Source: Polystyrenella longa (GTDB lineage Bacteria; Planctomycetota; Planctomycetia; Planctomycetales; Planctomycetaceae). From it: a stretch of 64,000 bases of DNA. The DNA is taken from contig NZ_CP036281.1 of assembly GCF_007750395.1 (NCBI RefSeq), forward strand, positions 347,211 through 411,210, read 5' to 3'. The notes below the pieces were generated by a model. The model saw only the letters and a list, made by a program, of their open reading frames with translations. It was not told where the DNA came from and searched no databases. A program made the translations under genes and the position numbers. Shown piece by piece: positions 1-64,000 of the stretch. Position 1 is the stretch's first letter, and the number at the start of each line of letters is the position of its first letter.

Positions 1-78
1 AAAAGCAGTCGCTACGTAATACGGAACTGCGTTCCTGTCCTCTTGTTTCTGCCTTTATCCTGATTAGCCAGCCAAACT

Positions 79-1383
79 ATGAGACTTTTCTTTATCAGCC
101 TGGTGGTTCTTGTTGTTGCGATTTATCTGCAACTCGGGTTCTTTGTGTATGCCACCTACGTGTTGATGGGTGTCTTGCTGCTCAGCTATTATTTGACCCG
201 AAATGCGGTCGAGAATCTGTCCGTACGGCGGTATTGTGTAGTTGAAACTGCCGAAGTGGGCGAGTACGCCGAAGTGGAATTGCGAATCGACAACAGCGGT
301 TCGATTCCAGTTCCGTGGGTGATCCTCGAAGATTCGGTTCCGATGGATGCTCTCACGATGAAACCTTCGAAAATTACCATCGAAGGAGAGCGGATGTCGA
401 TTATTTCAGTCGGCAGCAAAGGACAGAAAAAGCTCAAGTACAAGATTGTGTTCAATTCACGAGGATATTACCAGATCGGGCCAACGATGCTCGAAAGCGG
501 CGATGTCTTCGGATTGAACCGCCGCTACCGGGTGTTGACCAAACCGATTTACATCATGGTTTATCCCAAAGTGGTGCCGCTGGCTGGTTTCTCGCTGGAG
601 TCGCGGCGACCGATGGGTGAAGTTCGTATGTCCCACCGGTTGTTCGAGGACCCATCACGTATCTCCGGCGTTCGCGAATACATCGAAGGGGATGCACTGA
701 ACCGAATTCATTGGAAGGCATCGGCCCGAACAGGAAAACTGCACTGCAAAACATTTGAACCTTCGTGCGTAATGGGTTCCACCATTCTGCTCGATTTTCA
801 CGTCGATAATTACCCGAGCGAATACGAACCTTACAAGTCCGATCTGGCCGTTACTGCGGTGGCGTCGATGGCAAACGCAGTCAGCCTGTTGGGTCAACAA
901 ATCGGGTTGATTACGAATGGACGCGATGCGGTCGACCGGTTGCAGCAGGAAGGCTATAAAACAGAATTCCGTAGCCGGAACGCAGCCCAGGAAAATCTGG
1001 GAATGAAAACAACAAACGATCGGTTGAGTCCCCTGATTGTGGAGACACGACGTGGTTACGATCAATTCATGCAGATTCGCGAAACGCTCGCCCGAGTTGA
1101 ATTAACGGACGGACTCAGTTTCGCGCAACTCGTCGAAGAATCCCGCTCTCGAATGGTTCGTGACGCCACTATTGTAGCTGTGTTGGGTAAAGTCGACGAA
1201 GATATTGCCGCGACACTCGGAAGCTTGCGACGTCAAGGGTTTGCCGTAACGGCGATTCTTATTCGGTTCGACGAAGATGATCTTTCCGAAGCCATGGGTA
1301 AGCTAATTACTGAAGGAATTGACACCCGTCGTGTCAATCACTTGGACGACATCGCCTATGTCTGTTCGCAGGAACTTGTTTAA
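79..1383 (+). CDS. DUF58 domain-containing membrane-anchored protein
   Basis: The 434-residue product starts with two hydrophobic segments (about 4-20 and 22-39), followed by a cytosolic or periplasmic beta-rich region. The DUF58 signature lies at about residues 185-230 and includes REYIEGDALNRIHWKASART. DUF58 proteins usually sit with MoxR-type AAA+ ATPases and VWA or transglutaminase/DUF4129 proteins; this system is poorly understood and is thought to act in envelope assembly or enzyme maturation. The next gene (1500) is a DUF4129-type protein, which fits that context; a MoxR gene would be expected just left of the window. The ATG at 79 gives a natural membrane-anchor start. Family is clear from the motif; the exact role is not known. 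Confidence 0.85.
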   Translation: MRLFFISLVVLVVAIYLQLGFFVYATYVLMGVLLLSYYLTRNAVENLSVRRYCVVETAEVGEYAEVELRIDNSGSIPVPWVILEDSVPMDALTMKPSKITIEGERMSIISVGSKGQKKLKYKIVFNSRGYYQIGPTMLESGDVFGLNRRYRVLTKPIYIMVYPKVVPLAGFSLESRRPMGEVRMSHRLFEDPSRISGVREYIEGDALNRIHWKASARTGKLHCKTFEPSCVMGSTILLDFHVDNYPSEYEPYKSDLAVTAVASMANAVSLLGQQIGLITNGRDAVDRLQQEGYKTEFRSRNAAQENLGMKTTNDRLSPLIVETRRGYDQFMQIRETLARVELTDGLSFAQLVEESRSRMVRDATIVAVLGKVDEDIAATLGSLRRQGFAVTAILIRFDEDDLSEAMGKLITEGIDTRRVNHLDDIAYVCSQELV

Positions 1384-1499
1384 TAAACATGATTGCCAGC
1401 GACAGACAAATTTATGATTTAATTTCGTAGTTATTATACAGTTATTCTCGAACGACCTGAATCAAAAACAGTGTCCGCTCTTTCCCCTGAGGCAAGGCT

Positions 1500-3569
1500 A
1501 TGGCCCGTCGAAAAGAAAAACGGAAATCTACCCCCCGCCCCAAGGCGGAGAAGGTAGTCAAACCGTCAAGCAAACAGCGCCCGCAGAAGAAAGTGAAAGA
1601 AGCGTCAAATCAGGACTGGGTCGACCATGTAGGCATGCTCCTCAGTCCGATTCTGATCATGTTCATGGTAGGCTGCTTGCTCTACTTCTTCGTGAATACG
1701 TTCTACGAAGGCTTTTACGCCAAACGCCTGTTTATAATCATGGGGTGTTTTACCTTCGCGATTGTATTTATCTCTCGTATTTCGATTACGGCTGGGTCTA
1801 CTCGCGGTGGAATATATGGTCTCGCACTGGCGATTGTGACAGGGCTGGCCATCATCAGTTATGTCAGTCAGCCGATACCCGCTATTGTGTTGACGCTTAT
1901 TGTCTGGTGGTGCGCTAAGAAGATGACCTGGGATTGTACGCTCATTGATGATGAAGAAGATGCGTCAGGGGAAGGGCTGCTGCAACATACTGGGTTTGAG
2001 AAACGTCTGGAACCAGTTGAGAAGATCAAAGTCCCACTCTGGAAGCGACTCTTTCGGCGTAAGGCCGATAAAGAGGGGCAGCCCCATTCACCGGGCGTCT
2101 GGATTCTGTATTTCTCATTTGCAGCGATTCCCATTTTCGGACTGGGACAATTTCTGGTGGAAGTCGATGGCCCCGATGGAGTCGGGGCGGCCAAACGGGA
2201 ATTCTCCTTTAACCTGCTCCTGATTTATATGGTAGGAGCTTTAGGGCTCCTGCTGGTGACCAGCCTGCTAGGGCTTCGTCGTTATTTAAGGCAGCGCGGC
2301 ATGCAGATGCCTCGGGGAATCGTCTGGACCTGGGTCGGCTCGGGATCAGCACTGATACTGCTGCTGTTGTTGGGAAGTCTGTTACTTCCTCGTCCCTCGG
2401 TTCTTGCGAACTTTGGTCCTATGGCCAGTTTGACTGATGTTAAATTTGGGACAGACTATTACGACGATTCCGAAAGTATGTTCAAGCTGGGATACGGCGT
2501 TGATCGGGATGATCCCGATATCGATCCCAATCTAGAAATTGACGTACCGTTGCCTGAAGAAGAGGAAGAAGAGAAGGAGAAGGAACCTCCGCCCAAAAAA
2601 GAACTTCCCGAAACGGATGAAGAAGAACAGCAGGAGCCTCCTCCGGAAGAAGAGAAAGTAGAACCACCGGCCGAAGAGGAAGAGACTCTGTTAGCAGAGG
2701 TGACTCCTCCTCCCGAAAAGAAAAAGAGAGATCGGAGAGATAAGACGGAAGTGGAACCTCCTGTGACTCCGCCCGAGGAAACTCCGCCCGAGGAAACTCC
2801 ACCTGAGGAAACTCCTCAAGCCGAAGAGCAACCCGAGCCTGAGGAACCTCCACAGCCCGAAGAACAAACAGATCCTGAATCGCCTGATCAGACTTCACCT
2901 GAATCGGAGGAGTCTGAAGATTCTTCCACTGAACCAAAACCCGAACCCGATGTAGAAACGGCCAGCTTTGACTGGATGACCCTGGGAATTTCCCTGCTCA
3001 TTTTGTTAATACTCCTCGCGATCGGATATTTACTGTACCGGTATAACAGCAAGATCCGCGCCTTCCTGCAGAAGCTGTGGTTTATGCTGTTCGGTAAAAA
3101 GAAGAAAGAAGAAGAGGAAGAAGAGAGTGAGGAAGAGCTTGAAGTGGGTGATCGCATCTTGGTGCTGACTCCTCCTGAACCCCCACAACCATTCCGAACT
3201 TTCCATAATCCGTTCGAAGATGGAACAGCTGGCGAAAAGTCGAATGCAGACGTTGTCTGTTATACGTTCGACGCCCTCGAATCGTGGGCCTACGAGCACC
3301 AACAGGAACGCCCGCCGGAACAGACTCCGATGGAGTTCTGTTACGAGTTGGAACGTCAGAATGATCGGTTCGATAATTCCGCCAAACAGCTTTCCCGCTG
3401 GTATACCAGCTATGCTTATGCCGACCGGGAACCGGACGACAGCTGTCGCCCAGAGTTGGAACAAGTTTGGCAGGTGATGCTGAGGAAAGATGCGGAACCG
3501 GAACCCGTAGCGGAATTCGCTGAAGAAGACGATGGAGATACGGCAGAATTCCCTGTATCAAAAGAGTAA
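1500..3569 (+). CDS. Large membrane protein with C-terminal DUF4129-like domain and Glu/Pro-rich linker
   Basis: The 689-residue protein opens with a Lys/Arg-rich tail, then about six membrane segments (roughly 47-68, 77-98, 105-140, 202-221, 238-262, 275-298). A very acidic, proline-rich stretch follows (about 350-480) with tandem PPEET units, then another membrane helix (about 493-517) and a soluble C-terminal region. The last part (about 582-650, ALESWAYEHQQERPPEQTP...) resembles the DUF4129 domain usually fused to transglutaminase-like proteins in MoxR/DUF58 clusters. It lies 116 bp after the DUF58 gene on the same strand, so co-transcription is likely. No transglutaminase catalytic triad was seen. 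The function is unknown; the linker may span the periplasm or peptidoglycan (inference). Confidence 0.75.
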   Translation: MARRKEKRKSTPRPKAEKVVKPSSKQRPQKKVKEASNQDWVDHVGMLLSPILIMFMVGCLLYFFVNTFYEGFYAKRLFIIMGCFTFAIVFISRISITAGSTRGGIYGLALAIVTGLAIISYVSQPIPAIVLTLIVWWCAKKMTWDCTLIDDEEDASGEGLLQHTGFEKRLEPVEKIKVPLWKRLFRRKADKEGQPHSPGVWILYFSFAAIPIFGLGQFLVEVDGPDGVGAAKREFSFNLLLIYMVGALGLLLVTSLLGLRRYLRQRGMQMPRGIVWTWVGSGSALILLLLLGSLLLPRPSVLANFGPMASLTDVKFGTDYYDDSESMFKLGYGVDRDDPDIDPNLEIDVPLPEEEEEEKEKEPPPKKELPETDEEEQQEPPPEEEKVEPPAEEEETLLAEVTPPPEKKKRDRRDKTEVEPPVTPPEETPPEETPPEETPQAEEQPEPEEPPQPEEQTDPESPDQTSPESEESEDSSTEPKPEPDVETASFDWMTLGISLLILLILLAIGYLLYRYNSKIRAFLQKLWFMLFGKKKKEEEEEESEEELEVGDRILVLTPPEPPQPFRTFHNPFEDGTAGEKSNADVVCYTFDALESWAYEHQQERPPEQTPMEFCYELERQNDRFDNSAKQLSRWYTSYAYADREPDDSCRPELEQVWQVMLRKDAEPEPVAEFAEEDDGDTAEFPVSKE

Positions 3570-3879
3570 CAGAGGTCTATTCCGTGGGGTTCACCCGTAC
3601 AATAGATCCGGGAGAGTGTCCACGATTTGAGGCAGTTTGTATTGACGATCTAATTTTCATTGGCCACAATAAATATCAATATTGGCTGATATATTCTCCG
3701 ACGACATTACCTACCTAACTTCTCCGCTGTGCTTCCTTCCGTTTGCGGCTACTCATTTTGGGCCATGGCCTCCAGGCGAATTCAACAGGAATCGCTGACT
3801 GAGCCTTGTTCTTCTGGCCTGATCTATTCAGTTGTACTTTCACCCGTCTGATTTTGTCTCCTGCAAGGAGCTGCGATTC
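3570..3879. other. Intergenic region, 310 bp
   Basis: No gene is visible here. A hairpin just after the preceding stop codon pairs GGTCTATT (3574-3581) with AATAGATCC (3601-3609, one bulge) and has a small GGG/CCC inner stem; there is no T-run, so terminator function is uncertain. The 3' part is the leader of the DUF1501 gene. Confidence 0.4.
3864..3870 (+). promoter_or_regulatory. Ribosome binding site of the DUF1501 gene
   Basis: CAAGGAG lies 9 nt upstream of the ATG at 3880. It decides the start against an upstream in-frame TTG at 3832, which would add 16 residues before the Tat signal. Confidence 0.7.
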
Positions 3880-5262
3880 ATGTTTCGAATCGATGGTGGT
3901 CGAACTCCCGGTTATTGTGATGGTCTTACACGCCGAAATTTTCTCCAGCTGGGCGTCGCGGGAATGGGTTCGGTTGGAATGTCTCGCATCCTTCAGGCTA
4001 AAGCGGCAACGGAAGCAGCTGGAGGAACCGGGAAGAAAACGTCGGTCATATTGCTCTGGTTGGATGGTGGTCCGGGGCACCTCGATACCTACGATATGAA
4101 GCCGGAAGCGCCGAGCGAGTTCCGCGGAATCTGGAATCCAATTCCGACGAATGTACCCGGCTTCGAGATGACGGAACTCTTTCCGCTGCAGGCAAAAATC
4201 GCAGACAAGTTTTCCATCGTCCGTTCGTTGCAACACGGTACGGGAGACCATTTCGCAGGCGCTCACCGTATGCTGACGACTTATCCAGGCACCGTGAGCG
4301 GAGCGAATAAAGATATTCAGAATCCATCGATCGGCTCCGTGGCTGCCCGCATGGTGGGTGCGCGGAATCCAGGAATGCCTCCCTATGTTGCTGTCCCCTA
4401 TGCTGCCAGTGTCGGTTTACGGCCCGGTTACTTTGGTTCAACTTATGTTGGCGACCAGTACAATCCATTTGATACAGGTTCTGACCCAAATAAAGAAGGT
4501 TTTAAAGTTCAGAATCTAAATGTGACGAAGTCGTTGTCTCTCGAGAGATTGGAAGATCGCCGACACCTGCAGAAAACTTTAGACAACATGCAGCGCAAGG
4601 TCGATCAGTCCGGTATGTTAGCGGCAATGGACGAGTTTGATCAGCAGGCGTTTAATCTCGTTACGGGTCCGCGGGCACGCGAAGCGTTTGATATCGACAG
4701 CGAAGATCCGACTTTGCGGGACAAATACGGTCGCAACAGCTTTGGTCAAAGCGTGTTATTGGCCCGCCGACTGGTCGAAGCGGGGACTACTTTTGTCACT
4801 TGTCACTTCGGTGGTTGGGACCATCACTGGGATTTACAGAAGGGGATGGATAACTACCTCCCCCGTGTAGACTCGGCCGTCAGTGCGTTATTTAACGACC
4901 TGACAGATCGCGGTTTGTACGACGACGTTCTCGTAGTGATGTGTGGAGAATTCAGCCGCACGCCTCGAATGAACAACGGCGGAAATGGTGGCCCTGCCTT
5001 AAGCATGGGAACGCCAGGCCGCGACCACTGGGGGAACGCGATGTTCTGCCTGATGGGTGGTGGCGGAGTTCGCGGCGGTCAGCTCATCGGAGCAACCGAC
5101 CGCAAAGGGGAACGACCAATTGAACGTGTCGTTGGACCGGGAGACATTCACCATACGATTTACCGCGTGCTGGGTATCGACCCCTCGGTCGCATTCCTCG
5201 ACCATTCTGGTCGACCGGTGTATTCAATCGGTCATGGCGACGTCATCGACGAACTTCTGTAA
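3880..5262 (+). CDS. DUF1501 domain-containing protein, Tat-exported
   Basis: The product has 460 residues. A twin-arginine signal (TRRNFLQLG, about residues 16-24) is followed by a short hydrophobic stretch and Ala-rich cleavage region, so export in folded form is expected. The body has DUF1501 hallmarks: LLWLDGGPGHLDTYD near the start, a GGWDHH motif in the middle, and GEFSRTPRMN...GRDHWG near the end, resembling the metal-binding motifs of sulfatases/phosphatases of the alkaline phosphatase superfamily. In planctomycetes such proteins are commonly paired with DUF1549/DUF1553 cytochrome proteins; here it stands alone, convergent with the PhoB-like gene (43 bp between stops). The substrate is unknown. 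Confidence 0.9.
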   Translation: MFRIDGGRTPGYCDGLTRRNFLQLGVAGMGSVGMSRILQAKAATEAAGGTGKKTSVILLWLDGGPGHLDTYDMKPEAPSEFRGIWNPIPTNVPGFEMTELFPLQAKIADKFSIVRSLQHGTGDHFAGAHRMLTTYPGTVSGANKDIQNPSIGSVAARMVGARNPGMPPYVAVPYAASVGLRPGYFGSTYVGDQYNPFDTGSDPNKEGFKVQNLNVTKSLSLERLEDRRHLQKTLDNMQRKVDQSGMLAAMDEFDQQAFNLVTGPRAREAFDIDSEDPTLRDKYGRNSFGQSVLLARRLVEAGTTFVTCHFGGWDHHWDLQKGMDNYLPRVDSAVSALFNDLTDRGLYDDVLVVMCGEFSRTPRMNNGGNGGPALSMGTPGRDHWGNAMFCLMGGGGVRGGQLIGATDRKGERPIERVVGPGDIHHTIYRVLGIDPSVAFLDHSGRPVYSIGHGDVIDELL

Positions 5263-5305
5263 GAGGTAACGATCACCCAGTCGAGTTCAATGCTTACTCG
5301 GTAAG

Positions 5306-5995
5306 TTACGCTTCGCGAGCGAAACGGTAGCCAACACCTCGGACCGTTTCGACGAGATCCGCTTTGTCTTCCAGCTTTTGGCGTAGCGAGCGGATGTGAA
5401 CGTCGATGGTTCGTTCCAGGGAGTTAGCATCAACACCTCGCGAGGTGTCCAGCAGTTCGTAACGGCTGAAGGGGCGACCGGGGTGGCTAGCCAGCATCCA
5501 GAGCAGTTTGAACTCGGTTAGTGTCAGGTTTAGTTCTTTGCCGTCCGCACAGGCGGTGTGGTGCAGGCGATCGATTTCGATGCCGTGGCACTTAATGACA
5601 TCCTGAGTTTCTGTTTCCCGTGCTGGTTGACGCAGGTGTGCTTTGATGCGATGGATCAGAGGTTTCAATTTGAATGGTTTGGTGACGTAGTCATCAGCAC
5701 CCATGTTGAAACCGATCACCTCGTCCAGCTCTTCGCTTTTGGCGGTGAGCATCATGATGCGGATGTTTTCAGTCTTCGGATTGTTCCGCAGATGGCGACA
5801 GATTTGCAGTCCATCCATGCCGGGAAGCATCAAGTCGAGTAGAATGAGGTCAGGCAATTTCTGCTGAGCCAGTTCCAGTCCCATCTGTCCGTCACGGGCA
5901 GAAAGAACTTCGTACCCCTCATTCTTCAAATTGTAGGTCAAAACATCTGCGAGCGAGGCTTCGTCTTCAATAATCAGGATTCGTTCACGGGCCAT
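5306..5995 (-). CDS. phoB: PhoB-like response regulator (OmpR family)
   Basis: The 229-residue product has a receiver domain (about 4-120; acidic pocket E10/D11, phospho-acceptor D54 in LLDLMLPGMDG, Lys106 in VTKPF) and a winged-helix trans_reg_C DNA-binding domain ending in TVRGVGYRFA. The likely start is the ATG at 5995 (MARERILIIEDE), the usual family N-terminus; an in-frame ATG at 6091 would add 32 residues with no domain. It lies downstream of a PhoR-like kinase on the same strand (305 bp gap). By homology it would activate phosphate-starvation genes after phosphorylation by that kinase. Assignment to phosphate response, rather than another OmpR system, rests on the PhoR architecture of its partner. 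Confidence 0.85.
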   Translation of the reverse strand: MARERILIIEDEASLADVLTYNLKNEGYEVLSARDGQMGLELAQQKLPDLILLDLMLPGMDGLQICRHLRNNPKTENIRIMMLTAKSEELDEVIGFNMGADDYVTKPFKLKPLIHRIKAHLRQPARETETQDVIKCHGIEIDRLHHTACADGKELNLTLTEFKLLWMLASHPGRPFSRYELLDTSRGVDANSLERTIDVHIRSLRQKLEDKADLVETVRGVGYRFAREA

Positions 5996-6300
5996 GGAAG
6001 GAGTGTCTCTCGAATCGTTTAGATGATGAGGCACGGTCAATGAAACCGCAGGTTGGTGATCGACGGTCACAGTCACTTTGATTAACTCCATTGTTTCAGG
6101 ACAGAATTGTATCAGGACAGAGGGTTAAGAATACTGTCAGGCAGGAATAGAAACGGATGTTTCGCAGACGATTCAATTGGGGGAGCAGTCAGGGGAAACT
6201 GGTTATGTTGTCTATAACTGGAATGATTACCTTCTGGGAGCGTAACGGAGAGGTATGAAGAAATTGTTAACTGAGGGGAGATATTTCCTGAAATCGTCCG
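5996..6300. other. Intergenic region between phoR-like and phoB-like genes, 305 bp
   Basis: No independent gene is supported. The part next to 5995 is open in the phoB frame up to an ATG at 6091, so it could encode a short N-terminal extension or a leader. No convincing promoter or terminator was recognised. Confidence 0.35.
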
Positions 6301-8112
6301 TCAGTATTGCTGGTCGTCAATAACGACGGGGAAGGTGACCCGGAAGGTGCTACCTTTGTTGATCTTGCTCTCCAGTTCCAAACTGGCACCAAAGACCTGG
6401 GAGAGATGTTTGACGATGGAGAGCCCGAGTCCCGTTCCGCCCAATTCGCGTGAGCGGGCCTTGTCGACGCGGTAAAATCGCTCAAAAACACGAGCCTGAT
6501 ATTCCATGGGAATTCCCGGTCCGGTGTCGGTGACTTCGACTGTAACCTCATTGCCATCTGGAGAGTTATTCTGGTAACTGCGTACGGTAACAGTGCCATT
6601 TTGAGGACTGTATTTGATGGCGTTGTCAATTAAGTTTTCGAAGATAGTTCGCAGCCCTTCGGCGTCGGCCAGCACAAGGGGATTCGCCGTGTTGCAGTCG
6701 AACTTCAGTTCGACGTTTTTCGCTTCCGCCTGGGGAGCGAGTGCGGTCAGGCAGGTGTTGATCGATTGTTCGAGATGAACCTCGTGGATTTCAAAGACAT
6801 CCGTGCTCGATTCAATTCGCGAAATCTGCATCATGTCCAGAATCAAATCGTGCAGGCGTTCGGTATGTTGCAGGATATTGTTCAGAAACACCGTGTTATG
6901 TTCCGGGTCGTTCAAGGCTCCGTTTAATAAGGTTTCTGCGTAAGCTTGAATGGCGGCTAATGGTGTTTTTAATTCATGAGAAACATTCGAAAAGAATTCG
7001 GTCCGCATGTTCTCTAACTGACGCAGTTCGGAAATGTCGTGCAGTACTATCAGGACACCGGGAGCGGTCTCACCCGGCAGAGGAGTACCGAAGGCGGCGA
7101 CGGTTGCTTGGGACTGGTTCAATTTGAATTCCAGTGAGGTCTGGCAGTACCCAGTCAGAACCGTGTTGACTAGTTCCTGGATTTGAGGAATTCGGATTAA
7201 CTCGAGGTAGATACGACCCGTCACATCGGTGGTGGGTAAGGGAAGCAGTTTCTGAGCGGCCCGATTCGCAAAGATGATTTTACGTTCCGAATCGATGGCA
7301 AAGACCCCTTCCACCATACTGCCCAGTACGGCGGCCAGCCGCTCGCTATTTTCAGCCAGTTCTCGGCTTTTCAGCTGTAGTTCTTCAAACCGGGCCGCCG
7401 AGTTGCGACTCATCGCGTTAAAGGTCGCGCCGAGAAGTCCAAGTTCATCGCGACTGGTGATGTCGACTTCCTGACGGAGCTTGCCAGAGGTAATTGCTTC
7501 GGCAGCTTCGGTGATTTCCTGCAGAGGTTTGAGAATGCGTCCGACCATGATGTAAGTGAAGAACAGCGAAATCAGGCTGCAGATCGTCGCTGTTAACCAG
7601 ATGACCTTTTGGAAAGAAGTGACCTGCCCATCGACACGGTCTACCGGTAACGATACCCGTACCACGCCCAGTGGCTTGCCTGCCGGACCAACACGTTGGG
7701 AAACATAACGCAAACTCTTGTTGAGCGTATCGCTGTAGCGTTCAGAGAAACCGATCCCCCTGTTCATCGCCTCACGAACTTCTTCGCGATTATTGTGCAG
7801 GTCCATCGCCTCATAATCTTCTGCCGAGTCGCCCAGCACATATCCATTCGCGTCAATCAGGGTAATTCGGGTACCGGTTTCCTGTTGCAGCGACTTCAGT
7901 TGTTGTTGTATTTCCGAGCTCGGAGGCTCCCGAAAGGCGGATTCCATCTGATCGGTTAGTAATGTCGCGCTGTTTTGTAACCTCTCGTCAATCATGCTGT
8001 GAATGATTTCGCTCTGCCGAAAGGCGAGAATCCAGATCACCACTCCGGCTGAGATCAGGGTAATGGCAGTGGTGACCGAGAAAATCTTCCAGAACAATCG
8101 TGAGGATAGCAT
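6301..8112 (-). CDS. phoR: PhoR-like sensor histidine kinase
   Basis: The 603-residue product (ATG at 8112, MLSSRLFWKIF) has an N-terminal membrane helix, an extracytoplasmic sensor region, a second membrane helix, a HAMP linker, a PAS domain, a HisKA domain with H-box SHELKTPLAAIQAYAETLL, and an HATPase_c domain with N-box ENLIDNAIKYSP, G1 DTGPGIP and G2 GGTGLGLSI. This HAMP-PAS-HisKA-HATPase order is that of PhoR/PnpS phosphate sensors. It should autophosphorylate and pass phosphate to the PhoB-like regulator encoded just downstream. An upstream in-frame codon at 8220 would add 36 residues with no recognisable function, so I prefer 8112, although no Shine-Dalgarno is visible there. The pho assignment is by architecture; the signal has not been shown. 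Confidence 0.85.
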   Translation of the reverse strand: MLSSRLFWKIFSVTTAITLISAGVVIWILAFRQSEIIHSMIDERLQNSATLLTDQMESAFREPPSSEIQQQLKSLQQETGTRITLIDANGYVLGDSAEDYEAMDLHNNREEVREAMNRGIGFSERYSDTLNKSLRYVSQRVGPAGKPLGVVRVSLPVDRVDGQVTSFQKVIWLTATICSLISLFFTYIMVGRILKPLQEITEAAEAITSGKLRQEVDITSRDELGLLGATFNAMSRNSAARFEELQLKSRELAENSERLAAVLGSMVEGVFAIDSERKIIFANRAAQKLLPLPTTDVTGRIYLELIRIPQIQELVNTVLTGYCQTSLEFKLNQSQATVAAFGTPLPGETAPGVLIVLHDISELRQLENMRTEFFSNVSHELKTPLAAIQAYAETLLNGALNDPEHNTVFLNNILQHTERLHDLILDMMQISRIESSTDVFEIHEVHLEQSINTCLTALAPQAEAKNVELKFDCNTANPLVLADAEGLRTIFENLIDNAIKYSPQNGTVTVRSYQNNSPDGNEVTVEVTDTGPGIPMEYQARVFERFYRVDKARSRELGGTGLGLSIVKHLSQVFGASLELESKINKGSTFRVTFPVVIDDQQY

Positions 8113-8288
8113 GAGTGGGATGGGTCGTGTGAAAGGGGGCACGAATGATAACGGCATCGCGAATATTGCGTTAGCTGATTTCAGAACTGAACCGACATCG
8201 TTGACGAAGGCGGCATCCAATCCTCGCCTAATTCACTTGGACCTGACAATCGCCGTTTGGTTTGTTAACCAGAAATTCACTCAGAAAT

Positions 8289-8747
8289 TCATTCAGATTT
8301 CGGAGATGGTTGCGGACGCGGATCGGGAAGGCGAAAAGATTGGTCGGTGTCGGCGCTCGATTTGGGTAGCGAGGAATTATGAACGGTCGTTCCGTCCAGA
8401 ACGTCGGTCTGCTTAAGATGATCAGCTTCTGCGGCACTTTTCGGTGGTTGCTCTGACAGAAAGAGTTGCATCGTCATGGACCCGATTCTGATTTGATCGT
8501 CCGGTACCAGAACGACGTCACTTTTAATCTGCCGTCCATTGACGAAGGTGCCATTGCGACTGCCCAGGTCACGAACCCGATAAGTAATGCCGTCGAAGCG
8601 AATAACGCAGTGATGCCGGCTGATCTGATCGTCCTGCGGGCGAAAGTGACAGTCCCGTTCCCTGCCGATGATGCACTTTGTTCCTGGCAAGGGGATATGC
8701 ACACCAGCGTGCGCTCCCGATTTAATAATCAGTTCCGCCTGTAGCAT
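8289..8747 (-). CDS. Small FHA domain protein
   Basis: The 152-residue product carries an FHA phosphothreonine-binding domain over about residues 1-95, with the conserved GRERDCHF, SRHHC and LGSRNGTFVNG motifs, then a polar, Pro/Ser-rich tail. FHA domains read phosphothreonine and often couple to Ser/Thr kinases; no kinase gene is nearby. The start at 8747 is supported by an AGGAGG ten bases upstream (8758-8763); the frame is open further to 8840. It lies 176 bp upstream of the PhoR-like gene on the same strand. The partner is unknown. Confidence 0.85.
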   Translation of the reverse strand: MLQAELIIKSGAHAGVHIPLPGTKCIIGRERDCHFRPQDDQISRHHCVIRFDGITYRVRDLGSRNGTFVNGRQIKSDVVLVPDDQIRIGSMTMQLFLSEQPPKSAAEADHLKQTDVLDGTTVHNSSLPKSSADTDQSFRLPDPRPQPSPKSE

Positions 8748-8757
8748 CTGAGGTGGA

Positions 8758-8763
8758 CCTCCT
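8758..8763 (-). promoter_or_regulatory. Ribosome binding site of the FHA gene
   Basis: A perfect AGGAGG (minus strand) stands 10 nt before the ATG at 8747. It favours the short FHA product over a longer frame opening at 8840. Confidence 0.65.
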
Positions 8764-8979
8764 CGTGTTTGGGGACCATCGAGGTTAGAAATTGTATGCG
8801 GAACCCCTGAAAGTGACCCCCGAACCATTTCTTGGTTCAATTTCAGCCTCGTCTTGCAGGCTCAAGGACAGGCGGCCCCCGTTTCTATTATCGGGTTTCT
8901 GTCTGGTGGTCACTTTTTTCGTTCCGTATGTTTCATTTTAAGATTGAAACTATGTAAGAGCAATTCAATTTCTCGCTGG

Positions 8980-10899
8980 CTATTCCGCAAGTCGTCGGAG
9001 GTCGGCAATATCAAAATGCTGCAGCAGACCAAAACAGAATATTTCCGGAGCCTGCGAGACTTGCATGTTATTGACGAAGATCTCTTTCAGCGTTTCAAAC
9101 GAGTCGTCGGTGGTTAGCTGATCCACCAACGTCGGGGCGAGGGCAGCGGTGGTGAGGGCGACGAGGGAAGAACGGGGACCGACAGAATGCAGATGCAAAG
9201 GTGTGTCCTTCGCTGTATCTCGCGCCCATTTGATGGCACCCATTAACTGGCCGGATTGAATTCCCAGAGGACGTTCCCCCACACTGGAGACCAGCAAGGC
9301 GTACAACCCTGGACGTTGTGTTATTTTGGAATGGCCGAAGTAGAATGGATCGACAACCAGTACCCGATTTCCATCGGACAGGTGGGATTCGACCTGTGCC
9401 GCCAGTGAAGTTGAACCCAGTTCTGAGAGTAGCAACACCGTTGCTTTCGCGTTCTCTGTCGGGAATTCAATGACGGGAACGGTCCATTCGCTACCGAAAT
9501 TTAAGTGCCAGTAGATGGCAGCTCGTTCGTCGACAGTCGATTGCTCGACTTGAGTCCCGCTGTAAGGGTAGTCGTGAAACTTGATGACTTCGGCCAACCG
9601 GACGCGTTCACCGTCGACGTCGAGCGTTGGATCCTTTTGAGGCAAGTCCGCAGCAAGATCTTGTGCGAGGATGTTGAAGTCTCGGTTGTTCTCTGGTACC
9701 GGTACAATTAGATCGGCTTTGGAATGAAGTTCTGCGGCGCATTCTATTTCCACGGCGGAGTAACTACTGTCCTCGGGATAAAAGAAGTTACCAAACATTG
9801 CATACAATTGCTCGCGATTATCCCGGTCGAAATTATGGGTTCCCGGAACGATGTTAATGTGGCTCCGCAAGTTTTCGCCTTTGCCATACAGCTGATAAAG
9901 AGGTCTCGCGACTTGCAGCAGTGGGGGCAGTGCGTGCGAGGCTTTGAAACAGCATTGATCCTGATCGTTGTTGGTTAATAATGTCGGTCGCGGAGCACGC
10001 ATCGCTGTCAAGTGCAGGTAGTCGGCGATGGAAGCCATGTCGGTGGGAGTCTGTTCCGAATCGCCCAGATCCGAAGGAGCGTCAACACGAGTGAAGAAGC
10101 TGGAGTAACCGGCTACGGGGTTTGAGAGGGTAACTCGTTCGTCGAGGGAACTGATGTAAATCGTCTGCCATCCCCCTCCCGACAAACCGGCCACGGCGAC
10201 CCTTTCGGGATCGGTATGTTCATGGTTGAGGAGAATGTCGAGTCCCCGTTTCATCGAGAGATAGAAAGGGGCGAGTCCGCTTGTACCGCACAGGTCGATC
10301 TGGTTCATCCGGTAGTGCCCAAACCCGACTGTGTTCAATTGACCCATACCGACCCACTCGATGTTCAACGCCAACATGCCTCGCTTGGCCTGGTTGATAC
10401 AGCGGATCTGTTTGTATTCTGCCGCCTTGCCCAGGTCCCCTTCGTGACCATTCACGTTCATCACGACGGGGACTTTGCCTTCGAGTTTATTGGGCACATA
10501 GAGCAGCGCGGGGATCCACATCCCGGGAAGGGCTTCGTAGCGTAGTTTCTGGATTGTGTACTCCGGGCCACCTTCGATACTGTCGAGCCATTCGACTTGA
10601 AAGTCGGCGTCTCGCCACTCGGCCGCTTTACCTCGAAATACGACTTTGGAGAGGACTTCTTCCCGCAGGTGATCCCGGTATTCTTCCCAGGCGGCGATGT
10701 TGTCGATTTGCGGAAAGGGAGTGATGCGACTGCGGGTAAACTGTTTGACTTCGGCGAGGGGCAGGTTCGCATCGAAAGTCTGTTTGCTTAAGAGTTGTTC
10801 GACGGGACTGGGCTTAACCTCAGGTTGTTCGTCGGCGAAAACCGCTCCAGAAAACAGCGACAGGAAAACCAGCATCAACAGGGGGTATCGCGCAGGCAT
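8980..10899 (-). CDS. Secreted alpha/beta hydrolase, acetyl-xylan-esterase-like
   Basis: The 639-residue product begins with a signal peptide (residues 1-22, ending AVFA). An alpha/beta-hydrolase core follows with the nucleophile elbow GLSGGGW (Ser240) and an oxyanion-type NVNGHEGD stretch near 148-155; a catalytic His is expected in PGTHNFD. This resembles the large AXE1/dienelactone-hydrolase-like proteins frequent in planctomycetes, thought to remove acyl groups from plant or algal polysaccharides. A second, weaker hydrolase-like region covers about 430-620 (VLLLSELGSTS..., VLVVDPFYFG) and may be a degenerate repeat of the fold. GGAG lies 6 nt before the ATG. Substrate is not deducible. 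Confidence 0.8.
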   Translation of the reverse strand: MPARYPLLMLVFLSLFSGAVFADEQPEVKPSPVEQLLSKQTFDANLPLAEVKQFTRSRITPFPQIDNIAAWEEYRDHLREEVLSKVVFRGKAAEWRDADFQVEWLDSIEGGPEYTIQKLRYEALPGMWIPALLYVPNKLEGKVPVVMNVNGHEGDLGKAAEYKQIRCINQAKRGMLALNIEWVGMGQLNTVGFGHYRMNQIDLCGTSGLAPFYLSMKRGLDILLNHEHTDPERVAVAGLSGGGWQTIYISSLDERVTLSNPVAGYSSFFTRVDAPSDLGDSEQTPTDMASIADYLHLTAMRAPRPTLLTNNDQDQCCFKASHALPPLLQVARPLYQLYGKGENLRSHINIVPGTHNFDRDNREQLYAMFGNFFYPEDSSYSAVEIECAAELHSKADLIVPVPENNRDFNILAQDLAADLPQKDPTLDVDGERVRLAEVIKFHDYPYSGTQVEQSTVDERAAIYWHLNFGSEWTVPVIEFPTENAKATVLLLSELGSTSLAAQVESHLSDGNRVLVVDPFYFGHSKITQRPGLYALLVSSVGERPLGIQSGQLMGAIKWARDTAKDTPLHLHSVGPRSSLVALTTAALAPTLVDQLTTDDSFETLKEIFVNNMQVSQAPEIFCFGLLQHFDIADLRRLAE

Positions 10900-11118
10900 G
10901 GGTCTCTCCAGAACGAGGACGAGCTGAAAGAAAAGCAGGGATGGGACTCATTCCGCAATGCGATGAGGGCAAACATTGATCGTTCGGCGATCTGCAGCTG
11001 CATACACTCAGCGCGCGAGGTATTTATTGGGATCAAATACCAGCGTGGGAATGAGAATCCAATCAGTCCAGCGTAATAGAGACTCGTCAGAGATGCAATT
11101 CGGTCGTCGACAGGAGAT

Positions 11119-11158
11119 TGTCCCATTGACAGGACGGGCTGTCACTGTCGATGGGACA
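11119..11158 (-). terminator. Strong hairpin after the FHA/coiled-coil gene
   Basis: GTCCCATTGACAG (11120-11132) pairs with CTGTCGATGGGAC (11145-11157) over 13 positions with a single G-T pair. It lies 15 nt past the stop of the gene ending at 11173. An alternative inner stem GACAG/CTGTC exists within the loop. There is no T-run after it, so it is either a factor-dependent terminator or a 3' stabilising structure. Confidence 0.5.
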
Positions 11159-11172
11159 CTGCGATCCTTGTG

Positions 11173-12180
11173 TCAGGCGATTTTGCGGATGATGGGGGCG
11201 GGACCGGAGTCGCCCCCGATGAGTTCGCCGATGGTATCCAGCTTTTCGAGGATATCGTGTTGCTCGCGGAGTAACTTTTTGAAGGTGGTTTCCGCCCCTT
11301 TGGGGCTGGGAGCTTCGGATTTCGCGAATGATTGAACCTGATCGCACAGGTCTTCGACCAATTCGGACAGCTCTTCGACGAGGTAATGCAGTTCCTGTTC
11401 AATTGCCGGACTTTTTGTGGCAGCGACAGGCTCAACCTGATGCAGCGGGATGGTCGCCGGCGAAATTTTGCGGGCTTCTTCCTCAGAGACCTTTTTGACT
11501 GCCTTGAGCAAGTTCTGCAATCCGGACTTATGCTGTGTATCGAACTCTTCGACCTGTTGTTCTTCCTGTTCGAGCAATTCGATCAATTCGGCGGCTGTCA
11601 GTTCATTGAGTGGTTTTTGCATCAGGTTCTCCCGCTCCCGGACAGGCGTGGGCCTTCCAGGATTTGGTGACGTAGAGTTTTCAGGGTTCGAACATATCGA
11701 GGCAACGGGTGCTTCGGTGGAGGCCACAACAGGTGCAGCAGGCATCGGAACGGCAGACGTGGGTGCAGCGTTGGTCGCCATTGATATAGTGGCGGGCTGA
11801 GACGTGGTCGCAGGTTCCGCCATGGCGGCAGAGGAAGAGATCGCGCGTACGATCGTCCGCAAGCCAATATGAAGTGTGTCTTTATCAGAGAAATCGATCG
11901 GCTCGCCCGTCTTGCCATCGTTCAGCTGGCCATTGACCAACACGAGAGGAATGGCGACCGTCGGTGTCAGCCGAGGTCGGTTTTCACCATCCCAGCTGAT
12001 GGTGCAGTGCAGCAACGGAAGTTCGGCGATCTGAATTTCACAAGAGGGATCGGAACCAATCTTCACAGGGCTTCCCGGTTTCAGCGACGCAGATAGTTCG
12101 CGCGCATAGGAAAAGACTCGCAAGTGCAGGTGAGTGCCGGGCGAGTAGGGAGCCTGCTGATTCGAGGTAAGATCGTCCAT
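11173..12180 (-). CDS. FHA-like domain protein with C-terminal helical region
   Basis: The 335-residue product has an N-terminal FHA-like fold (about 18-115: VKIGSDPSCEIQI, LHCTISWDGENR, LVLVNGQLNDGK), less canonical than the FHA protein at 8289 because the SRxH and N-G-T/V core is weak. An Ala/Pro/Thr-rich linker follows (about 118-175), then a long charged helical region (about 180-335), likely coiled coil, with many Glu, Gln and Leu. The gene stands alone on the minus strand, with a strong hairpin after its stop. A scaffold role is inference; no enzymatic motif was seen. Confidence 0.7.
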   Translation of the reverse strand: MDDLTSNQQAPYSPGTHLHLRVFSYARELSASLKPGSPVKIGSDPSCEIQIAELPLLHCTISWDGENRPRLTPTVAIPLVLVNGQLNDGKTGEPIDFSDKDTLHIGLRTIVRAISSSAAMAEPATTSQPATISMATNAAPTSAVPMPAAPVVASTEAPVASICSNPENSTSPNPGRPTPVRERENLMQKPLNELTAAELIELLEQEEQQVEEFDTQHKSGLQNLLKAVKKVSEEEARKISPATIPLHQVEPVAATKSPAIEQELHYLVEELSELVEDLCDQVQSFAKSEAPSPKGAETTFKKLLREQHDILEKLDTIGELIGGDSGPAPIIRKIA

Positions 12181-12456
12181 GATATTTGAGTGTCCTCACC
12201 ACCGTGTGAGGAATAGCTGACCTGTTTTTTAAGGCCAGTTTCAGTCAGTCGACTGGAGTTCAGAGAACTAGGATTGGGTCAAACAGCTGTTTAATCAAAA
12301 ATCGACCCATCTCCCATGTGGGAATTACTCAAAATCCGTTAACAGGAAAAGAGCAGTCGAAATAAAATCGACCGTAAACGGATTTGAACTCACGAAAAAC
12401 GATTTGTTCAGTGGTCCATTCGCCGCAGGTGTATGCAGTTGAGAGGGAGGGAGTGC

Positions 12457-13608
12457 CTAATAGCGAATCTCACATCTTGGTAGACGCTCTCGCAATTTCA
12501 GGACGTGCTCTCGATTAATTCGCGTGTGATGCACCGAAAGTTCTCTCAGGTGCGTTAACTCCGCGAGCAGGTCAATGTGCGTGTTGTTAATTTCGGTCTC
12601 TTCAAAAATAATCGATCGAATTCGAGGCAATCTTTTAAGGGCTCTCAGGATGTCAGGGGTGATATCAGTCCCCGTCAGGTTCAGCTCCTGGAGTGATCGA
12701 AGCGGAGTCAGACTGCGAATTGTCTGCTCGTTTATTTTGGCATCGGCCAGGCCGAGAGCATAGAGTTCTCGATGCTTCGCAAGTGGTTTCCAGTCATCGG
12801 AGGTCGCCTGTGTTAAATCGGCTCCTCCTAGACTCAACTCGACTAATTCAGGAAGGTAACCGAGTACTTTCAAACTGTCGGAAGTGATTTGTGAATCCGC
12901 AAAATAGAGTCGCGTCAGGGTGGGGTATTGATCTTCTTTAATTAACGATTGCATTAAGGCGTCAGTGACAGGGAGTCCTGCCAGGTTCAATGTATGGAGT
13001 CGAGGATAGCGTTGAAGAAATCGAAGTCCATCGTCAGTGACTTTGGTATTACTGAGGTCGAGTTCTTCCAGCCTCGACCAATTTCCGACGATTCGCATTG
13101 CATCATCTTCGAGCAGGCTCCCTGCCGCGTTAAAGGATTCGATCTTTCGGCAGTCCTTCAGTAATGCCATAGAGCGTCCAGAGAAAGTATTGGTGACCGG
13201 TTTCGGGGGTTCATCTTTCCAGGAATAAATTATGGAATTGCCAGAAACGTCGAGTCTTTTCAGGGCCGAGAGATCCAAGTGGAATGATAATTTCTCTAAG
13301 GCGGCATCGCGACGAATATCTAATGAGATCGGGTGAAGCAAATAGTTTTGAATGAAGGTGTGGCTACCTAGAGTCCTCACGAGAAAAGAGGACGAAGTCA
13401 CGCCAAAACTGAGGGCTATATCTTGCTGTTTGTTGCTGTATAGACCACAACCTTCGTACTCGAAAAAAGAATTGACGAACTGCATGTCTTGCCGAACGTA
13501 ATGGTAGTGATTGATGAACCACAAGTGGTACACCATCAACGTTATCGGCAAGAAGGAGGCGAACGCCACGAGTATCTTTTTTTTGAGCAACCATTGTGAA
13601 GGTGACAT
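12457..13608 (-). CDS. Membrane-anchored leucine-rich repeat protein
   Basis: The 383-residue product has a hydrophobic anchor at about 11-30, then a non-repetitive part and a run of leucine-rich repeats from about residue 150 to the end (units such as LEELDLSNTKVTDDGLRFL, LHTLNLAGLPVTDALMQSL, LVELSLGGADLTQAT). The repeats match the cysteine-free type seen in many planctomycete surface proteins and probably form a solenoid for protein binding. It is followed upstream on the same strand by the heme-motif protein (33 bp gap), so an operon is possible. The partner is unknown. Confidence 0.75.
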   Translation of the reverse strand: MSPSQWLLKKKILVAFASFLPITLMVYHLWFINHYHYVRQDMQFVNSFFEYEGCGLYSNKQQDIALSFGVTSSSFLVRTLGSHTFIQNYLLHPISLDIRRDAALEKLSFHLDLSALKRLDVSGNSIIYSWKDEPPKPVTNTFSGRSMALLKDCRKIESFNAAGSLLEDDAMRIVGNWSRLEELDLSNTKVTDDGLRFLQRYPRLHTLNLAGLPVTDALMQSLIKEDQYPTLTRLYFADSQITSDSLKVLGYLPELVELSLGGADLTQATSDDWKPLAKHRELYALGLADAKINEQTIRSLTPLRSLQELNLTGTDITPDILRALKRLPRIRSIIFEETEINNTHIDLLAELTHLRELSVHHTRINREHVLKLRERLPRCEIRY

Positions 13609-13641
13609 GGGTGGCTAATCTCATCTTTCGTATGTCGTCAA

Positions 13642-14787
13642 TCAGTCCGTTTTAAGAGAGACCTTCGGTTGGTCGACGGCGCCGTACTTAATGAGCGCTG
13701 TCAGCGGGTAAAGGCTGCCACTGAAGGTGACGTAATGCCATTCATCGGTGTTAAGGGAACGGGTCCACCAGCGGCCTGATTCCCGTTGATTCGTGAGCAA
13801 CCAGTTTAACCCTTTTTGAACGCGAGGATCGCTGGCCGGCACGCCCGCTTCCTGTAGAACGAGCAGAGCGAGTCCCGATTGGTGTCCGTCACTGGCCGAA
13901 CGCTGTTCGTCAGTCTCGGCATTGAGTCGTTCGGCACGATTCCCTTTTCCCCATTTCTCCGGTTGTGAGAACGAACGAACGGACCAACCGCCATCGTCGT
14001 TCTGATGACTCAAGAGAAGTTCAATCAATTCCTTCTGTTTGGCTTCTTCGAGCAAGCCCGGGTATCGGGCCGAACTCCAGAGCAACAGGACGCGACCATA
14101 ATCGTGAGGGGGTTCGGTCCCACTCATATAGCTTTTGAGTTTTGTAATTCGAGTTTGCAGTTCGGAGTCATCTTTCACTGATTCCAACCAGCCCGGAGCG
14201 GTGGCGGTCGCGATCGTTGCGACGGAAGCGATCTGGTAGGGACTCGATTCCAGTGGAGGCCAGCAATCGGCGGAGGTCCAAGTGCCGTTCTCTTCTTCGA
14301 TCTCGAACATGAACCGTAACGCTTCGTCCGTTTCGGGAGAGAGTTCGCCCGTGACATGTTTATCCCACTCGGCCAGTCCAGCCGCGAGATAAACCACCGT
14401 GGCGGCGTTGGCACCGATTCTCAATTCTTTGCGGCTCATCTGTTTGTAATCGGCCAGTTCCGAAACAAAGAAGTCTCGCATTTCAGTTTTCGGTTTGCCC
14501 AGCAATTCTGACAGCGAAGGCCGGAGAACCATATACGAGCCGGTTGTATGACAACTGACACATCCATGGCTATTGGTCCAGGCGGTCGCCCCTTGGTCGA
14601 GATAGCCGGCCGCTTTCTCCAGCGAAAACTCCTTACGGATTGGTTCATCAGCCGAAGCAGGAGGAATCGTAATGCCTTCGAACTCGTACTGAGGTACTTT
14701 CTCTTCTTCCTCTGCAGCACTGGCATTGTTCAGCAGGAAGGGGCAGAAGGTAATCGTCAGCAGCAGACAGAATCGGGGCAAGATCAT
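13642..14787 (-). CDS. Secreted alpha/alpha-toroid (prenyltransferase/squalene-oxidase repeat) protein with one heme c motif
   Basis: The 381-residue product begins with a signal peptide (about 1-24, ending ASA). Residues 76-80 form a single CxxCH (GCVSCHTTG), the usual c-type heme attachment site. The rest is helical and contains QW-type repeats (for example HQNDDGGWSVRSF and LLTNQRESGRWWT) typical of the squalene cyclase/prenyltransferase alpha/alpha barrel. The DxDD catalytic motif of squalene-hopene cyclases is not seen, so cyclase activity is doubtful. The heme plus toroid pairing suggests a periplasmic electron-transfer or binding role (inference). Neighbours are the LRR protein and two membrane-anchored paralogues, all on the minus strand. 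Confidence 0.7.
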   Translation of the reverse strand: MILPRFCLLLTITFCPFLLNNASAAEEEEKVPQYEFEGITIPPASADEPIRKEFSLEKAAGYLDQGATAWTNSHGCVSCHTTGSYMVLRPSLSELLGKPKTEMRDFFVSELADYKQMSRKELRIGANAATVVYLAAGLAEWDKHVTGELSPETDEALRFMFEIEEENGTWTSADCWPPLESSPYQIASVATIATATAPGWLESVKDDSELQTRITKLKSYMSGTEPPHDYGRVLLLWSSARYPGLLEEAKQKELIELLLSHQNDDGGWSVRSFSQPEKWGKGNRAERLNAETDEQRSASDGHQSGLALLVLQEAGVPASDPRVQKGLNWLLTNQRESGRWWTRSLNTDEWHYVTFSGSLYPLTALIKYGAVDQPKVSLKTD

Positions 14788-14898
14788 AAGAAGGGCTTTC
14801 CAGATGTGGAACGACGAAAGGATTACTCTCCACGATACGCTTCGCTGAACGAAAGTTCAAACGAAAACGCCCCAGGTTCGTGCGAGAGTCGGTATTCA

Positions 14899-16257
14899 TC
14901 AGAACTCGGTCGGGTCTTCGCCGGGTGGATAAACGGTGATGTGTAACCACGTCTCGACGGGGCGAAGCAGGGCGTTGCCTTCTTCCAATCGATACTCAAT
15001 GGGCGATCCGGCCTGCTCTGGTTTTCCGGAGGCGACATCCCGGTTGCGAGGGACTTCCTCCAGGTACTGAGGAACAAGTTCCTCAAGACGGTCGGGGAAG
15101 TGCCCCTGTTCGCGGTGGTACAGGTGCAAGGCGACCATGCAGGTGGCCAGTTCTCGACGTGTATGGTCGCGGTCGGAGGCGATGAGGTATTGACGAATCG
15201 CAGGCAGAACGAGGTTGAACGTTCCTTGAGTAAAAGAGAGGCGATGGTAGGCCGAAACGAGATCCTGACTCTCGCTGTCACCGAAGTAGTTGAGATGACA
15301 TTGCATCGCAGAGGAATTTGGTTCCAGCCAGGCGGATAGATTGAATGAAAAACATTCGTGGTCGAATACTGCTGGACGTTCCCACGTCGGCCGGTCGACA
15401 GCGTCGAACCAATTGTTAAAGATTCGATTTAGAACCCGCCTTGAGATTTCGTCTTCACGCGTAATCGAGTTCATGATCGGTTTCTTACTCGTATTTTCCT
15501 CCAGCAGATTCCGCATCAGAAAATATTCCGACTTCAATCCATCCGAGACAGGAGGACAAGCCACGTTAAAATCTTTGAGGGACTTCAGCAAGGACCTTAA
15601 CTCTTCGGCTGACCACGATTCCTGTAGCAGCAGATGCGGAAGATTCTGCCAGTAGACGCTGTAAGAGGCGATTGCACACAATTGGGAAATCATCACGCCA
15701 TCGCGAAAGTGGAGGTTGATGTTGAGTAACTGTCGCTGCAACTCCAGGGCCTCGGTCGTTTGCCCTTCCCGTAATTGCGCTCTCATTCGCGAGATGATCA
15801 ATCCATTGAACGTGCGGGAACTCTGCGACACATCGAGGAGCGAATCGATCGAGAGCTCGCGGGGATGAACTTCATATCCCTGGGGCATCTCGCTGGTATT
15901 CAACCAGAGATCGAGCGCAGCGTCTGTCGAGGAAATATATTCCTGCTGCCGAGGAGACCGCTTTTCTTTGTAAACCGCACCGGTAGCTCTCACCGATTTG
16001 AATTTCGGATCTCTTTCTACCTCGATTAATAAATCACTCGCTTCCCGCAGAACATCAAAGGCGTTGTTCTCTATGCCATCATACTGCTGAAGATACCCCT
16101 CCACATCGAACGGTTCCCCGACATCAGGGATCGTATTCAACCGCCAGCTTCGCCAGCAGAAAATCGCGACGACGAAGAACAGGGTCATCGCTAACCCAAG
16201 CAACAGGATGTTGCGGAGAAGCTTACGGTTGGGGAGGTGTTTCAGGAGAGTTCTCAT
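14899..16257 (-). CDS. Membrane-anchored hypothetical protein, paralogue A
   Basis: The 452-residue product has a basic N-terminus, one membrane helix (about 17-38) and a stretch CWRSWRLNTIPDVGEPFDV that is nearly repeated in the next gene (16285). The large extracytoplasmic part is helical. The C-terminal 90 residues (LALHLY...GHFPDRLEELVPQYLEEVPR, then PIEYRLEEGNALL) resemble a pseudopilin-like end module found in planctomycete proteins. The ATG at 16257 is preferred over a TTG at 16281, which directly abuts an AGGAG. The function is unknown. The pair looks like a tandem duplication that has since diverged. Confidence 0.7.
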   Translation of the reverse strand: MRTLLKHLPNRKLLRNILLLGLAMTLFFVVAIFCWRSWRLNTIPDVGEPFDVEGYLQQYDGIENNAFDVLREASDLLIEVERDPKFKSVRATGAVYKEKRSPRQQEYISSTDAALDLWLNTSEMPQGYEVHPRELSIDSLLDVSQSSRTFNGLIISRMRAQLREGQTTEALELQRQLLNINLHFRDGVMISQLCAIASYSVYWQNLPHLLLQESWSAEELRSLLKSLKDFNVACPPVSDGLKSEYFLMRNLLEENTSKKPIMNSITREDEISRRVLNRIFNNWFDAVDRPTWERPAVFDHECFSFNLSAWLEPNSSAMQCHLNYFGDSESQDLVSAYHRLSFTQGTFNLVLPAIRQYLIASDRDHTRRELATCMVALHLYHREQGHFPDRLEELVPQYLEEVPRNRDVASGKPEQAGSPIEYRLEEGNALLRPVETWLHITVYPPGEDPTEF

Positions 16258-16284
16258 ACTGAAATATTGGGCATAGCCCAACTC

Positions 16285-17676
16285 CTAAAGATCGCTACCA
16301 GGAGGAGTGATTGTCGCTGCGTAATGTTTGTCGTGTGGCTTCAATGAAGCGGTATCATTTTCTAATGAGTATTCAACCGGGGTGCCGTCATTATAGTTCA
16401 GCGGGACGGATCGCAGATATTTCGGGACCAATTCATTCAAGGTTTCGGGGAATTGGTCATGGTCTCGATAATACAGGTGCAATGCGAGACGGGTTAAATA
16501 GAGTTCTTCTTTCATCTGGCTTCTTTTCCATGCGTTCAGAAGCGATTCCAGTGTATTGCTAATGAGAAGATTGAGTCGAATTTGCTGGGGATAAGAAGGG
16601 ATTTTCCAATAGTCAGTGATCTGGTCTGAGTTCGAGTCATCGAAGTACTCGAATTCTATTTCTGTTGTCATTCCCTCTTTGATTTCATTGATCGAACTTG
16701 GGGGCACGAAAATATCAAGGTGAAAAGTCTTGATGGGAGGTCGTTCGCTGGCTGGGAGATCACAATATCTTAGCCAGTTCGCGAAGAGTAGATTGAGCAA
16801 TCGACGAGTCGATTCGTCTTCATCGAGGATCCTTTGAGCTAAAACGGATTCGCTAACGGCGTAATATTCGATCAGAGCGGGGGCTGCCAGGTACTGATAT
16901 TTGAAATAGGTGGACACAGGAGGCTGGCGATCCTGGTGCCTCTCTAAGGCTGATTTCAGTTTCCATAAATGAGAAACAGGTATGTCCTGTTGATTGAGAA
17001 ATATTCCTAATCTGTCACCAATCACCACCGAGAGACTTGCTGTTGATGTTAGATAGTTCATTACATCATCATGGAGATAGGCTGAGTTTGTCGACAGAAA
17101 GTTAATGTACAACTTCTGTTGCTGGTCGAAATCGCTCCGTTCGATGGCATCGAGCAGACTCATTTCCGTTAACCGGGCGAGATCACGCTGAGCAAGTCTG
17201 ACTCTGTCGTGGTTGAATATGTTGTCGTAATAGACATCTAGTGAACGAAGAAGTCCCGGTCTCAGTTCTCCGACTCGGAACCAATCAGTCAGTATTGTTT
17301 GCGCATTACGGACATCCGTCTTAATGACAGGATCGGCAGCTTTCCAGGTCGGTACTTGAACGGTGTCATTGTAATAGCTGAACCACACATCCTCGTGCTT
17401 TTGGCAGAGAGCGTCCCATTGCTTACTCGCTTCAATCGTAATCCGCGCAATCTCTTCTCCGTCCCCTGTTTGATTCTTAAACGCCGCCACATCAAACGGT
17501 TCCCCGACATCGGGAATCGAATGCACCCGCCAGCTTCGCCAGCAGTAAAAACTGACAGTGACGAACACAGTGACAAACAGGAGTCCGGCGAACAGGATCT
17601 TGAGGAATCGGCTTTTGTAGAGCTTGGAAAGCACCGTTTCTGTCCTGTGAATGGAGGAGGGCGAAAAGTTTAGCAT
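16285..17676 (-). CDS. Membrane-anchored hypothetical protein, paralogue B
   Basis: The 463-residue product shares with the downstream gene a membrane helix (about 25-45), the CWRSWRVHSIPDVGEPFDV element and the C-terminal module (LALHLYYRDHDQFPETLNE, LVPKYLRSVPLN, PVEYSLENDTASLKP). Between these ends the two proteins have diverged strongly. The ATG at 17676 is the likely start; a TTG at 17706 would add ten residues. The gene is divergent from prs and its stop lies 27 bp before the start of paralogue A, so the two are probably co-transcribed. The role is unknown. Confidence 0.7.
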   Translation of the reverse strand: MLNFSPSSIHRTETVLSKLYKSRFLKILFAGLLFVTVFVTVSFYCWRSWRVHSIPDVGEPFDVAAFKNQTGDGEEIARITIEASKQWDALCQKHEDVWFSYYNDTVQVPTWKAADPVIKTDVRNAQTILTDWFRVGELRPGLLRSLDVYYDNIFNHDRVRLAQRDLARLTEMSLLDAIERSDFDQQQKLYINFLSTNSAYLHDDVMNYLTSTASLSVVIGDRLGIFLNQQDIPVSHLWKLKSALERHQDRQPPVSTYFKYQYLAAPALIEYYAVSESVLAQRILDEDESTRRLLNLLFANWLRYCDLPASERPPIKTFHLDIFVPPSSINEIKEGMTTEIEFEYFDDSNSDQITDYWKIPSYPQQIRLNLLISNTLESLLNAWKRSQMKEELYLTRLALHLYYRDHDQFPETLNELVPKYLRSVPLNYNDGTPVEYSLENDTASLKPHDKHYAATITPPGSDL

Positions 17677-17859
17677 ATCGTACCATGAAGAGACCCGTTG
17701 AGGCAAATGCGTTTTGGGTGTTGGGTTGTCTTCCCTTAGTTGGACGATATGATGAACAGTTCATGAAGAAACCGGCCGCGAACGCCGGATTTGCCTGCAT
17801 TGAACTGGTGCGTTTGTGCAGTTCCTGACCCCCATTCCGACTCGATAGACGGCCTCTGT

Positions 17860-18873
17860 ATGTCCGATCGCTCTCCCAACTACTCCGGTCCGCGGGCTCT
17901 TTCATTTCAGGCTCCGCAGGGGGACTTGGCAGTTCTCACTGGCTCGGGAAACCCGATGCTGTCACAGGCGATTGCCAATGAACTAGGCGTCCGGTTGACC
18001 CCTTGCACGGCCCAGGTCTTCAGTGAGGGAAACGTCTTTGTGCGGATTCTGGAGAATGTCCGCGGGAAAGATGCCTTCATCATTCAAGGGGTGCATAATC
18101 CGGTCAACGACAACTTCATGGAGTTACTCTTCTGGATCGATGCCCTGAAGCGGGCGAGTGCACAGCAGGTGACGGCCGTGATTCCTTTTTTCAGTTACGC
18201 CAAGGGAGATAAAAAAGACGAACCCCGCGTCTCGATTCGTGCCCGCGTCTGTGCCGATGCCCTCGAGGCGGCAGGCGCCGACCGCGTGCTGACGATGGAT
18301 TTGCATAGCCCTCAGATTCAGGGGTTCTTCAGTATCCCGGTGGATCACCTGTATGCTCGCCAGGTGGTGAGCGAACATATTAAATCGTTGAAGATTCCGG
18401 ACCTCGTTGTTTGCAGCCCGGACATTGGATTCGCCAAAGATGCCTCGGCTTATGCGAACTTGCTGCACGTACCGGTGGTCATTGGGAACAAGCAGCGTAA
18501 AGACCACAGCGAAAGTGCTGAAGTTTTGGAAGTGATTGGTCAGGTTGACGGAAAGAATGTCCTGATGGTGGACGACTTCACCACGACGGCCGGTTCGCTT
18601 TGCAGTATGGCGGAGCTGTTAAAATCGCGCGGCGCAAATGATGTCTACGCCGCGGTCAGCCACGGTGTTCTCTCTAAGGGAGCTGGCCCTCGCATCGCCG
18701 AGAGCGTCATCAAAAAGATGTTCATCACGGACACCATCGAAACGCCCGCCGATCCCCTTCCCGATAAGGTCCAGGTGATTTCCGTCTCGAAACTCTTCGC
18801 CCAGGCGATCCGCTCAATTCACGACCGCACGAGTGTGAGTATGTTGTTCCCTGATACGAAACCCGTTGATTAG
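17860..18873 (+). CDS. prs: Ribose-phosphate pyrophosphokinase
   Basis: The 337-residue product makes PRPP from ribose-5-phosphate and ATP, the precursor for purine, pyrimidine, histidine and tryptophan synthesis. Seen: the catalytic flexible region (FFSYAKGDKKDEPR), the MDLHSPQIQGFFSIPVDHLYA metal/ATP-site block and the PRPP-binding loop VDDFTTTAGSL. The ATG at 17860 gives a family-length protein; upstream in-frame codons reach 17791. The loop residues depart from the usual VDDxxxTGGT form (Thr-Ala instead of Thr-Gly), as does the YAKGDKKD region. The protein is about 20 residues longer than the usual bacterial enzyme, mostly at the N-terminus. Confidence 0.9.
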   Translation: MSDRSPNYSGPRALSFQAPQGDLAVLTGSGNPMLSQAIANELGVRLTPCTAQVFSEGNVFVRILENVRGKDAFIIQGVHNPVNDNFMELLFWIDALKRASAQQVTAVIPFFSYAKGDKKDEPRVSIRARVCADALEAAGADRVLTMDLHSPQIQGFFSIPVDHLYARQVVSEHIKSLKIPDLVVCSPDIGFAKDASAYANLLHVPVVIGNKQRKDHSESAEVLEVIGQVDGKNVLMVDDFTTTAGSLCSMAELLKSRGANDVYAAVSHGVLSKGAGPRIAESVIKKMFITDTIETPADPLPDKVQVISVSKLFAQAIRSIHDRTSVSMLFPDTKPVD

Positions 18874-19065
18874 CTATTGGGCTAAAACGAAACCGGGCCA
18901 CCCCTGTTGAGGTACTCCTGTTAGGCATCAGGATAATTTCCTTTCCCTTGCTTGTTTAATCGAAATCCTGAACCACGCAGACTTGATGATCGCCCCCTGA
19001 AGTGGACAATGGCTATCCCTGCGTCTTATTCGCGTATTTCTTAATGGAGTGACAGTAGATCCGGC

Positions 19066-21681
19066 ATGCCACCAGCGACTAAAAAACTGACGCCGATGAT
19101 GGAGCGTTATCTGGAAGTGAAACGGGAGCATCCCGGTTCGATCCTGCTTTTTCGCATGGGGGACTTCTACGAGCTCTTTTATGAAGATGCGGAAATCGCG
19201 GCCCGAGTCCTGGGACTCACACTGACAAGTCGCGACAAGGGAACGGCCAACCCGATTCCGATGGCCGGTTTCCCTTATCATGCACTGCAGAACTATTTGC
19301 AGAAGTTGATCCAATCCGGCCACCGTGCTGCGATTTGCGATCAGGTGGAAGATCCCAAACAGGCAAAGGGACTGGTACGGCGGGAAGTGACGCAGATCAT
19401 TACTCCCGGAACACTCACCGACGAAAATCTGCTCGACCCTCGGCGAAATAATTTCCTGGCGGCGATTGCACTTGATAAACAGGTCGCAGGTCTTTCCTGG
19501 CTCGATGTCTCGACGGGACGATTCTTTGTGACCGAGGTGGAATCGGAATTCCTCAACGACGAACTGGCACGACTGCAACCAGCTGAATGCCTGGTCTGTG
19601 AAAGCGAACATGACCGGGACGAATTGACCGGTCTGCGTGAGAGTGAAATCCCCATCACCAAACGGGCCCCCTGGTGTTTTGTCGCGGAGGAATGCCACCG
19701 GCTGTTGCTGGAACATTTCGAGGTGCAAACCCTCGAAGGGTTTGACCTGGATTCCGACCAGAACTCGCTGGGGATCGTGGCTGCCGGAGCACTGCTTGAA
19801 TACGTTCATGAAACGCAGAAACGGGCGATTCCGCATATCCTGCGATTGGAACCCTACCGGCGCGGGAACAGTCTGCTGATTGATGAGACGACTCGCCGCA
19901 GTCTGGAACTGACTCAGAAGATGCGGGACGGAAGCCGCAATCAGACGTTGCTTTCGGTCATCGACGAAACGGTCTCGCCGATGGGAGCCCGATTGCTGTC
20001 GGAATGGTTGTCGAACCCGCTCATGGAAATCCCCCGCATCGTCAAACGACATGAGGCTGTGGAAGAGCTGGTACAGAACACGGTACTTGCCCGCGAGATT
20101 CGTGACGAACTCAAACAGACTTACGATCTCCAGCGGTTGACGGGCCGCATCGCTACGGGTCGGGCCAACCCCCGGGACCTCGTTTTTCTTGCGAGGACAT
20201 TAGCCGTGCTTCCCAAGGTGAAAGCGAAGCTGTCGGAACGCTCCTCCGCGTTACTGAACGAGCTTGAAGCGAATATCGATCTCTGCGAGGACGTACGGTC
20301 AGACATAGAATCCCAGATCGTCGACGAACCTCCGTTGCTGCTTACGGATGGGGGAGTCATTCGCGATGGCATCAATGAACAGCTCGACGAATACCGCGAA
20401 CTGGCTCGGGGTGGAAAACAGTGGCTGGCCAAATATCAGACCGAGGAGAGCGAACGCACGGGCATTACCAATCTCAAGATTGGCTTTAATAGAGTCTTCG
20501 GTTATTACCTCGAAGTTACCGCTGCCCATAAAGACAAAGTTCCCGAAGAATACATTCGCAAACAGACGCTTAAAAATCAGGAACGGTATATTACCCCGCA
20601 GCTGAAAGAGTATGAAGACAAAGTACTCCGCGCCGAAGAACGGGCCGTTGATCTCGAACAGCAAATGTTTCAGGCTGTGCGTGATCGGGTTGCTGAGGAG
20701 ATTAACCGGTTGCAGCAGGACGCAGATATCCTCGCTCAGATCGATGTACTTGCGGCACTTTCGGTCGTGGCGGTGCAGCAGGGGTACTGTCGACCTGAAA
20801 TGTGCGAAGAACCAATACTCGACATTCGCGAAGGGAGACATCCGGTACTGGATAAGATTCAACCCTCTGGTGAATTCGTCCCGAACGATACCCGGCTCGG
20901 TGGTAGCACTGGTCTCATTCAGTTGATTACTGGCCCGAATATGGCGGGTAAGAGTACTTACATTCGCCAAGCCGCCTTGATTACGATCCTCGCGCAGATG
21001 GGTTCGTTTGTTCCCGCCAGCGAAGCCCGGATTGGCATCGCGGATCGTGTCTTTGCGCGAGTCGGTGCCAGCGACGAACTCGGCAAGGGGCAATCGACCT
21101 TCATGGTGGAGATGACCGAGACCGCCCGCATTCTAAACTCGGCAACGCCGCAGAGCCTGGTTATCCTCGATGAAATCGGTCGAGGAACAAGTACCTATGA
21201 CGGCATTTCCCTTGCGTGGGCGGTGACGGAATACCTGCACGACGTCTGTCATTCGCGGACTCTCTTCGCCACGCACTATCACGAGTTAACAGAGCTACCT
21301 GAGCGTCTGAAAGAAACGTCCAACTGGAACGTGGCTGTGCGGGAAGAGGAAGAGCAAATTATCTTTCTGCATAAAATCGTCGAAGGAAGTGCGGACAAAA
21401 GCTACGGAATCCATGTTGCCCGTTTAGCCGGTATTCCACCACAGGTGGTGCAGCGATCACAGGTGATTCTGGATACGCTTGAAGCGGATCATGTGGGGGG
21501 ACAGAATAAACAAAAAATCCCCGCTCGTCCCACTCGTCAGGCTGCTCGACAACAGATGTCACTCTTTGAGTCGGAGCCTCACCCACTCCTCAATAAAATC
21601 AAAGAACTCGACCTCGACGGCATGACCCCCCGCGCCGCACTCGATGAACTGTATCGACTGCGGAAGGAACTGGGGGAGTAG
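19066..21681 (+). CDS. mutS: DNA mismatch repair protein MutS
   Basis: The 871-residue protein has the MutS I mismatch-recognition domain with the FYELF motif near residue 36, the connector, core and clamp domains, and the ATPase domain with Walker [10 protein letters not shown] (about 622-630) and Walker B/signature [12 protein letters not shown]. It recognises mismatches and recruits MutL. Length matches MutS1 (about 850-880). The gene stands alone, about 190 bp after prs on the same strand, and its stop is 37 bp from the convergent queC stop. MutL is not in the window. Confidence 0.97.
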
Positions 21682-21718
21682 AGGTCTTCCTGTCTCTCGG
21701 CTCTCCCTGGGCCACTCT

Positions 21719-22420
21719 TTATGCTGTGACGTATTTGGTGGGGTCGGGTAGGCCGGCATCGGCGAAGCCTTTGCGGCGGAGTTGGCAGGAGTCGCAATGA
21801 CCACAGGCGAGTCCACCGGGTGCCGGGTCGTAGCAACTGAGGGTCTGGCTGTAGTCGACTCCCAACTTGGTTCCCGTATGAATGATCTCCGCTTTGGTCA
21901 GGTCGATGAGTGGTGTGTGAATCTGAAACGGGTCAGTTCCTTCCACTCCGGTTTTCGTCGCCAGGTTGGCCGTCTGCTGGAACGATTTGATGAACTCAGG
22001 GCGGCAGTCGGGGTAGCCACTGTAATCGACGGCGTTGACCCCAATGAAGATGTCATTCGCTTTCAGCACTTCCGCCCAACCGAGTGCGATGGAGAGAAAA
22101 ATCGTATTGCGAGCTGGAACGTACGTAATAGGGATTCCGCCGGACATTTCGTCTTCAGAACGATCTTTGGGGACATCAATCTCGGCGGTGAGGGCCGAAC
22201 CTCCAAAGGCGCGGAGATCGAGGTCGAGAGTTTCGTGCCGCACGACCTCGAACTGCGAGCAGATGTTCGTTGCGGCTTCGAGTTCATAGGAATGGCGTTG
22301 GCCATAACGGAACGAGAGCGCGAACAGCTCGTAACCCTGGGAACGGGCGATGGCGAGAACGGTGGCGGAATCGAGTCCTCCGCTGACGAGGACCACAGCA
22401 CGTTTGTCAGAAGCTGCCAT
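21719..22420 (-). CDS. queC: 7-cyano-7-deazaguanine synthase
   Basis: The 233-residue product converts 7-carboxy-7-deazaguanine to preQ0 with ATP and ammonia, in the queuosine pathway. Seen: the PP-loop SGGLDS at 13-18, the family block FSYRYGQRH-like [11 protein letters not shown], and the zinc-binding Cys set near the end ([22 protein letters not shown]). The start at 22420 ([15 protein letters not shown]) is preferred; the frame continues to 22495 without homology. QueD is encoded at 48164, more than 25 kb away, so the pathway is dispersed. Confidence 0.95.
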
Positions 22421-22481
22421 AGGGAATGATGCCAGTAATAAATGAGGGGCCAATGAGTTTGCGAGCATCATAAAGCACAAG

Positions 22482-22527
22482 CGTAAAAAAGACAAAGAGA
22501 GGCAGCACTCGGCTGCCTCTCTTTTTT
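22482..22527 (-). terminator. Rho-independent terminator, bidirectional
   Basis: A perfect 12-bp stem (22495-22506 with 22512-22523) with a 5-nt loop. The stem is GC-rich near the loop. T-runs exist on both sides: on the minus strand after the stem (A-run 22486-22491 on the plus strand) and TTTT on the plus strand. It lies just downstream of the gene at 22564 and upstream of queC on the minus strand. Confidence 0.8.
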
Positions 22528-22563
22528 ATTCCTACTTATGTTATTTCGCGAACAGGAAATCTG

Positions 22564-23232
22564 TTACGGCCAGAAAGGCGATAAACCGTAACCGTATCCT
22601 GCACCCGGGAAGGGGAACAGGTTTCCACCCGAATTGAACCAAGGAGTCGTTTTGCTCCAAGGTGATGTTCTTACCGCCTTGGGAACTCGTTGGCGAATGT
22701 TCTTGGGACCATTCGTGACATAAGGTTGTTTCAGCAGAATCGACATAGTCGCTTCGTGCCGATACGAAGGGTTCGCCAGATATTCGGCCCGGTTAAAGGG
22801 GATCGATTTATAGATCTCCGTGTAGTTGGGAACGGATGTCTGAGCGATAGTTCGACTTGGAACAATCGTAGGCAGTTGTGCTTCGGGAGCGGGGGCCGGT
22901 TGGACTGCTTCTGCTTCGACCGGTACTTCAACGGTAGGTGTTTCAACAGTCGGTGTTTCAACAGTCGGTGTTTCTGCGACCGGTGTTTCTACCGCAGGGG
23001 CGATTGCTTCTACGGGTGGAGGAACGGGCTGAGTCTCTTCGGCCTGAGCGACGCGGAAGAGAACTTGCTGTCTTACTGGAGTGATCGTTTCTCCGGTTTC
23101 ACGATCGAGCGTGAAGCGCGGACTGATTTCCATCTTCCACGGACGGCTGTCAGCGGCGATGGTGACTTTGACAAGACTGAACGCACAGATGACGGTCAGC
23201 AGGGCCAATAAAGTACGTTTGATGCGAAACAT
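22564..23232 (-). CDS. Secreted hypothetical protein with Pro/Glu/Thr-rich repeats
   Basis: The 222-residue product has a signal peptide (about 1-27, ending TIAADS). The middle contains tandem short repeats of the type VETPTVETPTVE (about 88-115), rich in Pro, Glu, Val and Thr, then a basic C-terminal third with Tyr and Pro (YRHEATMSILLK, GYGYGLSPFWP). No known domain was recognised. The repeat could vary in copy number between strains. It is followed by a strong terminator at 22482-22527, so it is probably a single-gene unit. AGAGG lies about 8 nt before the start. Confidence 0.65.
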   Translation of the reverse strand: MFRIKRTLLALLTVICAFSLVKVTIAADSRPWKMEISPRFTLDRETGETITPVRQQVLFRVAQAEETQPVPPPVEAIAPAVETPVAETPTVETPTVETPTVEVPVEAEAVQPAPAPEAQLPTIVPSRTIAQTSVPNYTEIYKSIPFNRAEYLANPSYRHEATMSILLKQPYVTNGPKNIRQRVPKAVRTSPWSKTTPWFNSGGNLFPFPGAGYGYGLSPFWP

Positions 23233-23738
23233 GGGAGAACCTCTTACGTTGAATAGTCGTCAGACGTAATGATGGAGAAGTGCTCCGGCAGGGGGAACGC
23301 AAAAGGACCTCTCAGGAGATGTCAGTACGGAGAGGCGGGAAAATCGTCACATCCTTGATTACCGTCTCAGAATCCAGACTAAGAGGGGCAAGGGGGGGAA
23401 GTCAATCAGCGAATTGAGAGGAGCGGCGTAAATACGGCTGATCGGCAAAGGGAATCGATTGGTGACCACGCGTCCTCGACCTGTTACAGGTTTTCTCTGG
23501 ACTCTGATATAATCCGGGAACAGACGTTGGGTGACGACGGGCTGGTTGATTTGTATTTAACAGCGTCCTACAGTGTGACTCGTTTAACGGAATCTTTGTT
23601 CTTAAGGAACAGGTATAAACTGTCTTTCGTGACTTTCCTGACCGACATACCGACCTCGTCGGATGTCGTGTTCATTTTCGAATATCAAACGTAAATCCTG
23701 GCGATCAAAATACGGCAAGCCTTGTTGGAGTAGAGACT
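23233..23738. other. Intergenic region, 506 bp, long leader of argH
   Basis: No gene is supported. The centre holds an extended -10 element at 23505-23513 and a small palindrome ACCTG-TTA-CAGGT (23479-23491) just before it, oriented for argH. If this is the promoter, argH would have a leader of about 220 nt. Confidence 0.4.
23479..23513 (+). promoter_or_regulatory. Candidate argH promoter with palindrome
   Basis: TATAAT at 23508-23513 is preceded by TGA, forming an extended -10 (TGnTATAAT). A good -35 box is lacking. The palindrome ACCTG-TTA-CAGGT (23479-23491) overlaps the expected -35 region and could be an operator. The transcription start would be near 23520, about 220 nt upstream of argH. 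Confidence 0.35.
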
Positions 23739-25118
23739 GTGGCAAAAAAAGCGTGGGGTGGACGGTTCAAAGGTCAAACCGATCCTCGAGTCGAGACCTT
23801 TACTGAATCGATCAGTTTTGATGCACGTCTGGCGGAAGTCGATATTCGGGGCTCGAAAGCGCATTCCTCGATGCTGGCGAAAATTGGTCTGTTGACGAAG
23901 GAGGAACGCGATCAGATCCACTCGACTCTCGACGAAATCAAATCCCAGATCGACGCCGGTAAATTCGAGCACGTGACGAGCCTCGAAGATATTCACATGC
24001 ATATCGAGACGGCTCTCGTCGAGAAGCTGGGGGATGTGGGCCGCAAGTTGCATACAGCCCGCAGCCGGAATGACCAGGTCTCGACCGACCTGCGTCTATA
24101 TGTGCGTGATGCGATCAAAGAGATCGACGCCTTGCTCATCGATGTGCAGAAAGCGTTTGTCACCCGCTGCGAGATCGATAAAGAAACTGTCCTGCCCGCT
24201 TACACGCACCTGCAACGTGCTCAACCGGTGATGGCCGCGCACTACTGGCTCGCTTACTGTGAGAAATATCAACGCGACCGGGAACGCCTTGCCGACTGTT
24301 ACAAGCGAGTCGATGTTTCGCCTCTCGGGTGTGCCGCGCTCGCCGGGACGTCGCTTCCGATTGATCGTGACTTCTCAGCAAAGCTACTCGGCTTCGGTGG
24401 AGTCGCGTCCAATAGTCTGGATGTTTCCAGTGATCGGGATTATTTGCTGGAGTTCTGTTTCAGCCTGTCGCTGATCTCGGCCCATTTAAGCACGTGGGCG
24501 GAAGAGTGGATCATCTGGTTCACCACAGAGTTTGGTTTCCTCAAGCTGCCTGAAGCGTACACCACGGGTTCGTCCATCATGCCACAGAAACGGAACCCGG
24601 ATGTATTGGAATTGATCCGTGGAAAAACGGCTCGCGTGATGACTTCCGTCACTCAATTGCAGATACTCATCAAGAGCCTGCCCATGGCATATAACCGGGA
24701 CCTGCAGGAAGACAAAATCGCGATGTTCGACGCGTTTGATACGGTGCGAGCTTGTCTGGAACTCGTCCCGGATATGGTGGTCGGTGCGGAATTGCGAACA
24801 GAAAATATCAACGCCCGCCTCGAAGAAGGTTTCCTGGACGCGACCGCCTTAATGGAATACCTCATCAAACAGGGTGTGCCTATGCGAACAGCGCATCACA
24901 CCGTCGGGCAGATGGTGGCCGAATGTGAAGACCGAGGCTGTCGATTGGCAGACCTCTCTTTGGAGGACTTCCAGAAGGCGTGCGATAAAATCGATGAGAA
25001 AGTCTTCGATGTCCTTGGAGTACAGAATGCCGTTGCTGCGCTGCAATCCTATGGTTCCGGTGGACGGGAACGTGTCGCCGAACAAGTCGCTGTCTGGCAG
25101 GAACGTTTGGGCTTGTAG
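23739..25118 (+). CDS. argH: Argininosuccinate lyase
   Basis: The 459-residue enzyme splits argininosuccinate to arginine and fumarate, the last step of arginine synthesis. The fumarase/aspartase-superfamily signature [12 protein letters not shown] lies at about 277-288; AKKAWGGRF at the N-terminus is also typical. The start is GTG at 23739 with GGAG 8 nt upstream. Length matches the family. No other arg gene is adjacent. Confidence 0.96.
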
Positions 25119-25137
25119 GTCGGTTCGTTATTTTATT

Positions 25138-25164
25138 GAACCACAAAGTCACCAAGGCACGAAG
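25138..25164 (+). repeat. Dispersed AACCACAAA-type repeat (copy R1)
   Basis: GAACCACAAAGTCACCAAGG followed by CACGAAG; one of about ten related copies in intergenic DNA (see findings). It sits 19 bp after the argH stop. Confidence 0.55.
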
Positions 25165-25404
25165 ATAAAGAAGGGTGGTCCAGTCAATCTCGCAGAGTGG
25201 TCTGGATCGCGTAGCGACACTAAGCGGTATCGTATCATTCGAATGAAGACGCTTCCTCAAACGATTTACGCATGAGACAATGCTCAGTGTGTCTGGCCCA
25301 CCCGCGTAGTTAAGGTGTTCACTCTCTGATTTCACTGTTAGTTGTTCAAGTTAATCTCCCTTTCTCATGGTCACTCTTCTCACTGACTGAAACTTCTTCC
25401 CCCC

Positions 25405-26226
25405 ATGCGAAACCTGAAATTGACAATTGCCTACGATGGAACCAACTATGTAGGTTGGCAGGTGCAGCCGAATGGGGTGTCGGTGCAGGAAGTGGTTGAG
25501 AAAGCGATCGGAAAACTGACCCGCGAACAGAAGCGAGTCTATGTTGCTGGTCGAACGGATTCGGGCGTGCATGCGGTGGGTCAGACGGCGAACTTTCACA
25601 CGGACGTCAATATCCCCATTGAGAAGATCAAGCTCGGCTTACAACGATATTTGCCAGCAGACGTGGTGATTCGGAATGTAGAAGAAGTCTCGCCCGATTT
25701 CCATGCGACCTTCTCCGCGACGGGCAAACATTACCGATATCTATTGCTCAACAGTCGCACTCCCAATCCGCTACTTCGCAGTTACGCCTATCGCCATCAG
25801 ACGCCGCTCGACATCGATTTAATGCAGCAGGGGGCCGAATACCTGTTGGGGAAACATGACTTTCGATGTTTTGAATCGAACTATCCCAACAAAGCGACGA
25901 GTGTCCGCACAATGTACTCCGTCAAGGTCACCCGTCAATCGGGTTGGTCGATGTGGGGCCCCGCCGCTGGGCCGGGGGAAGAAACGCCTCTCGTCGTGTT
26001 CGATATCGTAGGGGGAGGGTTCCTGTACAACATGGTCCGGGCGATCATGGGAACGCTGCTCAAGATTGGACAAGGCAAATGGCCTCCGGAACGGATGCAG
26101 GAAATTATCGACGCTCAGGACCGTTCCATTGCCGGAGAAACTGCCCCGGCACAGGGGTTGTACCTGATAGAAGTGATGTACGATGCGGGCGACGTCGGGT
26201 TGAAACCACAGATGGACACCGATTAA
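25405..26226 (+). CDS. truA: tRNA pseudouridine synthase A
   Basis: The 273-residue enzyme makes pseudouridine at positions 38-40 of the tRNA anticodon stem-loop. The catalytic Asp52 lies in GRTDSGVHAVGQ; the N-terminus MRNLKLTIAYDGTNYVGWQ and the GGGFLYNMVRAIMGTLL block are typical. The last codons (KPQMDTD) are formed by a copy of the dispersed repeat R2, so the C-terminal tail is probably a by-product of repeat insertion near the stop. Confidence 0.95.
   Translation: MRNLKLTIAYDGTNYVGWQVQPNGVSVQEVVEKAIGKLTREQKRVYVAGRTDSGVHAVGQTANFHTDVNIPIEKIKLGLQRYLPADVVIRNVEEVSPDFHATFSATGKHYRYLLLNSRTPNPLLRSYAYRHQTPLDIDLMQQGAEYLLGKHDFRCFESNYPNKATSVRTMYSVKVTRQSGWSMWGPAAGPGEETPLVVFDIVGGGFLYNMVRAIMGTLLKIGQGKWPPERMQEIIDAQDRSIAGETAPAQGLYLIEVMYDAGDVGLKPQMDTD
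26204..26224 (+). repeat. Dispersed AACCACAGA-type repeat (copy R2), inside the truA 3' end
   Basis: AACCACAGATGGACACCGAT; matches the start of copy R3 at 27442. It encodes the last residues of TruA. Confidence 0.55.
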
Positions 26227-26293
26227 CTCCGAAGTCTCTTATAATCGTTTTATGTAAATCTGCGTGATAAACGCTATTCACAGAAAGGCCGGG

Positions 26294-27463
26294 ATGAAGA
26301 TTGTGCATGTCATTACCCGGCTGGTGATCGGTGGGGCGCAGGAGAATACGTTACTCAACGTCGAGGATCTGGCGAACCTATATAACGACGACGTGACCCT
26401 TGTCATCGGACCGGATGCGGGGCCAGAGGGGACGTTACTCGAACGGGCATCGCAGGGGAAGTTTCGATTGATCACCGTTCCATCGTTGCACCGGGCGATC
26501 GGGCCTTGGAACGACTTTCGCTGTTATCGAGAGCTGCAAACACTCTTTCGTGAGCTAAAGCCTGATATCGTCCACACCCATTCGTCGAAAGCGGGTATCC
26601 TGGGCCGGGCGGCGGCTACGGCGGTAGGCGTTCCCGTCGTGCATACGGTGCATGGTTCGCCCTTTCATCCCTGGGAGAAAAATTGGAAAAACAGCTTGTA
26701 TCAACGGCTTGAAAAGAGGGCCTTCTCCCAAAGCGGGCACACGATTTCCGTTTGTAATGCGATGACAGAACAATATGTCGCCGCGGGGATTGGTAAACCT
26801 GAAAACTACACCACGATTTATAGCGGTATGGAGTTGGAACCGTTTCTCAACCCGTCCAGAACGAGTGAAGAGATGCGAGAGGAACTGGGCATTCCTGACG
26901 ACGCTATTGTCATCGGCAAAGTCGCCCGGTTGTTTGAACTGAAGGGGCATGAGTTTCTGTTGCAGATCGCACCCGAGTTAATCCAGCGGCATCCGAATGT
27001 CCGATTTCTGTTTGTGGGCGATGGGGTGTTGCGAGAGCAGATGCAGCAGATGATTGCCAGTAGGGGGCTCACCGACCATTTCCATTTCACGGGCCTCGTT
27101 CCGCCGCATGAAGTTCCTCATTACCTGCAGGCAATGGACATCGTAGTGCATACGAGCTTGCGGGAGGGGTTGCCTCGCGTGTTACCGCAAGCTTTGCTTT
27201 CGAAGAAACCGATCATCGCCTTCAACCTCGATGGTTCCCCCGAAGTCTGCCGCCACGAAGAAACAGGATTGCTAGTTGAACCGGAATCCACAAGCGGCCT
27301 GCTGGAAGCGATCACCCGTTTGATTGAAACTCCGGCCCTCGGCCAGCAACTGGCTGAACGAGGGTATGAATTGTGTTTACCGATGTTCGACCATGAAGAG
27401 ATGACGCGGCAAGTCAGGCAGGTGTATGAGCGGGTTTTGGGAACCACAGAGGGACACAGATAA
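26294..27463 (+). CDS. Glycosyltransferase family 4
   Basis: The 389-residue product starts at ATG 26294 (MKIVHVITRLVIGGAQENT, the usual GT4 N-terminus with Gly-Gly-Ala-Gln-like loop). It has a GT-B fold: an N-terminal acceptor domain and a C-terminal Glycos_transf_1 domain, with VARLFELKGHEFLLQ, FLFVGDGVL and the E-x7-E-type segment REGLPRVLPQALLSKKP. Such enzymes transfer sugars from nucleotide-sugar donors in capsule, O-antigen or glycolipid synthesis. The C-terminal residues GTTEGHR come from repeat copy R3. Donor and acceptor are unknown; the gene is not in an obvious polysaccharide cluster. Confidence 0.88.
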   Translation: MKIVHVITRLVIGGAQENTLLNVEDLANLYNDDVTLVIGPDAGPEGTLLERASQGKFRLITVPSLHRAIGPWNDFRCYRELQTLFRELKPDIVHTHSSKAGILGRAAATAVGVPVVHTVHGSPFHPWEKNWKNSLYQRLEKRAFSQSGHTISVCNAMTEQYVAAGIGKPENYTTIYSGMELEPFLNPSRTSEEMREELGIPDDAIVIGKVARLFELKGHEFLLQIAPELIQRHPNVRFLFVGDGVLREQMQQMIASRGLTDHFHFTGLVPPHEVPHYLQAMDIVVHTSLREGLPRVLPQALLSKKPIIAFNLDGSPEVCRHEETGLLVEPESTSGLLEAITRLIETPALGQQLAERGYELCLPMFDHEEMTRQVRQVYERVLGTTEGHR

Positions 27464-27472
27464 ACACGGATT
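27442..27472 (+). repeat. Dispersed AACCACAGA-type repeat (copy R3), overlapping the GT4 3' end
   Basis: AACCACAGAGGGACACAGAT followed by AAACACGGATT. It contributes the last six codons and the stop of the preceding gene. Confidence 0.6.
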
Positions 27473-27693
27473 CGTCTCTAAGACTCTCGCACAAGAGACC
27501 ATTCCCAAGGTGCGACTGTCTGGCTTGCCCAGCAGTGCGATTACAGAGTGCGGAGTCAATCGGTTGCTCACGCTTTCAATCGTGTGAATCCCCTGTGTAT
27601 GATTAGTGCGATCTTCAGTGCAGCGGCTTTCGACAGGAGAACGTCGTAAGCAACTGATTTCTCGTAATTAACGCCGGAACGCGGCGTCACATT

Positions 27694-28197
27694 ATGCACA
27701 TTATCGAACGGACCGATCAGCATCTTGCGATTGAGATGATTAAAGAAAACGTGGCTTTGATTGATCAGGTCATCAATGCTGTTGAATTTGCAATGGGGCA
27801 TCTTTCAAAGGTAAGGTATTATCAACCGACATTCTTTGAGGGAATTGACGCTAAAGAAGTTCACCGTCGCATTCGAGTGCAGTGGCTTCCCGGAGAAGAG
27901 AAGTATCGCGAGGAGAACAGTGAAGCACCTGTTGCTATTCGGCTCGAATACGAGGAATGGGCGTTTTGTTTATTCATTCTTAAAGAGGCCGTTTACGGAT
28001 GTGCCATCAATTCGATTGACCTGGATATGACGTCCGGATACTCACGGCAGGAGACTCGTGAGGTCCTGGAATCGCTTCATGAACTGATTGTGAAAGACGT
28101 CTATCGACTCTACGCGGCTGACAAGATCGAGTACAAACGTAGTAATGGCTTGGTCAAGTCAAAACGAAAAAACGGTGAAAGAAAACGGCGTTCGTGA
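27694..28197 (+). CDS. Hypothetical protein, no recognised domain
   Basis: The 167-residue product is mixed alpha/beta in look, with an acidic middle and a very basic C-terminal tail (KSKRKNGERKRRS). No signal peptide or membrane segment is visible. No family was recognised. It is flanked by long gene-poor stretches with dispersed repeats, and its base composition is more AT-rich than its neighbours, so lateral acquisition is possible (inference). The start at ATG 27694 has no clear Shine-Dalgarno. Confidence 0.55.
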   Translation: MHIIERTDQHLAIEMIKENVALIDQVINAVEFAMGHLSKVRYYQPTFFEGIDAKEVHRRIRVQWLPGEEKYREENSEAPVAIRLEYEEWAFCLFILKEAVYGCAINSIDLDMTSGYSRQETREVLESLHELIVKDVYRLYAADKIEYKRSNGLVKSKRKNGERKRRS

Positions 28198-28658
28198 AAG
28201 GGCCACTTCTCGGCGAAGATTAATTCCTGTGGACAAGGAAGTTCGGAAGAGTTCGGGAATTCTTCAACTCGTCAGCTGAGTGTCGATTCTGTTCGTGTGT
28301 TCGGTCCCAAGCGTGCAGGATTCGGTAAAGTATCCGAGGAAGCTTAGCGGGATGCCGATCAATTCCATAAGCCGTAAAGGATTCCTCCCATCGTCGGTAG
28401 GGTGCAGTGTAAAACGGTGTTAGACATACTGAATCCCTCCCAAAGAAATGATGCTTGGTTATTACATATCGCCTCAACCGAGGATGGAGAAAAGTAGAAC
28501 ACCAACTTAAACAAATTTTCCAAAGCAGAGCCCGATCCCGGACCACTAGCGAAAATGAAACCAAACATCACCGGATCTTTTATTCTTTGTGACTTCGTGC
28601 CTTCGTGGTTCAAACCCAGTGACATCGGCAAAAACTGCATCGTCGGTGGTTCCTCACC
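28198..28658. other. Intergenic region, 461 bp, with a repeat copy
   Basis: No gene is supported in this convergent gap. A dispersed repeat (R4, reverse orientation) lies at 28586-28613, near the sulfatase 3' end. Confidence 0.4.
28586..28613 (-). repeat. Dispersed AACCACGAA-type repeat (copy R4)
   Basis: Read on the minus strand it gives TTTGAACCACGAAGGCACGA, then AGTCACAAA, close to R1 and R8. Confidence 0.55.
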
Positions 28659-30110
28659 TCACTTCTTATAATCGGGCCAGATGATCCGGTCCCGTTCCAC
28701 GCCGGGAGATTTCCAGTTGGGCCAGGTCGGGGTTTCGGTTTGGATTTCGGTGTAAAGCTGCTGCATCCGCTCTCGCATGTTCTGGAAGCGGTTCGGTTCG
28801 GCTTCTGAGAGATTTTCGCTTTCGTCGATGTCCTGTTTCAGGTTGTACAGCTCGAAGTCTTTCAGCTTGGCTTCCTTGAGAGAGCGAGTCCGTTCTTCCG
28901 TGATGTCGGCTCCCCCTCCAAAGTTGGGGCCTGTTAACGTCGCCAGCAGCTTCCAATCCCCCTCGCGCATCGCAACTTTCGTGGTCGATTGGGCAAAGTT
29001 GAAGTGCCAGTAGAGAGGCGTTTCTCGCTCGATAGGTTCGCCATTCAAGATGGGCAGAAAACTCGTACCGTCAATCGCGCGGTCGGTCGGGATGGGGGTT
29101 GCGGTGATGTCGCATAAGGTTGGAAGCACATCCACTCCACAGATCGGTTCGTCGCTGATTGTGCCGGCGGTCGTGTGACCGGGCCAGCGAAGAATACCGG
29201 GAACGCGAATACCGCCATCGTAAATGTGCCCCTTCTTCGCACGCAGCGGACCAGCCGAACCATGCGGATGAATGCCGGTGCGGGCAGGGCCGTTATCGCT
29301 GGTAAAGAGGACGAGAGTGTTATCCCGTAGCTTTAATTCATCGAGCTCCGTCATGAGTTGACCGAAGGCATCGTCCATTTGAGTGATGTTCCCATGATGG
29401 GCGGAATAGCTGGGGTCGTCCGACGGATAGAGCTTCGTGTATTTCTCGTCTGAAGCGATCGGTTCGTGAGGTTCATGGAAGCAGACATACAGAAAGAAAG
29501 GTTTTTCCTGGTCTCGCCCTTCACGCAGCCAGCGAGCCGCTTCGTCGGCGACGATCAGTGCGGAGTAACCTTCGGTCCGTCCGACTTCCTGTCCGTTACG
29601 AACAAAGTTATCGGGGTTATGGTGATTCGGCAGCGCGTTGTTCTGGGTCGAGAACCAATGATCGAAACCATGATCGCCCGGTTGCGGTTGCTCGGGCATG
29701 TTGAACATTCCGTTCATGTGCCACTTGCCACTGTGGCAGGTACTGTAACCTGCCTTGCGCAATAACGTCGCAATGGTTAGTTCGCTGGCACGGACATGCA
29801 TGGGGGAGAGATACGGTATCCAGTTATGCACCCCGACTCGCGTCGGCGTACGGCCAGTCATCAGCCCTGTTCGCGAAGGGGAACAATTCGGATGAGCGGC
29901 GTAACAACTGATGAATCGCAGTCCTTCGTTGGCGAACTGGTCGAGATGCGGTGTAAAGACTTCCTCATTCCCATAGCAAGCGAGATCACCGTAGCCGAGG
30001 TCATCAGCAAGAACGACGACGATGTTCGGTCGCTCGGCGGCAGAGAGGTCGGAGGACGAACAGAGGAGCGTGCATACAATGAGATAAGAGAGAACTAGGC
30101 GAGAGTACAT
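28659..30110 (-). CDS. Secreted sulfatase
   Basis: The 483-residue product has a signal peptide (about 1-25) and a sulfatase domain of the alkaline phosphatase superfamily: VVVLADDLGYGDLACYGN (metal-binding Asp pair near 36-37), and NCSPSRTGLMTGR with Cys76 in the C-x-P-S-R motif converted to formylglycine. LFTSDNGP supplies the second metal-site pair. It should hydrolyse sulfate esters, probably on marine polysaccharides, outside the cytoplasm. Planctomycetes carry many such genes. No anaerobic sulfatase-maturating enzyme is encoded nearby. Substrate unknown. Confidence 0.92.
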   Translation of the reverse strand: MYSRLVLSYLIVCTLLCSSSDLSAAERPNIVVVLADDLGYGDLACYGNEEVFTPHLDQFANEGLRFISCYAAHPNCSPSRTGLMTGRTPTRVGVHNWIPYLSPMHVRASELTIATLLRKAGYSTCHSGKWHMNGMFNMPEQPQPGDHGFDHWFSTQNNALPNHHNPDNFVRNGQEVGRTEGYSALIVADEAARWLREGRDQEKPFFLYVCFHEPHEPIASDEKYTKLYPSDDPSYSAHHGNITQMDDAFGQLMTELDELKLRDNTLVLFTSDNGPARTGIHPHGSAGPLRAKKGHIYDGGIRVPGILRWPGHTTAGTISDEPICGVDVLPTLCDITATPIPTDRAIDGTSFLPILNGEPIERETPLYWHFNFAQSTTKVAMREGDWKLLATLTGPNFGGGADITEERTRSLKEAKLKDFELYNLKQDIDESENLSEAEPNRFQNMRERMQQLYTEIQTETPTWPNWKSPGVERDRIIWPDYKK

Positions 30111-30169
30111 GATCGCAGAATCTCCAGGAGTGAAAACGCCAGTAGAGTAGGGTGAACACGGATATTTAT

Positions 30170-30200
30170 TAAACCACGAAATTCACCGATTTGCACGGAA
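30170..30200 (+). repeat. Dispersed AACCACGAA-type repeat (copy R5)
   Basis: AAACCACGAAATTCACCGAT and TTGCACGGAA, preceded at 30154 by GAACACGGAT, the tail seen in R3. It lies between divergently transcribed sulfatase and glycosyltransferase genes. Confidence 0.5.
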
Positions 30201-30304
30201 AGAGGAGCGGATTCGATTAGCAACGTTCAGTTTCCCGCCGTCGAAGGTTTTGTTAAAAGGGGAGAACGCCGTGAAATACAGGATGCCTCTTTTTTAGGAT
30301 CGGG

Positions 30305-31588
30305 ATGAAACTTCTGCTGCTTTCCATTGGGACCCGGGGTGATGTGGAACCCTTCATCTATCTGGGCGAATTATTGACCTCGGCCGGCCATGATGTCGTT
30401 TGTGTTTTCCCCGAACAGTTCCGTGAGATCACCGAACAAACGGGACTTCGGTTTGTGAGCCTGGGGCCGGAACTAGTCGACCTGATGCACAGTAAAGAAG
30501 CGAAAGCAGCTGTGGGAGGGGGCGGATCGCTGCTGCGGAAAGTGATCTCCTACTTGCGGCTGGCTTGGGTTACTCGACATCTCCAGAAAGAAGCGGCCTT
30601 CCGGCAACGGGATGTCATTGAAGCTGAGCAACCTGATCGTGTGGTGCATAACTTCGTCGCCTTGTATCCCGTTCTCTGGGGACTTGCTCACGATCAGCAG
30701 ACGGTGATGATCAGCCCGATTCCCTATATTCTTCATCCCACCCACGATCATGCGCATATTGGAATGGGAGAGGATCGAGGCCGTTGGATAAACAGAGCGA
30801 CTTATCGCTTTGCTCTCTTTTTGGGAACGATGGGATTGTGGATGATGGCGGGGTGGCTGGGAATGCGAGCGCATAGTATGTGGGCACGGGGAAGTTGGAA
30901 GAGGATCCATCGCCAGCTCTTTCGGAACCAGACGGTTTTTATGGTTTCGCCATCACTGTTTGCTCGCCCGTCCTACTGGCCGCCTGAGGCGCATGTGCTT
31001 GGGTATCACGCCCGGAATAAAAAACAACATTGGGATCCCTCGCCCGAACTATTGGCATTTATGGAACGCCATGCGGACTCACGCATATTACTCATGACCT
31101 TCGGTAGCATGACGAACCCGGATCCCGAGGGGAAAACTCGGATGATCGTGGAGACATTGCAGGAACAAAACCAACCAGCGATTTTATGTACGAGTGCGGG
31201 AGGGTTGGTTGAACCGGCGGAGTATGATCACGAACTGATTCATATTGCCGAACAAATTCCCTACGACTGGCTGTTGGACCATGTCCACGCAGTGGTTCAT
31301 CACGGTGGTTCCGGCACGACGCATCTTGCGCTGAAGCATGGCTGTGCCGCGATGATCATCCCGCACGTGATTGACCAGTACATGTGGAATCAATTGGTCC
31401 ACGATTCCGGTGCCGGCCCCCTGGGCATGTCGATTCGTACTTTCACGCAACAGAAATTCGCCACAAAGCTGACCGACCTGATGTCGAACGATTCCTACAA
31501 GAGGAAAGCAGAAGAGCTGGCGAAGCAGATGCAGGCGGAAGACTTCCGTGACGAGTTATTGCACGCGATTGTGGATGGGGTAGATTGA
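30305..31588 (+). CDS. UGT/MGT-like glycosyltransferase (GT1/GT28 type)
   Basis: The 427-residue GT-B enzyme begins LLLSIGTRGDVEPFIYLGE, the usual N-terminal acceptor-domain motif, and near the end has VVHHGGSGTTHLALKHG and PHVIDQYMWNQLV, the nucleotide-sugar binding signature of UDP-glycosyltransferases and sterol/rhamnosyl transferases. It should glycosylate a lipid or small molecule. An amphipathic hydrophobic segment (about 160-190) may bind the membrane. AGGA lies 5 nt before the ATG. Acceptor unknown. Confidence 0.85.
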   Translation: MKLLLLSIGTRGDVEPFIYLGELLTSAGHDVVCVFPEQFREITEQTGLRFVSLGPELVDLMHSKEAKAAVGGGGSLLRKVISYLRLAWVTRHLQKEAAFRQRDVIEAEQPDRVVHNFVALYPVLWGLAHDQQTVMISPIPYILHPTHDHAHIGMGEDRGRWINRATYRFALFLGTMGLWMMAGWLGMRAHSMWARGSWKRIHRQLFRNQTVFMVSPSLFARPSYWPPEAHVLGYHARNKKQHWDPSPELLAFMERHADSRILLMTFGSMTNPDPEGKTRMIVETLQEQNQPAILCTSAGGLVEPAEYDHELIHIAEQIPYDWLLDHVHAVVHHGGSGTTHLALKHGCAAMIIPHVIDQYMWNQLVHDSGAGPLGMSIRTFTQQKFATKLTDLMSNDSYKRKAEELAKQMQAEDFRDELLHAIVDGVD

Positions 31589-31593
31589 TTCGG

Positions 31594-31791
31594 GAACCAC
31601 GAAGGAAACGAAAGAGCACGAAAAAAGTGCCCGAGGTAGAGGCCATAGAGGGCTAAGATTTCAAATCGGCATGTTATCATCGAGCGGTCCATGTTTCTCA
31701 ATATTCCTTAACAAGAGCAGACACGATCTCGTTCCCAACCATCTGAAGTCCGTAAAACTTTTCATGGCTCTTTCGTGTACATCGGGGTTCC
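31594..31791. repeat. MITE-like inverted-repeat element (copies R6 and R7)
   Basis: A 198-bp intergenic segment bounded by imperfect terminal inverted repeats of about 30 bp: 31594-31623 (GAACCACGAAGGAAACGAAA...) and 31761-31791 (inverse). I count roughly 24 matches in 30. The ends belong to the dispersed AACCAC family. It carries no open gene. Confidence 0.5.
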
Positions 31792-31800
31792 CAGAGAAGC

Positions 31801-33030
31801 CTAAGCCATGATTGATTCCATCTGGTCCATGGAGGCGAGGACTTCGTCGGTGACCTGAGCCCAGCGGTTGAGAACGTCGTCGGAGAGCCCTTCGATGTAA
31901 GCCTGCCACTTTTCGTCAAGGATTTCGCCGCTTGTATAGGGGGCTCTGTGTGAGGCGATGATGTTGGCGAAGCTGACGATGCCGGAGATGGAAAACCGGA
32001 TGCTATCGTTGCCGAGTGGCAGGTGGTGGAAAATGACGGCATCGATCAATGACTGGGGTAGTCCCCAGACGCCTAACAGGTAACCACCCACTTCGGCATG
32101 GGTGACCTCGTGCAATTCTTTTTCTGCTTCGTAGAAAGAGCAGTTCTTCTCGGTAGCGAGTTCTTTGACCTGTTTGAAAACATCGGGAAGCTGCACTAAT
32201 AAAACTGTTTTTCCAATATCATGCAGGAGTCCCGCGGAGAAAGCTTCATTTGCCAATGCCCGATTTCGAGTTTCTTCCAGAGTGAACTTCTGAGCGAGAC
32301 GTGCCGTTAGCAGGGAATGGTTGATGATTTCCGTTAGCAAATTTTGATCAACAGACTTGGAACTCTGGAACGGCTTGAATATTTGAGAACTCAACACCAT
32401 GGAGCAAAGGTTCTCCAGCCCCAACAGGGTAATTGCCTGGGAGATTGAGGTGATCTGCTGGCTGAATCCGAAGAAGGACGAGTTCATCATCTGGAGAATC
32501 TTCGCCGTCATGGCGACATCCTGACTGACAATCCGGACGGCATCTTTCAGTGAACCGTCGTTGTCGATGCATTGCCGCAGTTCCTGATACAGGCTGGGCA
32601 GGCTGGGGAGTGAACCGAGCTTGGTAATGAAAGGACGAATGTGTTCGTCAATGGTCAATTCACGTTGTTTGAGAGCCTGAGTAATGAGCTGCACAAGTAC
32701 ATCGGCGTCCCACGGTTTCGCGAAGACCTGATGTGTGTAGGCGAGTGCGCGACCGAGTGATTCGCTATCGGAATAACCCGAGAGAATAAACCGAATCGTG
32801 TCGGGGAAACGGGTGGCGACTACTTTCATGAAGCTGGCCCCGTCCATCTGCGGCATCCGCATGTCACTGATGATGGCATCACACGGATGTTCTTCGAGCT
32901 TTTTCAGGGCTTCGTCTGCCGAGAGAAAAAAGTGCAGATCCCAATCGCGGACTTTCCGGCGGAGCGCACGACGTAGCCCGTCGAGGACGTTTTGTTCATC
33001 ATCTACAAAAAATACGGTCGGTTGTTTCAT
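31801..33030 (-). CDS. Receiver-HDOD domain response regulator
   Basis: The 409-residue product has an N-terminal receiver domain (about 4-120; D10/D11, phospho-acceptor D56 in ISDMRMPQMDG) and a C-terminal HDOD domain (about 140-345) with an intact HD-like signature GLLHDIGKTVLL, then a helical tail. Receiver-HDOD proteins are linked to signalling and motility control and usually lack hydrolase activity; here the HD residues are present, so activity cannot be excluded. The start at ATG 33030 is set by AGGAG 6 nt upstream; the frame runs to 33372 but without homology. No partner kinase is adjacent. Confidence 0.88.
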   Translation of the reverse strand: MKQPTVFFVDDEQNVLDGLRRALRRKVRDWDLHFFLSADEALKKLEEHPCDAIISDMRMPQMDGASFMKVVATRFPDTIRFILSGYSDSESLGRALAYTHQVFAKPWDADVLVQLITQALKQRELTIDEHIRPFITKLGSLPSLPSLYQELRQCIDNDGSLKDAVRIVSQDVAMTAKILQMMNSSFFGFSQQITSISQAITLLGLENLCSMVLSSQIFKPFQSSKSVDQNLLTEIINHSLLTARLAQKFTLEETRNRALANEAFSAGLLHDIGKTVLLVQLPDVFKQVKELATEKNCSFYEAEKELHEVTHAEVGGYLLGVWGLPQSLIDAVIFHHLPLGNDSIRFSISGIVSFANIIASHRAPYTSGEILDEKWQAYIEGLSDDVLNRWAQVTDEVLASMDQMESIMA

Positions 33031-33036
33031 CGCGAA

Positions 33037-33041
33037 CTCCT
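33037..33041 (-). promoter_or_regulatory. Ribosome binding site of the receiver-HDOD gene
   Basis: AGGAG on the minus strand, 6 nt before the ATG at 33030. It decides the start against 114 extra in-frame codons upstream. Confidence 0.75.
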
Positions 33042-33277
33042 GTACGGTGACAGGTGGGGAAAAGCTAATATTGTTGGGATGACCATCAGATCTCTCTACC
33101 TGTAAGCTAGTTTCCCGATGACGGTCAGCCGACGAGACCTTCAACGAGGACAAAAACTTCTGCGAGTTGAAAGACGCGTGGCACCGCCTGGGGCGGTTGT
33201 AGGGGTTGGTGTCTGCGTGAATTGCGGAGTCTGGTGGATGTGCCATGTGAAAGGACCGCCTGTCAGAATGCTGCACC

Positions 33278-33306
33278 TTGGCCTCTGGGGGACAGACTCG
33301 TATAAT
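33278..33306 (+). promoter_or_regulatory. Sigma70-type promoter of the thioredoxin-like gene
   Basis: TTGGCC (33278-33283) and a perfect TATAAT (33301-33306) are 17 bp apart. The transcription start would be near 33313, some 65-80 nt before the coding start. Confidence 0.55.
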
Positions 33307-33378
33307 ACCCAAACGGCTGCGGCCAAGATTTTTTGACCTCCGCGCGGAAAAGCGGCTACTTCGGATTACCAAACATAC

Positions 33379-34008
33379 GTGAGCGAATTGATGTTTAAAG
33401 AATACAAATGGGAAATGCTCCTGATCTTCGTTAGTGTAGCGGCGTTAGGCGTGACGCTCGGATATCTGATCGAACAGTCCGGTCCGATCGATCGACCAGA
33501 AGATGGTCTGGCCGTGGGCAATGTGGCTCCCCCTATCGAGGCCACGGCCTGGATCAACGGCACTCCTCCGTCGGCTGAAAAACTGGAAGGGCAGGTGATT
33601 GTCGTCGATTTCTGGGCCTCTTATTGTTACCCCTGTCGATTCGTTGCCCCACAGTTGGTGGAAGCCCACAAGAAGTACAAGGACAAGGTTTACTTCATCG
33701 GGTTAACGGCGGAAGGGGCGGACCGTTTGGATGACATCAACGACTTCGTTAAAGACCACGAGATGGTCTGGCCCAATGGGTATGGGCAGAAAGCGCGGGA
33801 TACTGTTATCGCGTATGAATCGAATCTTATTCCCGAGATGTTTATTATTGGCCGCGACGGCAAAATTGTCTGGAACCATAATTCGCAAGGAACGATTATA
33901 GACGGGATTGAACTCGCCCTGAATGCGCCCACGCCAACACAAGAGTCTGACGAGCAGTCAGAAGAAGAGGTTCAGGCAACGGCACCCGCGACTACAGATC
34001 GCGAATAG
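33379..34008 (+). CDS. Membrane-anchored thioredoxin-like (TlpA/ResA-type) protein
   Basis: The 209-residue product has an N-terminal membrane anchor (about 12-30) and a thioredoxin fold (about 48-180) with the redox motif FWASYCYPCRF (Cys83, Cys86) and the cis-Pro loop LIPEMFIIGRDGK. The Trp before the first Cys is replaced by Tyr, and the dipeptide is Tyr-Pro instead of Gly-Pro. A Ser/Glu/Thr-rich tail closes the protein. It probably reduces or isomerises disulfides outside the membrane, for example in cytochrome c maturation (inference). Start may be GTG 33379 or ATG 33391. Its 3' end overlaps the convergent gene at 33992 by 17 bp. Confidence 0.85.
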   Translation: MSELMFKEYKWEMLLIFVSVAALGVTLGYLIEQSGPIDRPEDGLAVGNVAPPIEATAWINGTPPSAEKLEGQVIVVDFWASYCYPCRFVAPQLVEAHKKYKDKVYFIGLTAEGADRLDDINDFVKDHEMVWPNGYGQKARDTVIAYESNLIPEMFIIGRDGKIVWNHNSQGTIIDGIELALNAPTPTQESDEQSEEEVQATAPATTDRE

Positions 34009-34417
34009 TCGCGCGAGCGATCGGTTCCTGTTGGTGACGACGCTGAATCAGGTGGATCTCAAGTTGCTCATAGAGCGACAAGTCCTGGTGCTCATCGCAA
34101 AGTTGCTGAATGCGATCGACGGACTTTTGGAACAAGGCCTCATCCTGCGGATCGAAGGTGACGGTCACGAGGACGCGCAGCACGACGGGCTTCTCTTCGT
34201 CGTTCAGTCGCTCCTGTCCTCCCTGTACGAGCGGACGCGATTCCGGAAACTCCACTGCCAGGGCTTCGGTCAGATCTCGAAAGGGCCGCGTTTTGATCTC
34301 GAAATAAACCCACAGCGTTCCCACCATCAGTATCCCGAAACCGAACATCATCAGAACGACCCGAGGGCCAGTGATAAACGGGGCTCTGGGTTCAGGATGT
34401 TCTACTGTATCGGACAT
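33992..34417 (-). CDS. Small single-span membrane protein, unknown
   Basis: The 141-residue product has one membrane helix (about 20-42, VVLMMFGFGILMVGTLWVYF) and a charged, soluble C-terminal domain with alternating hydrophobic residues (VVLRVLVTVTFDPQDEALF). No family was recognised. It converges on the thioredoxin-like gene with a 17-bp overlap of the 3' ends. Function unknown. Confidence 0.6.
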   Translation of the reverse strand: MSDTVEHPEPRAPFITGPRVVLMMFGFGILMVGTLWVYFEIKTRPFRDLTEALAVEFPESRPLVQGGQERLNDEEKPVVLRVLVTVTFDPQDEALFQKSVDRIQQLCDEHQDLSLYEQLEIHLIQRRHQQEPIARATIRDL

Positions 34418-34589
34418 AGGTGAGAAGTCTCCGGCAGGATTGATAGCATTCCTGCCCAGATAAGAGTCGACGAAGTATTACGGGATGTCCCTAATGATAC
34501 TCGTAAGGACAGACGTCGTCGAACCCACCGACTAATTTCGCTAAGCAAGAACTAAACAGAATAGGAAAGCGGCTGAACGTCTGACGGAA

Positions 34590-35129
34590 TCATCTTTCCC
34601 GTTCCAGCCTGATGATTCGATCGACGGTTCCTTCTGTCGCAAACACCAGGCGATAGGTCCCCAAATCTCGAGTAGGCACCGCCAGGTATTGATGAACGCC
34701 GGATGTCCTCAGTTTCTTTTCGTCCAGATCCAGTTCTAGTTCATCCTCGTTAGTCGACTCCTCAGTCGAGTAAGTGATTTCATACAAATGATGTTGAGGG
34801 CTAGTAGTATCTGTTACTCTCTTGAGATTAATTCCTCGGTAGGGGTAGTATGCTGCGGTCGAGAAGGTGATATCGCCAAATAGATTGACTCGGCACTGAT
34901 TTTCATCCGCCTGCATTGATCCAGATCCTCCTTTTTCGTTCAGCCGGACTTGGAGACGAAATTCGTGTGTACTGCCATGAGGCGGAGTAAGGTAACCCGA
35001 ACTCAAAAAGAGTTCTTCTTTAGGATTTGGGGTAGCCGGGGGTTCTGCCTTAAGTAAACCTGTGCCCAGCAACAATGCTGTACCCCATGCGAACATAAAC
35101 AGGAAAGTTAAACAAACTCGACGTACCAT
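34590..35129 (-). CDS. Secreted hypothetical protein
   Basis: The 179-residue product begins with a signal peptide (about 1-29, ending LKAEPP). The mature part is beta-rich, with many charged residues and an acidic segment STEESTNEDELELDLDEKK. No domain was recognised. The start at ATG 35129 is supported by GGGAG 7 nt upstream; another ATG lies at 35135. It is flanked by gene-poor sequence and may be monocistronic. Confidence 0.6.
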   Translation of the reverse strand: MVRRVCLTFLFMFAWGTALLLGTGLLKAEPPATPNPKEELFLSSGYLTPPHGSTHEFRLQVRLNEKGGSGSMQADENQCRVNLFGDITFSTAAYYPYRGINLKRVTDTTSPQHHLYEITYSTEESTNEDELELDLDEKKLRTSGVHQYLAVPTRDLGTYRLVFATEGTVDRIIRLERER

Positions 35130-35450
35130 GACCATTCTCCCTACTGAATTGATTGAGAAAGGATAACCCCAATGAGGTTTGAGGGTTACACGAAGTTGCT
35201 CGCTGACTTACTGAGTAGAAGGCTCAACAGTTTCCAGAAAGAGATCAAACTTGGGATCTCAGACGTGGCGATAACTGATTTAGTTCCCTGCTATTTTCTG
35301 TTTACGAGAGAATATTGAGTAGCGGTAAATCCCTCAATAAATTTCGCTGTAAATGAGGGTTTACGGAAACTGTCAGCCGAGAGGAGTAAGTTGATATGAG
35401 AGAAATGCTGTCGTTCGACAAGCTGACTCCAGAGATGCCAAACTTCGCAC
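35130..35450. other. Intergenic region, 321 bp
   Basis: It carries an imperfect hairpin GTAAATCCCTCA (35324-35335) with TGAGGGTTTAC (35354-35364, one base missing) and, 17 nt further, AGGAG (35382-35386) 9 nt before an ATG at 35396. That ATG opens an 83-codon frame, mostly antisense to the MT-A70 gene (see findings). No other gene is supported. Confidence 0.4.
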
Positions 35451-36059
35451 TCACTCACCGCGGTAACCTGGTGCCACTCGTTTGGTCTCTTTGTATGTTT
35501 CTATTTCGTTGCCCCATTGGTGCCAGCCGGCGACTTTTTCGCGGGCGAATAATTCCAGGTAAGGGCCGGGGCTGCAGGATTCGACGAGGCCGTAGAACTC
35601 GTCCGGTTTGCGGGAGTGTTCTCGCTTGCGGGTGGAAAGCAGGTTAACCTGACGTCGACCGGGGGCAAGGGTTCGCAGTTTGCCTCGAACACCAAATAGA
35701 ACGAGTTCCGTGACATTGCGGAAGTAAAAACCGACACCGCGACCATCGGGGCCGCCATCTTTGCGGATCTTGTACCAGACCAGGTTTGTCTTGTACTTGA
35801 AGCCCCACGCCTCCATCACATCCAGTCCCTCTTTCAGCAGTGCGTTCGGGACCCACATATAGAGGTGCGATTGATCTTCGGCATGCGCAGCGACGGGCAT
35901 GTCGCAAATCTCTTGCAAGGTCATCGTGGGATAACGCTTCAGGCGGCCATGTTCGGGGGCGACTTTGCCGGTGCGGTTTTGGAACTGCCACGGTGGATCG
36001 GCCAGGATCGTGCTGAACTTCGAATCGATACCGGGTAAACCGGTGGGAGTATCAGACAT
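35451..36059 (-). CDS. MT-A70 family adenine N6-methyltransferase
   Basis: The 202-residue product has the class-beta N6-adenine methyltransferase motif ADPPWQF near residue 21, and the MT-A70 layout (YPTMTLQEICDMP, HLYMWVPNALLKEGLDVMEAWGFKYKTNLVW, and a C-terminal KPDEFYGLVESCSPGPYLELFARE). It should methylate adenine N6 in DNA, or possibly RNA. No restriction endonuclease or specificity gene is adjacent, so it is an orphan methyltransferase. The ATG at 36059 gives a family-length protein; longer in-frame starts reach 36134. Confidence 0.88.
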   Translation of the reverse strand: MSDTPTGLPGIDSKFSTILADPPWQFQNRTGKVAPEHGRLKRYPTMTLQEICDMPVAAHAEDQSHLYMWVPNALLKEGLDVMEAWGFKYKTNLVWYKIRKDGGPDGRGVGFYFRNVTELVLFGVRGKLRTLAPGRRQVNLLSTRKREHSRKPDEFYGLVESCSPGPYLELFAREKVAGWHQWGNEIETYKETKRVAPGYRGE

Positions 36060-36226
36060 GGAATCAGAACAGTAGCAGGAGAGGAAACGAACGGGCGATC
36101 TTCGGGCCATGATCATAGCAGAAGTGTTCGTCACTGTAAGCGCGAACGAGAGTTGATTAAACCACCCGAATGATTCAGGAACTCGCTGAGCATTATCTAC
36201 TGAGATTGATTACCACGAAGAAACTG

Positions 36227-37273
36227 TTACCACTGAGCACCCAGCATGATGCAGTTGAGGCCGCTACCAATGCCGAGCATGGCGACATTGTCGCCCGGTT
36301 TGATTTCACCCTTTTCGGATGCGATTGCGGCCGCCATCGGAAGTGCGGCGGCACCGGTGTTCCCAAGCCATTCCACGGTGGGGTAGTCGAGTCCTTCGGG
36401 AAGACCGAGTCGTTCCATCATCAGCTTGCGATGAGCGCGACCGACCTGATGCGTGACTGCCCGGTCGACGTCAGCGTTGGTCCATTCGAGAATTGGTTTC
36501 GTCTCTTCCCATGTCTTCGCGGCGAGTTCGACGCCGGCGTGCAGCAGGGCTTCCGAATCGGTATTCATACGGGGACGGGCGTCGCCGTGCAGATTTTGTT
36601 CGACTCCACCTTCGCAGAGAGCATGGCTGTCGGTATCGGCCAGAACGCGACCTCCCAGCAAACGGCGCCCAGTGGTGCTGTGGCGTTCGTGACAGAGGGC
36701 AATCGCGGCGGAACCGGAACCAATCGTGAGTGAAGCGAATGCAGGTTTGATGGATTGTCGGGTCAGGCTGTCGTCATGTAGGAGTGAATCGATCGTTCCT
36801 TCGACGAGGTTCCGACCTGTTTCAGTTCCCACGACAATGCCGGCTTCAATTCGTCCCAGTTCGATCAAGTCGGCGATGATGATCATCCCGTTTAATAAAC
36901 CGAGGCAGGCGTTACTGATATCAAACACATACCCCGATTGCGGCAGACCGGCGGCGTGATGTACTTTGCAGGCGGTTGCCGGTTCCATTTGATCGCGACA
37001 GACGGATCCATGCACGAGTGCTCCGAACAGGTTGCGATCGAGACCGGAGTCTTCAACCGCTTTCTGCGCGGTAAGCGAACTGATTGTGCCGGGAAGCGTG
37101 CCGGGATCGTAGAACCGACGCTCTTTGATGCCCGACATTAATTCGAGACGGCCAGTGGGCAAGTGGAGACGGTCATATACAGGAGCGAGTTGCTCCTCAA
37201 TCTCTTCCGACGTGACAATGTGCGGTGGTAGCGTATAGCTCAGCGCTTCAATACAGACATGTTGATAACGCAT
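36227..37273 (-). CDS. Beta-ketoacyl-ACP synthase III-like (KAS III/FabH superfamily)
   Basis: The 348-residue thiolase-fold enzyme has the Cys-His-Asn triad of KAS III: Cys123 in FDISNACLGLLNG, His275 in THQVGRAH and Asn305 in WLGNTGAAALP. It should condense an acyl thioester with malonyl-ACP or another nucleophile. FabH sets off fatty-acid synthesis in type II systems, but this protein is not next to other fab genes, and similar enzymes make other acyl products. The start at ATG 37273 fits the family; the frame extends to 37414. A role in secondary or membrane lipid synthesis is inference. Confidence 0.82.
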   Translation of the reverse strand: MRYQHVCIEALSYTLPPHIVTSEEIEEQLAPVYDRLHLPTGRLELMSGIKERRFYDPGTLPGTISSLTAQKAVEDSGLDRNLFGALVHGSVCRDQMEPATACKVHHAAGLPQSGYVFDISNACLGLLNGMIIIADLIELGRIEAGIVVGTETGRNLVEGTIDSLLHDDSLTRQSIKPAFASLTIGSGSAAIALCHERHSTTGRRLLGGRVLADTDSHALCEGGVEQNLHGDARPRMNTDSEALLHAGVELAAKTWEETKPILEWTNADVDRAVTHQVGRAHRKLMMERLGLPEGLDYPTVEWLGNTGAAALPMAAAIASEKGEIKPGDNVAMLGIGSGLNCIMLGAQW

Positions 37274-37653
37274 TAAGCTGACGCTGTCTTCTTTAATGTC
37301 GCGGAAAAGGAGGGGTCGCCGAGCCTTGTTCAATGTTAATTGATACGTCGAGGTGACACAACACATCGAGCAGATTCGGAAATGCCGGTCAAGCGTCGAA
37401 AAAGATGTCATCACGTCCGCTAACCAAGGGAGAAATCCCTCAGGGCGTACGCGACAGCATCGAGTGGTATCGCACGGCTAGACTAGCTAGCCGTGGCACC
37501 CATCCGTAAATTCGACATTCCTACTGAGTATTCAATTTATACCGAGTACACAGCAGGCATTCTGAAGACCCATCCATCCATGCAGAATGAATGCTCTCCA
37601 GGCCGTTGAATTGTCTCCCGCTCAAAGAGAAGGGGAGTATTTTCAATGGTCTG
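37274..37653. other. Intergenic region, 380 bp, with a palindromic repeat
   Basis: It holds copy P1 of a palindromic repeat family at 37473-37501. The rest shows no gene and no clear promoter. Confidence 0.45.
37473..37501 (+). repeat. Palindromic REP-like element (copy P1)
   Basis: CACGGCTAG (37473-37481), loop ACTAG, CTAGCCGTG (37487-37495), then tail GCACCC. Perfect 9-bp arms. Related copies P2 and P3 lie at 43257-43285 and 43397-43425. Confidence 0.7.
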
Positions 37654-37863
37654 CTAGACTTTGGCGGCTTCGCCACTGGGAATCGCTTTCTCGAGCTGAT
37701 CTTTCAGCCGAGTTAGCTCTGCCAGTTTGGCGGTGCGTTCATTGACGACGATCTCTGTTGGTTCGGCCGGTTCCATCATATAGGAACTACGGACGTAACG
37801 CAGACCGCGCATCAGGACATCGAGTTGTGGTTTGGTGAGGTCAATCGAAAGACTTTCGCTCAT
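37654..37863 (-). CDS. Small hypothetical protein
   Basis: The 69-residue product is mostly helical and charged (MSESLSIDLTKPQLDVLMRG, then RTAKLAELTRLKDQLEKAI). No membrane segment or known domain. AGGAG stands 11 nt upstream of the ATG. It resembles other lineage-restricted small proteins in style only. Function unknown. Confidence 0.6.
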   Translation of the reverse strand: MSESLSIDLTKPQLDVLMRGLRYVRSSYMMEPAEPTEIVVNERTAKLAELTRLKDQLEKAIPSGEAAKV

Positions 37864-38253
37864 GGAAACTGTTGCTCCTGCGGGAAGAAAATATCGTACC
37901 AGATCCCTACCCAGTCGATCATCATGATCTCATAGCCTGGAGCCGATGTAGAGGGAGAATTCAGTCTTCCCGAACGGCATAATGGGGATCAAAAGCGGAA
38001 CACGTCCATTGCGTTGCCATAATCCATTACGAAACAGCAAAGACATCATATAAAGAGGAAAGAGGGTTCTCAACTAGAGAAACCGTACCCTCCCCACAAT
38101 ATTTGGATTATCTTTCTTCAGATCGGACCAATCGGCCCTGCTTCTTTCAGATTGTTTTGAGCTCACTTAAAACCGCAATAATTGCCGAACTCGCGTTCAA
38201 TATACAGAATGGGACAGTCGACAAAACGCGAAAATAACAGTGTCTGATCAGTC
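37864..38253. other. Intergenic region, 390 bp
   Basis: No gene is supported. An imperfect hairpin pairs GAGGG-TTCTC (38062-38071) with GAGAA and CCCTC (38077-38081, 38088-38092) with an internal bulge. No repeat of the families described here was found. Confidence 0.35.
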
Positions 38254-39243
38254 TTAAAGTGACGTCCAGCCCTCATCTCTGCTTGACTTTCGAATTGCTT
38301 CGATCACCCGCATATTGGCGACAGCATCTGTGATGGGGGTCGGGACCGTTTTTTCTTCCAGAATTGCCTGAGAGAACAAGTCCCCCTGAATGGTGTACTG
38401 GTCACAAACCTGAATCTCGGTCTGGTGGAGATTCTCTTCTGTTTCCAACCAGATCTTACAAGGCTCGTCCGGAGGGGCGTTGAAGGGAATTTCGATTTCG
38501 ATTCTTCCTTCGGTTCCGAATATGTTAACCCTTTGGTAGGGAAAGAGTTGCGTGGAACACGTGAAGGTCGCTGTTCCTCTGCCGAATTCCATAACGACCG
38601 ATGCGAGCCGGTCGACTTGGAAATCAGGGTCGTTCTCGACCAGTCCGAAAACGCGATTCGGCTCTGCGTCGAAGAGGAATCGGGAGAGAGAAATCGGATA
38701 ACAACCGATGTCCATCAATCCGCCACCACCGGCCCCGGCCTGGTTCCGGATGTCGTCAGGATTGTTGTTAAAATAGGAGAAGTTGGTCTGGACCGTCCGG
38801 AGTTCGCCGATTTTTCCTTCCTCGACCCAGGTTTTGGCCTGCTTCCACTGGGGATGATGCCGGTACATGAAGGCTTCCATCAGTTTGAGATGGGGGGATC
38901 GGGCACCCGCGTCAACCAGTTGCTGCCCCTCTTCAGACGTCAAACCGATCGGTTTTTCGCACAGCACATGTTTTCCAGCGTCTAACGCCTTGATTGACCA
39001 CTCGACATGCAGGTGGTTGGGCAGCGGATTGTAGATGGCGTCGATATCGGGATCGTCGAGGAGCTCTTCGTAAGAACCGTACGCCTTCGGAATTCCGAGG
39101 TCGGTTGCCGCGTATTTTGCTGTTTCCAGATTTCGAGAGGCGATAGCCGCAATCTCACAGAATTCCCCCTGCTGCATGGCGGGAATGACTTTGACTGTCC
39201 CAATTTTTGCGGTACTGAGAATTCCCCAACGAACCTTGTTCAT
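38254..39243 (-). CDS. Gfo/Idh/MocA family oxidoreductase
   Basis: The 329-residue product has an N-terminal Rossmann NAD(P)-binding domain (MNKVRWGILSTAKIGTV, with the variant loop STAKIG), the family motif EKPIGLT (Lys of the catalytic EKP), and a C-terminal alpha/beta substrate domain. Members oxidise or reduce sugars, inositols and related polyols. The gene is flanked by long non-coding stretches, so it is probably monocistronic. Substrate unknown. Confidence 0.92.
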   Translation of the reverse strand: MNKVRWGILSTAKIGTVKVIPAMQQGEFCEIAAIASRNLETAKYAATDLGIPKAYGSYEELLDDPDIDAIYNPLPNHLHVEWSIKALDAGKHVLCEKPIGLTSEEGQQLVDAGARSPHLKLMEAFMYRHHPQWKQAKTWVEEGKIGELRTVQTNFSYFNNNPDDIRNQAGAGGGGLMDIGCYPISLSRFLFDAEPNRVFGLVENDPDFQVDRLASVVMEFGRGTATFTCSTQLFPYQRVNIFGTEGRIEIEIPFNAPPDEPCKIWLETEENLHQTEIQVCDQYTIQGDLFSQAILEEKTVPTPITDAVANMRVIEAIRKSSRDEGWTSL

Positions 39244-39500
39244 GTTTTTCGATCTATACTGGTGGAGTGGAGGGGTGCAGGCGATGAAACTGCGTCAAGT
39301 ATACGCAGACTAGGCTTGTGGATGCAAAACCCCGCATCCGAAGTCCTCTTTCCTTTTACGGATTCCCCCCATACATCCCTGATGTTCTGGCTAGGGCGTT
39401 TACCGAAGTCGGATCTGGTCGACCGTCCGAAGGGATGCTAAGATGCGTCGGTTACAGACCTATTCAATGATTCCCTCCCGCATTCCTCGGGCGATTCGAT

Positions 39501-40100
39501 ATGATTTTTGTTCTCGATAATTACGACTCTTTTACTTACAACCTGGTGCAGCGGTTCGGCGAAATCGATCCGTCGCTCGATATTCATGTTGCACGGAACG
39601 ATCAGGTTTCCATCGCCGAGATCGAGGCTCTGCAACCGGAACGCATTTTGATTTCGCCCGGCCCCTGTACCCCGTCCGAAGCAGGTCTCTCTAAAGAGGT
39701 GATCGCCCATTTCGGCCCGAAGGTCCCGGTGCTGGGGGTCTGTCTTGGACACCAGAGCATGGCCGAAGTCTACGGAGCGAAAGTGGTCCGCCACACCCGG
39801 TTGATGCACGGCAAAGTTTCCGAGATTGAACACGACGGTGAGGGGGTCTTCGCCGGGCTGGATAATCCTTTCACGGCGACGCGTTACCACAGCTTGATTG
39901 TCCCCGAAGAGAGTCTTCCCCCCGAGCTCATACCCACCGCCTGGACGCGCGAGCCTGGATTCGAGCCTGAACTTATGGGGCTGAGGCACCGCGATTATTC
40001 TGTCCATGGGGTTCAATTCCACCCCGAGAGCTTTCTCAGTGTGGCGGGCGTTCAATTGTTGAAGAACTTTTTGAACTTGTCCTCCCCGGTAACTGTCTGA
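39501..40100 (+). CDS. Glutamine amidotransferase component II (TrpG/PabA type)
   Basis: The 199-residue class I amidotransferase has the nucleophile Cys in VLGVCLGHQSMAE and the His-Glu pair in GVQFHPESFLS; PGPCTPSEAG forms the oxyanion region. It delivers ammonia to anthranilate synthase (TrpE) or aminodeoxychorismate synthase (PabB). Neither partner is adjacent, so I cannot choose; many bacteria use one amphibolic subunit for both. It is a single gene divergent from the oxidoreductase. Confidence 0.92.
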   Translation: MIFVLDNYDSFTYNLVQRFGEIDPSLDIHVARNDQVSIAEIEALQPERILISPGPCTPSEAGLSKEVIAHFGPKVPVLGVCLGHQSMAEVYGAKVVRHTRLMHGKVSEIEHDGEGVFAGLDNPFTATRYHSLIVPEESLPPELIPTAWTREPGFEPELMGLRHRDYSVHGVQFHPESFLSVAGVQLLKNFLNLSSPVTV

Positions 40101-40252
40101 ACCTGATTTGCGTTTCGGTCTGAATCGTTTTAGAGTGGTCTACCTTCTACACACTCTTCCGGGCTGATTCAGGTCACTGTGGATGTTCATTCTGGGATTT
40201 CCGTCCTGGCACGACCTGCGTGAGTTCCCCTCTCGCTGCAACGGTTCCCGCC

Positions 40253-42043
40253 ATGTCTACAACTGATACGCCTGCTCTCGCTTCTTCTAATACGCCTTCG
40301 TCCTCACGCCTTACCTTCGGACAGATGCTGGCTCTACTCATTGCCTGCACGGTGGTGATTGGTGCCGGATGGGGAATTCGAGGTGCCTTTGGGCACTCGC
40401 GGGGGGCGATGATGCCTGGGGCGATGCTGGGGGCAACGCTCGTCGTTTGTGCGATGCGGCCAGACTGGTGGCGACGCGCGGCGATCATCATGTTCGCTTG
40501 CTCCATCGGGTGGGGTGTCGGCGGACAATCGAGCTATGGAATCATCATCGGTTATTCGATGGGAGGCACCCTGCGTAACAGTCTGTTTGGATATGCATCG
40601 CTCTGGTTGGTAGGCGGTTTATACAGTGGCATCGGCGCTGGTTTTCTGGCGTTGGCCTTAACCAAATCACGGTCGTGGCTCCAACAGTTCATCTGGCCGC
40701 TCACCATTATGTATCTGGCGTGGCTGTCGCTCTCTTATCTCAGCATGCTGGAACCCCTCTTTGAATCGCTACTGGGGCAGGGCGAAGCAACTGTGAATGC
40801 CTGGTGGCATCATCTCGATTTCTTCGTACAGAGTATTGAATACTACGAAGGGGGCGAAGAAGCTCGCGGTTTGACCTACTGGCTGCACGATACCATCTGG
40901 GCCTGCGTGTTGCTCACAATTGTCGTCAACGGGCTGCTTTGGATTGTCGTACCGCGCTGGCGAAATGCCAACGCTTTGATTCTTCTGTTGGCGGTCGGTT
41001 GGTTTGCCGGTATGTATATATTGATAGAATTACTCAGTTTAAGAATGAACCCGCACCGCGCCGAAACCTGGGCGGGTGTGCTGGGGATGCAGGTCGCTTT
41101 GGTCGGGTATTTCATTTCTCAACGCCACTGGGTGGGGTTCATGCTCGCCAGTTATGGTTTTATTGCCGGGGCAATCGGGTTCAGTGTTGGTGACTTTATC
41201 CAGATGACCGGTAATGCGAAATGGGGGCCGATTGGCGAATACGCCTGGCTGCAGGAGTTCGGGTACTGGACCGTGATGGAGCAACTCTTCGGTTGCTTCA
41301 TGGGCTTTGGAACGGCCGTCGGATTGATCCGCCTTGTTAATAAAGGACTGGCACCACCCGAGGAAGATACCGCGAGTAAATCAATTGATCTCTTTGGTCT
41401 CTTTTTTGTTTTCGGTCCGTTACTGGTCTTCAATTTCCGGAAACCATTTCGAACTTGGATGGAGCACGATTCGATCAGCGATGTTCTGTTTACGTTCCCT
41501 ATTAATAACGTCGCGTTCTTCTTTTCCTTTGTTTACCTGCTCGTGCTGTTATGCATGTTGAGTAAAATGCGAAAGCGAGAGTTGGCACTTGTGCCCGCCA
41601 GCCATTTGGGGCAGGCTCAGCTGTTGGCGTTCCTGGTTAACATTGCCGTCTTGATGATGTATCTGTTGATCGCCCAGGTCTCCGCGTCGAGCCTGTTTAC
41701 ATTCGTCTCGGCCATCATCATAGGGTTGTTAATCATCTTCTCTAAAACAGAGAAACCGGTCGACATCTCAAACGCGAACATTCCTGCGGAATCATTCACC
41801 TGGTTCCCTGGATTGCTGCACTGGATCCTCTGGCCCCTTTCGGCTTTTCTGCTGGTCGGACTGGCGTGGACTACGATGCAGTTTGAAATGAAACAGAAAC
41901 AGTATCGGTTTGAAAGCGATGTTCCCACTCCCGAAGAAGAGCAGGTGGTGGAGCCTCCTCCCACGACATCCCTGTTCCCGTCGATACAGTTACCGGAGTT
42001 CGTCCGGCGGGATTATTCTTTAATGAATGACCACCGCAGCTAA
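40253..42043 (+). CDS. Polytopic membrane protein, unknown (many Gly/Ala/Trp-rich helices)
   Basis: The 596-residue product starts at ATG 40253, or GTG 40220 with 11 more residues. It has a short Thr/Ser/Pro-rich N-terminus and then about 13-15 membrane segments, several with Gly-rich motifs (GWGIRGAFGHSRGAMMPGAM, GWGVGGQSSYGIIIGYSMGG) repeated in the first half. The C-terminus has a Pro/Glu-rich tail. The glycine motifs in helices look like packing or channel elements, but no transporter family was recognised. It is convergent with the zinc-ribbon gene, only 7 bp between stops. Function unknown. Confidence 0.75.
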   Translation: MSTTDTPALASSNTPSSSRLTFGQMLALLIACTVVIGAGWGIRGAFGHSRGAMMPGAMLGATLVVCAMRPDWWRRAAIIMFACSIGWGVGGQSSYGIIIGYSMGGTLRNSLFGYASLWLVGGLYSGIGAGFLALALTKSRSWLQQFIWPLTIMYLAWLSLSYLSMLEPLFESLLGQGEATVNAWWHHLDFFVQSIEYYEGGEEARGLTYWLHDTIWACVLLTIVVNGLLWIVVPRWRNANALILLLAVGWFAGMYILIELLSLRMNPHRAETWAGVLGMQVALVGYFISQRHWVGFMLASYGFIAGAIGFSVGDFIQMTGNAKWGPIGEYAWLQEFGYWTVMEQLFGCFMGFGTAVGLIRLVNKGLAPPEEDTASKSIDLFGLFFVFGPLLVFNFRKPFRTWMEHDSISDVLFTFPINNVAFFFSFVYLLVLLCMLSKMRKRELALVPASHLGQAQLLAFLVNIAVLMMYLLIAQVSASSLFTFVSAIIIGLLIIFSKTEKPVDISNANIPAESFTWFPGLLHWILWPLSAFLLVGLAWTTMQFEMKQKQYRFESDVPTPEEEQVVEPPPTTSLFPSIQLPEFVRRDYSLMNDHRS

Positions 42044-42050
42044 ATCGGCT

Positions 42051-42692
42051 TTACAGCATTTCCACCGTCGTGGAATTGGTGTGAGTGAATCGCAACGCCG
42101 CTTCGATACGAGTATGAAAGTCGTGTCGGTCGCCGAGGACGCGGAAATGGACTGTTCGTGTACCGTGTCGGTAGAGGGTCCAGTTCCGTTTGCGATTGCG
42201 GAACTGCTGGATGCTCGTATGCTCGATAAAAAGAACACCCGGATGTTGCATTAACAGTCTGGCCAGTAACTGAGGCGCGTGCGGGTCAAGGTCGGGGGGG
42301 GGCAACAGCGATTCGTTCCAGTTGTTTTCGTGAAAACGATGAGCAAGCCAGTCGATGAGCGCCGCCTGGGGCATCATCGATTTGACGGTCGACCACCAGT
42401 GGCCCGTTGTTGATTGGGGTTTCCAGCATGTCGCTTCATCGACCACGTCTCGCGTTTCCTGGGGAAGAAAGAGTAGCCCCTTCGTGGCGGAGTACAAATG
42501 GCCGGTTTGCGGTAACTCATTGCGAAGCATCTGCACCGACCCCAGGCGATCATCGAGAAATCCCATTCGTTCGGTCAGGACTTCGAGCGACGGGTCCGCG
42601 TCGGAGATGTCGACCCCCTCTGCGCAGAGGGCGCACCGGTACTGCACCGGTTCAACCCATCCCAGACAATGTCGACACAATACAAACGTCAT
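42051..42692 (-). CDS. Hypothetical protein with N-terminal zinc ribbon
   Basis: The 213-residue product begins with a CxxC-x10-CxxC pattern (LCRHCLGWVEPVQYRCALC), a typical zinc ribbon, then an unrecognised alpha/beta region (about 30-200) rich in Trp and His, with a basic stretch FRNRKRNW. The zinc ribbon suggests nucleic-acid or protein binding (inference). It is convergent with the membrane protein at 40253. Start may be ATG 42692 or 42701. Confidence 0.6.
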   Translation of the reverse strand: MTFVLCRHCLGWVEPVQYRCALCAEGVDISDADPSLEVLTERMGFLDDRLGSVQMLRNELPQTGHLYSATKGLLFLPQETRDVVDEATCWKPQSTTGHWWSTVKSMMPQAALIDWLAHRFHENNWNESLLPPPDLDPHAPQLLARLLMQHPGVLFIEHTSIQQFRNRKRNWTLYRHGTRTVHFRVLGDRHDFHTRIEAALRFTHTNSTTVEML

Positions 42693-42924
42693 CGCTTGCA
42701 ACCCGGAAACAGTTCATCGCAACAGGACGGAGGGTATACAAATCGTAAGCCCTCCTTACAATGGGAAGGATACACTTCCCGCTGAAAACATCATACCCGG
42801 TTCCCGACGGATCGCCATCATCCAATCGGCGAGAAACATCCATTTTGGAAACTAGAAACAGTGCAACGGAGCCGATTCCCGCAGGGGCGGATCGTCCGAA
42901 TCCATTCACAGAAGGAGCCTGCCC

Positions 42925-43113
42925 ATGGCGCCCAAATTAAATAAAAAGCAGAAGAAGCAGATCGACGCCCTACGGACCAAAATCCAGAAAGCACAGGTGT
43001 TGCTGACCGCAGCCAAAAAACAACCCGACGACCCCAGCGACATCACTCGTCTGCAGAAAGAGATCGACGATCACAAACAACAGATCGAAACGATCCAGTC
43101 CACCCCCGGTTGA
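42925..43113 (+). CDS. Small coiled-coil protein
   Basis: The 62-residue product is Lys/Gln/Asp-rich and helical (MAPKLNKKQKKQIDALRTKI..., DITRLQKEIDDHKQQIE), with a heptad-like pattern. AAGGAG lies 7 nt before the ATG, one of the best Shine-Dalgarno sequences in the window, which supports translation. No family was recognised. It probably binds another protein or nucleic acid through its basic N-terminus (inference). Confidence 0.65.
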   Translation: MAPKLNKKQKKQIDALRTKIQKAQVLLTAAKKQPDDPSDITRLQKEIDDHKQQIETIQSTPG

Positions 43114-43191
43114 ACCCCGTCTCGGGCAAGCACTCAATATTACCTACTCAACGTCATCCGCTTAACGCACCCGCATCATCCGCATTGCATC

Positions 43192-43262
43192 TTAGCCAAT
43201 AGGTGATAGCAAAGGGGTGTTAGCTCATGGGTGTTAGCCAATTGATTTTAGCCAGTGGGTGC
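43192..43262 (+). repeat. Degenerate tandem repeat, about five 14-15-bp units
   Basis: Units begin with TTAGC or TAGC and end with GGGTG in the better copies (for example TAGCTCATGGGTGT at 43221-43234). The last unit runs directly into palindrome P2. Confidence 0.5.
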
Positions 43263-43285
43263 CCCGGCTAGCTCGTCTAGCCGGG
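43257..43285 (-). repeat. Palindromic REP-like element (copy P2, inverse)
   Basis: On the minus strand: CCCGGCTAG, loop ACGAG, CTAGCCGGG, then GCACCC. Arms at 43263-43271 and 43277-43285 on the plus strand are perfect over 9 bp. Confidence 0.7.
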
Positions 43286-43396
43286 CGGTTTCAAGTCCGG
43301 GTCACAATTGCTGGTCTTAGACTCCATTGTGGAGCAGAATTTGAACAGTCCAGGATTACCCATTGAACATCTATTGATGATTGAACACCCAATGGC

Positions 43397-43425
43397 ACGG
43401 TTAGTCGAGCTAACCGTGGCACCCC
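43397..43425 (+). repeat. Palindromic REP-like element (copy P3)
   Basis: CACGGTTAG (43397-43405), loop TCGAG, CTAACCGTG (43411-43419), tail GCACCC. Compared with P1, the C-to-T change in the left arm is matched by G-to-A in the right arm. Confidence 0.7.
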
Positions 43426-43498
43426 AGACTTGGCGACCGGTTATTTATCGGTAGACAGAACACCACTCTTAACTCAAACTGATGACGCTGCCTGACTC

Positions 43499-43969
43499 AT
43501 GCCTGTATCTCCCCCTCCACCGACCATTTTCATTGTGCATCCGAAAGAGAAGCGGAGCAAATGTTCGATTGAACCTTTGCGTGGTCGCGACGAATTCCGT
43601 TTCTGGAAATTCCCTCAACGTGGTTTGGAGTCGCTGGACAACTACGTCCGCTTGGGCATAGGTGGTCCAATCTTAAGCGAGGCCGATGCGGGGCAGGGCC
43701 TGTTGATTCTGGATGGCACCTGGCGTCTCGCCGAAAAGATGGAAGCGGATTACCAGCACCTTCCCGTCCGCAGTTTGGCTCCCACCTGGCAAACAGCCTA
43801 TCCGCGAAAATCGAAAATCTTCGAAGACCCCAGCACCGGCCTCGCCACCATCGAAGCCCTCTACGCCGCGAACATCCACCTGGGAAGACCGATCGAAGGC
43901 TTACTGGACGAGTATCATTGGGGGGAGGAGTTCGTGGCGATGAATCGGACGTTGATTGCAGGCGGGTAG
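43499..43969 (+). CDS. DTW/Tsr3-like (SPOUT-related) protein
   Basis: The 156-residue product has [11 protein letters not shown] near residues 71-81, followed by [20 protein letters not shown] and [14 protein letters not shown]. This order (D-G/C-x-W, then a Pro/Tyr-Arg segment, then an S-T-x-E-A helix) is that of DTW/TSR3 aminocarboxypropyltransferases, which add the 3-amino-3-carboxypropyl group of SAM to uridine in tRNA or rRNA. If correct it is an RNA modification enzyme. It lacks the N-terminal Cys cluster of some family members. Assignment is from motif spacing by eye and should be read as moderate. Confidence 0.6.
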
Positions 43970-43974
43970 ATATG

Positions 43975-44156
43975 TTGAACCACAAAGGCTCGAAGACACG
44001 AAGAGCTGGACAACTAACAAAACGACCTCCGATCACCGAGGCTTAATGAAAGCCAATCCTCTTTTGGATTCCAAGATCATTTGCTGCAGGAAACGTTTAT
44101 GAACTTTCCATCATGGAAGCAATTGTTCGTGTTCCCTTGGTGTCTTCGTGTTTCAA
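43975..44156. repeat. MITE-like inverted-repeat element (copies R8 and R9)
   Basis: A 182-bp intergenic segment bounded by TTGAACCACAAAGGCTCGAA... (43975-44003) and, inverse, TTGAAACACGAAGACACCAA (44137-44156 read on minus). The ends match the dispersed AACCAC family. No gene lies inside. Confidence 0.5.
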
Positions 44157-44213
44157 CTGAGCACGATGCAATACCCTGACAATCAGCGGTAGACAAAGCA
44201 CTACATGAAATAC

Positions 44214-44672
44214 TCAAGGCTCATCGAAACACTCATATTCTTCGCTCTCATCCTCGAACCAACCAAATAGTTGCCAACGCCAAACCCCTGTTTCGCCCGG
44301 TTTGTAAATGTATTCGGCAAATTCTTTACCGTCGCGTGTAATGAGACGAAGATTGTCGTAGTACAAAACCTGGTCACTGACACATGGAGTCAGTCTTCGA
44401 TAATGGTCGCTCCCAAAATCCCTTTCCAGAATACGGGAGAACATTCGCTGCAAGGGGCCTCTTCTATTGGAATACAAAAAACCACCTTTTCCTATACTGT
44501 ATCCTTCGATGGGTCCCGTTCGAATCTGGCATCCGAGACTTCCTTCGATTTCTTCAATGAGTTGATCGACGAGTCTCCGCCACGAGATTTCATCGACGCT
44601 CTCGAGAAAATCTCTCTTTGCTGTAAGGATTTCTATCGGTTGCATGTGCTTCTTGAGCTCAGAGGAATTCAT
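44214..44672 (-). CDS. Hypothetical protein
   Basis: The 152-residue product (ATG 44672, MNSSELKKHMQPIEIL) is mixed alpha/beta, ending in an acidic, aromatic segment (YKPGETGVWRWQLFGWFEDE). No domain, signal or membrane segment was recognised. An alternative ATG at 44747 would overlap the upstream gene by 25 nt and suggests translational coupling. It pairs with the gene at 44723 on the same strand; their AT-rich composition differs from the neighbours, so the pair may be a recent acquisition. An immunity-like pair is possible but unsupported. Confidence 0.55.
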   Translation of the reverse strand: MNSSELKKHMQPIEILTAKRDFLESVDEISWRRLVDQLIEEIEGSLGCQIRTGPIEGYSIGKGGFLYSNRRGPLQRMFSRILERDFGSDHYRRLTPCVSDQVLYYDNLRLITRDGKEFAEYIYKPGETGVWRWQLFGWFEDESEEYECFDEP

Positions 44673-44722
44673 AGCCTTAGATCGGTGTTTATGCCTGCAT
44701 ACGATCAATTTATCGATGCCGG

Positions 44723-45169
44723 CTAATTCGAAGGAGGATATGGCCATAACCAAACACGATCGGCTTCCATGTCGAGACGATATAGACCAGTATCTTCAAT
44801 CACATACTGAAGTGCTGACCTCCAGTCTTCAAGTGTGGTCATATTTACAGACAGAATCAGTAGCGACTCTTCTTCGTGGTACACCACTGAAGAGACTTGG
44901 TCTTCTCTGATCATTGTGATTCGTAATCGTTGGGCCGTGCTAAACTTTCGATTTGATCGGAGCTCGGGAACCATCATTTTTTGCGTCGGAGTTGACAGAG
45001 TAAGAGTTCGATAGTCCGAGCGGTCATACTGAAGTTCGTCGAATATCGAGATGAGATTTCCACACCCTCGGCACGTCCCAGAGAAATGCCAATCCTGGTA
45101 CGACTGTGACGGAGAACAATGTCGCCAGAAATAGATGCGTCCTTGTTGAGCTGAATGTTTCTGATTCAT
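44723..45169 (-). CDS. Hypothetical protein with CxxC motif
   Basis: The 148-residue product has a CRGCGN motif (about 33-38) in an otherwise unrecognised sequence, with an alpha/beta second half (LLILSVNMTTLEDWRSALQYV). Its 3' end overlaps the frame of the next gene. No known domain. It is followed by a repeat-containing gap towards trkH. Confidence 0.55.
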   Translation of the reverse strand: MNQKHSAQQGRIYFWRHCSPSQSYQDWHFSGTCRGCGNLISIFDELQYDRSDYRTLTLSTPTQKMMVPELRSNRKFSTAQRLRITMIREDQVSSVVYHEEESLLILSVNMTTLEDWRSALQYVIEDTGLYRLDMEADRVWLWPYPPSN

Positions 45170-45209
45170 TTCATTTCTCAGACTAACAAAAGATATTTAC
45201 CACTCTCTT

Positions 45210-45242
45210 ATCTGTGTAAATCCGTGTCCATCTGTGGTTCCA
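45210..45242 (-). repeat. Dispersed AACCACAGA-type repeat (copy R10)
   Basis: On the minus strand: GGAACCACAGATGGACACGG, then ATTTACACAGAT. Closest to R2 and R3. It lies 19 bp downstream of the trkH stop. Confidence 0.6.
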
Positions 45243-45260
45243 AACGGATATCCCTTCCCC

Positions 45261-46865
45261 TTACTGGTTTCGCCAGAAGGTGGGGAAGAAGAGGACGAGG
45301 ATGGCGAAGAGTTCGAGGCGGCCGAGGAGCATTAGCAGGGTGAGAAGAAGTTTGCCGGGGCCGGAAAAGCTGGAGTAGTTTTCTGCGGGACCGAGGACAC
45401 CCAGACCAGGACCGATGTTGTTGAGGGACGAGGCGACGGCGCTCGCGCAGTCGAGCAGTTTTTCGGCTTTGACATTCTGTTCCCCCTTCTGCCATTGGTC
45501 GTCGGGTTCTATCGCGGCCAGCACCATCCAGCTGGAGATGAAAATAAACAGAACCAGGCTGAAGTAAACCATCACTTCATGCCGTAACGATTTGTCGACC
45601 GAGACGCCGAAGATTTTCAGGGAACGGACGACATTCGGGCGAAAGGCCTGTTCGACTTCCAGGCGGATGATCTTCGCGAAGAGCAGAAATCGGATCACCT
45701 TCAGTCCACCCGCCGTTGAACCAGAGCAACCCCCGATGAACATTAGCAGCAACAGCAGCCCTTTGGCGAACTCGCTCCACTCGTGAAAGTTCTCGGTGCC
45801 GTATCCAGTGGTCGTCATAATGGAGACAGAGGTGAACGTCGAATGGCGAAGACAGGTCAGGATGCTGTCGTAGATATCGTTCCACCAGAGAGACCAGGAG
45901 AGCGCGAGCGTCGCGAAGCAGAGAATGGCGAGGTACGTTTTTAACTCAGGATCTTTGTAAAGCGGAGCGAAACGTTGTTTGAGGCTGAAATGTTCGTTGC
46001 GGCTCGAATAACGAAAAACAAAGTAATAGAGCGCGAAGTTTGTTCCCGCCATCAGCATTCCGACGACGGTTGTCATTTCGATGGTGACTGACTGAAAGTG
46101 ACCCAGACTTTTGTTAAACGTGCTGAATCCACCAGTCGCCAATGTTCCAAAGGTATGGCAGAGGGCATCATAGAACGTCATTCCTTCCAGCCAGTAGACC
46201 AACGTAAAAACCGCTGTCAACGACATGTAAATGGCCCACATCACGATGGCTGTTTCACGCACGCGCGGACGCACTGCCTCATTAATGGGGCCGGGGACTT
46301 CTCGGCGCATCAGTGCTTTCCCTCCGGCACCCAGTTGGCCGAGGATCGCGACGAAGAGCACAATAATTCCCATCCCGCCCAGCCAGTGGGTAAAACTTCG
46401 CCAGAAGAGGATGCAGCGGGGAATCAGCTTGGTGTGTTCACTTTCGGGGTCAGTTAATTGAGGATCTTCGAGCTGCGTCAGGACGGAGGCCCCCGTGGTG
46501 GTGAATCCCGAGACCGATTCAAAGAGGGCATCGACCACCGTCATCGGCTGGTCCGCTTCCCGGTAGGTGTGCGAGAAGAGGTAAGGCAAGCTTCCCAGAA
46601 AGCCGGCGAGCAACCAGCCGAGGCCCACGATGGCGAGCGCTTCTTTCCGGAGAATGTTGCTCCGTTCCTGCCGGCCCGTGTAGTAGAGGGCTCCACCAAT
46701 GGTGAGACTGCACACGATTGAAAAGAGGAGTCCGATGAACCCCTGTGTCTCGAATGTCCGCGTCTGTCCCATGAACGGAAATGCCCAGGGAAGACTGACG
46801 ACCATGGAACAGCCGATCAGAATTCCGAGCTGACCCAGAATACGGGAAAGGAGTAACCAGTTCAT
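45261..46865 (-). CDS. trkH: TrkH family potassium uptake membrane subunit
   Basis: The 534-residue protein has many membrane helices and the four-fold pore pattern of Trk/Ktr/HKT transporters, with selectivity-loop segments [33 protein letters not shown] and [16 protein letters not shown]. It takes up K+, normally gated by a cytosolic TrkA/KtrA RCK subunit, which is not adjacent. A leader hairpin (CCGGGTA at 46932 with TACCCGG at 46954) precedes it. Confidence 0.93.
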
Positions 46866-47084
46866 GTTGGGTGTTTATTTTCGCTGAATTAGATCGGAAG
46901 AGTCATCACGCGCAGGATAAGCTCTGCCGGTCCGGGTACAAAACGGGCCATTCTACCCGGTTCGTTACCTTCAGTTCACCTGTAATCGACTAAAATTCGT
47001 CCCATTCCCATAGTTAGGGAGACAGGATCCTGACTAAACTGAGAATTAGGACATCCTTGGAATAGCCACCTCGAAAGTAGCAAC

Positions 47085-47612
47085 ATGATCACTCCATCCG
47101 ACCTCGATCGCCGGGCGGCCACCGTCTCCCACGAGCTTCAAAAACGGAACCTGAAACTGATCTGCGCGGAGAGCTGTACCGCCGGTTTGATTTCCGCCAC
47201 TTTGAGCCGGGTACCGGGGGCATCGGAGTGGTTGTGTGGATCGGCCGTGGTGTATCGGTTCGATACCAAAGTGAACTGGTTGGGAGTTGAAAGAGAGAAA
47301 CTGGACGACCCTGGTCCGGTCAGTTCCATTGTCGCCGAGCAGATGGCAGCGGGAGTCTTGCTCAAGACGCCGGAAGCGTGTTTGGCCCTATCAATTACGG
47401 GGGATTTCGGCCCGGTAGCGCCGGCGGAAACGGACGGAATCGCCTGGGTCGGAATCGCTGAACGGACAGAGCAGGGGAGCGGCATCGCTCTTTTTTCACA
47501 GCGGCTCGAGCTTCAGGATGAGACGACCGAAGGGGAGGGAATATTGCGCCATCGTCGCCATACAGAAGCGGTCTACCGGACACTCGGGCTCCTGCTGGAA
47601 CACCTGAACTAA
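47085..47612 (+). CDS. CinA family nicotinamide-nucleotide amidohydrolase domain protein
   Basis: The 175-residue product is the C-terminal CinA domain alone: LICAESCTAGLISATLSRVPGAS-like motif (LICAESCTAGLISATL), WLCGSAVVYRFDTKVNWLGV and a typical LSITGDFGP block. This domain deamidates NMN to nicotinic acid mononucleotide (PncC activity), recycling pyridine nucleotides. The N-terminal COG1058 domain of full CinA is absent, as in many PncC-type proteins. It is divergent from trkH. Confidence 0.9.
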   Translation: MITPSDLDRRAATVSHELQKRNLKLICAESCTAGLISATLSRVPGASEWLCGSAVVYRFDTKVNWLGVEREKLDDPGPVSSIVAEQMAAGVLLKTPEACLALSITGDFGPVAPAETDGIAWVGIAERTEQGSGIALFSQRLELQDETTEGEGILRHRRHTEAVYRTLGLLLEHLN

Positions 47613-47888
47613 GCCCGCTCTCGTCTGTGACTTTTCCCTGCAGACTCCCGTCACGCCATTCTGAAAACCTGGGTGTCGGTCGACGCTGATTTGGGGCTCC
47701 CAAACCCCGGTCAGGCCTCTGGCTGGAATCGACCCACGGGAAAATTGCATTCCCGGTTGATTTTCCAGAAGTATATTTTCGGAGGAGAAAAGGCGACGAC
47801 TTTTGATCACTTCACAAGTGGTTGTTTGACTTTATTTCACGTTTCGGGCCGTTCTACTTTTCACCTCTGGGAAGAGGAGGGGTTCACT
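47613..47888. other. Intergenic region with two short hairpins
   Basis: GGGAA (47738-47742) can pair with TTCCC (47750-47754), and CACTT with AAGTG near 47810. It forms the leader of the 44-residue protein. No gene is supported. Confidence 0.35.
47875..47880 (+). promoter_or_regulatory. Ribosome binding site of the 44-residue membrane protein
   Basis: A perfect AGGAGG 8 nt before the ATG at 47889. Confidence 0.7.
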
Positions 47889-48023
47889 ATGTCTTACAAG
47901 CTCGATAGTTTATTTGAACAGTTTATGGAGTCCTGGCTGAGTGCCGAACTGACGGATTTCATGTGTCTGGCGGTAGCGATTGTTTTTGTCGCCTGGTGTG
48001 TTAATTTTTATAGTTCAAAATGA
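47889..48023 (+). CDS. Very small single-span membrane protein (44 residues)
   Basis: The frame has a perfect AGGAGG 8 nt before its ATG and encodes an acidic N-terminal helix (MSYKLDSLFEQFMESWLSAE) followed by one membrane helix (CLAVAIVFVAWCVNFY). Its 3' end overlaps by 4 nt a frame leading into queD. Many bacteria have such small membrane proteins that regulate larger complexes; the partner here is unknown. Evidence for translation is the strong ribosome site and the membrane-helix pattern. Confidence 0.6.
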   Translation: MSYKLDSLFEQFMESWLSAELTDFMCLAVAIVFVAWCVNFYSSK

Positions 48024-48163
48024 GAACAGACTGTAAAACTTTCCAGAGGAGGCAACGAGACAGCCGATCTTTCGTGGATACGCCGGTCTTTCGTGGATAC
48101 AATTGGGGTCCAAATTCATCAGCACCCCTCGGAACAGGACCTACGAAAAGACACTCCCCTTTC

Positions 48164-48565
48164 ATGTATCGCATCACTCAGGAAATCCACTTCTGTTACG
48201 GCCACCGGCTGTTGAATTACTCCGGCAAATGTCGACATTTGCACGGCCACAATGCCCGGGTGCAGATTATCCTCGAAGGGGCCGACCTGGACGAACGGGG
48301 CATGCTGATCGACTTTTCCGACATCAAAGCCAAGTTACGTACCTGGATTGACGACGAACTCGATCACCGAATGATTCTCTGCAAAGACGATCCGGTGCTG
48401 GAGGCTCTTAAAGATACCGAAGAACCCTTTTTCGTGATCGATGATAATCCGACGGCCGAAAACATCGCCCGGTTGATTTACAACAAGGCGGTCGATTTCG
48501 AATTCCCGGTCGTTGAAGTCTGCCTCTGGGAAACGCCTAACTCGCAGGCGACGTACCGGGGTTAA
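48164..48565 (+). CDS. queD: 6-carboxytetrahydropterin synthase
   Basis: The 133-residue enzyme makes 6-carboxy-5,6,7,8-tetrahydropterin from dihydroneopterin triphosphate, the second step towards queuosine. Zinc ligands His14, His27 and His29 (FCYGHRL and CRHLHGHN), catalytic Cys23, and the conserved LWETPNSQA near the end are present. The ATG at 48164 gives the family length; the frame opens at 48020 without homology. QueC is encoded at 21719; QueE and QueF were not seen. Confidence 0.93.
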   Translation: MYRITQEIHFCYGHRLLNYSGKCRHLHGHNARVQIILEGADLDERGMLIDFSDIKAKLRTWIDDELDHRMILCKDDPVLEALKDTEEPFFVIDDNPTAENIARLIYNKAVDFEFPVVEVCLWETPNSQATYRG

Positions 48566-48571
48566 AAGGGA

Positions 48572-49321
48572 TTACTGCTTCACGGCCACAAATCGTAATC
48601 GGACGTAATCCTTCAGGTAACCTTGCTCGTCCTGCTCCAGTTGCGGTACGACCTGCTCGACGACTTCGTTCATGAACGCAGGTTGTTCCGATTCAGGAAT
48701 GGGTTCCACGAAACGGCGACCAAAATTCTGTACCCAGTGGATAACTTCCCTGCCGATCGGTGTGGGACGGGGGTAGAGAAGGATTCGTTGTACTTCAAAT
48801 CCGTTTGCTTCCAGCAACGACTTATATTCTTCTGCCGAGGGAAAATACCAGGGGTCGTACTGCTCGCCATCAATTCCCCTCCGGGCCAACGCTGCCTTTA
48901 ATGCGACGCGGGTGATATTCACATTCCCGGCTCCTCCCATCTCGGCCACGAAACGCCCGCCCGGTTTAAGAGCTTGATGAACTCTTTTGATGACCTGCTC
49001 CGGGGGCCGCATCCAGTGTAAAGCGGCGCTGGAAAAGACCGCATCGAACTCTGCCTCATAAGGCAGTTCTGTAGCCGATACCTGTTCGACTGTGATTCCT
49101 TTTCCCTTTGCAGCGGCCACCATGGAAGGGTCACCGTCGATTCCTTTCACGGTCGCTCCAGACTTCATTAACTCCAAAGTCAGCGTTCCATCGCCACAAC
49201 CAAGGTCGAGAATCGTTTCGTCGACTTGGGGTTGTAACCATTCGATCAGCGATTTTCCCAGTTTCGCAACATAGGCCGCTTCGCGCTGATAGTTTTCTGC
49301 ACTCCAGGATTGATTGGTCAT
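48572..49321 (-). CDS. SAM-dependent methyltransferase (class I, trans-aconitate/UbiE-like)
   Basis: The 249-residue product has motif I ILDLGCGDGTLTLELM, an acidic post-I loop (VKGIDGDPSMV) and motif IV-like FDAVFSSAALHWM, typical of class I methyltransferases; HWM after the beta4 strand recalls trans-aconitate methyltransferase (Tam). The C-terminal half is helical. Substrate cannot be told. It is convergent with queD (6 bp between stops). Confidence 0.88.
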   Translation of the reverse strand: MTNQSWSAENYQREAAYVAKLGKSLIEWLQPQVDETILDLGCGDGTLTLELMKSGATVKGIDGDPSMVAAAKGKGITVEQVSATELPYEAEFDAVFSSAALHWMRPPEQVIKRVHQALKPGGRFVAEMGGAGNVNITRVALKAALARRGIDGEQYDPWYFPSAEEYKSLLEANGFEVQRILLYPRPTPIGREVIHWVQNFGRRFVEPIPESEQPAFMNEVVEQVVPQLEQDEQGYLKDYVRLRFVAVKQ

Positions 49322-49526
49322 CGAGACTTCCGTTTGTAAAACAGTTCACCAGATAAATGGGGGATCGTACTAACGTCGGACAAAATTTGGCGCGATGGGT
49401 TCACCTGCTGTTGAAGTTCAACGGGGCGTGTAGTGTTGTATTTCATCGCAGGAAGCGGCAAGATGATACTAAAGTGAATGCACTTTCAGACAGAACATCA
49501 CCGAAGCCAGCCTCAGGAATTCTTAC

Positions 49527-52500
49527 TTGATGATCTCCTTCCGCCAGCCTTTCCGTTTTCTCATCGTATTAACTTTGCTGTTCTCTGTCGCCGCTCTAGC
49601 GGGTGGTCAGCTGCACGCACAGGAAGACGAAGATGCGGTCTTCCTTCCCGGTGTACTTGGAAGTTATCAGCAGGAAGGAGCCGAAGTCTTCGAACGGATC
49701 GATTCGGACATCGCGTTCGACTGGGGAACTCAGACTCCCGATGATCGCCTCTCGGCAGATCGTTTCGCCATTGATTGGAACAGCCTGATCCTGATCCGTC
49801 AAAAATCACCGATGCAGTTCCATGCCTATCTTAGGGGTGAAGTCGAAGTGAAAGTCGACGGGATTGTGGTCCTGAATGGGAAATCGAACGAACCAGGCTG
49901 GATCAGTGGCGAGGTACAGGAGCTGCCGCTGGGCGAGCAAGAATTCGAAGTCCACTTCGCTAAAACCTCCGATCAGGCGGTGATCAAACTGTATTGGTCT
50001 TCGGACGCTTTTGCGCTGGAACCAATTCCTGAGAATGCGCTCCTGCGAGAAGAACCAAGCCGGCAACCCTGGTTGGAAGAACAGGGGCACATGGTGGCGG
50101 ATGCCTTTCGCTGTTTTAACTGCCATGCCTCGTCACGTAGTTCATTGAGTTCTCTCGATATGTCCGCTCCTGCCTTGCAACAAGTCCGCGATCATGTCAG
50201 TTGGGAGTGGCTCGTCGCAAAGCTACAGGATCCGACTCATGAGAATATCGCGAGCAAAATGCCGAACTACGGGTTTGACAAGAACGAGGCGGAAGCAGTG
50301 GCCGCTTACCTCTGGTCGAAGTCGAAGCCAACGGAACTCCTTGAACTTCCCGAACTGCCGCAACCGAAGCCGGATAAAAAGAAGGATGCCGCCGAGGAGC
50401 CTGTGACGGTGATCGATCCCATCGCCGAAGGAGAGCGCGTCGCCAATACTGTCGGTTGTCTGGCCTGCCACCAGGTTGGAGAACTGGGGACTGTCGGTCA
50501 TTACAGCGGACCGGAACTAACGCACCTCGGAAGTAAACGGACAGCCGAATGGATTTATACCTGGTTGGAACAACCTGAAAAACTGCATCCGAACCATCGC
50601 ATGCCGGAGGTGCTGCTTTCCAAAACAGAAAAAACACAAGTCGCGCAATACCTCGCCAGCTTGCAACCCGGTGACTCAGAGAACGCAGCCAGCGGTCCAC
50701 CAGAAATGACCGACGCAATGATCGAACGTGGAGAGAAACTGATCGCACAGGCAAGTTGTGTTTCCTGCCATGATCTGGGAAAGAACGACACTTTCAAACC
50801 GTTTGAAGTGGCCGCCATTCAACCCAATCAATTGAATGGAGAAATATCGTGTGTGGGTTCGGAAGGAAAATCGAATCAGGGATCACATAAACCTCACTTC
50901 GGTGAGCGAGCTGATGGGGAAGCGCTCGATGCGTTTTTGTCGATCGCAGAACCGGCTGCAACGGACGACAACGAGGAACTCACAGCCTCTTTCCATCACA
51001 GCGATTACACAGAAGGGGAAAGGCTCCTTCATAAAAAGAACTGTCTCGCCTGTCATCAACGGGGGAACGACAACGGGCTCAAAGATCTCGCTGGCAAGAT
51101 TGCGGCGAATGTACCTGGACAAGAAGGACTGAGCGAAGCCTTTGTCCCTCCTTCGTTAAACGCGATTGGCGATAAGTTGCTTGACGAGGTGTTGGCCAAA
51201 GCAATTGCCGGACAACAGGACCGTGTCCGCCTCGATTGGCTGGCCGTGCGGATGCCGAAGTTTGAACATAGCCAGGAAGAGTCGGCGGCCCTGCTGACCT
51301 ACCTGAAAGGTCACGACCGAATTCCGGCGGCAGCACCGGCAACGACTCCCATTCCCGAAGTTCCGAAAAAGAGTGAAGAAGAATGGTTCCTCACCGGACA
51401 GGCATTAGTTGGAGCCCGAGGTTTCAGTTGCATTGCCTGCCATCAGATCGGCGACTTCCAACCGAAGAAAGTCGAACCGGGAACCCGGGGGACCGACTTG
51501 CAGGGCATTGGCGACCGGATGCGGAAAGAATTCTACTTTCGGTGGGTACAGTCCCCCATCCGAATTATTCGCGGAATGGAAATGCCTTCTTTCAATCGCC
51601 CTAAAGAAGGCGTGCTTGAAGCACATCTGCCTTCGCAATTAGCGGCTGTCTGGGAGGCGTTAAACGATCCACGATTGACTGTCCCTACTGACCCTTCTGT
51701 TGTCGAACAATACTGGGCAGTCGCTCCCGGAGAAAAACCGCGCGTCGTGCGGGATGTCTTCATGGTGCAGGATCAGGATCAACAGATACCGCTCGTTCGT
51801 TCCTTTGCCGCCGGATTCGATAATGGACATAGCTTACTTTACGATCTCTCTCAGCCACAATTACGCGTCTGGACTGTGGGAGATTTCGCACGGCAACGGA
51901 CGGCAGGAAAGAGCTGGTATTGGGATCTGGCCGGAAATCAGCTGGCGCAGTTCAGTTCTGCGCCGGACTTCGCGCTGTCGATCAAAGGAGACATCCAGCT
52001 TCCTTTGATGGTGGACGATTCGGCAACCAGGTTGATCAGTTACCAGACAACAGAAACAGAAGTCGTAATCGAATACCTCACTCATTTCCAGGTAGAAGGT
52101 AAAACGGTCGAAGTCCGTGTTCGGGAACAATTGGAGACGGCATCGACCAAGGCCAATTCAAATGATTCCAAAACAGGATTGAAACGGACATTCACTGTGT
52201 CCCAAATACCTCAAGGAGGCCGCTTGTTAGTCAGCATTCCCAAGATCGCTCCCGGGTTGGGAAATCCTCAGGTCGAACTGATCTCGAATGTTCCTCAGGA
52301 AGCGATCTCGCACGGCAAGCTACCCACCGATAAAGATACAACCGAGTCTCGTACGTGGGTTCGACTTAACTCCTCAGCCGAGGAAGTTACCGGTAGCTTG
52401 CTTTATCAATGTGATCTGAAGGCACCCGCACTGGTGGCCAACCTGGAACAGAATACCGCCGTGCAACCCACACCGATTTCCACCTTGCCCGGATTTACGG

Positions 52501-53819
52501 GGCAACGATTATCGCTTCCCCCCTCATTGATGCCGACGGCGATGACGGTTACCGCTTCGGGCGATCTGGCGTTTACGTCTCTCAAAGGAGATGTCTATCT
52601 GGCTCGCGATACCGATGGTGACGGGTTCGAAGATAAGGTGATCCTCGTCGAAGAAGGGCTGGCCGCCCCTTTCGGGATCTATGCAGACGGAGACCAACTT
52701 CTCGTTTCGCACAAACCGGAAGTCCTTCGCCTGGTGGATACTAACGGCGATGGCCGTGCCGATACTCGTGAAGTTGTCGCGACTGGTTGGGGATACTCGG
52801 AAGATTACCACGACTGGACCTGTGGTATCGTGAAAGACTCCAAAGGGTATTATTACATCGGTATTGGTTCAGACTATGCCCAGAAAAAGCGTTTGGACAA
52901 CACCCGCAAGTGGCGCGGGGCGGTGCTGCGTTTTGATGAGTCAGGGAATGTCGAACCGGTCGGAACGAACTTCCGTTATCCCACCGGCCTGGCGATAGAT
53001 GCCCAGGATCGGGTTTATGTTTCCGATCAACAAGGTGTGCAGAATACCTTTAATGAAATCAACTACCTGCAACCGGGCAAGTCTTATGGCGTACTCAGCT
53101 GGCAGGACCGTGATAAGGATCTGGTGGATACCCGTGCCGCAGTTCAACTTCCGCATCCCTGGACGCGTTCCGTGAATGGACTGTTCATCCTTCCGGAAGA
53201 CTACCCGATTCCGGAATTGGCGGGCGAGGGGATTGGTTGCGAGTACAACGGGCGTTTTCTGATTCGATTTAATATCGACGAAATCAACGGAGAGGTTCAG
53301 GGGGGGGCCTATAACTTCAGTCAACCTGATCAACTCAGTTCTCAGGAGAATTTTCTGGGACCGCTCTCAGGCTGCGTCGGTCCTGATGGAACCATCTACA
53401 TCGGCAGTATGTATGACAGCGGATGGTCGGGTGGAAGTAACACGGGCGAGATCGTGAAATTAAAACCGACCGGTTCCATCCCGAACGGGATCAAGCAGAT
53501 TCGTTCCCGGAAGAATCAATTTGAAATTGAATTTATGCGTCCTGTTGATAAATCGCTCGCCGCGGATCCGGAGCAGTACGGCATCTCAACTTATACTCGC
53601 GTCTGGCAGGGAGCCTATGGCACGCCCGATTCAGGGCGGCACCAGGTGGAGATCGAAAAGGTAACCGTCGCGGACGATGGCAAGTCGGTCATCTTGCATG
53701 TTCCGGAACTGCTTGCCTCGTATGTTTATGAGATCAATTGTGGTGACCTGGATACGAGCAACGAAGAACCCTTCTGGCCCTCGACGGGTAACTACACGGT
53801 GAACACGCTGCCCGAATAA
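49527..53819 (+). CDS. Giant secreted PA14 + five-heme cytochrome c + beta-propeller protein
   Basis: The 1430-residue protein has a signal peptide (about 1-31), then a PA14-like domain (about 35-180), five CxxCH c-type heme motifs (about residues 196, 311, 411, 506, 635; e.g. CFNCH, CLACH, CVSCH, CLACH, CIACH), a middle beta region and a C-terminal propeller-like half with DTDGDGFEDKVILVEEG and GFGIYADGDQLLVS-like repeats. The last ~130 residues look like an Ig-like fold. This is the planctomycete membrane-bound-dehydrogenase/PSCyt architecture, in which heme domains may pass electrons from substrate oxidation at the propeller; the substrate is unknown, though PA14 suggests a sugar. The gene appears to be alone on its strand up to the secretin. 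Confidence 0.85.
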   Translation: MMISFRQPFRFLIVLTLLFSVAALAGGQLHAQEDEDAVFLPGVLGSYQQEGAEVFERIDSDIAFDWGTQTPDDRLSADRFAIDWNSLILIRQKSPMQFHAYLRGEVEVKVDGIVVLNGKSNEPGWISGEVQELPLGEQEFEVHFAKTSDQAVIKLYWSSDAFALEPIPENALLREEPSRQPWLEEQGHMVADAFRCFNCHASSRSSLSSLDMSAPALQQVRDHVSWEWLVAKLQDPTHENIASKMPNYGFDKNEAEAVAAYLWSKSKPTELLELPELPQPKPDKKKDAAEEPVTVIDPIAEGERVANTVGCLACHQVGELGTVGHYSGPELTHLGSKRTAEWIYTWLEQPEKLHPNHRMPEVLLSKTEKTQVAQYLASLQPGDSENAASGPPEMTDAMIERGEKLIAQASCVSCHDLGKNDTFKPFEVAAIQPNQLNGEISCVGSEGKSNQGSHKPHFGERADGEALDAFLSIAEPAATDDNEELTASFHHSDYTEGERLLHKKNCLACHQRGNDNGLKDLAGKIAANVPGQEGLSEAFVPPSLNAIGDKLLDEVLAKAIAGQQDRVRLDWLAVRMPKFEHSQEESAALLTYLKGHDRIPAAAPATTPIPEVPKKSEEEWFLTGQALVGARGFSCIACHQIGDFQPKKVEPGTRGTDLQGIGDRMRKEFYFRWVQSPIRIIRGMEMPSFNRPKEGVLEAHLPSQLAAVWEALNDPRLTVPTDPSVVEQYWAVAPGEKPRVVRDVFMVQDQDQQIPLVRSFAAGFDNGHSLLYDLSQPQLRVWTVGDFARQRTAGKSWYWDLAGNQLAQFSSAPDFALSIKGDIQLPLMVDDSATRLISYQTTETEVVIEYLTHFQVEGKTVEVRVREQLETASTKANSNDSKTGLKRTFTVSQIPQGGRLLVSIPKIAPGLGNPQVELISNVPQEAISHGKLPTDKDTTESRTWVRLNSSAEEVTGSLLYQCDLKAPALVANLEQNTAVQPTPISTLPGFTGQRLSLPPSLMPTAMTVTASGDLAFTSLKGDVYLARDTDGDGFEDKVILVEEGLAAPFGIYADGDQLLVSHKPEVLRLVDTNGDGRADTREVVATGWGYSEDYHDWTCGIVKDSKGYYYIGIGSDYAQKKRLDNTRKWRGAVLRFDESGNVEPVGTNFRYPTGLAIDAQDRVYVSDQQGVQNTFNEINYLQPGKSYGVLSWQDRDKDLVDTRAAVQLPHPWTRSVNGLFILPEDYPIPELAGEGIGCEYNGRFLIRFNIDEINGEVQGGAYNFSQPDQLSSQENFLGPLSGCVGPDGTIYIGSMYDSGWSGGSNTGEIVKLKPTGSIPNGIKQIRSRKNQFEIEFMRPVDKSLAADPEQYGISTYTRVWQGAYGTPDSGRHQVEIEKVTVADDGKSVILHVPELLASYVYEINCGDLDTSNEEPFWPSTGNYTVNTLPE

Positions 53820-54188
53820 CGTGTAGTTCTTACAATAACGGGGTACAGATTTGCGCGGGTCATTTCTTTTTTGAGTGTAAGAAACGATTAAGATTTGATT
53901 TAACAATATATTGCTCTTGATGCATATTTTGTGTTTCCGTACTATCCCGCTCTCTCTCTCATCAGGCCCGCCCTGAAAAGCTTGCGTAACCGCGTAAAAT
54001 CAGACTGATTTTCTTCAACACAGGGATGTGTCGGAGTCCGTTGCGCAGTCTTCATTTCCTATTGATATTTGAATGCTTTTACGATCCACTTTTGTTCGTG
54101 AAAGAACTTCTGGAACGCCTTTGTGCGCTCCGTTTCAAGTAGGGAATGGAGGATTTGCTTTTCTATTGTCGTAACCGATTATACAAGG
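53820..54188. other. Intergenic region, 369 bp
   Basis: No gene is supported. TTCTTACA (53827-53834) and TGTAAGAA (53876-53883) are perfect inverted 8-mers around a 41-nt loop, just after the preceding stop. The rest is the secretin leader; no clear promoter. Confidence 0.35.
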
Positions 54189-57100
54189 ATGAAATCTGTG
54201 CGAGCCCTTTGCATGCTGCTGGTGTTCGGGTCCCTCTGTGGTGGAGGATCTTTCCTGCAAGCACAAAACGGACAGACCGTCGATACCGATACGAAAAACG
54301 AATCGAATGCTACGAAGTTTGAGGTCTATCAACTTCAGCATCAATCTCCGACCTATGTTAAAACACTGTTGCAAGGCTTCCTGAAAGATCAGGCGGACCG
54401 GGTCGAAACCGGTGCGATTGAAGAGCAACAGCTTCTCATCGTGAGAGGTCCGGAGGAAGTTCATCAACTTGTCGCCGACCTCATTAAGAAGGTCGATAAG
54501 AAAACGACAGCGGCCCCCGGTAAGAAACCGGCGGAGTTGAACCCGGCTCTCAATTCGGCCCCTCTGGCGGAACAGTCTATGGAGACGATTCGCTGCCGTC
54601 CGGATTCATTGCTTGCGGCTCAACAGATCGCCCGTAAATTTCTCGAGACGGAACCTGGTTCCAAAGTCACGATTGAACCCCAGAATAGCCTGCTGCTTGT
54701 ACTTGCGAGTCCAAGAAAGTATCAGGAACTCAACCAGAAACTGACAGCCGCTCGACTGCTGGTCGAAAAGACGGCATTAGTCAATGTTCCCGGTGCATCG
54801 CGCAACAATCGCGCAGAAGCGGGTCGCAATATCGAAGACATGTATTACCCGCGATATCATTCGGCCGATCGTCTCGAACAGAAAATTCAACAGTTACTTG
54901 GTAAACGACTCATCCGCGATCCACAGCGAACTGCCGGACGTTACCAGATTCAAAGCCGTGATGGTGCCCGACTGACTTTGGAATTCCAGTCCGAACAGAA
55001 CCGCCTGTTTATGACAGGGCGTGAAGGACTTGTAGATCAGTTCGCGGAACTCGTTCATTCACTCGATTCCTCCACAGAAGTGGGGGCGGCCAAAGTGAGT
55101 ATCGTCCCCGTGCGGAACTCCAAGCCAGAAACCGTTCGTAAAGCGATCAAAGCTTACATGAGTGGTTACCGTGCCGAGCAGGGTGCAGAAGCCAAACCCG
55201 CAGTTCCCGAAGGCGAGCCACAAAGCATGGTGGCTCCGCAGAAGGAGGGTATTCAACAGATCAATTTTCAGAATGGCCTTAACCCGAACAATCTTTCCTT
55301 CCAGATTGAGGGGAACCCCAACGATCTGGATATGGATCTTGATGACGAAGCCCGCCTGCGATCCCGCCTGGGGGAACTCAGTAACAATGTGCAAATTCAA
55401 ACATTGGACGACCTCGATCTGATTATCCTGCGTGGTCGTGATGAAGATGTTCAGGAAATCAGCCGCATTATCGAACAGATCGAACAACTCTCCATCGATG
55501 CCGAACCTGAAATCGAAGTGATTCCATTGAAGCATGTCTCCGGCCGGTCGCTGGAAGCATTGGCGAATCAGATTTCAGAACAATTGGTCGGTGGTCGCCA
55601 GGGTCGCGCCTTTGTAACGGCACTCGGCAATCCGAACTCGATTCTTCTTATTGGTTGGGGGGAAGCGTTCGGGGCAATGAAAGAACTGGTCGAACGTCTC
55701 GACGAACCGGTCGATCCCGAATCTGAAATGCAACTGTTCGCACTCGAACATGCCGATGCCACTGCGGCGATGCAGTCGGTATTGCAATTCTTCACGCCTC
55801 AAGGGGGCCTGTCTCCCACCGTGAATGTGATCACCGACAATCGGACCAACTCGTTGATTGTTCGTGGAGCACCACGTGACTTACTCCAAGTTTCCGCACT
55901 CATCAAACGACTCGATCTCCCCGGTGGAGAAGCAGTGAACCAGGTTCGCACTTATAAGCTGAAAAACACTCTGGCGAACGATCTGGCAGCCGTGATTCAA
56001 GAAGCGATCAATGCTGCCCGTGGACAAGGTGCCGGTGGAAAATCGAAAGTTCTTGAACTGTTGACCGTCGATGCCGAAGGAGAAAAACTGTTAAAAACAG
56101 GAGCTCTCCAGGATGTTCGCATCACGCCCGATCCACGGACAAATACATTGATTATCTCGGCGCCGGAAGATAGCCTCGCGCTATTGGACGCCTTGATTGA
56201 TCAACTCGACCGCGAACCTACCGAACAGGCTCAGATTAAAGTCTTTCGAATTGTTAATGGCGATGCCGCGTCTTTGATTCAAATGTTGCGAGCATTGATT
56301 CCCAGTTCAACCGGACTGGCCTTGGGTCCTCAGTTGCCGGGTTCCGGTGGTGAGACATCACTCATTCCTTTGCGATTTTCTATCGACGAACGGACCAACA
56401 GCATTATTGCTTCCGGTTCGACCAACGATTTAGCGTTGATCGAAGCCCTGTTGATTCGTCTCGATGCGAAAGATGTGCTCGAACGGAAAACGACCGTTTA
56501 CAAACTAAGAAATGCTCCGGCTTTCGATGTTTATGAAGCGATTAACGAGTTTCTGCGAGATGAACGCCGAGTACGCGAAGCGGCCACCGAGGCTACAAAC
56601 CGATTCCTTCAGGTTGAACGAGAAGTCGTCGTTGTCTCTGAGGAGGTGAGCAACAGCATCATCCTCTCAGCGACTCCGGAATACTACGACCGCATTCTCG
56701 GCTTGATCAAAGAACTGGACGAACAACCTCCGATGGTGATGATTCAGGTATTAATTGCCGAACTTGCCTTGAACGATACCGATGAATTCGGTGTCGAACT
56801 CGGATTGCAGGACAGCTTGCTCTTCGACCGTTCGTTGCTGGGTGACTTGTTAACGACGACTAATACGACGCAAGTGACCAATGCCAACGGTGTAACGACG
56901 ATCACAGAAGAGATTATTCAAGGGGCGACAAACCAGCCCGGCTTCGACTTCAACAACAACCCGCTGGGGAATAGTGGAAGTACGAAATCACTTTCGACGG
57001 CAGGTGATGTGGCGGGCCAAGCGATTTCCCACTTCGACGTCGGTCGTGTGAACAGTCAACTTGGTTTTGGTGGTCTGGTTCTTTCGGCCGGTAGCGAGAA

Positions 57101-58010
57101 CATCAACATTCTCGTCCGAGCTCTTAAAGAATCTCGCCGACTGGATGTACTCAGTCGTCCGCAAATCATGACCCTCGATAACCAACCCGCCTTTATTCAA
57201 GTCGGGGAACGAGTTCCCCGAGTGGTAAATACGACATTGAATCAGTTCGGTCAGGTGAACACTGTCGAACTGGAGAATGTGGGACTCATTGTAGCGGTGA
57301 CACCTCGTATCAGCCCTGAGGGGAACGTGGTGATGGAAATCGACGCTGAGAAATCAGAACTAGGTTCCGAAGCGGAAGGGATCCCGATTTCGACTTCGGC
57401 CGATGGAGAAGTCCTGCGGTCTCCCCGTATTAATCTGACAACCGCGTCCACCACGGTCAGTGCCGACAATGGTGAAACGATTATCCTCGGGGGATTGATT
57501 ACCAAATCAACTTCCAAAGTTGCCCGTCGCGTTCCTTACCTGGCCGATATTCCCATCCTGGGTGATCTCTTCCGGTTTGATTCGCGTGCGGTACGGCGAA
57601 CAGAGCTGATGATTATTCTGACGCCCTACATCATCAATAACCCACAAGACATGGAACGGCTTAAACAGATTGAAGAAGCTCGCATGCACTGGTGTGCAGC
57701 GGATATCTCGGCCATTCATTATGACACAGGTTATTGTCTTGATGGTAGTTGTGATCTGGAAACCGAATTGCAGGTCATCTTTCCAGATGACGATCCCCGC
57801 GGCGTGATGCCTCCACCGGAAACGCTGAACATGCAGCCAACTCCGATTCCCGGATCGATTGCTCCGCCGGATTCCATTCAACCAATGATGATGCAGGAAG
57901 ATCAAGTCTTCCGTCAGCAGGTCTCTTTGCCGAACGAGATCCAACCGGTGGTCTCGAAGAAACAGCCTGCCTGGTGGCAACGGAAATCCTCCGCCAGCAA
58001 GACGAAGTAA
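54189..58010 (+). CDS. Secretin (GspD/PilQ-type outer-membrane pore)
   Basis: The 1273-residue protein starts at ATG 54189 (MKSVRALCMLLVFGS, signal peptide to about residue 25); GTG 54123 would add 22 residues. Many N1-like repeats (LKHVSGRSLEALANQI, LEHADATAAMQSVLQFF, LKNTLANDLAAVIQEAI) form the periplasmic part. The secretin core at the end has DVLSRPQIMTLDNQPAFIQVG, VGLIVAVTPRI, ILGGLITKSTSKVARRVPYL and LGDLFRFDS. It is about twice the usual GspD length because of extra N1 repeats and a long Asn/Thr-rich region. In T2SS it would form the exit pore; no other gsp genes are here, so a planctomycete outer-membrane pore with another partner is possible. The lipoprotein gene follows at 58138. 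Confidence 0.9.
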   Translation: MKSVRALCMLLVFGSLCGGGSFLQAQNGQTVDTDTKNESNATKFEVYQLQHQSPTYVKTLLQGFLKDQADRVETGAIEEQQLLIVRGPEEVHQLVADLIKKVDKKTTAAPGKKPAELNPALNSAPLAEQSMETIRCRPDSLLAAQQIARKFLETEPGSKVTIEPQNSLLLVLASPRKYQELNQKLTAARLLVEKTALVNVPGASRNNRAEAGRNIEDMYYPRYHSADRLEQKIQQLLGKRLIRDPQRTAGRYQIQSRDGARLTLEFQSEQNRLFMTGREGLVDQFAELVHSLDSSTEVGAAKVSIVPVRNSKPETVRKAIKAYMSGYRAEQGAEAKPAVPEGEPQSMVAPQKEGIQQINFQNGLNPNNLSFQIEGNPNDLDMDLDDEARLRSRLGELSNNVQIQTLDDLDLIILRGRDEDVQEISRIIEQIEQLSIDAEPEIEVIPLKHVSGRSLEALANQISEQLVGGRQGRAFVTALGNPNSILLIGWGEAFGAMKELVERLDEPVDPESEMQLFALEHADATAAMQSVLQFFTPQGGLSPTVNVITDNRTNSLIVRGAPRDLLQVSALIKRLDLPGGEAVNQVRTYKLKNTLANDLAAVIQEAINAARGQGAGGKSKVLELLTVDAEGEKLLKTGALQDVRITPDPRTNTLIISAPEDSLALLDALIDQLDREPTEQAQIKVFRIVNGDAASLIQMLRALIPSSTGLALGPQLPGSGGETSLIPLRFSIDERTNSIIASGSTNDLALIEALLIRLDAKDVLERKTTVYKLRNAPAFDVYEAINEFLRDERRVREAATEATNRFLQVEREVVVVSEEVSNSIILSATPEYYDRILGLIKELDEQPPMVMIQVLIAELALNDTDEFGVELGLQDSLLFDRSLLGDLLTTTNTTQVTNANGVTTITEEIIQGATNQPGFDFNNNPLGNSGSTKSLSTAGDVAGQAISHFDVGRVNSQLGFGGLVLSAGSENINILVRALKESRRLDVLSRPQIMTLDNQPAFIQVGERVPRVVNTTLNQFGQVNTVELENVGLIVAVTPRISPEGNVVMEIDAEKSELGSEAEGIPISTSADGEVLRSPRINLTTASTTVSADNGETIILGGLITKSTSKVARRVPYLADIPILGDLFRFDSRAVRRTELMIILTPYIINNPQDMERLKQIEEARMHWCAADISAIHYDTGYCLDGSCDLETELQVIFPDDDPRGVMPPPETLNMQPTPIPGSIAPPDSIQPMMMQEDQVFRQQVSLPNEIQPVVSKKQPAWWQRKSSASKTK

Positions 58011-58137
58011 ACGGATCGATTGAAACTTCTGATGAACGAACTTCCCGCTGTTCAAAGCGGGGAGTCTACCGACTTTGAAATCGCCGTTCCCTGCACAATT
58101 AACTGTGCATCTACCTGTAACTAGAGGATAACGAACC

Positions 58138-59448
58138 ATGATGCGACGCCGCTGGCAAGCGATCACGACGCTCCTCCTGATGACCATGATCCCCGCACTG
58201 TCTTTAACTGGGTGTGCGTCATTTCAACTGGCTCAGGCGATGAAATTCGATTTGAATAAACCCTTCCCGTGGGAAACTGATGACGATGAGATCCGTTCTC
58301 CGGAGCGCCTGGTGGCGGTCTGGAAAGATACGATCATGAATCAGCGGAGCCAGAAGGGGGTCCGTGGTTTTGGCGGACGGGTGATGTTCTACGACTCACA
58401 GGGCGCCAAGCCGATTCGCGTTGCTGGTGATGTCGTTATTTATGCGTTTGATAACACGGGTGTCGACGCCGATGCCATTCCTGACCGTAAATTTGTTTTT
58501 AAAGCAGACCGTCTGGAAGAGCATTACAGCAAATCGGCTTTGGGGCACTCTTACAGCTTCTGGCTTCCCTGGGAAGAAATAGGTGGCGAACCTCGGAAAA
58601 TCAGCCTGCTGGTCCGCTTCGAAGGAGAAGCGGGAGAGACAGTCATGTCCGATCCGGCAATGCAATCTCTTCCCGGAATCCCCAAGGGGTTTATGCTCGG
58701 AAAAAAACAGGACGAAGAGAAAGCGGCCGCTGCTGGCGGCATTCAACAAGCTTCGTATGAAGAAACCGAATCTGCTTTAAAAAAGCAAAATGCGGAACCC
58801 CTGCGGATGCAGACGGAAACGATCGAAGTACCCAAGCGATTCATAGATAAACATCTAACCGATCCTCAGGCGGAATGGGATATCCCTGTTGATAATAGTG
58901 GCGAAAGCAGTTTATATTTCCCTCAGCCGGGGGCGAAGTCGACTAGTTCGCGGGCGCCACAGGAACTGGACCGTTTCGAGGCAGGAGAACTCCCTGCGCA
59001 AGTAGATCAGAAAATGCCTGTAGAACGAACCAGTCAGTATCGGCCTGAACCACAACTTAATGCGCAGGACTTGGAGATTCAGGAGTTGCGGGCGTCGCTG
59101 GATGTAATGCGTCAACAGTTGGCAAAAACGGAACAGCGACAACAGAGCCAAACGACGAACTCAGCTTACAAAGGCTGGGATCGAAAATCGGAACGACAGA
59201 TTCCGCTTAATTCGGGATCGGGACGATCGGCTGAGGTGCAAGGGACACTTCGAGCTCGTTATGAACAGTATTTACGCCAGGCTCAAACATCAGAAGTCGG
59301 GAACACAACTGTCGCTGTCGGTCATCCTGCACCTGACCGCGAAGCGTCACCTGCCCGTCTGCAAACGATACCTCGATCCCGGGAGCAACAGACTGAATGG
59401 GACTGGCAGACGCCAGAGTCTGTTTCAGGTTCCCCGCCTTCAAAATAG
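58138..59448 (+). CDS. Lipoprotein, unknown, with Gln-rich C-terminus
   Basis: The 436-residue product has a signal peptide with lipobox (SLTGC, Cys near 26), so it is probably lipid-anchored. A conserved-looking beta-rich domain (about 40-190: MVAVWKDTIMNQ-like, GRVMFYDSQGAKPIRVAGDV, VIYAFDNTGVDADAIPDR, SYSFWLPWEEIGGEPRKISL) is followed by a low-complexity region rich in Gln, Glu, Arg and Ser with a coiled-coil stretch (about 310-345). It lies 128 bp after the secretin on the same strand and may act as its pilotin-like or assembly lipoprotein (inference from position). Its last 242 nt are antisense to the BON gene. Confidence 0.75.
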   Translation: MMRRRWQAITTLLLMTMIPALSLTGCASFQLAQAMKFDLNKPFPWETDDDEIRSPERLVAVWKDTIMNQRSQKGVRGFGGRVMFYDSQGAKPIRVAGDVVIYAFDNTGVDADAIPDRKFVFKADRLEEHYSKSALGHSYSFWLPWEEIGGEPRKISLLVRFEGEAGETVMSDPAMQSLPGIPKGFMLGKKQDEEKAAAAGGIQQASYEETESALKKQNAEPLRMQTETIEVPKRFIDKHLTDPQAEWDIPVDNSGESSLYFPQPGAKSTSSRAPQELDRFEAGELPAQVDQKMPVERTSQYRPEPQLNAQDLEIQELRASLDVMRQQLAKTEQRQQSQTTNSAYKGWDRKSERQIPLNSGSGRSAEVQGTLRARYEQYLRQAQTSEVGNTTVAVGHPAPDREASPARLQTIPRSREQQTEWDWQTPESVSGSPPSK

Positions 59449-59863
59449 GATCTGCCTTCGGCACAGAGAATCCTAAGGAGAGACGTGGTAGATACATCTG
59501 ATTGGCCTGGGGACGTCGGAGTGGTCGGTTGATCCGGCCAGCCTGACTTCGTTCAACCTGGAAATCCTGCACGGCCGTTCGAACGTTTCCGTCAGTTGAT
59601 CCCTGTTCCAAACCAACGAACCCCGAGCCTTCCTCAGAATCCGCACCGACGAAACTTCGCTCATCGCGATTCTCGCGCAGGAAACGGGCTCCGCCTGAAA
59701 TGGCACTTCCGCCCGAAGCACTCGATGATGCTGCGCCCGGTTCGGGCTGCTTCGTCAGCGGTTGCCCCAATGTTCGATCGCCGAACAGCTGAGCTTCGAC
59801 CTGAGAAATGAATATGATGGAGCTAACGCTGACCATCACAAAAATAATTGTCCGTAATCGCAT
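59207..59863 (-). CDS. Secreted BON domain protein
   Basis: The 218-residue product has a signal peptide (about 1-25, ending VEA), a Gly/Ser/Ala-rich linker and a C-terminal BON domain (about 147-210: SFADGQVTLRGQVQDDRQRQ, then LCSRLLMFEPGVNTVHNELEV), a phospholipid- or glycan-binding module of periplasmic proteins such as OsmY. The whole BON domain lies in the region antisense to the lipoprotein gene 58138-59448. The family pattern makes this strand convincing. It probably acts at the outer membrane. Confidence 0.75.
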   Translation of the reverse strand: MRLRTIIFVMVSVSSIIFISQVEAQLFGDRTLGQPLTKQPEPGAASSSASGGSAISGGARFLRENRDERSFVGADSEEGSGFVGLEQGSTDGNVRTAVQDFQVERSQAGRINRPLRRPQANQMYLPRLSLGFSVPKADPILKAGNLKQTLASASPIQSVAPGIEVSFADGQVTLRGQVQDDRQRQLCSRLLMFEPGVNTVHNELEVSLAPQPIVPIPN

Positions 59864-60520
59864 AGTAGATACCGTAATGGTTAAATCGTTTTTACGAAGG
59901 TGGGCGAGTTACAAGGCGGGCACGCAAAACTACTTAAACAGTTTCCGTCATTCACCAGCGTGGAGTCTCTGTTTCGCCGTTTTGCTATCTGTCTAATACA
60001 GAGCAAAACGAGCTTGGGCACAACAGAGCAGGAGGGTTCATCAATTCAATTGTTTTCACTGCGTATTGCAGTAAAGACTTTGGTGAATGAAATCCACGGG
60101 CAAAGTAATTAAAACTTATCACGTGGTTCGCAGGGCGCCGGAGAAACTCATCGCGGCAGGAAGGTTTGGGGAGGGAAATTGAATCCGGACGCGGTACAGA
60201 AACCACAGCCCCGGAAACTCTCTGGACAGGAAGTCCTTACGTAATCGTAACAGACTTCGTGGTCGTTTCCAGTGGGGGAATCCTGTTCAGAGCTTACTGA
60301 AGACCGTCCAAACAGGAGGCAGACAGCCGTCGGCCGTTTGTAACTACTTAATCAATAATCGTTTGCAGTCGATATGTAACTGCGACAATAATTTCTCGCT
60401 TGATGACTGTACGGATTTATTTAAGCGAGTAATCGCGTAATGAAGGACGGAAAAACCCGATTCCAACACGGTGCGATGATGCGCAGCCATCGCGACCGTG
60501 CTCGTTAATCCGCCTCGTTT
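59864..60520. other. Intergenic region, 657 bp, the longest in the window
   Basis: It lies between the BON gene start and the DinB-family gene end, both minus. I could not support a gene or a known ncRNA in it. A hairpin near the DinB stop is described separately. Short open frames here have no ribosome site or homology. Confidence 0.4.
60450..60500 (-). terminator. Hairpin terminator after the DinB-family gene
   Basis: CATCGCGACCGTG (60488-60500) pairs with CACGGTGCGATG (60467-60478) with one bulge, 9-nt loop. On the minus strand a short T-run (GGGTTTTTCC, around 60451-60459) follows about 8 nt later. It lies 20 bp past the DinB-family stop. Confidence 0.5.
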
Positions 60521-61012
60521 TCAGATCAGAACGGGTTTGCCCTGTTGACGACGAACGATCACCCATTGACCGGCGTGCATTGTCCAGTGGGTGCCTTGCA
60601 TCGCAAAGATCGACCCCACGGTTTCGCCAATCTGCTGCAATTGCTCCGGACCCGGTTTCATCAAGTCTTCATCAGACATCTTGGCGAGGACGGCGAGCGT
60701 GCCTTCGCGTTGTTCATTCATCAGCTTCACCAGTTCTTCTTTAGGAAGAAAGGCTGACGTGTCGTCTCCACTGGAATTCTTGCGGTCATAAATCTCGGTG
60801 AAGCCTTCGGGTAACGCGGGCATGGACCCCGGAGCAATCGCTTCGATCAGTTGATGTTCCGAAGCAATCAAATGCCCCACCTGCCAGTTAATCGGGTTAA
60901 TCCCCTCAGCCGGTTTCAGCAGCAAATCGTCATCGGACAAATCAGACAGGTAAACATTGACAAGCTGGGTCGGTGTGACGAGAGACTTCTTAATATGTTC
61001 AGCAATACTCAT
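60521..61012 (-). CDS. DinB/YfiT family protein
   Basis: The 163-residue four-helix-bundle protein has the His triad of the DinB/DUF1572 superfamily: GHLIASEHQLIEA near 46-58 and TMHAGQW near 144-150. Members bind a metal and act as thiol-dependent S-transferases, for example with bacillithiol or mycothiol; others have unknown roles. It is downstream of the type III PKS on the same strand (149 bp gap), and could be involved in that pathway, but the gap and family breadth leave this open. Confidence 0.85.
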   Translation of the reverse strand: MSIAEHIKKSLVTPTQLVNVYLSDLSDDDLLLKPAEGINPINWQVGHLIASEHQLIEAIAPGSMPALPEGFTEIYDRKNSSGDDTSAFLPKEELVKLMNEQREGTLAVLAKMSDEDLMKPGPEQLQQIGETVGSIFAMQGTHWTMHAGQWVIVRRQQGKPVLI

Positions 61013-61161
61013 GTCAGGATTTCCTCATGCTGGTGGAAAACAATCACGGGGCAGGACAGCAGTCCTTCAATTTTCCCACTTATACTTTAATGGTTCGAGT
61101 TGCTCAGTGGTACCTGACGGGACTCTCCATGCGAACCGGTCTCTTGATTTAAATTTGTCCT

Positions 61162-62256
61162 TTACAAAATCAACGCGGCCTCAGCCACTAATCCCGGACC
61201 GAAACCAAGGATGACGCAAGGGCGTTTAGCTTCTGCTTGGCGAAGACGTTCAATGATGAAGAGGACGGTGGGCGAAGACATATTGCCGTATTCTTCCAGT
61301 ACACGGCGGGAAGGTTCCATCTGTTGATCGTCGAGGCCAAGGGCTTCGGCCGTGGCCTGCAAGATACGAGGGCCCCCCGGATGAATGGCCCAGGAAGCGA
61401 TCTCTTTCGTCGTCAATTGATGGCGGCCCAGCCAGGCTTCCATCCATTCGGGTAGGTACTGCTGGATCACATTGGGCACTTCGGGGGACAGGCCCATTTC
61501 GAAACCGTTGTTTCCAATTTCCCAGCTCATCATCTCGCGGGAATCGGGCAGCAGCCGGGAACCATTGGCGACGATTGTCCAATCCTCCCCGGTAGGAGTC
61601 TCTCGATGACATCCAACGACTGCGGCGGCTCCATCAGCGAAGAGAGAGTTCGCCACGATCCGCTGTGGATTCCAACCGTAGTGATGATGCACGCTGCATA
61701 ATTCCACGGCGCAAACGAGCACACAAGCTTTCGGGTCGGCGTCGGCATACGCTTTGGCGACTCGCAAACCATTCATGGCACCATGACACCCCATGAAGCC
61801 GACATGCGTCCGGGCTGTCTCTTCGGGCAATCCAAGTTCGCGAATCAATTCTATATCAAACCCCGGTGCGGAAAAGCCACTACAGGAAACCGTAACGAGG
61901 TGAGTGATCTCCCCCGGAGCCTTCCCCGAATCCAGCAGCGCTTTGTTCGCTGCTTTTATAGCGAGTGGGGCTGCGTGCAGAACATACTGTTCCATTCGCG
62001 CCGCCGTGTCGGGACCGGAATTTCCCGGTTCTTCCCCTGGGGTGTAGAACGATTGACGATTTTCCGCTCCGTCTTCGGACGAGTTTAACAGCACGCTATA
62101 CCGTTGCTGAACTCCTGATCGACGATAGAGCGCGACGATTTGCCTCTGTTTTTTTTCGTCGACTCGACCCAGATGTTTGGCAATCTCCGCCGCGTCTTTT
62201 TGTTGAACCGCGTGTTCGGGATTAGCCGTACCGACCCCCAGTATTTCAAAACTCAT
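61162..62256 (-). CDS. Type III polyketide synthase (chalcone/alkylresorcinol synthase-like)
   Basis: The 364-residue thiolase-fold enzyme has the Cys-His-Asn triad: Cys157 in HVGFMGCHGAMNG, His292 in SWAIHPGGPRIL and Asn325 in EYGNMSSPTVLF; the C-terminal ILGFGPGLVAEAALI is the family GFGPG loop. It iteratively extends an acyl-CoA with malonyl-CoA and cyclises it to an alkylresorcinol, alkylpyrone or phenolic product. It is downstream of a FAD-dependent oxidoreductase (87 bp) and a methyltransferase in transcription order. The srsABC cluster of Streptomyces griseus has the same three functions, which supports a phenolic-lipid product. Chain length and starter cannot be told. Confidence 0.93.
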   Translation of the reverse strand: MSFEILGVGTANPEHAVQQKDAAEIAKHLGRVDEKKQRQIVALYRRSGVQQRYSVLLNSSEDGAENRQSFYTPGEEPGNSGPDTAARMEQYVLHAAPLAIKAANKALLDSGKAPGEITHLVTVSCSGFSAPGFDIELIRELGLPEETARTHVGFMGCHGAMNGLRVAKAYADADPKACVLVCAVELCSVHHHYGWNPQRIVANSLFADGAAAVVGCHRETPTGEDWTIVANGSRLLPDSREMMSWEIGNNGFEMGLSPEVPNVIQQYLPEWMEAWLGRHQLTTKEIASWAIHPGGPRILQATAEALGLDDQQMEPSRRVLEEYGNMSSPTVLFIIERLRQAEAKRPCVILGFGPGLVAEAALIL

Positions 62257-62343
62257 TTAATGCTCTATTTGGTTAAGGCGATATGCCAGTATAAAAAGAT
62301 GTGCCAGTCAACGAAGAGAATTGATCGCTTCCACACTTCGTCC

Positions 62344-63537
62344 TCAGGACGGAGCATCGACCAGCACAGGAGCGAGGGGTTCGTTTAAGTGTTTGATGAT
62401 GGGACGGGTCAGGCCGGGAAACCAGTTAATGGTGGAGAGGGCGAGTTCCACGGCGCGGGGATAACGAGAGAGTCGAGCGATCCAGCGACAGTATTGATAC
62501 CGCTGTTGCACTTCAGTTCGGTGCAATCGGCTCCACTCCTCTTCGTCGGCAGTCCCCCATGAATCTATTCTAGACGCTACCAGAGTAGAAGCGAGGTAGC
62601 CACTGCAGAGAGCACTGGCGATTCCTTCTCCCGTGAAAGGTTCCACATACCCAGCGGCATCGCCACATCGCAGCGTACGAGGTAGGGCTTTGACGGTAGT
62701 CGTACGGGTCAGAGCAATTGTCCCAGACCAGTCGACGGAGTCCAGATTATTAATTTCGGGGAGATGAGCCTCTTGAATGATTTGCTGTATCAAACCGGAA
62801 GTCGAGTTCGCCTGTTTCAGCACGGGGGCGTTCAGCGCGGCGGCCAGATTCAGGCTGCCATCCTCCAGCTGAGTCAGACCGACATATCCCGCAGGAGAAA
62901 CCGCCATATGAATACTGCCTGCGTCGTAACCTGTAGGAGGTTCCATCAGGATGCCCCCCAATCCCAGCCGCGATGCCGTAGTTGAAAGGCTCTTATGTTG
63001 AGGATATTTTTTGAGCGACGAATTCGCCAGACCATCGGCAACTAAAACGATGCGAGCGGTTGCGATGACTGTCTTGCGATCTGTCGATTGCAATTCTACC
63101 CGACGTTGATCGCCGAGAGGCGTCAGTTCCTCCAGGCGAGCTGTGACTTCGGAAAGGAACTCAGTTCCCTTGGTGATTGCTTCCGTCACCAGAATTTCAT
63201 CAAAGCGAGTCCGACTGAAAGCGACACCGTGAGGTAGCGGTACAGAGACTTCCCGCCGTGGGCTATTGATTTGCAACTCCTGGATTGGAATCGCGCCCGC
63301 GTCTTTCAGCAGTGGCATCAAACCTGCTTGCTCGACGACACTCAGCGTCCGCTCATTGAGGCAACCTCCACACACTTTGTATCGAGGAAACGACTTCCGG
63401 TCGATCAGCAATGTCTTCAAGCCCGCTTTGCCCAGTTGCAGCGCGGCGAGTGCCCCGGCCGGTCCGGCGCCGATGATCAGCACGTCCCAATTCGTCGACG
63501 CGGCCTCGGAGATATCCAGAGTGTTTTTAATCGTCAC
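62344..63537 (-). CDS. FAD-dependent oxidoreductase (geranylgeranyl reductase/hydroxylase type)
   Basis: The 397-residue flavoprotein has the N-terminal dinucleotide-binding motif VLIIGAGPAGALAALQLGKAG-type loop (IGAGPAGALAAL), a middle GG motif and the C-terminal GDAAGYVEPFTGEGIASAL FAD-binding block (GDAAGYVEPFTGEGI). It resembles geranylgeranyl reductases and aromatic hydroxylases. The start is GTG 63537, overlapping the methyltransferase stop as GTGA, with GGAGGA (63545-63550) 7 nt upstream; a GTG at 63552 would ignore this site. In phenolic-lipid clusters the homologous flavoprotein hydroxylates the ring to a quinol. Confidence 0.9.
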   Translation of the reverse strand: MTIKNTLDISEAASTNWDVLIIGAGPAGALAALQLGKAGLKTLLIDRKSFPRYKVCGGCLNERTLSVVEQAGLMPLLKDAGAIPIQELQINSPRREVSVPLPHGVAFSRTRFDEILVTEAITKGTEFLSEVTARLEELTPLGDQRRVELQSTDRKTVIATARIVLVADGLANSSLKKYPQHKSLSTTASRLGLGGILMEPPTGYDAGSIHMAVSPAGYVGLTQLEDGSLNLAAALNAPVLKQANSTSGLIQQIIQEAHLPEINNLDSVDWSGTIALTRTTTVKALPRTLRCGDAAGYVEPFTGEGIASALCSGYLASTLVASRIDSWGTADEEEWSRLHRTEVQQRYQYCRWIARLSRYPRAVELALSTINWFPGLTRPIIKHLNEPLAPVLVDAPS

Positions 63538-64000
63538 GTGCGATTCCTCCACGAGAGCAGGAACCGTTCCGGCCAGTGACGGGTCACGGTAACCGATTCC
63601 ATACCCGCTTTCAGAGCGTGCTCAATCGCTTCCTTGATCGTGAAGGCCGACCGCACGGACAGGGGACCATCCACATGCACAATCGGTGATCGACTGAGTA
63701 ATCGACAGCCAATCTGAGCAAGGCAGTACCCGAAACGGGAACGACGAAGATCGTTCACCAGCACCAACTGCCGGGCCGCATAGGATATCTTGTTCAGGAA
63801 AAAAATCGCCTCTTCGGAACGGAGATGATGCAGGAACAGGGAACACATAATGACGTCGTATTCCCCCGGAACGGGTTCTTTTAGCACATCCCAACGGTGA
63901 AACGGAATCGACAGATCACGTTCGGTCGCCTGACGAGTGGCGTAATCCACGGCAACCGGACTGATGTCGGAGCCGGAGAACTCCATCGGGATTTGTTCCT
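63534..64000 (-). CDS. SAM-dependent methyltransferase, partial (window edge)
   Basis: The right end of the window cuts this gene; the frame stays open to 64000, so the N-terminus and motif I (Gly-rich SAM loop) are missing. The visible part has FSGSDISPVAVDYA (post-I acidic loop) and EYDVIMCSLFLHHL (motif IV/post-II), typical of class I UbiE-like methyltransferases. Its stop overlaps the next gene start as GTGA, so the two are translationally coupled. In phenolic-lipid clusters such an enzyme O-methylates the ring. An ATG at 63986 is internal, not the start. Confidence 0.8.
   Translation of the reverse strand, partial: EQIPMEFSGSDISPVAVDYATRQATERDLSIPFHRWDVLKEPVPGEYDVIMCSLFLHHLRSEEAIFFLNKISYAARQLVLVNDLRRSRFGYCLAQIGCRLLSRSPIVHVDGPLSVRSAFTIKEAIEHALKAGMESVTVTRHWPERFLLSWRNRT

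Follow-up and report, generated by a model that had tools for sequence, protein, structure and literature searches.

Hairpins and an inverted doublet in the window

The window (i.e. the whole 64,000-nucleotide stretch of Polystyrenella longa DNA analysed) contains three hairpins, P1, P2 and P3 (Table 1), each with perfect 9-bp arms and a 5-nt loop. P1 is flanked by two minus-strand ORFs (36227-37414 and 37654-37863), and P2 and P3 together by two plus-strand ORFs; the location at convergent 3' ends anticipated in an earlier, sequence-only reading does not, therefore, apply to the window copies. The arms, loop and GCACCC tail described in that reading were found as stated, as was the compensated T/A change in the P3 arms, with the correction that P3, placed at 43397-43425, lies one base further left. 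A fourth hairpin of the same geometry, at 22498-22520, has no tail. Against these four hairpins, 100 dinucleotide shuffles of the window averaged 0.22 and never exceeded 2, and none contained a tail-bearing hairpin.

Table 1. Window coordinates of the hairpins, the doublet and associated repeats
Feature	Position	Strand	Description
P1	hairpin 37473-37495, tail GCACCC to 37501	+	Lone C-type end; R1 50.2 bits
P2	43257-43285 (hairpin 43263-43285, head GGGTGC 43257-43262)	-	GGCTAG-type end (C end); R1 50.5 bits
P3	43396-43424 (hairpin 43396-43418, tail GCACCC 43419-43424)	+	GGTTAG-type end (T end); R1 52.3 bits
REP doublet (REPIN/BIME), 168 bp	43257-43424	.	GGGTGC-hairpin, ~110-nt linker, hairpin-GCACCC
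Inner part of T end (ACCCATTG...CAATGG)	43358-43395	+	Possible second, weaker 6-bp stem beside the P3 hairpin
Degenerate 14-bp tandem repeat TTAGCCAATGGGTG	43192-43261	+	Abuts P2; context, outside the element

The palindromes were correctly recognised, but the single palindrome is not the unit. Comparison of three genome loci by blastn revealed similarity running from at or near GGGTGC at one end to at or near GCACCC at the other, and a single inverted doublet has P2 and P3 as its ends. P1 is a lone end, for which the covariance model recognised no partner; compared with two congeners, the unaligned stretch containing it is longer by 145 and 139 bp.

Pairing was assessed on 43 ends (35 distinct) from two genomes. 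In the main stem 98.1% of cells pair, with both-side changes at 4 of the 9 pairs; its covariation score was reached by none of 500 shuffles, the number of both-side pairs by 14 and the number of pair types by 124. The inner part of the T end may hold a second, weaker 6-bp stem: across 30 ends, 84.4% of its cells pair, and its covariation (0.256 versus 0.172 when shuffled) exceeds that of all 500 shuffles. Since 173 of the 500 had at least as many both-side pairs, we regard this stem as suggestive only.

Copies and RAYT genes in the host genome

A scan of the host genome with the covariance model R1, with scores computed for 150 of 1344 first-look candidates, gave at least 37 matches at at least 36 places, the palindrome at 732641-732675 being matched on both strands and counted twice. 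Pairing the listed matches by hand yielded at least 12 doublets with GGGTGC heads outside, and one further such pair that encloses a RAYT transposase gene. Of 11 doublets measured, nine span 167-171 bp and two, in tandem, 179 bp; adjacent doublets also produce two head-inside neighbours, 123 bp (5949321/5949444) and 134 bp (3679156/3679290) apart, which we read as the space between units. An ORF of at least 100 aa overlaps 5 of 30 checked matches (out of the 37, some in overlapping loci) compared with 748 of 947 control positions, and the neighbouring ORFs differ between copies. The proposal of a REP-like family with many intergenic copies, made from the window hairpins, is supported by the genome scan: palindromes of 20-40 nt are repeated in intergenic DNA, and inverted doublets are their unit.

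In two congeners whose gene order is conserved, both window sites lack the element. The alignment gaps are not exact to the base, as some sequence flanking the element is absent from the congeners too, and presence in one species with absence in two could reflect loss instead of insertion. A target duplication of at least two bases accompanies 1 of 21 elements, compared with 2.0 expected by shuffling; such a lack is as expected of the TnpA-REP kind of enzyme. A preferred target was considered and rejected, the bases outside the ends being only mildly T/A-rich.

None of the four Y1_Tnp matches in the genome lies in the window, in agreement with the sequence-only reading, which had suggested a genome search for RAYT genes. 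Two RAYT ORFs were found outside the window, both edged by such hairpins. They are 59% identical and score 98.5 and 89.9 bits with the NCBIfam REP_Tyr_transpos model NF047646 (cut-off 80), but 28.8 and 23.2 bits with the IS200 model NF033573 (cut-off 55). One, P0001, maps to 5.95 Mb on the same chromosome, where the elements around it have stems of the same types; it is without a tight pair of its own, and its frame takes in two complete doublets. The other, at 1213276, lies inside a CACTGCTGG pair (GTGTGC-hairpin and hairpin-GCACCC). This 1.21 Mb RAYT looks inherited in place, because a 69% identical counterpart lies beside a similar upstream ORF in another genome (G002). The HUH motif, the catalytic tyrosine with NP and the RAYT profile score above cut-off are all present, and the genome holds a cognate RAYT flanked by inverted REPs. 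In a PDB search TnpA-REP (4er8) was the sole match at E ≤0.01; the match has E 1e-6 for the whole protein and is aligned over the HuH and tyrosine motifs, with no single stretch passing the threshold alone.

Matching of RAYTs and hairpins across genomes

We examined 50 RAYT loci, a part of the listed RAYT matches (L034, 30 loci and 19 further; L118 was excluded as the same gene as L105), with contig ends falling within the scanned flanks in three (L071, L110 and L123). A matched inverted hairpin pair surrounds the RAYT in 19 of the 50 loci versus 1 of 134 shifted controls; the remaining 31, chiefly more distant RAYTs, have no matched frame by the criteria used. By identity to P0001, 15 of 28 loci at ≥43% are framed, and 4 of 22 below that value. 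The heads of the framed RAYTs are GTGC in 17 cases and GTGG in two, the frame criterion itself having required GTG in the head. The residue following a conserved W (L in P0001, L034, L066 and L104; Q in most others) was rejected as the cause of the GTGC head, since L068 and others combine Q with GTGC.

The stem sequence follows RAYT relatedness (Mantel r 0.51, reached in 0 of 5000 permutations). The cognate stem of the RAYT in one genome (G015) has 29 copies there and none in 58 other genomes, and the two RAYTs of this genome, 59% identical, have the same framing stem. Stems are not always confined to a single species: the CACTGCTGG stem is common to 9 of 59 genomes. The association between R1 hits and RAYTs was weak, a P0001-like RAYT being present in 9 of 11 genomes with R1 hits versus 27 of 48 without (59 genomes, read by hand), perhaps due to the narrowness of the R1 model; cognate-stem tests were used instead. 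In G014 and G018, both draft genomes, R1 hits occur although no P0001-like RAYT was found at E 1e-10. The closest within-genome RAYT pair among the loci compared, in G005, is 91% identical (L120/L123), with others at 80% (L072/L105, G005), 84% (L076/L109, G026) and 77% (L107/L108, G040).

Discussion

The overall results support, with a probability that we put at about 0.88, the proposal that P1-P3 form the ends of a miniature mobile element of the REPIN/BIME type, for which a RAYT acting in trans is the most likely mover. That the doublets move is inferred. The unit consists of two REP hairpins in inverted orientation, with outward-facing 5' heads (GGGTGC, foot GTGC) and a linker of ~110 nt between them. 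It would be non-autonomous, and its mover is most likely the RAYT at 5.95 Mb, a putative HUH single-strand endonuclease of the TnpA-REP kind. This enzyme would bind the folded hairpin and head on single-stranded DNA and cut beside the hairpin with its tyrosine, the doublet then being transferred in single-stranded form and rejoined elsewhere, mostly in intergenic DNA, where it may affect neighbouring genes. A counterpoint to the proposed mover is that the head is GTGC, not the motif required by the Escherichia coli TnpA-REP.

It is unlikely, in our view, that a RAYT and the hairpins on either side of it still make up an autonomous IS200/IS605-like cassette of which the short doublets are deletion products. 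The RAYTs lying within matched pairs laid out like the doublets, the framing stem shared by the two G015 RAYTs and the RAYT pairs of 77-91% identity inside single genomes are all consistent with such a cassette, but the host RAYTs are themselves 59% identical, near-identical RAYT copies were not seen among the loci compared, the 1.21 Mb RAYT appears to have stayed in place, and the IS200 model scores fall short of its cut-off. Conserved pairing and an intergenic location would also befit a hairpin with a regulatory role or a structured RNA (terminator, mRNA stabiliser or riboregulator) that is kept for neighbouring genes and is not mobile. We consider this very unlikely given the varying neighbouring ORFs, the absence from orthologous sites in the two congeners and the correspondence of stem to RAYT. 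A terminator or known RNA was rejected, since in 37200-43700 the one Rfam match is sub-threshold and far from the hairpins (40836-40965), and none of the seven terminator-like sites, which are not in excess (7.5 in shuffles), corresponds to P1-P3; a secondary, exapted regulatory role alongside a mobile element is compatible with the results. The least probable reading is that of a MITE left by deletion from an insertion sequence of the DDE type, moved by a cut-and-paste transposase and with 29-bp ends palindromic by chance. It would account for the inverted ends and short interior of a discrete element, but was dropped for lack of target duplication, and it sits poorly both with the Y1/RAYT identity of the genes framed by such ends (in a search aimed at Y1/RAYT genes) and with compensated changes in ends that are each palindromic, which a DDE end does not need.

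Returning to the favoured reading, the P2/P3 family differs from described families in its head, GTGC as opposed to GT[AG]G or CGTC, and is a known kind of element (REPIN/BIME) in an unusual variant. Tentatively, planctomycetes may hold a separate REP/RAYT branch with a GTGC head and a different cut dinucleotide, in which RAYT and doublets form matched sets that changed stem many times. The idea of matched sets arises because RAYT genes sit in the same frame as the many short doublets. Since the head of one studied RAYT is described in PMC8266576 as guiding the cut through cross-complementarity, a GTGC branch should cut at GC or GA, not CT or CA. If correct, matched RAYT-doublet sets would constitute a natural series of enzyme-hairpin pairs. 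The experimental REP/RAYT work described in the sources drawn on here concerns gammaproteobacteria; the present family adds a planctomycete case with a non-canonical head, a graded series of RAYTs in its relatives, each with its own stem, and clear cases of sites that are occupied in one species but vacant in two closely related ones. This series could reveal which residues read the stem and which the head, and could test whether the cut-site guide rule holds where the head has changed in nature.

Relationship to known systems

As to the gammaproteobacterial REP/BIME and REPIN families with their RAYT (TnpA-REP), as portrayed in Nunvar 2010 (PMC2817692) and Bertels & Rainey 2011 (PMC3116915), the similarities include short intergenic palindromes with a 5' head, inverted doublets, a low-copy HUH/tyrosine RAYT with an inverted REP on each side, and a stem sequence that varies with the RAYT. 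The kinship with REP elements suggested from the window hairpins thus stands with respect to palindromes and RAYT, but not the canonical 5' head, which is GTGC (GGGTGC) here instead of GT[AG]G. Further differences are copy numbers in the tens rather than hundreds, planctomycete RAYTs with mostly EHVH and YIHxNP motifs, a linker of somewhat greater length and a possible second stem at one of the ends.

The GTAG and CGTC superfamilies of tagged repeats, in the account of Di Nocera 2013 (PMC3733652), likewise comprise short stem-loops tagged at one end; head-outside dimers are there the commonest type in most families, GTAG repeats are listed for Rhodopirellula baltica and the PVC group, and the second and third positions of the GTAG tag are degenerate (O. 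terrae has GTGG). The tag here is neither GTAG nor CGTC, its position 4 being C, and a RAYT is associated, whereas the CGTC repeats are described there as being without an associated transposase.

IS200/IS605 elements (IS608; as treated in PMC8266576 and PMC6006769) share a Y1 HUH enzyme and hairpins with a 5' guide tetranucleotide, but here the two ends consist of one hairpin in inverted copies, and it is the RAYT model, not the IS200 model, that is matched. TnpA-Y1 class 3, described in Quentin 2018 (PMC6006769) as HUH/Y1 proteins mainly in Planctomycetes, Acidobacteria and Proteobacteria that are flanked by atypical hairpins, resembles the present system in hairpin-flanked HUH/Y1 proteins and a planctomycete host. 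Unlike class 3, with its Y----Q motif and CnGA foot, the present system has Y---NP (YIHxNP in P0001) and a GTGC foot, and by motif the RAYTs described here fall with TnpA-Y1 class 2.

Hairpin doublets and their copies

The three tailed hairpins described in the sequence-only reading (P1, P2 and P3; see the table) are all present, with P1 and P2 at the positions reported and P3 one base to the left. Hairpins with a 9-bp stem and a 5-nt loop number four in the 64-kb window, three of them with the tail, whereas the shuffled window has a mean of 0.22 and none of 100 shuffles gave a tail-bearing one; the hairpin pattern is thus real and beyond chance.

Positions and properties of the hairpins, hairpin ends, repeats and genes (window coordinates unless a locus is named)
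Feature	Position	Strand	Description
P1	hairpin 37473-37495, then GCACCC		9-bp perfect stem, 5-nt loop; read from sequence
P2	GGGTGC 43257-43262, hairpin 43263-43285		inverse of P1 layout; read from sequence
P3	hairpin 43396-43418, GCACCC to 43424		read from sequence
ORFs on each side of P1	36227-37414 and 37654-37863	-
ORFs flanking P2/P3	42925-43113 and 43499-43969	+	first ORF 62 aa
Tandem repeat abutting P2	43192-43261		degenerate 14-bp TTAGCCAATGGGTG, 5 copies, 69% match
30-nt repeat TTGAACCACAAAG..CACGAAGA	25136-25165 and 43975-44004		87% identical to each other; second copy directly past ORF 43499-43969
Tandem doublets	L010 / G000:C1:3679009-3679468		two units, 281-bp period, similar linker and flank
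P0001 ORF (5.95 Mb)	L016:1086-1670		194 aa
Second RAYT ORF (1.21 Mb)	L034:1441-2034		59% identical to P0001
Further Y1 transposase match	L032 (G000:C1:185250-185729)		31% identical to P0001, one internal stop; ~2.3 kb from doublet at 182900
T end			GGTTAG or GGTTTG stem; inner flank ...CAACGG, CAATGG or a variant of these
C end			mostly GGCTAG stem; inner flank mostly ...TCG

The pattern GGYTAGN5CTARCC occurs at 19 places in the 6,125,480-base P. longa genome, against six for the backwards control pattern, and many of these places are paired at a spacing of ~130-145 bp. In blastn comparisons, the P2/P3 locus and two others of the same genome (L007 and L013) are 71-73% identical across 173-179 bp, the similarity ending, exactly or within a few bases, at GGGTGC on one side and GCACCC on the other; on these limits, P2 and P3 are the two ends of a single 168-bp element. 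With 150 of 1344 first-look candidates scored and doublets paired by hand, a covariance model of the hairpin end (R1), trained on 43 ends from P. longa and HKST-UBA56, gave 37 matches at E <= 0.1 at 36 places in the P. longa genome (one palindrome counts on both strands), in keeping with the repeat family that had been suspected. Among the matches are 12 doublets and a wider pair, all with GGGTGC heads on the outer sides, as well as single ends such as P1; 11 doublets measure 167-179 bp, nine of them falling within 167-171 bp. G040, a genome of another family in the same class, has 34 R1 hits; several of them, on contigs C4 and C10, form doublets whose end starts lie only 46-47 bp apart, with a much shorter linker.

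Ends in the P. longa genome are mainly of two types, T and C, the usual doublet having one of each. In the R1 alignment, 98.1% of cells are paired, with changes on both sides in four of nine pairs; the covariation score (0.226) was reached in none of 500 shuffles and slid structures gave at most 0.063, while the number of both-side pairs was matched in 14 and that of pair types in 124 of 500 shuffles. The earlier proposal that pairing has been kept despite sequence change is upheld. A possible second 6-bp stem lies directly inside the main hairpin of T ends (84.4% of cells paired; covariation 0.256 versus 0.172 shuffled, with 0/500 as high), but is considered suggestive, because its both-side pair count was reached by 173 of 500 shuffles.

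The placement is largely intergenic, 25 of 30 checked ends lying outside ORFs of at least 100 aa and five within, whereas 748 of 947 control positions are inside. Two of the five (L036 and L054) fall in the same 419-aa ORF, the true start of which is probably later, at a signal-peptide-like MTYLRS; L062 falls in a stretch added by setting the RAYT start too far upstream, and L037 and L056 are the remaining ones.

RAYT genes and their hairpin frames

The sequence-only reading saw no REP-associated tyrosine transposase (RAYT) in the window; of four Y1_Tnp matches in the P. longa genome, two ORFs outside the window, both edged by such hairpins, exceed the cut-off of 80 for NCBIfam NF047646 (REP-associated tyrosine transposase), scoring 98.5 (P0001) and 89.9 (the L034 ORF), and both score under the IS200 model's own cut-off. 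The P0001 ORF is flanked by doublets of the same stem types, and the L034 ORF is tightly framed, a GTGTGC-headed hairpin starting 46 bp upstream of its ATG and a GCACCC-tailed hairpin (stem CACTGCTGG) 5 bp past its stop codon. The only solved relative found by sequence at E <= 0.01 was E. coli TnpA-REP (4er8), with E 1e-6 over the whole protein and no single stretch passing alone; PEHVH and NYIHENPVKRG align with its PEHMH and DYIYINPVKHG.

Relatives of P0001 are found in 36 of the 59 neighbourhood genomes. For 50 of the related genes, a frame was defined by perfect stems of at least 7 bp, within 260 bp upstream (foot GTGx) and 420 bp downstream (tail xCAC), and as matched when the first 7 stem bases of both hairpins were equal to within one. 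Matched pairs enclose 19 of the 50 genes, versus 1 of 134 control windows taken at shifted positions in these loci; 15 of 28 genes with at least 43% identity to P0001 are framed, and 4 of 22 below. The stems differ by gene (CACTGCT, CACTGGC, CACTGCC, CACTGTC, CGGGGGC, CACGGCT or CACGGTT, CATGGCC, CACAGGT), and their similarity correlates with that of the RAYT proteins (Mantel r 0.51; 0/5000 permutations as high), the arm being the same in 8 of the 10 gene pairs that are at least 60% identical and in 17 of 161 other pairs. A stem with a GTGC foot that frames two RAYTs of G015 occurs 29 times in that genome and is absent from the 58 others; CACTGCTGG occurs in 9 of 59, so some stems are not private. 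As judged from these sequences, the RAYT-hairpin association is both general and specific.

R1 hits occur in 11 of the 59 genomes; G014 and G018 have R1 hits and no P0001-like RAYT at E 1e-10. The exact pattern of the window's own stem and tail gave one named genome in the GTDB set (which may omit P. longa itself), Planctomycetaceae bacterium HKST-UBA56, on 12 contigs; this genome seems to correspond to G001, a congener of P. longa. A distant RAYT gene in G039 (L091) lies among at least eight hairpins CCCAGATTG or CCCAGGTTG with a GTGG foot, several spaced ~61 bp.

Possible insertion history

The 36.2-44.0 kb block is collinear in the congeners G001 and G002 (aligned pieces 69-82% identical in nucleotides), the collinear stretches of which gave no R1 match at E <= 1. 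By alignments that are not base-exact, the gap between the ORFs flanking P2/P3 is a few tens of bases in G001 as in G002, versus 385 in the window, and that between aligned blocks at P1 is 232 bp in G001 (window 377) and 227 bp in G002 (window 366), the extra length at P1 approximating one element. The tandem repeat adjoining P2 is also absent at the congener sites; GGGTGTTAGCCAAT has one exact place in the P. longa genome and one with one mismatch. The window copies would be either recent insertions or elements lost in both congeners. Target duplication gave no sign (1 of 21 elements versus 2.0 by shuffling). The 1.21-Mb RAYT has a 69% identical counterpart in G002, with a similar upstream ORF alongside, which looks like inheritance in place; on the other hand, pairs of 77-91% identity inside single genomes of some relatives indicate that RAYT genes do duplicate.

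Discussion

Our analyses establish inverted doublets repeated with kept pairing, sister genomes without the insertions, and RAYT ORFs that carry catalytic motifs and have matching hairpins at their edges. By analogy with studied relatives, the RAYT would recognise the folded strand and its head, its tyrosine would do the cutting, and the doublet would be transferred via single-stranded DNA. E. coli TnpA-REP is described as cutting single-stranded REP, not inverted REP, at CT, with GTAG required, and another RAYT as cutting at CT and CA (PMC8266576). For a Marinomonas RAYT, the same source describes cutting that shifted to GA or GT once the head was changed to GTAC, with CC permitted by GTGG, whereas similar attempts failed with the E. 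coli and Stenotrophomonas enzymes (PMC8266576). Following the Marinomonas rule, we predict that a GTGC head would favour cutting at GC or GA.

Published accounts place RAYT genes between two inverted REPs (PMC2817692) and present REPINs as doublets of REPs that are mobilised in trans (PMC3116915). The P. longa elements have the sequence-testable features of these systems except for the head, which is GTGC, not GT[AG]G. According to Di Nocera et al. (PMC3733652), GTAG heads can be degenerate at positions 2 and 3, O. terrae has GTGG, and several REP families are hosted by R. baltica. The P. longa elements do not belong with the class 3 proteins of Quentin et al., which are partly planctomycete and, as characterised in that paper, have a CnGA foot (PMC6006769). 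Given the features shared apart from the head, and as no planctomycete REP/RAYT work was found in the open-licence literature beyond these last two papers, we call the P. longa elements, on sequence grounds, a REP/RAYT kind in which the new feature is the GTGC head variant.

Follow-up and report, generated by a model that had tools for sequence, protein, structure and literature searches.

A probable ancient dual-coding antisense overlap between a lipoprotein gene and a BON-domain gene at a planctomycete secretin locus

Can one stretch of bacterial DNA encode a complete folded domain on one strand and the end of a second selected protein on the other, and is such an arrangement an accident of one lineage or an old, functional feature? 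The question is raised by a 64,000-nucleotide stretch (hereafter the window) of the Polystyrenella longa genome (6.1 Mb, a single contig), in which a lipoprotein gene (58138 to 59448, plus strand; 436 aa, stop codon TAG) converges with a gene for a BON-domain protein (59207 to 59863, minus strand; 218 aa). The two open reading frames share positions 59207 to 59448, a dual-coding overlap of 242 bp, and a check of the window's reading frames returned both genes and their overlap exactly as a preliminary description of this DNA had given them. That description also placed a whole BON domain antisense to the 3' end of the lipoprotein gene; Pfam locates the domain (PF04972, E = 3.1e-8; residues 145–206) at 59246 to 59431 on the minus strand, entirely within the overlap, and the plus-strand tail, described as rich in Gln, Arg, and Ser, is rich in Q, R, S, T, and P. 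In the phase used, lipoprotein codon position 1 lies opposite BON position 1, position 2 opposite BON position 3, and position 3 opposite BON position 2; thus, a change at a BON third position almost always alters the lipoprotein amino acid. Comparison among relatives leads us to conclude that this antisense overlap, which joins the genes of two predicted envelope proteins at a secretin locus, is very probably old, functional, and dual-coding.

What kinds of proteins are involved? Upstream of the lipoprotein gene, wherever the available sequence suffices, lies a secretin gene (54123 to 58010, plus strand; 1295 aa), the first gene of a conserved secretin–lipoprotein–BON locus, whose product contains six Secretin_N stretches (PF03958, E = 2.6e-74) and a Secretin domain (PF00263, E = 3.5e-44). 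The plus-strand protein of the overlapping pair is a predicted bacterial lipoprotein, with a signal peptide, a lipobox (LTGC, residues 23–26), and a conserved Cys26 all present; the GC at residues 25–26 is kept in at least 90% of the family alignment, which also reveals a conserved W62 and the motifs RGxGGR and SYxxWxPW. AlphaFold2 confidently predicts a single domain in it, an Ig/FN3-like sandwich at about residues 50–182 (residues 53–182, 58294 to 58683, plus strand; pLDDT ~97). Matches of this domain to solved structures are only of the general kind for that fold (FN3-type domains, Z up to 9.3), and no solved structure resembling the lipoprotein by sequence was found. A predicted coiled-coil helix (residues 309–336, 59062 to 59145, plus strand) precedes the overlap. 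The overlap-coded tail, for which no Pfam family was found, is predicted to be mostly disordered, except for a short helix at residues 371–384 (LRARYEQYLRQAQT; 59248 to 59289, plus strand; pLDDT ~79).

The minus-strand protein is modeled as an N-terminal signal-like helix, a low-confidence middle, and a C-terminal BON domain. It passes the PF04972 gathering cutoff (34.2 bits vs. 27), its residues 139–206 are modeled at confidence mostly above 90, and the model matches BonA as well as OsmY (8rjx) and DolP (7a2d and 6xmv), the latter two in Foldseek at E values of 1e-4 to 2.6e-4. With the cutoff passed and these structural matches, the protein is predicted to carry the BON fold. A compact domain in one frame and a flexible tail in the other may represent a division of labor that eases dual coding, and the gene order suggests that the lipoprotein and the BON protein work with the secretin at the outer membrane. 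Elsewhere in the window, a 1430-aa protein with several CxxCH heme-binding motifs (49527 to 53819, plus strand) is encoded upstream of the secretin, a position conserved in the genus. On the minus strand at 60521 to 63552, genes for a DinB-family protein, a type III polyketide synthase (chalcone/stilbene synthase-like), and an FAD oxidoreductase stand in a row that resembles a small biosynthetic cluster and is kept beside the locus in one relative (G065).

How far does the arrangement extend beyond this genome? Within the window's family, 36 of the 38 relatives that have both genes in convergent order overlap, all in the same phase, and the overlap is present in 10 genera. The lipoprotein alignment, used to scan genome contigs, brought in another 53 distinct convergent pairs, among them records titled Pirellula, Rhodopirellula, Rubripirellula, Planctomicrobium, and Thermoguttaceae; 48 of the 53 overlap, again in the same phase. 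A search for related loci with the single BON protein gave no matches, whereas the lipoprotein alignment did find loci. From a class-wide sample of 297 genomes, 57 loci outside the family were read. Of these, 41, from ten further families and 29 genera, share the overlap and its phase; 5, every one in family f11, converge without overlapping; and 11 have no BON gene nearby. The lipoprotein family had no matches outside the class in a phylum-wide sample of 245 genomes.

Removal of near-identical entries left 115 distinct overlapping loci in at least 11 families of the class. Both frames are conserved and open in these relatives, and a single antisense phase is used throughout, the pattern expected of a dual-coding antisense pair; convergent pairs without overlap have mixed phases (phase 0 in 3 of 11). 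The overlap spans 29 to 398 bp (median 218), with a variable end point. Most of the relatives are metagenome-assembled genomes, and a few frameshifts (e.g., at locus L076) may be artefacts. At two loci (L167 and L175), two BON-family reading frames lie opposite the lipoprotein strand. In several f5-family genera, the lipoprotein is kept but no BON gene is recognizable nearby (L222, L228, L235, L242, L248, L265, L270, and L272–L275).

This distribution bears directly on the history proposed in the preliminary description, in which the lipoprotein gene lost its stop codon and came to read into the BON gene, with overprinting as the alternative. If the stop had been lost recently in this lineage, the tail would be meaningless; the lack of a Pfam family and the mostly disordered prediction would fit such a tail, and annotated convergent overlaps often stem from stop-loss extension (PMC2478687). 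We nevertheless regard a recent event as extremely unlikely: it is refuted by conservation of the overlap over genera and 11 families, and both the open frame and the similarity among tails go well beyond what the BON protein alone would impose. These comparisons rule out a recent stop loss. In relatives, the lipoprotein frame does not end ahead of the BON gene (59207 in the window), the comparison that had been proposed as a check, and recurrence of the arrangement in more than 100 genomes, each assembled separately, excludes an assembly error. Stop loss or overprinting does stand as a plausible origin, placed at the base of a large clade; it fails as a recent accident, given an overlap found throughout that clade (clade A, below) and a constrained tail.

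Is the lipoprotein frame itself under selection? We compared it with BON-preserving shuffles, in which the BON amino acids are held and synonymous codons are drawn from the same genes. In the window genome, the lipoprotein frame stays open this far in 0.6% of shuffles, and across 39 loci (related genomes and, hence, not independent) the first antisense stop appears after a mean of 197 nt, vs. 82 ± 11 in shuffles. In every overlapping pair tested, synonymous BON change was lower inside the overlap than outside it, significantly so in most. Over 20 disjoint genome pairs, counted by alignment rather than with a full phylogenetic model, 216 synonymous BON changes fell inside the overlap where 396 were expected (odds ratio 0.27, P = 8e-48), with weak suppression in three of the 20 (L077/L079, L118/L146, and, less so, L241/L259). 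The tail frame was open in 20 of 20 pairs (joint probability ~10^-12), and lipoprotein-tail identity over 20 disjoint pairs was 0.66, vs. 0.46 expected under BON-only constraint.

Comparisons between genera point the same way. Inside the overlap, similarity in the lipoprotein frame exceeds the shuffles by z = 11.4, while the other two antisense frames reach 7.4 and 2.4; outside it, the z values of the antisense frames are 4.3, 2.7, and 0.3. In codons that differ at one position only, BON position 2, which is the lipoprotein wobble position, is enriched 3.4-fold over position 3 relative to the sequence outside the overlap (P = 5e-12); an underpowered test of changes on lipoprotein-synonymous sites within each nucleotide class gave 69 vs. 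64.8 expected (P = 0.10). Thirty of 115 tails contain the motif LPx[TS]P[RQ], often with a Trp before it, vs. 0.8 (maximum 5) in BON-preserving shuffles; the window's own tail lacks it. The tails carry a lower net charge than the shuffles, and their basic character is therefore by itself no evidence of selection. On this codon-level evidence, each frame is under purifying selection that exceeds the constraint coming from the other. In one genome (G148, locus L076), the lipoprotein gene has a frameshift ahead of the overlap, yet synonymous change in the BON tail is still suppressed; for that reason we read the frameshift as either very recent or an error of sequencing.

Does the constraint follow the overlap, or does it belong to the end of the BON gene? 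Co-directional BON genes from paralogous loci offer one control: their antisense frame holds several stops, and in four pairs the last 75 codons did not differ significantly in synonymous change from the rest. Natural losses offer another. In G071, the lipoprotein stop lies 43 bp before the BON gene and the overlap is lost; compared with its overlapping sister G091, the synonymous rate is 0.40 vs. 0.40 in the two parts of the gene. Two pairs from family f11 with no or little overlap likewise lack suppression (0.49 vs. 0.59 and 0.68 vs. 0.61). The absence of suppression in the co-directional paralogs, G071, and the f11 pairs indicates that the constraint follows the overlap. Read across genomes, the comparison shows conservation of arrangement and phase, constraint on both frames, and relaxation upon overlap loss.

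These controls also weigh on a constraint at the level of DNA or RNA, in which a terminator, promoter, or regulatory RNA in the BON 3' end would fix the nucleotides and leave the lipoprotein frame as a by-product. Synonymous suppression alone does not name its cause, such an element could supply part of the signal, and the other two antisense frames also have some excess similarity. Against it, that excess is greatest in the lipoprotein frame, the constraint is gone in G071 and absent from the co-directional paralogs, and LPxTPR is an amino-acid motif that BON coding does not force. No Rfam family was found in the window region, nor was there a clear excess of promoter- or terminator-like sites there. 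We consider this reading very unlikely.

When did the overlap arise, and how often has it been lost? Many Planctomycetaceae possess a second, paralogous secretin–lipoprotein–BON locus in which the BON gene is co-directional (L081–L085, L276, and L277), and some genomes (G023 and G066) contain both kinds of locus. A tree of the lipoprotein domain places every overlapping locus in clade A (SH-aLRT 100) and the co-directional loci outside it; this quick tree has long branches, and details within clade A are unsure. The overlap is present throughout clade A, and the losses (a gap, or no BON gene) are nested inside it. The preliminary description had looked to relatives that end the lipoprotein earlier, with an unconstrained tail, as evidence against its reading, and the lineages without overlap are instead these nested losses. 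The co-directional arrangement was at first considered ancestral, but the tree and the co-occurrence of both arrangements in G023 and G066 mark the co-directional locus as a paralog; either orientation may have come first. The simplest history is that the overlap arose once at the base of clade A and was lost several times later.

Because the overlap has been lost or shortened several times (G071 and family f11), the tail is not indispensable everywhere. Within family f11, overlaps have repeatedly been shortened or lost while the genes stayed convergent (L253, L255, L258, L266, and L268; L227, L250, L262, and L269), which makes this family a natural experiment on the tail's role. Dual coding could accordingly be real and yet persist by entrapment rather than benefit, the lipoprotein having come to depend on its tail as in a ratchet. 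Overlap length drifts among lineages (29–398 bp) and some lineages escaped, as this reading would predict; escape takes one mutation ahead of the BON stop and has been possible, and still ~90% of convergent pairs retain an overlap. We give entrapment about an even chance; it is a refinement of the dual-coding explanation and does not exclude it.

How might such an overlap have been established? Under the dual-coding explanation, in the ancestor of locus A, one of the two paralogous secretin–lipoprotein–BON loci, the BON gene would have faced the lipoprotein gene tail-to-tail, and the frame of the lipoprotein would have run on into the complement of the BON domain, by overprinting after stop loss. 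The new C-terminal tail would then have become useful, and from that time the degenerate positions of each gene would have been held by the other. One strand would specify a folded BON domain, and the other a tail containing proline and arginine, mostly disordered but for a short helix. Both proteins are presumably translated, the lipoprotein is probably anchored in the outer membrane and would act with the secretin and the BON protein at the envelope, and the tail may have a binding partner, which could be the cell wall, the secretin, or the BON protein.

The overlapping 3' ends of the convergent transcripts may couple the expression of both genes. Mutual antisense control through complementary mRNA ends (excludon-like), besides or instead of a tail function, would suit a convergent order whose long complementarity has been retained for a long time; it would not need a conserved reading frame or an amino-acid motif, and we hold it to be possible but rather unlikely. 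We judge unlikely a more specific version of the dual-coding explanation, in which the tail has the BON protein or the secretin as its partner, the ratio of the products is also set by the tail-to-tail transcripts, and the overlap is kept for this joint function. If it were true, the opposite strands of one stretch of DNA would encode two parts of a planctomycete secretin complex that interact with each other, in an arrangement predating the split of the class's orders.

Whether long bacterial antisense overlaps encode two selected proteins is disputed; the surveyed cases are mostly young or annotation errors, and gene-annotation software leaves such overlaps out. The lipoprotein/BON case offers deep conservation, a built-in negative control in the co-directional paralogs, and natural losses, which together make a codon-level prediction testable on many genomes. 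In practical terms, one gene of the pair is probably shortened or omitted by automatic annotation in many planctomycete genomes. The locus also points to an uncharacterized secretin–lipoprotein–BON module in a phylum whose cell envelope is unusual.

How does the locus compare with known systems? A pilotin is a lipoprotein that binds a secretin and delivers it to the outer membrane. Type II secretion systems and type IV pili have such a pair of secretin and pilotin, and here too a secretin gene is followed by a lipoprotein gene; the lipoprotein described here has an Ig/FN3-like domain, and its likeness to pilotins is one of gene neighborhood only. The BON protein shares its fold with OsmY, DolP (an envelope protein that binds phospholipid; PMC7806268), BonA, and Kbp, but differs from them in having a single C-terminal BON domain, a planctomycete-specific N-terminal region, and a gene tied to a secretin locus.

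As for the overlap, Palleja et al. (2008) attributed nearly all prokaryotic overlaps longer than 60 bp to misannotation; only convergent ones survived as possibly real (54 of 178), mostly conserved in very close species only (PMC2478687). The present overlap is likewise convergent and longer than 60 bp, but unlike those cases it has more than 100 genomes and codon-level tests behind it. Antisense proteins have been reviewed by Ardern et al. as typically young, and the gene finder Prodigal excludes long overlaps (PMC7457138). In Escherichia coli O157:H7, pop (antisense to ompA), asa, ano, and laoB likewise involve two protein frames on opposite strands (PMC7103648, PMC6294744, PMC5960689, and PMC5810103), with an origin by overprinting and exclusion by usual annotation in common with the present pair. 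Those are embedded reading frames with expression evidence and have been called typically young (PMC7457138), whereas the lipoprotein/BON pair, described here from sequence, consists of two conserved genes that overlap by their 3' ends and has been kept over families. Our literature search found no published report of this pair or of planctomycetes with antisense overlapping genes. Dual-coding antisense overlap is a kind of arrangement already known, but protection of both proteins is rare, since overlaps of this sort mostly prove short-lived or to be annotation errors; this one appears unusually old for bacteria, and what is new is the depth of its conservation and the strength of its two-frame signal.
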